Shown: positions 1 to 29,964 of the stretch, piece by piece | Numbering within the stretch: position 1 is the first letter of the stretch | How the letters are laid out: each line of letters starts with the position of its first letter | From: an uncultured Bacilli bacterium | GTDB taxonomy: Bacteria > Bacillota_I > Bacilli_A > RF39 > UBA660 | Direction of reading: 5' to 3' | DNA length: 29,964 nt | Assembly: GCA_947629115.1 (NCBI GenBank) | Contig: CANRCL010000003.1 | Span: forward strand, 1 to 29,964 | Translations under genes and position numbers: made by a program | The notes under the pieces: generated by a model | Seen by the model: the letters and a program-made list of their open reading frames with translations, nothing else | Databases searched by the model: none | What the model was told of the DNA's origin: nothing

Positions 1-165
1 AATTATTTCACTTCGGTGAAATAATTCGGTGGCCTCAAATAATGGAGTTCTAATATATTCATAATTATATGACCTCATCATATCTCTTACTACTTCATTT
101 ACATATTCCCAAAGTAGTGTTTCATCCCCTGTTAAATCAATGGTTCCTTTTGGTTTAGTTATCAT
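1..165 (-). CDS. hisS: histidyl-tRNA synthetase, N-terminal part (runs off left edge)
   Basis: Only the first 55 codons are present; the gene continues beyond base 1. The translation opens with MITKPKGTIDLTGDE and continues to YEYIRTPLFEATELFHRS, which matches the N-terminus of class II histidyl-tRNA synthetases (the KPRGTxD opening and the IRTPxFExTELFxRS motif 1 region). The enzyme charges tRNA-His in the cytoplasm. The ATG at 163-165 is preceded by a strong AGGAGGA ribosome site. Upstream lies a T-box leader with a plausible His specifier, which supports the assignment independently. In Bacillus, hisS also lies just downstream of rel and dtd; here two lineage-specific genes are inserted between them. 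Confidence 0.9.
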   Translation of the reverse strand, partial: MITKPKGTIDLTGDETLLWEYVNEVVRDMMRSYNYEYIRTPLFEATELFHRSEII

Positions 166-182
166 TTTAATCCTCCTTTAAT

Positions 183-378
183 AAAAAAGACCTAGAACAT
201 ATAAGGGCGAGTAATTCCCGCGGTACCACCTTACTTCTAGGTCTTAAATTTTATCGCTTACAATAGCGTTTCTAATTATGAAAGTGTCTTCATTTATTAA
301 AAAGTTCGACTTTTCCACCAACCGTCTTCGCTTTAAACTTTTATTAATAAACTACTTGTCTTTCCATAGAAAATCCAT
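183..378 (-). ncRNA. T-box leader (tRNA-His sensing riboswitch) of hisS
   Basis: On the - strand the T-box core AAGGTGGTACCGCGGG is at 232-217. It overlaps a terminator whose arms GACCTAGAA (243-235) and TTCTAGGTC (197-189) are followed by a T-run. A long Stem I can be drawn from a TTTATTAATAAAAGTT arm pairing with an AACTTTTTAATAAA arm. Just after that arm the strand reads GAAGACAC, placing CAC (286-284), a His codon, where a specifier would sit. Known T-box logic: uncharged tRNA-His pairs with the specifier and the T-box bulge, favours the antiterminator and permits hisS transcription. The specifier choice is my reading; the T-box itself is unmistakable. Confidence 0.93.
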
Positions 379-384
379 ATTTTC

Positions 385-413
385 ATTTTATTACTTTTTT
401 TAATTCTAGTCAA
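385..413 (-). promoter_or_regulatory. promoter of the hisS T-box transcript
   Basis: On the - strand, -35 TTGACT (413-408), a 17-nt spacer and -10 TAAAAT (390-385) form a good sigma-A type promoter. It begins only 4 bases after the stop codon of the preceding gene, and I see no hairpin terminator between them, so some read-through into the T-box is possible. Confidence 0.75.
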
Positions 414-416
414 CAA

Positions 417-1355
417 TTATCCCACGATTTTACGGCTCAAGACGGCTTCTTTACGACTTTCTTCTGAACATTCTTTATTATTATCTTTAGAATAATTATC
501 ACTTAAAGATATATTTTGAATTAATTCATTTATATCTAAAAGCAACATTTTAATTAATCGATTACATTTTTGTTCTTCATTAGGTTTAATTTGCTCATAC
601 ATCTCTATTGCCTTTTCATAGTCTTCATTATTAATCGCGGCATAAACAGTTTGATAAACTTCATCTTTTTTCTCTGGTATTACACCCGTCTTTTCTATTT
701 CAATAATCTTTCTTGTTAATTTTAAAAGATAACTATAATAATATAAGGCAATTCCATTCCGATAAAGATAGATTAAATATTTTTCACATTCTTTATAATT
801 TTTACTATATATGTATTGAAAAAGTTTTATTTCCCGCATTTCCATACTCCGTTTAATTTCTTTTAAACAATTTTTTACAAAGACTTCAAATAAAGTTAAA
901 CTTTCATCACTTTGTTTATTTAAAATATGTAAAGCCCTAATAAAATCTTGTTTATAAATAATCTCTCTAATCTTATTTTGTCTAGGAATATCAAGGTATC
1001 TAGTATCACTTTCTAATAATTTAACATCTTCATAATGAATATTTTTAGACAAACATCTTCCCTTTAATGATAAATAATCTGTAAATCTTAAAAGATAAGC
1101 CGCTAAATTATAATCAACTTGATAATCTTTATTCGGTATAAGTTTTAATATTTCTAATATAAATTCCATTTTATAACCATTATGACTATCTAAAGCCGCA
1201 TATAATAATTTAAAAGTTTTATCTATATAACTAACATCTTCTTGAAAACATTCTTGAAAATAAATTTTGGCTTGATTTAATTTCTTTTCAAATAAAGCCT
1301 TTTTGGCTAAATTAAATTTTTCGGATGTTCTTAACTCTTTTATTTCTGCTGCCAT
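417..1355 (-). CDS. hypothetical helical (TPR-like) protein, 312 aa
   Basis: I do not recognise a named family. The protein is predicted cytoplasmic: no signal peptide or membrane segment is visible. It is rich in Lys, Glu, Leu and Tyr, with repeated amphipathic helices of the type AKKALFEKKLNQAKIYFQEC and IKPNEEQKCNRLIKMLL, which looks like a degenerate TPR or other alpha-solenoid scaffold. The ATG at 1355 has an excellent site (AGAGGGGG) and its own promoter at 1384-1412. It lies directly downstream of the sigma-region-4-like repeat protein on the same strand, separated by that gene's terminator, so the two may be functionally linked but are not a simple operon. The real-gene call is firm; the function is unknown. 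Confidence 0.8.
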   Translation of the reverse strand: MAAEIKELRTSEKFNLAKKALFEKKLNQAKIYFQECFQEDVSYIDKTFKLLYAALDSHNGYKMEFILEILKLIPNKDYQVDYNLAAYLLRFTDYLSLKGRCLSKNIHYEDVKLLESDTRYLDIPRQNKIREIIYKQDFIRALHILNKQSDESLTLFEVFVKNCLKEIKRSMEMREIKLFQYIYSKNYKECEKYLIYLYRNGIALYYYSYLLKLTRKIIEIEKTGVIPEKKDEVYQTVYAAINNEDYEKAIEMYEQIKPNEEQKCNRLIKMLLLDINELIQNISLSDNYSKDNNKECSEESRKEAVLSRKIVG

Positions 1356-1383
1356 AAAATCCCCCTCTTTTTAAATCATTGCT

Positions 1384-1412
1384 ATTTTATAATAAATTTC
1401 CTTAAATGTAAA
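1384..1412 (-). promoter_or_regulatory. promoter of the 312-aa hypothetical gene
   Basis: On the - strand, -35 TTTACA (1412-1407), a 17-nt spacer and -10 TAAAAT (1389-1384), about 30 nt upstream of the ATG. The -35 box directly abuts the terminator stem of the upstream gene. Confidence 0.65.
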
Positions 1413-1445
1413 GAAAAACCAACATCCCTAATTACTTGGTTTTTC
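1413..1445 (-). terminator. intrinsic terminator of the repeat-protein gene
   Basis: Inverted repeat GAAAAACCAA (1445-1436 on the - strand) and TTGGTTTTTC (1422-1413) with a 13-nt loop that contains the TAG stop codon at 1428-1430. A T-rich stretch follows. The stem overlaps the last codons of the gene. Confidence 0.7.
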
Positions 1446-4400
1446 TCTTTTTAATTTATAACTAGACTCTATTTCTGTATTTAACTCATCTATTAAAGAA
1501 GTTAATAACTCACTATTATAAGTTTCATATTTTACCTTTAGAGAAGTAATTTCTTCTAAAGAAACTTTAGCAAATTCCGCTACTTGTTGAGGTAAATAAC
1601 CATTAGATAAAAGATAAATAATAATTATTTCTTTTAAAGACATAGCATCTAATAAACTTTGATAGTTAGAATTCTTAAGATTTATAATGGCTTTAGTTAT
1701 TTCTTCAATTAATTGACTTTCATTTTCCTTAATATTTAACTTTTTAATTTTATTTTTAATTCTTTGTAAGGTATTAGAATATAAACGAGATTCTTGAATA
1801 TTACTAAATTTATAATGTCTTTGATAATTATCATAATTTTCGCCAAATTTCTTTTGCAAAATATCTTTTTGTTTTGAAGATAAATTATCTAATATTGGTC
1901 TTAAAACTTCTTCACTAGTATCAAGATATTCATAAATTGTTTTATTTGGTTTAATTACATTATTTTTAATGGACCTACAAATATGAAAAAATGTACTTTG
2001 TTCTTGTTTACTAGACCAATTATAACGTTCATGATATTTGTTGTAATCTTTGCCGAATTTCTTTTGTAAAATTTCTTGTTCTTTTGGTGATAAATCTTCT
2101 AGAATTGGTTTTAGTACTTCCTCACTAGTTTCAAAATATTCATAAATGTTTCCTATTAATTTAGAATTGTTTTTTAATTTTCTGGTGATATTTAAACAAA
2201 GAAGTTGATATAATTTTTTATCTTCTTCATTTTCCCAAACGACAAATTTTTGATAATTGTCATAATTTTGGCTAAATTTCTTTTGTAAAAGGGCTTGTTC
2301 TTGAGGAGATAATCTGTCTAATATTGGGTTTAGTACTTCTTCACTAGTCTTAAAATATTCATAAATTGTTTTATTTTGTTTATTTATTTTATTTTTAACA
2401 ATTTTAGAAATATTAAGATATAAATTTCTTTCTTGTTTACTAGACCATTCACATCGTTCGTGATAATTGTTGTAATCTTTGCCGAATTTCTTTTGTAAAA
2501 CTGCTTGTTCTTGTGGTGATAAATTTGCAAGTATAGGGTCTAGAATTTCTTTACTAGTTTCAAAATATTCATAAATGTTTCCTACTAATTTAGAATTATT
2601 TTTTATTTTTCTTAAAATACTTAAACGAGTAAGATGATATAATCTTTTATCTTCTTCATTTTTCCAAACAACAAATTTATTATAAGTATTATAATGTTGA
2701 CCAAATTTTATTTTTAAAACTTTTTTTTCTTTATTAGATAATCTATCTAATATTGGTTTTAAAATTTCTTCACTGGTTTCAAAATAATCATAAATGGTTC
2801 CAGTTTCTTTAACATAATTTTCTATTCTTTTTTTAATTAAAACACAAGTATTATAAAACAAATTTTGTTCTTGTTTATTGGCTAATTTATTACGTTTTTG
2901 ATAATTGGTATAATTTTCACCAAACTTCTTTTTTAAAATTTCTTTTTGTTTAATAGATAAATTTGCGAGTATTGGGTCTAGAATTTCCCTACTTGTTTCA
3001 AAATATTCATAAATAGTTATAATTTCTTCGTCAAAATTTTCTATTCTCTTTTTAATTAAAGCACAAATATTGTAAAACTTTCTTTGCTCTTGTTTATTAT
3101 CCCAAAAATGCCGTTCTTGATAATTGTCATAGTTTTCACCAAATTTCTTTTGTAAAACCTCTTTTTCTTGGGGTAATAAATTATCTAGTATAGGGTCTAA
3201 AATTTCCCTATTTGTTTTAAAATATTCATAGATAGTTTTAACTTCTTTATCATAATTTTCTATTTTCTTTTTAATAAATGTGCAAGTATTCCGAAATAAA
3301 TGTAATTCTTTTGGACTATCCCAAAAATGCCGTTCTTGATAATTGTCATAGTTTTCACCAAACTTCTTTTGTAAAACGGCGATTTTTTCTTTAGATAAAT
3401 TAATTAAAATAGCATTTAAAACTTCTTCACTAGTGCCAAAATAATCGTAAATAGTTTCAATTTTAGAAGTATTCTTTACCTCTTCTTTTTCTTCTTTTGA
3501 AATTACAACATTTATTTTTAAAGTACCTTTGGTTAATAATTCATAAGCATTAATAATATTAATTTGTTCCGCTAAATCTAAATTAACATTAGGAATATAC
3601 CGATAACTAAAATTATTCCATTGTTTAAATAACGAAGAGCGTAAATCTTCTGGTACTTTAACAATATTTTGGCGAAATTCTTCTTCACTGATTTCTAAAT
3701 AGTCATAAATTGTTACCACCGAAACTAAAGTACCTAACTTTTGCATTATTTTGTTATATTCTTCTAAATAACTAGAATTAGTAATAACTTTTTTATTATA
3801 AGGACTTTTTAAATCAGACCCAAATACTGCTTTTAGAATAATTAATTCTGCTTCATTAAGTTTTTTAGTAGCGCATTTACAAATACTAAAAGGAACATTT
3901 AAAATTTTGTCAATGGTTTTAGGTTTTTCTTCTTTAGCATTTAATTTTTTATTTAAGGCTTCTTTTAACATATTAAGAGATAACAAGCATAATTTTTCTT
4001 GACTGATACTGCTCCAAGTAGGAGAAGATGTAAATGTATCATAGCCTCTTCCAAATTGAACTTGTAAAGCCATTTGATTTTCTAAAGGTAATTCTTTTAT
4101 TAAAGGATAAATTATATCTTTTCCTAAATAATCATAAATACTACCAGCCATTTTAATACCTAAAAGTCTATTCAACTCTTCTAAAGGTATTTTCATTTGT
4201 AAAGCAATTTCTTCATTAGTTGGAACTCTATTTAATTTAAATGTTAATAAATTTTTCGTCTCGTCATATTTTTGTTTAATACTAGGAGTAGATTTAGTTT
4301 TCTTTTGACTTTCTTTCTTTTCTTTATAGAAATCTAATACTTTTTCCATTAATTCTCGAGAATTTAAATTAGGAGAATAATTTTCTAAAAATTGGGGTAA

Positions 4401-5099
4401 TATTTTTAAAATATCTAAACTACTAAAATAATTCTTTAAAATATCTAAAATTATTCCTAAATCTTTTGTATTAATCTTATAAGTTTCCATTATATTTTGT
4501 AAATCATCGGAATTATTTTGACATAAAATTTTAAATATATTACTTTGAGGATTTAACTCAAAATCTAGATTATTAACATTGGCATAGGCTAAAAATAAAT
4601 ATTGCATACATAAATTAGCACTAAGGCTTTTTAAATTACCACATTTAAAATAACTATTACATAAATATATTTTTAAATTATCATTTAAATAGGTACTTTT
4701 GGCTAATATTTCTTGCCATTCTGACACACTTGGAAAATACTTTTCAGACTCTAAAAATGACTCTAATCTTTTAATATTTCTTTTCACTATTTGTAAAATT
4801 AGTCTGTTTTCAAATTCATTATCAATATAGTTAGTTATTCTTAAAATAGTATTGGCTTTTTTGTCCTCAATTGATTTAGTAATATCATTTTTAATCATTT
4901 TTATAAAAATATTTTCAAAATCATTTAAGACTTCTTCTGTCGGACTCGCTTTTAATTCATTAAGACAATTACTAACAATATCCACAAATTCACTTTTAGT
5001 TAAACTATCTTTACATTCATCTCTTATTTGTAAAATAAGTAATTTTAAAGTAGCATTTAAACTACTATAATTTAATTTATTAAGCATTTTTATAGTCAT
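1428..5099 (-). CDS. large repeat protein with sigma-70 region 3/4-like modules, 1223 aa
   Basis: Residues 1-265 are an alpha-helical N-terminal region without a recognised domain. Residues about 275-315 (FKLNRVPTNEEIALQMKIPL and the following helix) resemble sigma-70 region 3 (GREPTxEEIAxxM). From about 320 two degenerate modules (SIYDYLGKD near 320, TIYDYLEIS near 463), and from 550 to about 1122 eight close copies of a 69-74-residue module, follow in tandem. Each reads roughly IYEYFxTSEEVLxPIL, LSPQEQxxLQKKFGENYDNY, a Trp/Phe-containing linker, then a basic helix ending IKxKI. The LSPxExxxLxxKFG core is like sigma region 4.1. The C-terminus (SNGYLPQQVAEFAKVSLEEI, near 1165-1184) looks like a helix-turn-helix. 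No membrane segment. The ATG has a GGGAGG site. A DNA- or RNA-polymerase-binding role is inference only. Confidence 0.85.
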   Translation of the reverse strand: MTIKMLNKLNYSSLNATLKLLILQIRDECKDSLTKSEFVDIVSNCLNELKASPTEEVLNDFENIFIKMIKNDITKSIEDKKANTILRITNYIDNEFENRLILQIVKRNIKRLESFLESEKYFPSVSEWQEILAKSTYLNDNLKIYLCNSYFKCGNLKSLSANLCMQYLFLAYANVNNLDFELNPQSNIFKILCQNNSDDLQNIMETYKINTKDLGIILDILKNYFSSLDILKILPQFLENYSPNLNSRELMEKVLDFYKEKKESQKKTKSTPSIKQKYDETKNLLTFKLNRVPTNEEIALQMKIPLEELNRLLGIKMAGSIYDYLGKDIIYPLIKELPLENQMALQVQFGRGYDTFTSSPTWSSISQEKLCLLSLNMLKEALNKKLNAKEEKPKTIDKILNVPFSICKCATKKLNEAELIILKAVFGSDLKSPYNKKVITNSSYLEEYNKIMQKLGTLVSVVTIYDYLEISEEEFRQNIVKVPEDLRSSLFKQWNNFSYRYIPNVNLDLAEQINIINAYELLTKGTLKINVVISKEEKEEVKNTSKIETIYDYFGTSEEVLNAILINLSKEKIAVLQKKFGENYDNYQERHFWDSPKELHLFRNTCTFIKKKIENYDKEVKTIYEYFKTNREILDPILDNLLPQEKEVLQKKFGENYDNYQERHFWDNKQEQRKFYNICALIKKRIENFDEEIITIYEYFETSREILDPILANLSIKQKEILKKKFGENYTNYQKRNKLANKQEQNLFYNTCVLIKKRIENYVKETGTIYDYFETSEEILKPILDRLSNKEKKVLKIKFGQHYNTYNKFVVWKNEEDKRLYHLTRLSILRKIKNNSKLVGNIYEYFETSKEILDPILANLSPQEQAVLQKKFGKDYNNYHERCEWSSKQERNLYLNISKIVKNKINKQNKTIYEYFKTSEEVLNPILDRLSPQEQALLQKKFSQNYDNYQKFVVWENEEDKKLYQLLCLNITRKLKNNSKLIGNIYEYFETSEEVLKPILEDLSPKEQEILQKKFGKDYNKYHERYNWSSKQEQSTFFHICRSIKNNVIKPNKTIYEYLDTSEEVLRPILDNLSSKQKDILQKKFGENYDNYQRHYKFSNIQESRLYSNTLQRIKNKIKKLNIKENESQLIEEITKAIINLKNSNYQSLLDAMSLKEIIIIYLLSNGYLPQQVAEFAKVSLEEITSLKVKYETYNSELLTSLIDELNTEIESSYKLKREKPSN
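1734..3452 (-). repeat. eight tandem coding repeats of about 207-222 bp
   Basis: This is the DNA behind residues about 550-1122 of the large repeat protein. Units start at the codons for (T)IYEYF or (T)IYDYF, near residues 550, 623, 695, 769, 842, 911, 984 and 1054. Some blocks are nearly identical at base level, for example the TTGATAATTGTCATAGTTTT stretch (+ strand sense) near 3117 and 3337. Unit identity this high suggests recent duplication or gene conversion, so unit number may vary between strains and may collapse in short-read assemblies. Confidence 0.9.
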
Positions 5100-5156
5100 A
5101 TATTTGTATCCTCCCTTAAGTTGTATAAAATATTATAAATTAATTTTTTAAAAAAA

Positions 5157-5174
5157 GAAAGATTTTTATCTTTC
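5157..5174 (-). terminator. terminator of the comN-rel-dtd operon
   Basis: On the - strand GAAAGAT, a 4-base A loop and ATCTTTC form a short perfect hairpin followed by seven T. The dtd stop codon (5166-5168) lies in the hairpin. Confidence 0.75.
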
Positions 5175-5609
5175 CTTACTATCAATAATTATGGTTATTG
5201 GGCCATCATTAGTAATATTGAGAGTCATATCGGCTCCAAAGATACCGGGATAAGTTTTAACAAAATTATTTAATTTAGCATTAAACTTTTCATATAACTT
5301 AATGGCTTCATAGCCATTTAAAGCCAAATTATAACTAGGACGATTACCTTTATTTGTAATAGCATATAAAGTAAATTGACTAATTGATAAAATATCGCCA
5401 CCAACATCTAAAATACTTTTATTCATAACGCCATTTTCATCATCAAAAATTCTTAAATTAACTATTTTTTTAACTAGATAGTCGATATCTTCTTCCGTGT
5501 CATTTTCCGTAAAACAAACAAGAATTACTAATCCTTTATTTATTGAATTATAAATTTTATTATCAATAACAACATTACTTTCTTTACTTCTTTGAATAAC
5601 AACTTTCAT
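5166..5609 (-). CDS. dtd: D-aminoacyl-tRNA deacylase
   Basis: 147 aa, the normal length of Dtd. The enzyme hydrolyses D-aminoacyl-tRNA (and Gly-tRNA-Ala) in the cytoplasm, keeping D-amino acids out of proteins. Family landmarks are all present: the MKVVIQRSKESNV opening, the SQFTLYA motif (near residue 77), the KGNRPSY segment, and the C-terminal GIFGADM and NDGPITIIID block that carries the cross-subunit Gly-cis-Pro loop. The ATG follows the rel stop codon with no gap and has a GGAG site inside the end of rel, so the two are translationally coupled. The rel-dtd pair is also adjacent in Bacillus. Confidence 0.95.
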   Translation of the reverse strand: MKVVIQRSKESNVVIDNKIYNSINKGLVILVCFTENDTEEDIDYLVKKIVNLRIFDDENGVMNKSILDVGGDILSISQFTLYAITNKGNRPSYNLALNGYEAIKLYEKFNAKLNNFVKTYPGIFGADMTLNITNDGPITIIIDSKER

Positions 5610-7742
5610 TTAATACTCCATTATTTCAATATTCCGATATTTGGCTAGATTATTTTTAAAATGTTCTAATTCATCTTTATTCTTAACTTTAATTAAAATT
5701 GAACATATCGTGCCTTTTTCAGTTTCTTTATTTTTAATTTCCGAAATAATTATTTTTTCTTTTGTTGATTCCGTTATTAAATCCATTAAGAAATTACCAT
5801 TGTTAACTAAAACATTTATTTCTGAAAAATAAGTATTATCTGAATTAGGATTCCATTCAACCTCAATTAATCTTTCGGGATTAGTCTTGATATTTGGACA
5901 ATTCTTTTTATGAACGGAAACACCCTCGCCTTTAGTAATAAAACCAACGATATCATCGCCTTTAACTGGTCGACAACATTTAGCCAAATTATACATTATA
6001 TTAGTATTACCATCGACAATAATATCATCTTTAGAATTATTTAAAATCATTTGAGGTTTTAACTTATCAATTAAAACATCATTAACATCTTTTTTATCTT
6101 CTAAAGTTAAATTAATAATATAACCCGCAGTATAACGAAGTGAACCAATAGATAAATATAAATCATCTATAGTATCCATTTTTAATTCTTTAAAAATAGA
6201 ATGTAAATTATCATCACTTAAAACTTCACTAATACTTAATTTTCTTTTTCTAATTTCTTTTTCTAAAATAGTTTTACCTTTTTGAATATATTCTTCTCTA
6301 TCTTTTTTACTAAAATAGGCTTTAATTTTATTTTTGGCTTGGGCTGTTTTAACAAAATTTAACCAATCACTATTAGGAGTAGCACTATTATTAGTAATAA
6401 CTTTAACGATATCATTATTATTAAGTTCATAAGATAGGGGAACAATATTATCATTAACAATGGCTCCAACGGTTGTATCGCCAACCCCACTATGAATTCG
6501 ATAAGCAAAATCTACGGGAGTTGCTCCTTTAGGCAGTTCAATAACATCTCCTTTAGGAGTAAAAACATAAATAAGTTCTCCTAAAATATCGTTATGCATA
6601 GCATTTTCAAAAGATAAATCATTTTCATCGCTATTAGTTTCAATAATACTCCGGAACATTTCTAATTTTTGTTCCATGATGGCTTGGACTTTTTTAGTTC
6701 CTTTTTCTTTATAAGACCAATGGGAAGCAATACCTTTTTCCGCTATTTCATCCATTTCATAAGTTCTTACTTGAACTTCATAAACTTCGCCATCTAAACC
6801 AAAAACAGTCGTATGCAAACTTTGATACATATTTTCTTTAGGATTTGCTATATAATCTTTAAATCTTTTAGGAACAGGACGATATTTAGAATGTATTAAT
6901 CCAATTGTAGTATAACAGTCGGCTTCACTACTGACAAATATTCTTAAGGCTAAAATGTCATAAATATCACTCCATTTTTTACCATTATTAAGTTTATTAT
7001 AAATCGAATAAACACTTTTAACTCGGCCCTTTATTTCGTGAGTAATCCCATTTTCTGTCAATAAATGGGATAAATCTTCTTTCATTTCTAAAAGATTATC
7101 ATTTAATTCCAAAGTGGTTTTATTTAATTTTTCTAATATATCATTATAAACATCTGGTTTTAATATTTTTAAACAAATATTTTCTAATTCACTTTTAATA
7201 GAATTAATACCTAAACGATGCGCAATAGGGACTAAAACACTCATTGTTTCTTTGGCTTTTAATTTTTGCTTTTCTTCTTTAACTGCCCAATTGGTTCGCA
7301 TATTATGTAGACGGTCCGCTAGTTTAATATATAAAACTCGAGGGTCTTCAGCAAGACCTACTAAAACTTTTCTTAAATAAATGGCTGATGATTCTGTTTC
7401 ATCAACTAATTCTAATTTATTAATTTTTGAAACACTATCAACGATTAATGCTACTTCACTACCAAACTTTTCTTCTAATATTTCTTTAGTCGCATTAACT
7501 CCATTATTTAATACTTCATGAAGTAGGGCTGCAATTATGGTTGTATCATCAACATTTAAATCCATTAATATTTCCACAACATGTAAAGGATGAGTAATAA
7601 AATCATCACCACTTAATCTTTTTAAACCTTTATGTTCTTCTTTGGCATATTCATAAGCCTCTTCTATTTTTTTAATAGAGTCAGGATACATTTTATTTAA
7701 TCTGCCATACAACTTGGCAAAAGTTATTTCTTCATCTTTCAT
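5610..7742 (-). CDS. rel: Rel/SpoT-family (p)ppGpp synthetase with defective hydrolase motif
   Basis: 710 aa with the full long-RSH layout: HD region (about 45-175), synthetase (about 230-345), TGS (IYVFTPKGDVIELPKGATPV), zinc-finger/RIS region (CCRPVKGDDIVGF ... VHKKNCPN) and C-terminal ACT. The synthetase looks active: YSIYNK, YDILALRIFV, RFKDYIANPK, YQSLHTT and EVQVRTYEM are all present, and RFKD is the RxKD signature of bifunctional Rel rather than the ExDD of RelA. In the HD domain the usual HDxxED is HEVLNN (residues 75-80), so one metal ligand and both catalytic acidic residues are changed, while the flanking HP and LADRLHNM motifs remain. I infer ppGpp synthesis without hydrolysis. 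Second gene of comN-rel-dtd, 16 bp after comN. Confidence 0.95.
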   Translation of the reverse strand: MKDEEITFAKLYGRLNKMYPDSIKKIEEAYEYAKEEHKGLKRLSGDDFITHPLHVVEILMDLNVDDTTIIAALLHEVLNNGVNATKEILEEKFGSEVALIVDSVSKINKLELVDETESSAIYLRKVLVGLAEDPRVLYIKLADRLHNMRTNWAVKEEKQKLKAKETMSVLVPIAHRLGINSIKSELENICLKILKPDVYNDILEKLNKTTLELNDNLLEMKEDLSHLLTENGITHEIKGRVKSVYSIYNKLNNGKKWSDIYDILALRIFVSSEADCYTTIGLIHSKYRPVPKRFKDYIANPKENMYQSLHTTVFGLDGEVYEVQVRTYEMDEIAEKGIASHWSYKEKGTKKVQAIMEQKLEMFRSIIETNSDENDLSFENAMHNDILGELIYVFTPKGDVIELPKGATPVDFAYRIHSGVGDTTVGAIVNDNIVPLSYELNNNDIVKVITNNSATPNSDWLNFVKTAQAKNKIKAYFSKKDREEYIQKGKTILEKEIRKRKLSISEVLSDDNLHSIFKELKMDTIDDLYLSIGSLRYTAGYIINLTLEDKKDVNDVLIDKLKPQMILNNSKDDIIVDGNTNIMYNLAKCCRPVKGDDIVGFITKGEGVSVHKKNCPNIKTNPERLIEVEWNPNSDNTYFSEINVLVNNGNFLMDLITESTKEKIIISEIKNKETEKGTICSILIKVKNKDELEHFKNNLAKYRNIEIMEY

Positions 7743-7758
7743 TAAATCACCTATTTTG

Positions 7759-8010
7759 TTATTTCATTAGTTTCTTTTTTAAATAAATCTCTAAATTAAT
7801 AATATCAATGTTTAAAATATCCGCAACTAATTCATAAATTCTTAAATCTTTGCGATATTGCCATTTATTTTTTAAACAATAATTCCAAATATCAATGGCT
7901 TCAACATCAATTTTTTCTCTTCTAAATTCAGCAACTTTTGTGTTTAAAGCCGGTAAAATCCTTTGATATAACTCATACGTTGAAGTAAATTTTAATTCGC
8001 TTTTATCCAT
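7759..8010 (-). CDS. comN: ComN-type post-transcriptional regulator, 83 aa
   Basis: A short cytoplasmic protein with the pattern of the ComN/YrzD family: YELYQRILPALNTKVAEFRR near the N-terminus, then IDIWNYCLKNKWQYRK and YELVADILNIDIINLEIYL. In Bacillus subtilis ComN promotes accumulation and localisation of comE mRNA; this window also carries comEA and comEC. Context supports the call: in Bacillus comN lies next to spoVB and upstream of rel, as here, although secDF, recJ and apt are missing from between them. An AAAGAGGG site precedes the ATG. Sequence similarity in so short a protein is modest, so the name rests partly on synteny. Confidence 0.7.
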   Translation of the reverse strand: MDKSELKFTSTYELYQRILPALNTKVAEFRREKIDVEAIDIWNYCLKNKWQYRKDLRIYELVADILNIDIINLEIYLKKKLMK

Positions 8011-8036
8011 AAAAGTTAGCCCTCTTTCATAAGATT

Positions 8037-8065
8037 ATTATATACTATTTTTTTCATATTTTAAA
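8037..8065 (-). promoter_or_regulatory. probable promoter of comN-rel-dtd
   Basis: On the - strand, a TTTAAA -35-like box (8065-8060), 17-nt spacer and perfect TATAAT (8042-8037), in the divergent gap between comN and the flippase gene. The -35 is weak and overlaps the flippase ribosome site on the other strand. Confidence 0.5.
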
Positions 8066-8073
8066 GGAGATTT

Positions 8074-9372
8074 ATGAAAAGTAAGAATATATTTATTAAA
8101 TCAACTGTTATTTTAATCTTGGGTGGAATTATAACTAAAATTCTAGGATTTATTATTCGAATTATTTATACCAGAATAGTTGGGGCGGAAGTGTTAGGCT
8201 TATATTCTTTAGTTATGCCTACTTATTCTCTTTTAATTACTATTGCTACATTAGCACTTCCTACAACTATTTCCAAATTAATTGCAGAAGATAAACGTAA
8301 TCATTTAAAAATTATTTCTACTTCTACTATTTTAATTATGTTAATTAATGCTGTTGTTGTTATTTTTATGTTATTCTCGGCTAAATTTATTGCCATTCAT
8401 CTTTTACATGAAGAAAGATGTTATCTTTTAATTATTGCTATGACTTTAACTTTTCCGATTATTTCCATTTCTAGTATTATTAAAGGATATTTTTATGGTA
8501 AACAAAATATGATACCCAATGTAGTATCCAATGTTATTGAACAATTAATTAGAGGAATTTTAATTTATTTGTTTGTTCCCAAAATTATGGCAAGAAGTGA
8601 AATTTTAGCCGCGGCGTCTTTATTTATTTTTTCATTTATTGAAGAATTTGTATCTATTTTAGTTAATATGTGTTTTCTTCCAAAAAAAATTAAAATTCAT
8701 AAAACAGATTTTATTCCCGATAAATATACTTTAAAAAATATTTTAGATATTTCTATTCCTACTGTTTCATCTCGAATAATTGGTAATATTGGTTATTTTT
8801 TTGAACCCATTATTTTAAAAAATTTATTACTTTTTAGTGGTTATTCTAATGAATATATTTTAGTGGAATATGGTGCCTATAATGCTTATACGATGGCTAT
8901 TTTAACTGTTCCCTCATTTTTTATAACGGCTATTTCATCTGCCCTTATTCCCGAAGTTAGTAAACACTATTTAGATAGAAATAAAGAAAGTATGACTAAA
9001 AGATTAAAAGAGGCTTTAATATTTGCTTTAATTATTGGAATTGGTTATTCTACTCTCTTAATGTTTTTTGGTAAATTTATTTTAACAAGTTTATATAATA
9101 CTACTTTAGGTTTAGATTATATTAAAGTTTTAGCACCCATCTTTCCTTTATTTTATATCGAAGCCATTTTAATGAGTTTTTTACAAGCCGTTAATAAAGC
9201 CCATATTACAATGAAAATTACTATTTTAGGAGTTATAGTTAAGTTAATAGTTTTAGCGGGTGCTTCTTTAATTCATATTGGTATGTATTCTTTAATTGCT
9301 TCTGAAATTGTAAATATCTTCCTAGTTGTTTTCTTAAACATTTATTATGTTTATCGATATATTAAAAGATAA
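8074..9372 (+). CDS. spoVB: SpoVB-like MOP-superfamily lipid/polysaccharide flippase
   Basis: 432 aa polytopic membrane protein with about 12-14 hydrophobic segments. The opening STVILILGGIITKILGFIIR, then YTRIVGAEVLGLYSLVMPTY and ALPTTISKLIAE, follow the SpoVB/YtgP/MurJ-like branch of the MOP (MATE-like) superfamily; FPIISISSIIKGYFYGKQNM is another block typical of SpoVB. Such proteins flip undecaprenyl-linked cell-wall precursors across the membrane. It starts at an ATG with an AAAGGAGA site. In Bacillus spoVB neighbours comN, which is the divergent gene here. No other sporulation gene in the window argues for sporulation, so a general wall-precursor flippase is as likely; the symbol marks the family. 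Confidence 0.85.
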   Translation: MKSKNIFIKSTVILILGGIITKILGFIIRIIYTRIVGAEVLGLYSLVMPTYSLLITIATLALPTTISKLIAEDKRNHLKIISTSTILIMLINAVVVIFMLFSAKFIAIHLLHEERCYLLIIAMTLTFPIISISSIIKGYFYGKQNMIPNVVSNVIEQLIRGILIYLFVPKIMARSEILAAASLFIFSFIEEFVSILVNMCFLPKKIKIHKTDFIPDKYTLKNILDISIPTVSSRIIGNIGYFFEPIILKNLLLFSGYSNEYILVEYGAYNAYTMAILTVPSFFITAISSALIPEVSKHYLDRNKESMTKRLKEALIFALIIGIGYSTLLMFFGKFILTSLYNTTLGLDYIKVLAPIFPLFYIEAILMSFLQAVNKAHITMKITILGVIVKLIVLAGASLIHIGMYSLIASEIVNIFLVVFLNIYYVYRYIKR

Positions 9373-9381
9373 ATATTAAAA

Positions 9382-9408
9382 AAGAAATTATAAATACCAT
9401 AATTTCTT
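9382..9408 (-). terminator. mnmA terminator in the convergent spoVB/mnmA gap
   Basis: Perfect 10-bp stem (AAGAAATTAT with ATAATTTCTT, 7-nt loop) followed by T's on the - strand. It includes the last codons and the stop of mnmA. On the + strand only a short T tail follows, so it mainly serves mnmA. Confidence 0.75.
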
Positions 9409-10485
9409 ACCATCTTTATATACTTCATCAATAAAGCCACAACCTAAACATTCTTCTCCTAAATAGAAAACACATGCTTGACCCGGAGTCACTGATTTGG
9501 CTTTACTTTCATATTTAACTAATATTTTATTATCTTCTAAATATTCTAAAACAACGGGAATATCTTCACCTCGATAACGGAATTTAGCCGTACAGAAAGT
9601 AGGATGGGTACTACTTATAAAGTTAACATTACTTACTAGACAAGCATCACTATATAAGTATTCTTCATTACCAATAGTCACATATAAAATATTATTTTTA
9701 ACATCTTTGCCACAAACAAAATGTCTTTCAGTATTACCCGAAATACCAACATTTTTTCTTTGTCCAATTGTATAATTCATTAAACCATTATGCGTACCAA
9801 TAACTTCTTTGGTTTCCACATTTATTATTGGCCCTTTATTTTCTTGTAAATAATTTTTAATAAATTTTTGAAAATTTCTTTCGCCAATAAAACAAATACC
9901 TGTTGAGTCTTTTTTATCTGCGACCGCTAAACTTTGCTCTTCCGCAATTTTTCTTACTTCTGGTTTAGTAAGATTACCAATAGGAAATAAAACATTTTTT
10001 AATTCATCCGGAGTGACATCCGCTAAAAAATAAGTTTGGTCTTTATTTAAATCGACGGCTCTTAAAAGTTTACCTCGCTCTAAACGAGCATAATGTCCAG
10101 TGGCAATATAATCGGCTCCTAATTTAAGGGCTTCTTTTTTAAATAAATCAAATTTAATATATTTATTACACAATAAATCAGGATTAGGAGTTCTTCCCTT
10201 TTCAAGTTCACTTAAAAAATACTTAAAGACATAATCCCAATATTCTTTAATAAAATCTACCCGATGAAGAGGAATATCTAATTTTTCACAAACTTTTTTA
10301 GCGTCATTATAATCTCTTTCTTGAGGACAAATAATATCATCATTTTGAAAATCTTCGCCATTTATGGTACTATCCCAATTTCGCATAAAAAGAGCAATAA
10401 CATTATAACCCTCTTTTTTTAAAAGATAGGCTGCTACGGCACTATCAACGCCACCACTCATTCCTACAACTACTATTTCTTTCAC
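9388..10485 (-). CDS. mnmA: tRNA-specific 2-thiouridylase
   Basis: 365 aa, standard MnmA/TrmU length. The enzyme adenylates and thiolates U34 of tRNA-Lys, -Glu and -Gln. Visible features: the N-terminal PP-loop SGGVDSAVAAYLL (residues 10-22), the catalytic Cys in NPDLLCNKYIKF, YIATGHYARL, the KDQTYFLADV segment, the second redox Cys in STGICFIGERNF, and the C-terminal TPGQACVFYLGEECLGCGFI beta-barrel. The start codon is GTG (10485-10483) with an AAGGGGAT site. It follows holA by 51 bp on the same strand. A sulfur-delivering cysteine desulfurase is not in the window. Confidence 0.97.
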   Translation of the reverse strand: MKEIVVVGMSGGVDSAVAAYLLKKEGYNVIALFMRNWDSTINGEDFQNDDIICPQERDYNDAKKVCEKLDIPLHRVDFIKEYWDYVFKYFLSELEKGRTPNPDLLCNKYIKFDLFKKEALKLGADYIATGHYARLERGKLLRAVDLNKDQTYFLADVTPDELKNVLFPIGNLTKPEVRKIAEEQSLAVADKKDSTGICFIGERNFQKFIKNYLQENKGPIINVETKEVIGTHNGLMNYTIGQRKNVGISGNTERHFVCGKDVKNNILYVTIGNEEYLYSDACLVSNVNFISSTHPTFCTAKFRYRGEDIPVVLEYLEDNKILVKYESKAKSVTPGQACVFYLGEECLGCGFIDEVYKDGKKLWYL

Positions 10486-10536
10486 AAGTTATCCCCTTTC
10501 TTAAGAGTACTAATATTTTAGCACTTTTTTTAAATA

Positions 10537-11490
10537 TTACAAACATAAATCTAATATATAATTAATTAATACAATATCTTTATTTATAAGACCACTTTTT
10601 AAACGATAATCTAAATCACTTAATTTAACAATTTCATCTTTGATTTGTTCTTTTTTATATAATCGTAAATTATTAATAATTTTTTGATATTGCCAATCGG
10701 CTAATTTAAGTTCTCTTAAAACATCTTGATAAGCATATTTATTTTCTTCATATAAAATTACACTTAACATAAGGCGAAATTCCCGTCCTAAAAGAGCAAT
10801 AATTACACTTGGTTCAACTTTTAATATCTTGGCTTCTTCTAAATTTTTTAAAGCCTCATCTAAATTACGACTGACAATACTATCAACTAATTTAAAATTA
10901 TTTTCCGAAATAGACTTACTAGTTAGAATTTCTACATCATTATATTTTATTTCACTAGGTTTACCATAATATAACATTATTTTTTTTAACTCTTGGTAGG
11001 CTAAATCAAAATTATTTAAAGAATTATTAATTATATACCATAAACTTTTATCATCAACTTTATATTTGGCATTAGTAGCAATTTTTAATAATTCATTTTT
11101 CATATCAGTTTTTGTCATTTTAGGAAAAGTAATAAGATTACCATTCTCACTTATGGTACTCACTATTTTTTTCCTTGAATCATAACTATTACCCACAAAA
11201 ACTATTCTTGTATTTTTATTTTCATTAGCCATATATTTTAATAATTTTTCACTATCTTCTTTACTTTTTTTAGTATCAGCACTTTTTGATGGCATAAAGA
11301 ATTTAGCATTTTTAACAACTAAACATTTTCTATCATCAAACATGGAAAAATATGAAGCCTCGGTTAGTACTTCATCTAGAGTATTTTCTTCTAAATTAAA
11401 AGTTATAACATTAGGAATATCTTTAGTTAATTCTTTTAATGAAGTTTCCATTTGATAAATTGTTTCACTAATTAATAAAAATATATTCAT
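10537..11490 (-). CDS. holA: DNA polymerase III delta subunit (clamp loader)
   Basis: 317 aa, typical HolA length. Delta opens the beta sliding clamp within the clamp-loader complex. The FSMFDDRKCLVVKNAKFF block and ENKNTRIVFVG match the N-terminal (inactive AAA+) domain; FPKMTKTDMKNELLKIA, NNSLNNFDLAYQELKKIMLY and the C-terminal collar (NLDEALKNLEEAKILKVEP ... LLGREFRLML) follow the family closely. There is no Walker A motif, as expected for delta. It normally sits directly after comEC; here a hypothetical gene and about 170 bp of non-coding DNA separate them. No strong ribosome site is visible before the ATG. Confidence 0.92.
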   Translation of the reverse strand: MNIFLLISETIYQMETSLKELTKDIPNVITFNLEENTLDEVLTEASYFSMFDDRKCLVVKNAKFFMPSKSADTKKSKEDSEKLLKYMANENKNTRIVFVGNSYDSRKKIVSTISENGNLITFPKMTKTDMKNELLKIATNAKYKVDDKSLWYIINNSLNNFDLAYQELKKIMLYYGKPSEIKYNDVEILTSKSISENNFKLVDSIVSRNLDEALKNLEEAKILKVEPSVIIALLGREFRLMLSVILYEENKYAYQDVLRELKLADWQYQKIINNLRLYKKEQIKDEIVKLSDLDYRLKSGLINKDIVLINYILDLCL

Positions 11491-11545
11491 AACTTTATTA
11501 TCTCAAAATCATTAAATTAAAACAAGTAAAATAATTAAGTATTCA

Positions 11546-11571
11546 AAAAGAGCAAAACGTTTTGCCCTTTT
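11546..11571 (-). terminator. terminator after the 174-aa hypothetical gene
   Basis: Hairpin with AAAAG/CTTTT and GCAAAA/TTTTGC arms, one A-C mismatch and a CG loop, followed by a T-run on the - strand. It is nearly symmetrical and could also stop + strand transcription. It lies about 90 bp after the stop codon. Confidence 0.6.
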
Positions 11572-11576
11572 ATCTA

Positions 11577-11606
11577 TGTAAACATTATATAATGTATTAT
11601 ATTTTA
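11577..11606. repeat. direct repeat, copy 1, flanking the 174-aa gene
   Basis: TGTAAACATTATA followed by AT-rich sequence ending in ATTTTA. The same 13 bases occur at 12199, and similarity continues with small gaps for about 30 bp. An ACATTATATAATGT perfect palindrome lies inside this copy (11582-11595), so it could instead be a regulator-binding site. Confidence 0.45.
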
Positions 11607-11660
11607 TGGTGTTAATTTTTTTCTATGTAGTAATTTTTATATAATTTTACATCTAAAATT

Positions 11661-12185
11661 TTATCTTTTCATAGAGTTATCTAAAGCAGTTTGTAGTTCA
11701 GATATTGGCATATGGCAATTTTTTATTGCTTCATTTTTTCTATCAAAAGTTTCAGGAATTATTGAAGTTGCTACTACTGTATCTCTTAATTCAGCCAATA
11801 TAAATGAATCAGGACTTTTATAAGTTCCTTGGCATAGTTTTATTGCATCATCAATGGAATGTATTTTTTCTTTTATTTGAGGATTATTAAAATAATTTTC
11901 TAATTGTTGACATACCATATCTTTTTCTTGATTTAACATTAAAACAGCCGAACCATCTTGATATAAATCACATAAGGCTTTTCTAACAATAAAATTATCA
12001 AGTAATTCAGGATTTCTTCGATATTCATCCTTTACAACTTTAACCAAGATATAATTATTATTGTCATAGCCAAAAGAACCATAATATTCGGCTTCTGATA
12101 AAAAAGTTCCATCATTTATTCCTATTCCTTGCCAAGAACCTCTAGGATTTTCATCATTACTAAATCCAAATTCAATTTTTTTCAT
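11661..12185 (-). CDS. hypothetical protein, 174 aa, inserted between comEC and holA
   Basis: I do not recognise a family. The protein is soluble, with a Gly/Asn/Tyr-rich N-terminal half (FGFSNDENPRGSWQGIGIND, YYGSFGYDNNNYILVKVVKD), then helices; there is no signal peptide. An upstream TTG at 12188 is also open, but the ATG at 12185 has the better spacing (8 nt) to the GGAG site, so I start there. It interrupts the usual comEC-holA adjacency, has its own promoter and terminator, and lies between two similar direct repeats (11577 and 12199), all of which suggest an independently acquired unit. Base composition does not differ obviously from its surroundings. Confidence 0.75.
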   Translation of the reverse strand: MKKIEFGFSNDENPRGSWQGIGINDGTFLSEAEYYGSFGYDNNNYILVKVVKDEYRRNPELLDNFIVRKALCDLYQDGSAVLMLNQEKDMVCQQLENYFNNPQIKEKIHSIDDAIKLCQGTYKSPDSFILAELRDTVVATSIIPETFDRKNEAIKNCHMPISELQTALDNSMKR

Positions 12186-12198
12186 CAATTCATCTCCT

Positions 12199-12225
12199 TG
12201 TAAACATTATAATATAGCGTATTTT
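12199..12225. repeat. direct repeat, copy 2, flanking the 174-aa gene
   Basis: TGTAAACATTATA identical to the copy at 11577, then ATATAGCGTATTTTA, which aligns with the other copy with few changes. It overlaps the -10 box of the gene's promoter and ends at its ribosome site, so an operator role is as plausible as a transposition footprint. Confidence 0.45.
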
Positions 12226-12235
12226 ACAAATACAA
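12206..12235 (-). promoter_or_regulatory. promoter of the 174-aa hypothetical gene
   Basis: On the - strand, -35 TTGTAT (12235-12230), 18-nt spacer, -10 TATAAT (12211-12206), giving a very short leader. A second candidate upstream has a perfect TTGACA (12268-12263) but only 14 nt before TATAAT, or 16 nt before TAATAA. Confidence 0.5.
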
Positions 12236-12283
12236 ACTATTTATTATAAAATTGTAAACAAATGTCAAGTATTGACATAATTT

Positions 12284-14326
12284 TTAAGGAGCATATTCTT
12301 TAATTACATAATTATTTTTATTTAATTTTATTTCAATTGTTCCACTAGTTTGAGTATTTAAGTAAGGAATTTTTAAATTATTTAAACTACTTATTACTTC
12401 TTCACTAGGATGATGGTAAATATTATTTCGACCACTAGATATAATGGCTTTAATAATATCATAATTTTTTAAAAATTCAATACTACTACTAGTTTTAGAA
12501 CCATGATGTGCTAGTTTAATAAAATCACCTTTAAAAGAATAATCTTGAATAAATTTTCTTTCTACTTCTTTAGTTGTATCGCCCATAAACAAAAAATGCC
12601 ACTTATAAATATTTAAATAAGTAATAATACTACTAGCATTTTCATCACTACTTATATAATCATTTATATTTTGATAATTAAAATATTTACTTTTATAACT
12701 ACTAACTACTTTCCCACTATTTCTAATTTCTTTTTCTAATTTATTATCAGCATTTTTATTTAAGATAATATTAGAAATTTTAAAATTTTCTATAATATTT
12801 AAACATTCTTTGGCGTGGTCTGCATCTCCATGACTTATAATAAGTAAATCTATTTTATTAAGACCTAAACTTTTTAAAAATAAAATGGTATTATCTGATA
12901 CATGATAATCACTATTAATGGAACCACCCGTATCAATCATCATTACTTCTTTTTTATGAGGACTAATAATTAAACTAGAATCTCCTTGTCCAACATCTAA
13001 ATAATAAACTAAATAACTATTATCTAATTTAGGAACTAAATAATTAATTAACATTAAAATAACTAATAAATAACTAAATTTTTTATTTTCTTTTTTGTAC
13101 ATCAAATAAAGAATTAAATAATAACTAATAATTAGCCAACTACTCATTTTAGGAATTATGATATTTAATTTTAAACTATAAAAGATACTTGTTGAATATT
13201 CTAAAATTATAATTAAAACTTTTAAAAATATGCTTAAAAATGGCAAAATAAATACTAGTATACTTAAAGGAAAAATGACTAAAGATATGAAAGGAACATA
13301 AAATATATTTAAAAATAAACTTAATAAATTTACTTCATAATTCATTCCTGCTGTTATTGGTAAACTAACAACAAAGGAAATTATACTAATTAAAAATATT
13401 TGTTTAAAATAGGAACCAGTTATTTTGGAACTTAAAAGCATTATACTAAAAGTAATTAAAAATGAATATTGAAAACCAGCATTAAATATCATAAAAGGAT
13501 TAATTAAAAGAATTAATATCGCCACCAAAAGCAAAATTTTTTTATTATCGAGTTCTATATCTAGATAATCTAATAAATTTTTTAAAAAATAAAATATTGT
13601 CGCTCGCATAACGGAAGCCGAAAAATTAGTTAAAAACATAAAGTAAAATAAAATTAAACTTATGATAATTTTTTTATATTTATATTTTTGAAATATTTTA
13701 TCTAAAACTAATATAATTAAACCAATATGCATACCAGATACCGCAAATAAATGCCATATTCCATTAGTACGATATTCAGTATATAAACTATCACTTAAAT
13801 AAGTTTTATCTCCTAAAATAAATAAATTTAAATATGTTTTAACTTTATCATCATAATTATTTATTCTATTAAGCATTTTATTTTTAATTTGATAAAAGAT
13901 ATTTTCCTTATCTAATATTTCTATCTTACTAACTTTAAATGCTAAATATATTTTATTATTATAAAGATATTTTTTATAATTAAAAGTATTAGGAATAGTA
14001 TTATTAAATACTTCTTTTTTACTACCCGTTATTCTAACTTTTTTACCCAGTAAATTATTTATCTCTTCTTTATCTTGAAAATAATAACTACATTGAATTT
14101 TTTCTTTACTTTTTAAAATAAAACTAATACTATCTTCTTTAATATTAATATCTGTTATAATTCCCTCTAAAGTAGTTGGACTATCATAAATACTTTCATA
14201 CTTAATTATCGTAGTTTTTATAAATACATAAGTTAAAGTAAAAGCAATAAGTAAGGCTAAAAATAAATTAGACTGTAATATTATTTTTAATTTTTTCAAA
14301 CATTGCATCGCCAATACCACTGACAT
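12284..14326 (-). CDS. comEC: ComEC/Rec2 DNA-uptake channel
   Basis: 680 aa. ComEC carries single-stranded DNA across the membrane in natural transformation. Order: two N-terminal hydrophobic segments, an OB-like extracellular region (about 50-150), the competence domain with many membrane spans (starting at HLFAVSGMHIGLI, 192-204), then a C-terminal metallo-beta-lactamase-like domain (YYLDVGQGDSSLI from 441, metal motif HGDADH 499-504, LAHHGSKTSSS from 605). All expected parts are present and uninterrupted. The ATG at 14326 overlaps comEA by 59 bp; ATG at 14308 is an alternative, and neither has a clear ribosome site, so translation is probably coupled to comEA. Confidence 0.95.
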   Translation of the reverse strand: MSVVLAMQCLKKLKIILQSNLFLALLIAFTLTYVFIKTTIIKYESIYDSPTTLEGIITDINIKEDSISFILKSKEKIQCSYYFQDKEEINNLLGKKVRITGSKKEVFNNTIPNTFNYKKYLYNNKIYLAFKVSKIEILDKENIFYQIKNKMLNRINNYDDKVKTYLNLFILGDKTYLSDSLYTEYRTNGIWHLFAVSGMHIGLIILVLDKIFQKYKYKKIIISLILFYFMFLTNFSASVMRATIFYFLKNLLDYLDIELDNKKILLLVAILILLINPFMIFNAGFQYSFLITFSIMLLSSKITGSYFKQIFLISIISFVVSLPITAGMNYEVNLLSLFLNIFYVPFISLVIFPLSILVFILPFLSIFLKVLIIILEYSTSIFYSLKLNIIIPKMSSWLIISYYLILYLMYKKENKKFSYLLVILMLINYLVPKLDNSYLVYYLDVGQGDSSLIISPHKKEVMMIDTGGSINSDYHVSDNTILFLKSLGLNKIDLLIISHGDADHAKECLNIIENFKISNIILNKNADNKLEKEIRNSGKVVSSYKSKYFNYQNINDYISSDENASSIITYLNIYKWHFLFMGDTTKEVERKFIQDYSFKGDFIKLAHHGSKTSSSIEFLKNYDIIKAIISSGRNNIYHHPSEEVISSLNNLKIPYLNTQTSGTIEIKLNKNNYVIKEYAP

Positions 14327-15080
14327 TTTTTATTTCATCAATGCTTTTAAATTTACCTTTAGTATTTCGATAATCAATAATCTTTACGGCTTTGGCCTCG
14401 CCAATACCAGTTAATGTCATTAACTCGGTTTTGGATGCCGTATTTAAATTTATCAAAGAATTATTAGTATCTTCTTTTTTATTAGTATTATCTATTATTT
14501 CTTCATTAACTACATTATTACTAGTCGAGTTATTTTCGACATTAACATTACTATCTAAATTACCATCTGTGGGATTAGTATTGTAATTAACTACTATTTC
14601 ACTTTGCTTATTTTCTGTACAACTAGTTATATCATAAGTTGGACATTCACATTTTTCTTGTACAACAACCGTTTTAACAGGATTATTACTTTTTTGAGTA
14701 TTTTTAAAATCTGTTTTAGTATAAACATAAATAACCATTTCTTTACTTACTTGACGACTTAAATTAATATTGTCAGTATAAGCATTTTTAGTAAATCCCT
14801 CGGCAAGAGTTATAACATCATTAATGATATTATCACTACTTACTTTATAAACACCTGGTTTATTTACGGCTCCTTTAATTTCAACAAAAAAGTTTTCTTT
14901 TTCTGTATTCATTGATAATGAATTAGATGGTTCAATAGTATCAATGTTCGTCGAAATATCTTCTTTATCTAAATTATGATAAAGTAAAATTCCTGTTGAA
15001 GTTAAAAGCAAAATATTAAAAATAATACTAATACTTAATACGATAAATTTATTATTTTTAATAAAATCAAAAAAATCCAT
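14268..15080 (-). CDS. comEA: ComEA-type DNA receptor
   Basis: 270 aa. An N-terminal membrane anchor (about 13-33) puts the rest outside the cell. Next comes an SLBB domain (VEIKGAVNKPGVYKVSSDN onward, about 62-125), a low-complexity Asn/Ser/Thr spacer (about 145-205), and a C-terminal helix-hairpin-helix pair (LINLNTASKTELMTLTGIGE and the second hairpin FKSIDEIKNVSGIGDAMF) that binds double-stranded DNA. This is the standard ComEA layout. A strong GGAGG site precedes the ATG. It shares an operon with comEC (overlapping) and probably with ftsW, 55 bp upstream. The dCMP deaminase comEB, found between them in Bacillus, is absent. Confidence 0.95.
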   Translation of the reverse strand: MDFFDFIKNNKFIVLSISIIFNILLLTSTGILLYHNLDKEDISTNIDTIEPSNSLSMNTEKENFFVEIKGAVNKPGVYKVSSDNIINDVITLAEGFTKNAYTDNINLSRQVSKEMVIYVYTKTDFKNTQKSNNPVKTVVVQEKCECPTYDITSCTENKQSEIVVNYNTNPTDGNLDSNVNVENNSTSNNVVNEEIIDNTNKKEDTNNSLINLNTASKTELMTLTGIGEAKAVKIIDYRNTKGKFKSIDEIKNVSGIGDAMFEKIKNNITV

Positions 15081-15135
15081 AATTTTCCTCCTTTCACTTA
15101 TATATTTAAGAGTTTTTTTATGGATTTCCTTTTTT

Positions 15136-16302
15136 TTAATTAATTATTTTTTTAATTTCTAATTCATATTTTGTTTTTTTATTTTCAATTGCAACTCTTT
15201 GAGTCACAAAAAGCATCGCAATAAAGTTTAATGTTGAAGAACCACCATAACTTAATAATGGAAGTGGTACTCCCGTAAGAGGCATAATTGCTAACATACC
15301 TCCTAAATTAATAATAATATGGAATGTAAAGAACCAAAATGTTCCATAGGCTAAAATACTATTTCGTAAATTATAAGCATCTTTAGCAATTTTTAATATT
15401 CGATATAATAAAATAATATATAAAAGTATTACTAAAATACCTGTTATAAGGCCTAATTCTTCAACAATAATTGCAAAGATAAAGTCTGTATGACTTTCTG
15501 GTAAATATAAATGTTTTTGAGTACTATTACCTATTCCTAATCCCGTTAAATTACCATTATTAATAGCAATAAATCCATTACATACTTGATAACCCGTATC
15601 TTCTTTATATCTTTGACAAGGATTTTGAAAATTAAATCTTTGCATTTGCATACTATTTAATATATTTGCCCCACTATAAAGTAAAACTATAACTAATAAA
15701 ACGGCTCCGATACCAATAACCATCATTATTTGGGGTAATTTACTTTTTTTAATCGGAACACTTATAAAAATACAAAAAGCAATCGCCAGTAAAATTAAAG
15801 CACTACCAAAGTCTGGTTGCATTAAGATAAGTAAAGCAATAATACCAACTACTATTAAAGGAATTAAATAAAAATAAATATTAACATTTTTTCTCTTAAT
15901 TAAATTATTATAAAATACAGCCATAAATATAATTATTAAAGATTTAGCAAATTCACTAGGTTGTATAGCAAAATTAATAACTGGTATATAAAACCAACTT
16001 TGAGCGTGATTAGTAATTGTTCCATAAATTAATACTAGTATTAAGGCAGCAATAACTCCTAAAATTCCTAACCAAGAAACACTTTTATACCATTTAGTAG
16101 GAATAAATAAAATTATAAAGCCCCCAATAAAAGAAATGATAAAAAAGATTAATTGTCTAATAAAAAAATGAGTTGGAGAAAAATTATACCGTAAATCGGC
16201 TGTGGCAAAGGAAGAAGAAAAGACCATCAAAAGACCGATACTACATAATAGTATCATTACAATTAACAATGGTTTATCAATTTTGCTTAATGTTTTCTTC
16301 AT
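15136..16302 (-). CDS. ftsW: SEDS peptidoglycan polymerase, FtsW type
   Basis: 388 aa with about ten membrane spans. SEDS proteins polymerise lipid II into glycan strands with a class B PBP partner; FtsW acts in the septum. Family signatures: GLLMVFSSS (near 23-31), the AIQPSEFAK motif, QPDFGSALIL, GLGIGNSTQKHLYLPESHTD with the catalytic Asp of the PExHTDF motif, and PLTGVPLPLLSYGGSS. The QKxxYLPESHTDFIFAIIVEELG block fits FtsW/SpoVE better than RodA, but a RodA role cannot be excluded. A Cys pair in the large outer loop (NPCQRYKEDTGYQVC) could form a disulfide. Divergent from the YjcZ-like gene. Confidence 0.88.
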   Translation of the reverse strand: MKKTLSKIDKPLLIVMILLCSIGLLMVFSSSFATADLRYNFSPTHFFIRQLIFFIISFIGGFIILFIPTKWYKSVSWLGILGVIAALILVLIYGTITNHAQSWFYIPVINFAIQPSEFAKSLIIIFMAVFYNNLIKRKNVNIYFYLIPLIVVGIIALLILMQPDFGSALILLAIAFCIFISVPIKKSKLPQIMMVIGIGAVLLVIVLLYSGANILNSMQMQRFNFQNPCQRYKEDTGYQVCNGFIAINNGNLTGLGIGNSTQKHLYLPESHTDFIFAIIVEELGLITGILVILLYIILLYRILKIAKDAYNLRNSILAYGTFWFFTFHIIINLGGMLAIMPLTGVPLPLLSYGGSSTLNFIAMLFVTQRVAIENKKTKYELEIKKIIN

Positions 16303-16423
16303 TTTACCATCCTAACAATATAATAACATAAAATGTTAAATATAAGAACAAATAGTTAATTTTTTAATGTCAAAAAGTGACCAAGATTAATAAAATATAA
16401 TAGATACATAAAGGAGGTATAAT

Positions 16424-16621
16424 ATGTATTATTATGGAAATAATGGCTACTATGGTGGTGGCTATGCTAGTACTCCTTGCTACGGTGGTGGCGGTCAATA
16501 TGCTGGATACACTAGTGGTTATGGTATAGGGGCTGCTATTTGGATTGTATTATTCATTTTACTTGTAATAATTATTGGAGCAGGTTGGTTTACTGGTAAT
16601 AATAATAACTTTAATAATTAA
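16424..16621 (+). CDS. YjcZ-like Gly/Tyr-rich small membrane protein, 65 aa
   Basis: The first 30 residues are almost only Gly, Tyr, Ser and Asn (YYYGNNGYYGGGYAST). They are followed by one hydrophobic span (AAIWIVLFILLVIIIGAGWF) and an Asn tail. This composition and order match the YjcZ family of tiny membrane proteins, whose Bacillus members are listed as sporulation proteins of unknown role. A perfect AAGGAGG site precedes the ATG and a TATAAT (16396-16401) lies upstream without a convincing -35 box. A terminator directly follows the stop, so it is a single-gene unit. The function is unknown and the family name does not show that this organism sporulates. Confidence 0.8.
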   Translation: MYYYGNNGYYGGGYASTPCYGGGGQYAGYTSGYGIGAAIWIVLFILLVIIIGAGWFTGNNNNFNN

Positions 16622-16640
16622 GAGGTTTAACCTCTTTTTT
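16621..16640 (+). terminator. terminator of the YjcZ-like gene
   Basis: AGAGG and CCTCT arms around a TTTAA loop, followed by six T, starting at the last base of the stop codon. Confidence 0.85.
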
Positions 16641-16652
16641 AATGATTTAAAA

Positions 16653-16686
16653 AAACTGATAAGTATCATTTAATATTTATCAGTTT
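16653..16686 (-). terminator. terminator downstream of surface protein A
   Basis: Ten-base perfect stem (AAACTGATAA with TTATCAGTTT, 14-nt loop). On the - strand it is followed by a long T-run. It lies beyond the GC hairpin at 16722-16750. Confidence 0.75.
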
Positions 16687-16721
16687 AATTATTTATTGGT
16701 GTTAATTTCACCCAAAACCCA

Positions 16722-16750
16722 TCGCCCGGGCGACTCCGCCCCCAGGGCGA
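16722..16750 (-). other. GC-rich hairpin/cruciform just past the variable end of gene A
   Basis: Outer arms TCGCCC/GGGCGA (16722-16727 with 16745-16750) and inner arms GGGCG/CGCCC (16728-16732 with 16737-16741) stack into an 11-bp stem with a 3-base bulge and a tetraloop that reads GAGT on the coding strand. It starts 16 nt after the TAG of gene A. It is a poor terminator because no T-run follows. In known DGRs (Bordetella phage BPP-1) a GC hairpin with a GRNA-type tetraloop just downstream of the variable repeat is needed for target recognition; GAGT differs from GRNA in the last base. Gene B has no such hairpin. Confidence 0.7.
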
Positions 16751-16766
16751 ATTTATACCGCCGTCC

Positions 16767-16955
16767 CTAAAATATCGTGTAAGGTGTATTTAGTGTTCCC
16801 TCGCCAGATAATGATACATCGGACGATAGATAGAATACTGGACGGACCGCACCCGTATACGTCAGAGCGCTGATGTTCACGCAGCCATCGGAAAGGTATA
16901 CTGCTAGGCTTTCATATCCATGGCTAGAAACATAACCACTCTTGCTATAGAAGTA
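16767..16955 (-). other. putative DGR variable region of gene A
   Basis: Codons 470-531. This block is far more GC-rich than the rest of the window. Aligned with gene B from the C-terminus, GGC, GTG, CTG, ACG, GCG, CGT and CCA codons are unchanged. The codons between them differ, mostly as NNC or NNT (A/B: TGC/TAC, AAC/TAC, ATC/TAC, AGC/GGC, GCT/GAC, GGT/AGT), as expected if a template had AAC/AAT there. In the constant tail the four differences up to GGA/GGG (GTC/GTG, GTA/GTC, CTA/CTG, GGA/GGG) could all come from a template A. A few C/T changes after that do not need this explanation. Confidence 0.6.
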
Positions 16956-18362
16956 GCCATAACGTGAAATCAGAAATTCCGAATAATAATTTGAATTATC
17001 ATTTTTGCTAAAATATATCCAAGCATTTTTGGCTGTTGTATAATTTCCGGGTTCACCTCCTGGATATGCATATATATAATCATGAATGTATTGTAATCCA
17101 ATGTAAGCACTTACTTTTTTACTCCAAGTATATGGTTGCTCTGTATAATTATAATTATTTTCATTTTTTACTCGGTGAGTCGTTGGCTCGCCACCAGTTT
17201 CTATTGCGTACACTTTGTTTCCATTATACATATCGGCTGAGTCATATTCTAAATTTGTATCTCCATACATCCAGTCTTTTTTCACAATATATGGTTTTAA
17301 TTGCTCACTTAATTTACTATAAAATGATGTACTATCATATGTATGTGAACCATATTCACTTTCCGCATAATCATTTAATTGATGGAATAAATCACTATCC
17401 GGCCATTCTATATCTATATCATCTGTATGCCATTTACTTGTTAATGCAGTTTTCTTTATTACTTTGATTTCTCCATCGTCGGTTATTCCTATTATACGAT
17501 ATAAATCTTTACCATTTTCACTACATTCACTACCTAAACAGATGTAATTATTTACATCTCCTGTTCCTTGATAACGATGCATTCCCCCTACTGAAGTGTC
17601 GGTTAAAATATCAGTTTTATCATTTTCTTCGGCTATATCTGCATTTGTTTTATTTCTAACACTACATACTAAATTTTCATTTGTTATATTTATATCTATA
17701 TCTTTTCCTGCTAATGCTGTTTGGTCATCTTTTGTATTTTTTAATTCTATCGCTGCTGTTATATTTACACTACTATCTCCTACTATAGTATAGTTCACTG
17801 TTGTTTTATAACCTTTATTTGATTTAGTTTCACTTATTATGGTTGCTAAATCTATTTCATTGGGATTAATTGTTGCTTTATTTCCAGTCTTATCACTTTG
17901 ATAACCTAAATAGACTCTTCCATCTCCCTCGGTTATTATATCTTCTTCTAGTGGTTCTTCTTCTCCACTTTTCTTCACACTTGCTGTTATTGTTAAATCA
18001 CTGGTACAATTTAAATAGGCTTCTTCTTCAGTATCACTTCCACTTATTCCAGCCGTTGATACTATATGGTCTGTTCTTTCTGGTTCAAATCTATTTACTT
18101 TTTCTGCTGTTGCCCAATAACTTGTTCCTATTTTTCCTTGGGACATATCGGTCACTAATAAATCTAGATATAATTCACTTTCACCAGTTATTGTTGGTGT
18201 TCCATATTTAGCAAGTTCGTCTGTTTCTCCAGTAAAGTTTGTTTCTGTTTTTCCTCCACTATTATTTGTTATTGAAAAATATGCAAAGGCTGACCCTATT
18301 ACCAATAACATTAATGTGGCTAAACCTATCATTGTTAAGACTATTGTCTTTTTCTTTTCCAT
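16767..18362 (-). CDS. surface protein A: SipW/TasA-like signal, lectin-like variable C-terminus
   Basis: 531 aa. Residues 1-31 (MEKKKTIVLTMIGLATLMLL, then VIGSAFAYFS) form a signal/anchor resembling SipW-dependent TasA/camelysin signals. A beta-rich Thr/Ser/Asn segment follows to about 240. From about 260 comes a second domain (MHRYQGTGDVNNYICLGSEC, DLYRIIGITDDGEIKVIKK) ending in LISRYG, a variable stretch and AVRPVFYLSSDVSLSGEGTL. This end pattern recalls FGE/C-type-lectin-fold or DUF6273-like domains, some of which are DGR targets. It is a close paralog of gene B, with about 200 bp of near-identical upstream DNA and a poly-G promoter. I infer an exported, host- or phage-facing display protein; the ligand is unknown. 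Confidence 0.8.
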   Translation of the reverse strand: MEKKKTIVLTMIGLATLMLLVIGSAFAYFSITNNSGGKTETNFTGETDELAKYGTPTITGESELYLDLLVTDMSQGKIGTSYWATAEKVNRFEPERTDHIVSTAGISGSDTEEEAYLNCTSDLTITASVKKSGEEEPLEEDIITEGDGRVYLGYQSDKTGNKATINPNEIDLATIISETKSNKGYKTTVNYTIVGDSSVNITAAIELKNTKDDQTALAGKDIDINITNENLVCSVRNKTNADIAEENDKTDILTDTSVGGMHRYQGTGDVNNYICLGSECSENGKDLYRIIGITDDGEIKVIKKTALTSKWHTDDIDIEWPDSDLFHQLNDYAESEYGSHTYDSTSFYSKLSEQLKPYIVKKDWMYGDTNLEYDSADMYNGNKVYAIETGGEPTTHRVKNENNYNYTEQPYTWSKKVSAYIGLQYIHDYIYAYPGGEPGNYTTAKNAWIYFSKNDNSNYYSEFLISRYGYFYSKSGYVSSHGYESLAVYLSDGCVNISALTYTGAVRPVFYLSSDVSLSGEGTLNTPYTIF

Positions 18363-18390
18363 AAATTCTTTCCTCTCTTTCTTATTATGT

Positions 18391-18483
18391 TCAAGTAAAC
18401 AATATTTATTATATATACGTCTTAAGTATAATATATTTTTTCTTCTATTGATATACTATTTTTATCACTTTATATTTACTTGA
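18391..18483 (-). promoter_or_regulatory. conserved 5' leader of gene A with inverted repeat
   Basis: In the transcript, TCAAGTAAA (18483-18475) and TTTACTTGA (18399-18391) are perfect inverted repeats separated by 75 nt. The second arm ends about 20 nt before the AGAGG ribosome site. The leader is nearly identical before gene B with the same 75-nt spacing, although the DNA between promoter and arm differs. Conservation of both arms suggests a structured, possibly regulatory leader, or a recent duplication. Confidence 0.45.
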
Positions 18484-18505
18484 CACAATTTTGCTATCTA
18501 TTTTT

Positions 18506-18533
18506 ATTATAAAATCCCCCCCCCGAAAATCAA
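18506..18533 (-). promoter_or_regulatory. poly-G slippage promoter of gene A
   Basis: On the - strand, -35 TTGATT (18533-18528), then TTC, nine G, ATTT, then a perfect -10 TATAAT (18511-18506): a 16-bp spacer. A homopolymer inside the spacer makes promoter strength depend on tract length; 9 or 10 G gives 16 or 17 bp, close to the optimum. The same boxes precede gene B with seven G and a 14-bp spacer. The start codon is about 145 nt downstream. Confidence 0.7.
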
Positions 18534-18581
18534 GAGGTTTTTTCTAATTTCTTTATTATTTGACATATTTTTACATTAAAA

Positions 18582-18601
18582 AAGAAGTATTTCTACTTCT
18601 T
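18582..18601 (-). terminator. terminator of the envelope operon
   Basis: AAGAAGTA, GAAA tetraloop, TACTTCTT, then T's on the - strand. It includes the stop codon of the lipoprotein gene and insulates the gene A promoter. Confidence 0.85.
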
Positions 18602-19073
18602 AACTTTCAGCATCATATGAATATTCAATATTAGTTATAGTATCATTTTCCACAATAAATTCTAAATTAGTTTTATCTTTTTCATAAACATATAAATTAT
18701 CTTCTTGTTTATATTTATCTCCATATACTTCAACTAATTTAGTAAAATCATCCCCTAAACTAATACCCTCATTAGTTTTAACATCACTATCTTTAAAGAC
18801 AATAGATAAAACTTTTTCTTGCCCATTCTCTGTATAAGTATTTATTTCATAATGTTCATAAGTATATGTTCTATCCATATCTTCAAAAGCACAAGTAGGG
18901 GCTTCAAAATATTCTAATTCTTTACCATATTTATCTCTTGAAAATTCTTCTCCTAGTAAGATATTCATATCATTGTATTTAAAAGAAAAAATATCTTTTT
19001 CTTCAACTACTTTTTCTTTCCCACAACCAGTTAAACTTACTAACAATAAACTAATTATTAAAAATCTTTTCAT
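18600..19073 (-). CDS. small lipoprotein, 157 aa
   Basis: The N-terminus MKRFLIISLLLVSLTGCGKE is a lipoprotein signal with lipobox LTGC (Cys17), so the mature protein is anchored on the outer face of the membrane. The rest is a small acidic, Tyr-rich beta-strand domain (YTYEHYEINTYTENGQEKVL, SIVFKDSDVKTNEGISLG, GDKYKQEDNLYVYEKDKTNL) without a family name that I can assign; the GISLGDDFTKLVEVYG segment recalls small repeat domains in other Bacillota lipoproteins. It is the last gene of the four-gene envelope operon and abuts the SGNH-like gene, so it probably acts with the MBOAT/SGNH pair. Function unknown. Confidence 0.82.
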   Translation of the reverse strand: MKRFLIISLLLVSLTGCGKEKVVEEKDIFSFKYNDMNILLGEEFSRDKYGKELEYFEAPTCAFEDMDRTYTYEHYEINTYTENGQEKVLSIVFKDSDVKTNEGISLGDDFTKLVEVYGDKYKQEDNLYVYEKDKTNLEFIVENDTITNIEYSYDAES

Positions 19074-20093
19074 TTAATTACCTCTTTTAATGGAAGCATA
19101 ATATGCTTCTAACTTCTCTTCATATATATTATTTATTTTATCATAATTTCTAAAATCTGTTAAGTTATATTTATTTTTTAATATTTTACTAAAATATTTA
19201 GATAATTTAGTGGCTCCCTCTAAATTTAAATGAATTCCACCATCATAAGTATCAGTACTATAATCTATTCCAATTTCATTAGATAAAGGAATAAAATTAT
19301 AATAATCAATATCTTTATCTTGAATATAACTAATAATTTGGTCTTCATATTCTTGATACCAATATGGATAAACACTTGGGGCTTTCATTAAAACTAATTT
19401 AATATTATTTTCTTGACATAATTCATATATTTTATCTAAATATTCATAATCTATATCAGCAAATGTATAAGTTGGCAATGGTTTTTTAGTAGGAAGAGAA
19501 TCTACTGGTTTAACATTTTGATTTATTAAAAAACCATTATGGGTAATTTGTTTATCTTTAAATAGATAAATAAAATCTTCTTTAGTTAAACTACTAAAAC
19601 GCGAATGATATCTTAAAATAGGAATAAAATAAGATAAAATATTTTCTTCTTCGGTCATACTAGATTTAATTAAATCTATTTTTTCTTGACTAAATTTCAT
19701 TTCATCAATCATTAACCGATTATATGGTTCAGATACTGGTTCAGAATACCGCATGGAATTAACATTAAAAACTACTACTTTAGGTATTTCATATTTTAAA
19801 GTTTCTTTTAATAAATAGTAAGATTGCCAAATAAGTTGTTGACTATTACCTCTAACATAACTAGTAATACCCTCTTCTTCATACATAACTAAAGGTGATA
19901 TATTAGCATATACTTCACAGTCGCCTATAAATATTACCTCATGATTTTTATCTTCTTTATAATATTCTTTAGTAAATGAACCCTCAACTAAATCAGTGGC
20001 ATATTTTGGCATAACTAAACGATTTAATAAACAAAATATTAAAATAAATACTCCTATAATTAAAAATGTTCTAACATACTTCACTTTTCTCAC
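19074..20093 (-). CDS. membrane-anchored SGNH-like (DltD/AlgJ-type) protein, 339 aa
   Basis: One N-terminal membrane segment (about 9-27), then an extracellular SGNH-hydrolase-like domain. Block I reads VIFIGDCEVYANISP, with Cys where the SGNH nucleophile Ser (GDS) usually is. The C-terminal block V is present as TYDGGIHLNLEGATKLS (DxxH). Such proteins pair with an MBOAT acyltransferase and move acyl groups onto secreted glycans or teichoic acids. GTG is used as start: codon 1 (20093) abuts the MBOAT stop, but the GTG at codon 4 (20084) has the better AGGTGAG ribosome site. The Cys may be a subfamily trait that allows thioester transfer; that is inference. Confidence 0.82.
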   Translation of the reverse strand: MRKVKYVRTFLIIGVFILIFCLLNRLVMPKYATDLVEGSFTKEYYKEDKNHEVIFIGDCEVYANISPLVMYEEEGITSYVRGNSQQLIWQSYYLLKETLKYEIPKVVVFNVNSMRYSEPVSEPYNRLMIDEMKFSQEKIDLIKSSMTEEENILSYFIPILRYHSRFSSLTKEDFIYLFKDKQITHNGFLINQNVKPVDSLPTKKPLPTYTFADIDYEYLDKIYELCQENNIKLVLMKAPSVYPYWYQEYEDQIISYIQDKDIDYYNFIPLSNEIGIDYSTDTYDGGIHLNLEGATKLSKYFSKILKNKYNLTDFRNYDKINNIYEEKLEAYYASIKRGN

Positions 20094-21374
20094 CTAAAAT
20101 CTACTATAAATAAAATCTTCTGTATTAAAACCTATGCCATATACTCCAAATAAACATATTATAATAATTAATAAACAAACAATACTTACTTTTACTTCTA
20201 AAGAACTATGAGATATTTTATCTATAATTTGATTATTTTTTAAATCCCCAATTACTAATACAATAATACTTATAATTAAAACAATTATATTAGGTAAATC
20301 TAAACCTATATGCAATAGATTATGGAATAAATCTAAATAATTAAAATTAGTAAAAATACTACCTATCATTTTTAATGGTAAAAGATAATCATCAGTATAA
20401 ATAAAGAATGACCAAAGTAAAGAAACAATTAAGAAAGTAATTGTTATATTTAACCATTTCCATTTAGTTTTAAATAAATTATTAAAGGCTACGATTAAAC
20501 CATGAATTAAACCCCAAAGTAAATAAGTTGTTCCATGCCAAAATCCGGATATTATAAAAGTAATAACTAAATTAATTTTATGTCTTATTTTAGATACTCT
20601 ACTTCCTCCTAAAGGTATATAGACATAATCTTTAAGCCAACTACTTAAAGCAATATGCCAACGACGCCAAAATTCTTGAACAGTTTCAGATAAATAAGGA
20701 AGATTAAAGTTTTCTTTTAAGTTAATACCAAATATTTTAGATATTCCAATAACTATATCTATACCACCAGAAAAATCACTATAAAGTTGAATATAATATA
20801 AAATCATAGTCAGTAAAGCATAAGCCCCATAATAAGTATTAACATCTTTAGTTATAAAACTAATTACAATAGCAATACGACTAGCAATTAAATATTTTTT
20901 AAATAAACCCCAAAGAATTCTTAAAAATCCTAAATAAAAATTATCTTTTTTTAATTTAATTTTTTCAAGTAATGTATCTTCAACATCATTATATCTAGTT
21001 ATAGGTCCAATAAAAATATAGGGAATATACATTACATATAATAAATATTTTCCTAAATTTTTTTGATAAGGATATTTATTTTTATAAACATCTACTAAAT
21101 AAGAAATAATTTGTAAAGTATAATAAGATATACCTAAAGGAGCAATAATATTATGACTACTAATACTAGGTATAACATTAACTAATTTAAAAAACAAAAG
21201 AATTCCTAGATTAACACTAATAGTTAAACCAAGAATTAATTTTTTATGTTTACCATTTAAATAATGCGCAGCATAAAAGGAAGTTAAAGCACTAAATAAA
21301 ATATAAATAATATTAAAAGTACCAAAACTTAAATAGATAATTATGCTTAAAATTAAGATTAAAATATTTAACAT
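20094..21374 (-). CDS. MBOAT-family O-acyltransferase (AlgI/DltB/PatB-like)
   Basis: 426 aa with about ten membrane spans. MBOAT proteins pass an acyl group from the cytoplasm to an extracellular polymer. The signature region is complete: FWRRWHIALSSWLKDYVYIP, LGGSR, then FIISGFWHGTTYLLWGLIHG with the catalytic His of GFWHG. The N-terminal ILFSALTSFYAAHYLNGKHK and the PLGISYYTLQIISYLVDVYK block also match. It starts with ATG and an AGGAG site 8 bp after the transglutaminase-like gene and abuts the SGNH-like gene, a pairing seen in alginate, teichoic-acid and peptidoglycan O-acylation systems. The substrate polymer cannot be told from the sequence; no dltA/dltC is nearby. Confidence 0.93.
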   Translation of the reverse strand: MLNILILILSIIIYLSFGTFNIIYILFSALTSFYAAHYLNGKHKKLILGLTISVNLGILLFFKLVNVIPSISSHNIIAPLGISYYTLQIISYLVDVYKNKYPYQKNLGKYLLYVMYIPYIFIGPITRYNDVEDTLLEKIKLKKDNFYLGFLRILWGLFKKYLIASRIAIVISFITKDVNTYYGAYALLTMILYYIQLYSDFSGGIDIVIGISKIFGINLKENFNLPYLSETVQEFWRRWHIALSSWLKDYVYIPLGGSRVSKIRHKINLVITFIISGFWHGTTYLLWGLIHGLIVAFNNLFKTKWKWLNITITFLIVSLLWSFFIYTDDYLLPLKMIGSIFTNFNYLDLFHNLLHIGLDLPNIIVLIISIIVLVIGDLKNNQIIDKISHSSLEVKVSIVCLLIIIICLFGVYGIGFNTEDFIYSRF

Positions 21375-21382
21375 ACTTACTC

Positions 21383-22972
21383 CTAATTAGCGGTTGGCCA
21401 AGCACTGAAATCCCATTTACGACCACTTAAAGTTGAAAGTCTTTGTTCATCAGTCATAATACTAATCTTACGATGATTTCTATCTGGTGTTGAATCCATA
21501 TGACGCCATACGCCATTTATTTTAACTAAATTCCAATAATGAGTTTTATTAGTAACCCAAATAAGTTGATTTTCTATGCCTTTAGTATCAAGTAATGCTT
21601 TAAAACATTGCGCATGAACATAACAATTACCCTTTTTATTAGTTAAACCATAATAAAGAGCATCATCACCACCATCATAGTGGTCATATTTAATTGTATT
21701 ACGACAATAATCTCTTAACTCTTCTGGGTCACTACTTAAAGTAGCCGCAATCTTTTGAACTAAGGCTTTAGTATCTTCATCATCATGGTCAACAGTTATT
21801 TTTCTTTTTGCAGTGGCTTTATTACCACTTTTATCTGTGGCTGTATAAGTGACATAATAACTACCAGTTTTAGAAGTATCTACTTTAGAAGCATCATAAG
21901 TAAATTCTACTTTACCATCTCTATCATCAGTGGCTTTAACCCCACTAGTATAATTAATTTTAGCATTCTTTTTAACAGTTAAATTAGTAAGTCCTGTTAT
22001 TTTAGGAGCCGTTTTATCAGTTATAATTTTTAATGTTGCTTCTTTAGTAATTTTATTACCATTAATATCTTTAGCAGTTATAGATATCTTTTGTTCTCCC
22101 TCAATAGAAGTATCTATTTTAGTATCTAAAGTTGTTTCAACATCTCCAGAAATATCTAATACTTCTTTAATAAAATCTTCTTTTTTAGCCTCTTCTCCTA
22201 CATATACTTCTTTATCTTGTAATTCTAAAGTTGGTGGAATAGTATCTTTAATAGTTAAGTTAACTGTATTTATAACATTTTTATAGGAAATTTGAACTTT
22301 ATGAGTACCAACTTCTTTAAAATTAATTTTACTTAAATCGGTAATTAATTCACAATCTTCTAATATATCACTATCTTTAACAAAATCTTTTAAAGCAATA
22401 TTAGCATTACCTAGTTCTAATGTTGCATCTTTAAAAGGTTTTAAATTACTTAAATAAACTAGAAAGCCAAAGGCTAAAGCAATTAATAAAATAATTATTA
22501 AAAATAAAATTACTAAAATAATATTAATTCTTTTATTTCTCTTATTTATTTTAACTTCTTTAATTGCTTCTTCTTTTATTTCTTCTTTAATTTCTTTTTT
22601 AATATTTTCTTTTTCTTCTTCAATAAAACGATTATCAGCCTTTTTAATAACTACTTCTTCTTTTTTATTTTCTAATACTTTTACTTCACTAACATTTGGA
22701 GTATTATTTTGTTTTTTCTTCTTTTTCTTTTTTGGTGTTGGATTTGGATTAGGATTATTTACAACTTTAACATTTGTATCTTTTACATCTTTAACAACAT
22801 TTTTATTAGCATTATTAACATTATTCTTTTTTATATTATTATTGTTATTATTTTGATTAGAATTATTTCCTTTATTTACCTTTTTAGGTTGATTATTTTT
22901 TGTATTCACATTAGTATTTTTCTTTTCATTAGAATTGTTCTTTTTAGGATTTTCATTACTGCTCATATACAT
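21383..22972 (-). CDS. membrane-anchored transglutaminase-like protein with Ig-like domains
   Basis: 529 aa. A long cytoplasmic Asn/Lys-rich low-complexity N-terminus and a charged coiled region (about 100-145) precede one membrane span (about 149-174). Outside are two or three Ig-like/DUF5011 modules (DTIPPTLELQDKEVYVGEEA from 243; DKTAPKITGLTNLTVKKNAK from 319). Then comes a C-terminal transglutaminase-like domain with an apparent triad Cys450 (KKGNCYVHAQCF), His478 (NKTHYWNLV) and Asp493 (RHMDSTPD). It could be a wall-bound protease or cross-linking enzyme. First gene of the envelope operon with promoter 22987-23015. Start may be the ATG at 22966 (codon 3), which has better spacing from the GAGG site. 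Confidence 0.88.
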   Translation of the reverse strand: MYMSSNENPKKNNSNEKKNTNVNTKNNQPKKVNKGNNSNQNNNNNNIKKNNVNNANKNVVKDVKDTNVKVVNNPNPNPTPKKKKKKKQNNTPNVSEVKVLENKKEEVVIKKADNRFIEEEKENIKKEIKEEIKEEAIKEVKINKRNKRINIILVILFLIIILLIALAFGFLVYLSNLKPFKDATLELGNANIALKDFVKDSDILEDCELITDLSKINFKEVGTHKVQISYKNVINTVNLTIKDTIPPTLELQDKEVYVGEEAKKEDFIKEVLDISGDVETTLDTKIDTSIEGEQKISITAKDINGNKITKEATLKIITDKTAPKITGLTNLTVKKNAKINYTSGVKATDDRDGKVEFTYDASKVDTSKTGSYYVTYTATDKSGNKATAKRKITVDHDDEDTKALVQKIAATLSSDPEELRDYCRNTIKYDHYDGGDDALYYGLTNKKGNCYVHAQCFKALLDTKGIENQLIWVTNKTHYWNLVKINGVWRHMDSTPDRNHRKISIMTDEQRLSTLSGRKWDFSAWPTAN

Positions 22973-22986
22973 CTACCTCACAATTA

Positions 22987-23015
22987 ATTATATACATTTC
23001 TTCTTTTAAAATCAA
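22987..23015 (-). promoter_or_regulatory. promoter of the four-gene envelope operon
   Basis: On the - strand, -35 TTGATT (23015-23010), 17-nt spacer, -10 TATAAT (22992-22987). It drives the transglutaminase-like, MBOAT, SGNH and lipoprotein genes. Confidence 0.75.
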
Positions 23016-23081
23016 TAATATTGCCTTAAAAAACTTTAAAAAATAATTGACAAATATTGGACATCTTTAAGCCATAAATTT

Positions 23082-23110
23082 TTGATTAACAAGAATTTTA
23101 ATGATAAAAT
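23082..23110 (+). promoter_or_regulatory. promoter of the 113-aa hypothetical gene
   Basis: -35 TTGATT (23082-23087), 17-nt spacer, -10 TAAAAT (23105-23110), 21 bp before the ATG. A further TTGACA lies upstream at 23047 without a matching -10 box. Confidence 0.65.
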
Positions 23111-23131
23111 TAATTTAGAAATGAGGTAAAT

Positions 23132-23473
23132 ATGAATAATCCAAAAGATAAAGAATTAATGAATCAAAAATTTAAAGAATTTTTATTACGAAAAATTCCT
23201 TATGCAAATCTTTTAACTCCCGAAGAATTAGCAGAATTAAAAACGGCTTTTGAAAGAAATGAAGAAGCCAAAGAAGATTGGAATAAAGCCATGCAAGCCG
23301 CGATTAATACAATTAGTAAGAATGTTCCTAATAGAGAGGCTTTACTAAATGATGCTGATTTCTATATTCAAAATTTTGACCAAACTAAATATCAACTTAA
23401 TTCTTTAATTGAAGAATATAATAATGAATATGGTTATGTTCAAACGGAAGATGCACCAAGTCAAAAAAGATAG
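23132..23473 (+). CDS. hypothetical helical protein, 113 aa
   Basis: A small soluble protein, all helix by composition (KDKELMNQKFKEFLLRKIPY, EELAELKTAFERNEEAKEDW), rich in Lys, Glu and Asn, with no signal peptide or membrane span. I do not recognise a family. It is a single-gene unit with its own promoter (23082-23110), an ATG behind a GAGG site and a clean terminator at its stop codon. It lies between the divergent envelope operon and the M15 peptidase gene. Codon use is like the neighbours. The gene call is good because of the complete flanking signals; function is unknown. Confidence 0.75.
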   Translation: MNNPKDKELMNQKFKEFLLRKIPYANLLTPEELAELKTAFERNEEAKEDWNKAMQAAINTISKNVPNREALLNDADFYIQNFDQTKYQLNSLIEEYNNEYGYVQTEDAPSQKR

Positions 23474-23495
23474 CCTTAAACAAAAGGCTTTTTTT
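23472..23495 (+). terminator. terminator of the 113-aa hypothetical gene
   Basis: AGCCTT and AAGGCT arms around a 6-nt loop, followed by seven T. The stem begins inside the TAG stop codon. Confidence 0.85.
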
Positions 23496-23507
23496 ATGGT
23501 TTAAAAT

Positions 23508-23536
23508 TTGCATTTTTACCCATTTTTTAGTATAAT
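23508..23536 (+). promoter_or_regulatory. promoter of the M15 peptidase gene
   Basis: -35 TTGCAT (23508-23513), exactly 17-nt spacer, perfect TATAAT (23531-23536), about 27 bp upstream of the ATG with a GGGAGA ribosome site. Confidence 0.8.
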
Positions 23537-23562
23537 ATCATATTGAAAAAAGGGAGATTGGT

Positions 23563-24738
23563 ATGAAAAAGAACAATTTAGCGATTATAATTAGTTTAAT
23601 TGTTATTTTAATTAGTGGTATATTATTATTTAACTATAAATCATTTGGTAATCCATCTAATAAAATTCCATCTCAAAATTCTCATAAAGAACCAATTAAT
23701 ATTGAAGAAAAAGAAGAAGATGCTCAAAATATTATTATTGATAATAATAAAGTAAATGTTCCTTTATATAGTGAAAATTTAGAATTACCAATTAATGGCG
23801 CTACGGGATATACATCAATTAAAATGTATTTACTAAATGATAAAGGTGAAGCAATTAGAGAATTAGATGCTGGTACACCATTTACCATTTTAGCAGAAAA
23901 TAATGAATATTTTAAAGTAAGTTTACAAGATAATACAATTGGTTTATTAGAGCATAAATATTGTTTAATTAATTTACCAGATGTTATTCCCTCAATAGTT
24001 TATGATAATACTAATTCTTATCGTTCGATTTTTAAATCTAATGGTGAAGATTTACCGGATATTACTAATATGGCTTTATATAATGCCAAAACTTATAATG
24101 AAAGATTACAAAGACACGAATTTTTAATGCCCGTATTATATGGAATGGCTAAAAAGATATGTCAAGTTCAACAAAATGCTTTAAAAAATGGTGAAAGTTT
24201 AGTTATTTATGAAGCCTTTAGACCTTATGAAGTACAAATGAAAGTATCGGCTTCTTTAGAAACACTAATGAATAGTAATGAAGAAGTTTATAAATTAATA
24301 AATACTGCTCCTTGGAGTAAGGGATGGTTTATTGCTACTACTCTATCTAACCATCAAAGAGGTTTTGCTATCGATACTAGTTTAGTAAAAATTACCAAGT
24401 CTTCAACATATAAAGTTGGTAAATATGAAATATTTAATATTGACGAATATGAAGAATATGATATGCCTACTAAAATGCATGAATTAAGTAGTAAAGCCGC
24501 TACCTTTACTACTCCAGTTAGTAGTTCATCTAAAACTGCTTTTAGAAATGCTAAATATGCCGATACAATGAATGAACCAGCAATTAAACTGCAAAACTAT
24601 TGTATAGATAATGGCTTATCACCATTATCTAGTGAATGGTGGCATTTTAATGATTTAGATTGTAAAGACGCTACTGATAATAATAAAAGTAATGGTAGAT
24701 ATTATATTACTGAATGTTTAAGTAAAATACCAAATTAA
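23563..24738 (+). CDS. secreted M15 (VanX/VanY-type) D,D-peptidase with SH3-like domain
   Basis: 391 aa. Signal/anchor at residues 6-24, an acidic linker, an SH3-like segment (about 80-135, YTSIKMYLLNDKGEAIRELD), then a peptidase M15D domain. Zinc-site motifs are intact: SNHQRGFAID (262-271, HxxGxxxD with His264 and Asp271) and SEWWHF (357-362, catalytic Glu358, ligand His361). YEAFRPYEVQ (216-225) carries the conserved Arg-Pro. The family cleaves D-Ala-D-Ala dipeptide (VanX) or trims stem peptides. An exported form with SH3 points to wall-peptide trimming rather than cytoplasmic vancomycin resistance, and no vanHA ligase is present. Monocistronic, ending in a bidirectional terminator shared with gene B. 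Confidence 0.9.
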   Translation: MKKNNLAIIISLIVILISGILLFNYKSFGNPSNKIPSQNSHKEPINIEEKEEDAQNIIIDNNKVNVPLYSENLELPINGATGYTSIKMYLLNDKGEAIRELDAGTPFTILAENNEYFKVSLQDNTIGLLEHKYCLINLPDVIPSIVYDNTNSYRSIFKSNGEDLPDITNMALYNAKTYNERLQRHEFLMPVLYGMAKKICQVQQNALKNGESLVIYEAFRPYEVQMKVSASLETLMNSNEEVYKLINTAPWSKGWFIATTLSNHQRGFAIDTSLVKITKSSTYKVGKYEIFNIDEYEEYDMPTKMHELSSKAATFTTPVSSSSKTAFRNAKYADTMNEPAIKLQNYCIDNGLSPLSSEWWHFNDLDCKDATDNNKSNGRYYITECLSKIPN

Positions 24739-24767
24739 AAGAGTCCTAAAATTTCTAGAACTCTTTT
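24737..24767 (+). terminator. bidirectional terminator between M15 peptidase and gene B
   Basis: AAAAGAGT/ACTCTTTT outer stem with a CTA/TAG inner stem and one mismatch. T-rich on the + side (TTTTATTTTTTT) and a short T-run on the - side, serving both convergent genes. Confidence 0.85.
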
Positions 24768-24786
24768 ATTTTTTTATATGTTTTTT

Positions 24787-24951
24787 CTAAAATATTGTGT
24801 AAGGTACATCTAATGTCCCCTCGCCAGATAATGATACATCGGACGACAGATAGAAGACTGGACGCACCGCACTCGTAGCATCCAGGTCGCCGTAGTACAC
24901 GTAGCCGCTTGAATGCACAAACCACGCATTATAAGCCCCGTACGAACCGCA
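24787..24951 (-). other. putative DGR variable region of gene B
   Basis: Codons 472-525, locally GC-rich like its counterpart in gene A. The segment between SRYG and AVRPVF (CGSYGAYN, then AWFVHSSGYVYYGDLDATS) has unchanged GGC, GTG, CTG and ACG codons separated by substituted NNC/NNT codons. It is eight codons shorter than in gene A near its upstream end, which simple template copying would not explain. Homology with gene A stops at the TAG stop codon, and no GC hairpin follows. Confidence 0.5.
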
Positions 24952-26364
24952 ACCATAACGCGATATTAACCATTCATAAGATTTTGAACTATCATTTTTG
25001 TTTATATAAATCCAAGCATTTTTAGCGGTTGTATAATTTCCCGGATTTCCATTTGGATATGCATATATATAATCGTGAATGTATTGTAATCCTATATAGG
25101 CGTTTACTGTTTTACTCCAAGTATATGGTTGCTCTGTACAACTATTATTTTCATTTTTTTCACAGTGGGTTGTTGGCTCTCCACCAGTTTCTATTGCGTA
25201 CATTTTATTTCCGTTATACATATCGGCTGAACTATCTGATAAGTCAGTATCTCCATACATCCAATCTTTTTTAACAATATATGGTTTTAATTGCTCGCTT
25301 AATTTACTATAAAATGATGTATCATTGTATGTTTCACTTCCATAATCACTACCAGCATAATCATTTAATTGATGGAATAAATCACTATCTGGCCATTCTG
25401 TATCTGTACTATATGTTGTATGCCATTTCATTGTGCCTGTTAATGCTATTTTTTTAATTACTTTGATTTCTCCATCGTCTGTTATTCCGATTATTCTATA
25501 TAAGTCATTTCCATTTGTACCACAGTCGTCACCTAGACAAATATAATTATTTACATCTCCAGTTCCTTGATAACGATGCATTCCTCCTACCGAAGTGTCT
25601 GTTAAAACATTATCTTTATCATTTGCTTCGGCTATTTCTTTATTAGTAAGTTTTGTTCCTACACTGCATACTAAATTTTCATTAGTTATATTAATATCTA
25701 TATCTTTTCCTGCCAATGCTGTTTGGTCGTCTTTTGTGTTCTTTAATTCTATCGCTGCTGTTATATTTACATTACTATCTCCTACTATGGTATAGTTTAT
25801 TGTTGTTTTATAACCATCATTATTTTTTGTTTCACTTATTATGTGTGCTAAATCTATTTCATTTGGGTCTATACTTGCTTTATTACTTGCTTTATCACTT
25901 TGATACCCTAGATATACTCTTCCATCTCCCTCGGTTATTATATCTTCTTCTAATGACTCTTCTTCTCCACTTTTCTTAACACTCGCTGTTATGGTTAAAT
26001 CACTTGTACAATTTAAATATGCTTCTTCTTCAGTTGTGCTTCCACTTATTCCTGCTGTTGATACTATATGGTCTTTTCTATCTGGTTCAAATCTATTTTC
26101 TTTTGTATCTGTTGCCCAATAACTGGTTCCTATTTTTCCTTGAGCCATATCACTAACTAATAAATCAAGATATAAATTACTTTCTCCAGTTATTGTTGGT
26201 GTTCCATATTTTGCTAGTTGGTCTGTTTCTCCAGTAAAATTTGTTTCTGTTTTTCCTCCACTATTATTTGTTATTGAAAAATAAGCAAAGGCTGAACCTA
26301 TTACCAATAACATTAATGTGGCTAAACCTATCATTGTTAGTACAATTGTCTTTTTCTTTTCCAT
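24787..26364 (-). CDS. surface protein B: paralog of A with SipW/TasA-like signal
   Basis: 525 aa with the same order as gene A: an identical first 48 residues, including the signal/anchor MEKKKTIVLTMIGLATLMLL, then the beta-rich Thr/Asn domain, the MHRYQGTGDVNNYICLGDDC domain and a lectin-like end AVRPVFYLSSDVSLSGEGTL. Most differences from A in the body are scattered substitutions; the 3' end differs in a clustered way. It has extra Cys (THCEKNENNSCTEQ, RYGCGSYG) that A lacks, so disulfides may differ. The AGGAG ribosome site is better than in A, but its poly-G promoter has a 14-bp spacer and is probably weak in this sequence. Probably a reserve or alternate copy of the same display protein. 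Confidence 0.8.
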   Translation of the reverse strand: MEKKKTIVLTMIGLATLMLLVIGSAFAYFSITNNSGGKTETNFTGETDQLAKYGTPTITGESNLYLDLLVSDMAQGKIGTSYWATDTKENRFEPDRKDHIVSTAGISGSTTEEEAYLNCTSDLTITASVKKSGEEESLEEDIITEGDGRVYLGYQSDKASNKASIDPNEIDLAHIISETKNNDGYKTTINYTIVGDSNVNITAAIELKNTKDDQTALAGKDIDINITNENLVCSVGTKLTNKEIAEANDKDNVLTDTSVGGMHRYQGTGDVNNYICLGDDCGTNGNDLYRIIGITDDGEIKVIKKIALTGTMKWHTTYSTDTEWPDSDLFHQLNDYAGSDYGSETYNDTSFYSKLSEQLKPYIVKKDWMYGDTDLSDSSADMYNGNKMYAIETGGEPTTHCEKNENNSCTEQPYTWSKTVNAYIGLQYIHDYIYAYPNGNPGNYTTAKNAWIYINKNDSSKSYEWLISRYGCGSYGAYNAWFVHSSGYVYYGDLDATSAVRPVFYLSSDVSLSGEGTLDVPYTIF

Positions 26365-26391
26365 AATATCTACTCCTTTTCTTTATTATGT

Positions 26392-26484
26392 TCAAGTAAA
26401 CAATATTTATTATATATACGTTTTAAGTATAATATATTTTTTCTTCTATTGATATATTATTTTTACCACTTTATATTTACTTGA
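26392..26484 (-). promoter_or_regulatory. conserved 5' leader of gene B with inverted repeat
   Basis: TCAAGTAAA (26484-26476 on the transcript) and TTTACTTGA (26400-26392), 75 nt apart, as upstream of gene A. Only a handful of bases differ between the two leaders across this interval. Confidence 0.45.
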
Positions 26485-26507
26485 CATTATTTTACTTCCT
26501 ATTTTTA

Positions 26508-26533
26508 ATTATAAAATCCCCCCCGAAAATCAA
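26508..26533 (-). promoter_or_regulatory. poly-G slippage promoter of gene B
   Basis: -35 TTGATT (26533-26528) and -10 TATAAT (26513-26508) as in gene A, but only seven G, giving a 14-bp spacer. Standard spacing is 16-18 bp, so this copy is predicted weak or off, and gain of two or three G would switch it on. Confidence 0.65.
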
Positions 26534-26582
26534 GAGGTTATCTCCAATTTCTTTATTATTTGACATAATTTGACATTAAAAA

Positions 26583-26604
26583 AAGATTATTTTTTTCTAA
26601 TCTT
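26583..26604 (-). terminator. terminator of the rnfC-rnfD-like operon
   Basis: AAGATTA and TAATCTT arms with an 8-nt loop, then seven T on the - strand. The stop codon of the rnfD-like gene lies in the second arm. It separates this operon from the gene B promoter. Confidence 0.75.
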
Positions 26605-27435
26605 CTTTAGTTTTAAATTATTAAATAAACTGGCTATTAAAATACTTATATAAATAGCAATAACTGAATTAAATAAAATAGCAATAATAAAAGTTAAAAG
26701 ACCAATAAATATACCATAGATAACTTGATTAGTTATTTTATAGGGGCTATATTTAGGTAAAGTAGCAATAAATATACTAGCAAATATTAATTCACTATTT
26801 AATATATAAGTACTATTTTTAGTAATAATAAAATATATAAAAGTTAAAAATAAATAAGTAAAATTAATGGCTAGAGGAATATTCTTTTTATAATAAAAAT
26901 TAAAAGTTAAATAATAGAATGCTATTAAACTAAAAATAATACTTGTGGTAGATATTCCTCCTACATTTCTTCCTATTAATAAATCTAAAAAGGTAAAACT
27001 AAAATTAAATTTAGCCTCTAAAGGATTAAGATAAGTAAAATTACTAATTAAAGAATTAACTAATATAATTATTAAATAAATTAAACATACTTTATTAAAT
27101 TTTATAAAACGTTCTAAAAACATTAATATAATATAACTAATTAAAAAAGTAATACTATAAACAATTAAATTAATATTAGGTGGCATTATCATAGCAATTA
27201 AAACAACATATAAGAAATCAAAATTAATAATAATATGATGCGTTTTAATTAAATCTACTAATACTTTTATTAATAAACTAATTATTACTAAATAGATAGG
27301 TTTAAAAACTAAAGGTAAACTAATTAAATTTCTTTGATATACTAAATAACCATTTTTATAAATAGCATAAAAAATAAAAGGTATTAAGATAATTAAATTT
27401 TCCCCAATTAAATTTTTAATACTCTTTTTTAGCAT
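26587..27435 (-). CDS. divergent RnfD/NqrB-like membrane protein, 282 aa
   Basis: About nine to ten membrane spans. RnfD/NqrB family hints are the PPNINLIVYSITFLISYIIL helix pair, FLDLLIGRNVGGISTTSIIF (compare GNxGGSIGETSALALLIGG) and the C-terminal span layout. In Rnf complexes this subunit carries covalent FMN on a Thr in a SGATPL-type motif; the matching place here appears to be TYLNPLEAKF, with Asn for Thr, so the FMN site seems lost. It overlaps the rnfC-like gene by one base (TAATG) and is translationally coupled. No rnfG, E, A or B is nearby. The family call is moderate and mostly rests on the partner gene and the GG-STTS loop. Confidence 0.65.
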   Translation of the reverse strand: MLKKSIKNLIGENLIILIPFIFYAIYKNGYLVYQRNLISLPLVFKPIYLVIISLLIKVLVDLIKTHHIIINFDFLYVVLIAMIMPPNINLIVYSITFLISYIILMFLERFIKFNKVCLIYLIIILVNSLISNFTYLNPLEAKFNFSFTFLDLLIGRNVGGISTTSIIFSLIAFYYLTFNFYYKKNIPLAINFTYLFLTFIYFIITKNSTYILNSELIFASIFIATLPKYSPYKITNQVIYGIFIGLLTFIIAILFNSVIAIYISILIASLFNNLKLKKIRKK

Positions 27436-28565
27436 TATAATTCCCTCTTTACTATTTCTTTTAATTCAATATTAGCAGGACATATATAATTACATAAACC
27501 ACATCCAATACAATTTTTATGATTTAAGTTATTAAAATAACACTTTTTAACATTTATTTTATAAGGACAAATTTTTTGACAAGCCCCACAATTAATACAT
27601 TCTTCTACTAATTTATCTCTTTTTTTATTAATAACAATAGATTCTATTTCTTTAGTTATTACTACATCTTTTAAATTATCTACTTTTATTCCTTTTAAAT
27701 AACCATTAAGATATATTTCATAATCATTAGTGGTGATGGTAATAAATTTTTCAATTAATTCTTCTAAAGATACTCCTAATCTAGTATTAATAACTAAACT
27801 TTTTAATAAAGCATCCCCACTAATAGTAATTAAACTTTCACAAATATCTTTACCCTTTAAAATAACTTCTGATAATTTATATACTTCATTAGTCTTTAAA
27901 AAAATTACCTTATTAATATCTTTGGCTAGATATTCTCCTAAAAATTGAGGATAACTAATTAAATATTTATCTGGTACTAAATTAATTTTAATATTAGGAT
28001 AAGTACCAATAATTGATTTAACATTTTGAATACTTTTAGCATTAGTATTTTTAATAGCAATAGTAGCCTTATTAATATTTAAAATTCTTAATAATTCATT
28101 AATAGTTTCTAATATTTCTTGATAATAATTTTGTAAACAAATAAATTCATTTAAAGAATATATTTCTTCGTCTATACAAGTAATTATTAATTCTTCAGGA
28201 TTTTCTTTACTTATTTTTTGACTAATTTCTTCTAAATTATATTTTACTAATAAATTAATTAATTCTTCTTCTTTATTAATTTTTTTCTTTCTTTTTCTAG
28301 TGGCTCTATTTTCTTTAAAATCATTTTTTATTTTTAAAGAAGCCACCATCTTATTTTGATAAAATAATTTACTACTACCCTCAATAGTACCTGATACACT
28401 AGCAATTTCTTTACCAAAATAAGTATTTTTATAAACATAATCATTTAATTTAAATTGGCTTTTTTCTAAAATAGGAATATATATATATAAAGGAGATAAA
28501 TAGTCAAATATATTATTGGTAATTTTAACATCAGGATTATCTTCTAATTTAACTAAATACCTCAT
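27435..28565 (-). CDS. divergent RnfC-like iron-sulfur protein, 376 aa
   Basis: The C-terminus has two ferredoxin clusters: Cys323/326/329/333 (CINCGACQKICP) and Cys352/355/358/362 (CIGCGLCNYICP), the RnfC pattern. The N-terminal part (YIYIPILEKSQFKLNDYVYK ... SVSGTIEG) matches the barrel domain that opens RnfC. The middle has EELIITCIDEEIYSLNEFIC and INELLRILNINKATIAIKN, which align with the RnfC NADH-binding core, yet the GxGGAGFPT loop and the ECEPY motif of active RnfC are not visible. I infer an electron-transfer protein without the usual NADH/FMN site. Own promoter (28591-28619), coupled to the rnfD-like gene. Confidence 0.75.
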   Translation of the reverse strand: MRYLVKLEDNPDVKITNNIFDYLSPLYIYIPILEKSQFKLNDYVYKNTYFGKEIASVSGTIEGSSKLFYQNKMVASLKIKNDFKENRATRKRKKKINKEEELINLLVKYNLEEISQKISKENPEELIITCIDEEIYSLNEFICLQNYYQEILETINELLRILNINKATIAIKNTNAKSIQNVKSIIGTYPNIKINLVPDKYLISYPQFLGEYLAKDINKVIFLKTNEVYKLSEVILKGKDICESLITISGDALLKSLVINTRLGVSLEELIEKFITITTNDYEIYLNGYLKGIKVDNLKDVVITKEIESIVINKKRDKLVEECINCGACQKICPYKINVKKCYFNNLNHKNCIGCGLCNYICPANIELKEIVKREL

Positions 28566-28590
28566 TTTTTACACCTTTTTTCTATCTAAT

Positions 28591-28619
28591 ATTTTACCAA
28601 AATAGCGCTTTAGTGTAAA
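28591..28619 (-). promoter_or_regulatory. promoter of the rnfC-rnfD-like operon
   Basis: On the - strand, -35 TTTACA (28619-28614), 17-nt spacer, -10 TAAAAT (28596-28591). The ATG with an AAGGTG site is about 26 bp downstream. Confidence 0.75.
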
Positions 28620-28630
28620 TAATTTTCTTA

Positions 28631-28659
28631 TTGTATAATTTATGGACATATTGTATAAT
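28631..28659 (+). promoter_or_regulatory. promoter of the pilB-like gene
   Basis: -35 TTGTAT (28631-28636), 17-nt spacer, -10 TATAAT (28654-28659). It is divergent from the rnfC-like promoter, with the two -35 boxes 11 bp apart. Confidence 0.7.
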
Positions 28660-28701
28660 AATTAATAGGAGAATAAAGAAAAGGTCAGACGGTGATACTA
28701 A

Positions 28702-29964
28702 ATGTTTAGAGAATTTGATTATGACAACAAACCGGTAGTTGATATAGTAAATGATATGATAGTTGATGCCGTAAAAAAAGGAGCATCAGATATCCATTTT
28801 GACCCTACCGAAAATGAATTAAATGTACGAATTAGAATTGATGGTTCCCTACTTGATTATGCTAAAGTACCTGTCACTGTTAAAAAGAATTTAATTACAA
28901 GAATTAAAATTATTTCAGCAATGAATATAACCGAAAGTCGTTTACCACAAGATGGAGCGATTAAAGGTTTAATTGAAGATATGGATGTTGATTTGCGGGT
29001 ATCTAGTTTACCTACTGTTGATGGTGAAAAAGTCGTTATCCGTATTTTAGACTATCGAATGAGTTTAAGTGGTTTAGAATCTTTAGGCCTTACTAAAAAG
29101 AATTTTGATAAAATAAATGAACTTATTAAAAAACCAAATGGTATTATTTTAACTACTGGTGCTACTGGTAGTGGTAAATCAACTACGGTTTATGCTATGC
29201 TTCAAGTTTTAAATACTACTGATAGAAATATTATTACTGTTGAAGACCCAGTCGAAATGAAAATTCAAGGAATTAACCAAGTTCAAGTTATGAGTGAAAT
29301 TGGTTTAACTTTTGGTAATACTTTAAGAAGTATTTTAAGACAAGACCCCGATATTATAATGATTGGAGAAATTCGTGATGATGAAACGGCACGTATTGCG
29401 GTAAGAGCGGCTATTACTGGACATTTAGTTTTATCTACTATCCACACTAATAACTCCTTAAATACTATTGAAAGATTACTTGATATGGATGTTGAAAGAT
29501 ATTTACTTGGAAGTGCCCTATCAGGAATTATTTCCCAAAGACTTGTTAAAAGATTATGTCCTAAATGTCGTTCTTCAAGAGCCACTAATGATTATGAAAA
29601 GAATTTATTTAAAAAAGTTTTGGGAATGGATGTTAATCAAATATATACTCCTGTTGGTTGTAATGAATGTATAAATGGTTATAAAGGCCGAATTGCTATT
29701 CATGAAATATTGGAAATTAATCAAGAAATAAGAGATGCTATTGTAAACAATACAAGAAAAGAAGAATTAAGACGGGAAGTTTATCGCTCTGATGTTAATA
29801 CTCTACTTAAAGATGGATTAATTAAAGTTATGGAGGGATTTACCTCTATTGATGAAATATTAAGAGTTATTGATGTTAATGATGACTTTGGTGCTGAAGA
29901 TGAAGAATTAAAAGACGCTATTATTGGTAAAACTAGCAAAAAGAAAACTAATCCATTTGCTAAA
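28702..29964 (+). CDS. pilB: type IV pilus assembly / competence ATPase PilB (3' end beyond window)
   Basis: 421 codons present, open at the right edge. A hexameric ATPase that drives pilin polymerisation. Motifs: an N-terminal ASDIHFDPTENELNVRIRID block, Walker A GATGSGKST (residues 153-161), Asp box ITVEDPVE, Walker B RQDPDIIMIGEIRD, His box STIHTNNS, and a zinc tetracysteine (CPKCR ... CNEC). The protein starts close to the ATPase core, without the MshEN domain of Gram-negative PilB, so it is ComGA-like in layout, though the C-terminal extension rich in Asp/Glu is longer. An in-frame TAA directly precedes the ATG (28702), and GGTGAT is the likely ribosome site. With comEA and comEC it suggests DNA uptake. 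Confidence 0.93.
   Translation, partial: MFREFDYDNKPVVDIVNDMIVDAVKKGASDIHFDPTENELNVRIRIDGSLLDYAKVPVTVKKNLITRIKIISAMNITESRLPQDGAIKGLIEDMDVDLRVSSLPTVDGEKVVIRILDYRMSLSGLESLGLTKKNFDKINELIKKPNGIILTTGATGSGKSTTVYAMLQVLNTTDRNIITVEDPVEMKIQGINQVQVMSEIGLTFGNTLRSILRQDPDIIMIGEIRDDETARIAVRAAITGHLVLSTIHTNNSLNTIERLLDMDVERYLLGSALSGIISQRLVKRLCPKCRSSRATNDYEKNLFKKVLGMDVNQIYTPVGCNECINGYKGRIAIHEILEINQEIRDAIVNNTRKEELRREVYRSDVNTLLKDGLIKVMEGFTSIDEILRVIDVNDDFGAEDEELKDAIIGKTSKKKTNPFAK

Follow-up and report, generated by a model that had tools for sequence, protein, structure and literature searches.

Two paralogous genes, A and B, lie on one strand of the 29,964-nt stretch of DNA analysed here (the window), and the question they raise is how the C-terminal segments of two otherwise similar proteins came to differ so sharply. 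The original prediction, made from gene A, was that this segment is a variable region (VR) rewritten by a diversity-generating retroelement (DGR), which would copy it with errors from a template repeat (TR) using a dedicated reverse transcriptase (RT). The features concerned are the following:

16767..18362, minus strand: gene A, 531 aa, surface protein of the DGR-target family (ORF; homologs hypervariable at the matching place)
18276..18344, minus strand: N-terminal hydrophobic segment of A, a putative membrane anchor or signal (from the translation)
16838..16967, minus strand: VR of gene A, 130 bp, GC 0.49 (boundaries set by comparison with the TR/VR pairs of relatives)
24787..26364, minus strand: gene B, 525 aa, paralog of A (ORF; 82% identity to A)
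24790..25659, minus strand: putative C-type-lectin-like C-terminal domain of B, residues 236-525, which holds the VR
24858..24963, minus strand: VR of gene B, 106 bp, GC 0.57 (mismatch spectrum against the TR of genome G408)

The genes are separated by 6.4 kb and flanked by ftsW/rodA on the far side of A and by an rnfD-like gene on the far side of B; a hydrophobic N-terminal segment opens both proteins. When aligned, they differ sparsely up to TCRCGTTATGG, diverge until CGTCCAG and agree again thereafter; at the protein level, identity collapses between SRYG and VRPVFYL, in line with the clustering of differences described originally. In A, the variable part ends at CGTCCAG and positions 16767-16837 form a constant tail. 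Over the constant part of the two genes (184 differences in 1389 positions), adenine is the least-changed base (0.10-0.11 of adenine positions). The GC-richness of the C-terminal codons is also borne out: GC content is 0.31 before the VR, 0.492 (A) and 0.566 (B) inside it and 0.37-0.39 after it, values matched by 0.5% and 0.01%, respectively, of window stretches of equal length, and the same jump is present in most relatives. Elsewhere in the window, positions 1428-5099 encode a 1223-aa protein that appears by eye to be built of repeats and gives several weak matches to sigma-70 region 4.

The codon-level argument for template adenines needed correction. Within the 23 codons that run up to CGT-CCA, both the pairs listed and the invariant GGC, GTG, CTG, ACG and GCG had been read correctly, but an ACG/GAT pair had been passed over; the NNC/NNT pattern holds for the pairs listed, whereas the seven omitted codons before GGC (CTA/GCG, GCA/TGG, GTA/TTT, TAC/GTG, CTT/CAT, TCC/TCA and GAT/AGC) all differ and are not all NNC or NNT. 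Four differences in a "constant segment" had likewise been attributed to template adenines. Three of them (GTA/GTC, CTA/CTG and GGA/GGG) lie beyond the end of TR-VR homology in related cassettes, which removes them from the argument; the fourth, GTC/GTG, lies inside the homology, where the template may have an adenine but usually does not (T 36, G 7, A 4 and C 1 in 48 related TR candidates collected with a simple motif).

A protein search retrieved 37 family members including A and B, 34 of which have a variable C-terminal stretch followed by (R/Y/Q)PxF (the exceptions being P0005, P0030 and P0037). Scanning species genomes with the family yielded 486 matching stretches, 400 of which encode relatives; the best 80 of these 400, at 77 loci, were used. 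All 77 loci come from records of uncultured Bacilli bacterium, isolate Lapin; lapin being the French word for a rabbit, the source may be supposed to be rabbit gut. The genus was delimited by RelA, which was matched in 38/38 species, 13 of them reached via Lapin records; the nearest to the window are G001 and G002 (89%). Every one of the 38 genomes has family matches, from 4 to at least 56 each, counted as stretches rather than genes and as lower bounds for the largest genomes. Viral contigs scanned with the family alignment gave 31 pattern matches and no relatives, and a PDB sequence search with the domain profile gave no match. Judged by their sequences, A and B are members of a large, predicted membrane-anchored, C-type-lectin-like family, with the C-terminal ca. 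35-45 codons as the VR.

Neither a TR nor an RT was found in the window, while congeners carry complete cassettes. At two loci (L054 and L060), the order is target gene, GC-rich hairpin, TR, MutS_I-like ORF (matching PF01624), Avd, RT and an ORF of ca. 97 aa; a third cassette (L052) has no TR. All mismatches between TR and adjacent target fall at template adenines (22/22 in L054 and 15/15 in L060), with 0/75 non-adenine sites altered against 15/37 adenine sites. The ca. 97-aa ORF following the RT (L054:3998-4288, L060:6984-7307 and L052:12023-12310) had no Pfam or NCBIfam match in the copies of L054 and L060. Avd was recognised by bAvd (E 8e-8) and by NF033474 (E 4e-10), neither match reaching the curated cut-off, and is present in 18/38 genomes.

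In the original prediction, the RT to be looked for was given the motif QGxxxSP. This is the mark of retroviral and group II type enzymes, DGR RTs carrying (I/V/L)GxxxSQ instead, as described in PMC3521204, and the motif was therefore wrong. RVT_1 matched in 11 of an initial set of 15 genomes, and several RTs with IGNMTSQ share contigs with family members. Across the genus, a DGR RT is present at E < 1e-100 in 16/38 genomes (22/38 at E 1e-3), and all 16 have IGNMTSQ (in G003, on one of two pieces), the RT also bearing YxDD; all 16 also have Avd and the trailers of the TR RNAs described below. RT frames are broken or shortened in G007, G003, G409 and G414. G227 has TR-RNA trailers and no RT or Avd match; in the closest relatives, G001 and G002, RT, Avd, TR RNA and hairpin are all absent.

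Other RTs also occur in the genus. Stand-alone enzymes of 319-350 aa with YSDDMTFS, unrelated to the DGR, were seen in five of the initial 15 genomes (L081, L082, L083, L085 and L086, in G001, G002, G004, G007 and G013). The QGSPTS RTs of the two nearest relatives, G001 and G002, considered as DGR RTs, proved retron-like, their best NCBIfam match being retron_St85_RT at E 2e-65 and 1e-64, slightly short of its cut-off, and the YSDDMTFS RTs of similar length in G004, G007 and G013 were set aside as not DGR. A second SQ-motif type of 346-384 aa (PIGNYTSQ, PIGNFTSQ and PIGNLTSQ) occurs at L096 (G013), L097 (G010) and L090 (G004).

The VRs of A and B were compared with heterologous TRs of other species only. 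Against the G408 TR, one of 37 compared with B and second in total mismatches, the VR of B differs at 26/40 A, 7/21 C, 4/26 G and 2/19 T, i.e., at 26/40 adenine and 13/66 other positions (Fisher p=3.5e-6, uncorrected for the choice of TR). The best eight of the 37 TRs gave p values from 0.039, for the TR with the fewest mismatches, to 6e-6, and the medians over all 37 were 0.67 at adenines and 0.37 elsewhere. For gene A, whose VR is 24 nt longer and a poor match to every TR compared, the medians were 0.68 and 0.61 over the whole VR (30 TRs; lowest p among those listed, 0.037) and 0.68 and 0.48 over its last 72 nt (37 TRs; lowest p listed, 0.068). The signature of adenine-specific mutation is thus demonstrated, at the level of sequence comparison, for B only, the bias in A not being clear. 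The segment of B is almost certainly a DGR-type VR, and that of A is likely to be one. The prediction of a DGR target in a putative C-type-lectin-like domain, presumably under trans service, accordingly has good support for the family and for B and less, by substitution spectrum, for A itself.

How such regions age can be followed in G005, a 1.1-Mb genome in which 43 distinct VRs could be aligned to one TR (the set comprises 20 stretches around family matches and six earlier loci, and the motif used may miss others). Mismatches fall at 910/1589 A, 313/1031 C, 274/1115 G and 225/1072 T. Non-adenine mismatches range from 0/75 to 39/75 per VR, with seven or fewer in six VRs, a gradient that may reflect the time since the last retrohoming. 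The GC content of the VR falls as non-adenine mismatches accumulate (Spearman -0.49, p=8e-4, 43 VRs), the mean being 0.55 for the nine VRs with at most 10 such mismatches and 0.47 for the 22 with at least 20, with overlapping ranges.

Despite its weaker spectrum, gene A has a DGR-type hairpin downstream:

16719..16752, minus strand: GC-rich hairpin 3' of gene A, of the DGR-target type (covariance model R2, built without A: 22.4 bits, E 4e-4)

A partial match overlapping this hairpin had E 0.28. Among 47 target genes at 35 loci, a hairpin below -15 kcal/mol follows the stop codon of three, the cassette-adjacent ones. The covariance model was built from eight such hairpins, A excluded, and shows changes on both sides in 7/13 pairs. 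Over 126 loci (1.19 Mb), it found 10 places, all after target genes: seven have a TR behind them, L052 has none, L051 has a truncated MutS_I ORF only and L020 a truncated TR. The hairpin is present in 14/38 genomes, seven of which supplied sequences to the model; 13 of the 14 have the DGR RT (the exception is G006), and three genomes with the DGR RT are without the hairpin. By the same model, gene B has no DGR-type hairpin downstream, only an AT-rich terminator-like one. The similarity of A to the cassettes stops at its hairpin, with no TR behind it. Because A carries the hairpin and its cassette homology ends there, gene A was likely the former home target of a cassette since lost; used in this way, such hairpins, as traces of cassettes that have gone, offer a route to following DGR loss.

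The same evidence bears on the strongest alternative, namely that the VRs are frozen relics, made by an ancestral DGR in a lineage that lost its RT and TR and evolving normally now. This is a real possibility that we nonetheless think less likely than not. It fits the lack of RT, Avd, TR RNA and hairpin in G001 and G002, the lack of a TR behind the hairpin of A and of a clear adenine bias in its VR, and the existence of decayed cassettes (L051 and L020); Treponema denticola isolates without a core DGR are reported to keep leftover targets (PMC4891356). Yet in G005 the GC content of VRs declines with non-adenine drift, and the 0.57 of B groups with the fresher ones; the DGR RT persists in 13/14 hairpin genomes, and the bins of metagenome-assembled genomes may be incomplete. 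Continued or past diversification by a DGR acting from elsewhere in the genome is the reading we prefer.

Expression of A and B appears to be subject to a separate source of variation, located in their promoters:

18528..18533, minus strand: -35 element TTGATT of gene A
18516..18524, minus strand: poly-G tract of 9 G inside the 16-nt spacer between -35 and -10 of gene A
18506..18511, minus strand: -10 element TATAAT of gene A
26528..26533, minus strand: -35 element TTGATT of gene B
26518..26524, minus strand: poly-G tract of 7 G inside the 14-nt spacer between -35 and -10 of gene B
26508..26513, minus strand: -10 element TATAAT of gene B

These tracts are the only two G/C runs of at least 6 in the window, and they occupy the equivalent place upstream of A and B, in the order TTGATT, TTC, G run, ATTT, TATAAT, with identical flanking boxes. 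The combination of TTGA, G7-9 and a TATAAT-like box precedes 61/105 family ORFs and 6/610 other ORFs of at least 200 codons; for this count, the family definition was widened, both G runs and boxes were required and the background matches were inspected, an earlier count that accepted G or C runs anywhere in the 350 bp, under a narrower definition, having given 46/82 against 28/633. The six non-family ORFs have hydrophobic N-termini by eye, and at least one is family-like by its N-terminus. Non-family surface proteins are encoded behind A/B-type poly-G promoters at L014 (486-aa ORF) and L065 (497-aa ORF); their C-termini, GFRLVLAP and SFRIALAL, presumably resemble those of another kind of DGR variable protein. 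The promoter pattern is present in 26/38 genomes, with up to 39 sites (G413), the reversed control matching 0/38; none was found in G403, G419 and G227, the genomes richest in TR RNAs. In G379, many poly-G promoters sit at the ends of contigs. Assemblies seem to break at repeated promoter and N-terminal regions, which suggests that the family counts are lower bounds.

A precedent is porA of Neisseria meningitidis, where a poly-G run lies between -35 and -10 and shortening of the 17-nt spacing abolishes transcription (PMC7864442). The A and B promoters share with porA, as described there, both the poly-G run in the spacer and a spacing near 17 nt; they differ in that the run is common to dozens of genes of a DGR-target family in one genome and that switching is deduced from anatomy. 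Among the 61 family promoters, the spacer is of 16 nt in 46, 15 nt in 13, 14 nt in one (gene B) and 17 nt in one, and the tract is of 8 G in 46. This uniformity would suit a fixed regulatory or structural site with no switching role, an explanation we regard as unlikely: copies with identical flanks in G005 differ in G number (nine in five, eight in four, a variation between paralogs, not cells), and A and B differ by two G between identical boxes. Phase-variable promoters, likely on these anatomical grounds, remain the better reading; the promoter of B, with its 14-nt spacer, is predicted to be weak, while A has the commonest family value.

Gene conversion or recombination among paralogs could also shuffle the C-terminal segment with no RT required. 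A supply of 4 to at least 56 family matches per genome and the longer VR of A, with its poor fit to the compared TRs, speak in its favour, but conversion does not predict unchanged non-adenine sites beside altered adenine sites in the cassettes (0/75 against 15/37), and B has a bias of the same kind; we consider it very unlikely. Ordinary positive selection on a ligand-binding loop with no dedicated machinery, although the segment lies inside a putative lectin-like domain, is hardly credible given the base-specific spectrum, the GC jump and the TR/VR pairs of congeners.

The interpretation that we hold to be quite probable is a DGR-diversified lectin-like family with phase-variable, poly-G-dependent expression, in which A and B are served in trans now or were formerly. 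The RT, with Avd and the MutS_I-like accessory protein, would copy an intergenic TR RNA (the anatomy being that of relatives and the process the established DGR mechanism), errors at template adenines would place random bases in the cDNA, and the cDNA would replace the VR of adjacent or remote targets, presumably altering the binding of a ligand. Since the window yielded neither RT nor TR, service of A and B would be in trans, whether present or past. Slippage of the poly-G run would change the -35/-10 spacing and switch the expression of each copy. For the organism of the window, we infer retrohoming, trans service and promoter switching from these sequences and their relatives.

The TRs of the genus proved to be dispersed. 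A TR pattern matched 15/38 genomes (reversed control, 0; none in G001 and G002). Of 58 distinct candidates with leader plus trailer, 46 have TATAAT at most 25 nt upstream of the leader, and in 45 the leader and trailer can pair as GGTAATCTT/AGATTATC. Two-sided changes keep the pairing in four others (GGTAGTTTT/AAACTATC in two, GGCAGTCTT/AGGCTGTC in two), six have one-sided changes of the G-U type, one has a broken pair and two have no trailer match. Leader-trailer pairing is thus likely from the sequences, the independent events being few. A trailer model built from 24 of these loci found 13 copies in G403, 11 in G419, 10 in G227, 7 in G415 and 6 each in G379 and G411. Four trailers lie on one contig in G403 (C6) and four on another in G312 (C21); strain mixture in the bins is therefore not the whole explanation. 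Each of these multi-TR genomes has one strong RT match, G227 excepted.

The dispersed TR RNAs are presumably transcribed and used. In six multi-TR genomes, only 11 VRs were found by motif: two fit the adjacent TR best without gaps (L289 and L301), one does so with a 6-nt gap (L296), three fit a TR elsewhere better (L283, L304 and L285) and five fit none well, so that the notion of each TR having its own target is unsupported by this assignment. ORFs of 274-314 aa with similar C-terminal ends adjoin TR RNAs at L199, L204, L213, L216 and L220. Separate TR-RNA genes on a common scaffold constitute a natural set for studying which features of a template RNA are required by a DGR RT.

The family resembles BPP-1 type DGRs in adenine-specific TR-to-VR change, Avd, an SQ-motif RT (PMC3521204) and a putative C-type-lectin-like target, and at gene A also in a GC-rich hairpin downstream of the VR, comparable with the IMH hairpin of that type (PMC3240598), although the distance from hairpin to VR is ca. 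85 bp in the window and 4-34 bp in the phage DGRs covered there. In contrast to the BPP-1 type, neither RT nor TR was detected in the window, and in the genus 43 VRs go with one TR, or as many as 13 TR RNAs with a single RT. Distant targets under trans service are reported for Thiohalocapsa PB-PSB1 (nine loci, 15 targets; PMC10907252) and for cyanobacterial remote variable proteins (PMC7517822), and would be shared by the window; the target family is another one here, with 43 VRs in one 1.1-Mb genome and many poly-G promoters. T. denticola isolates without RT and TR (PMC4891356) offer the same situation, adenine-biased VRs with no core DGR in hand, whereas here the hairpin suggests which target adjoined the cassette. 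DGRs with several TRs and with many VRs have been reported (PMC6642488). Among the top-ranked matches of a literature search, with most subscription papers and all bioRxiv preprints outside it, none joins DGR targets with poly-G promoters and none describes such dispersed TR-RNA genes.

We tentatively propose, at somewhat less than an even chance, that the genus keeps a combinatorial repertoire in its ca. 1-Mb genomes: dozens of poly-G-switched lectins would be re-randomised by a shared DGR using several dispersed TR-RNA genes, each with its own -10 box and a leader that pairs with its trailer, so that one RT would have interchangeable guides. Genomes such as G379 (6 TR RNAs, 26 poly-G promoters) and G413 (4 TR RNAs, 39 promoters) show the whole combination, whereas poly-G promoters seem to have been lost from the species that have 10-13 TR RNAs. 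DGR targets are known, as are phase-variable promoters; the two together on one large family in a small genome would, if working, give bacteria an equivalent of a receptor repertoire that is both switchable and hypermutating.
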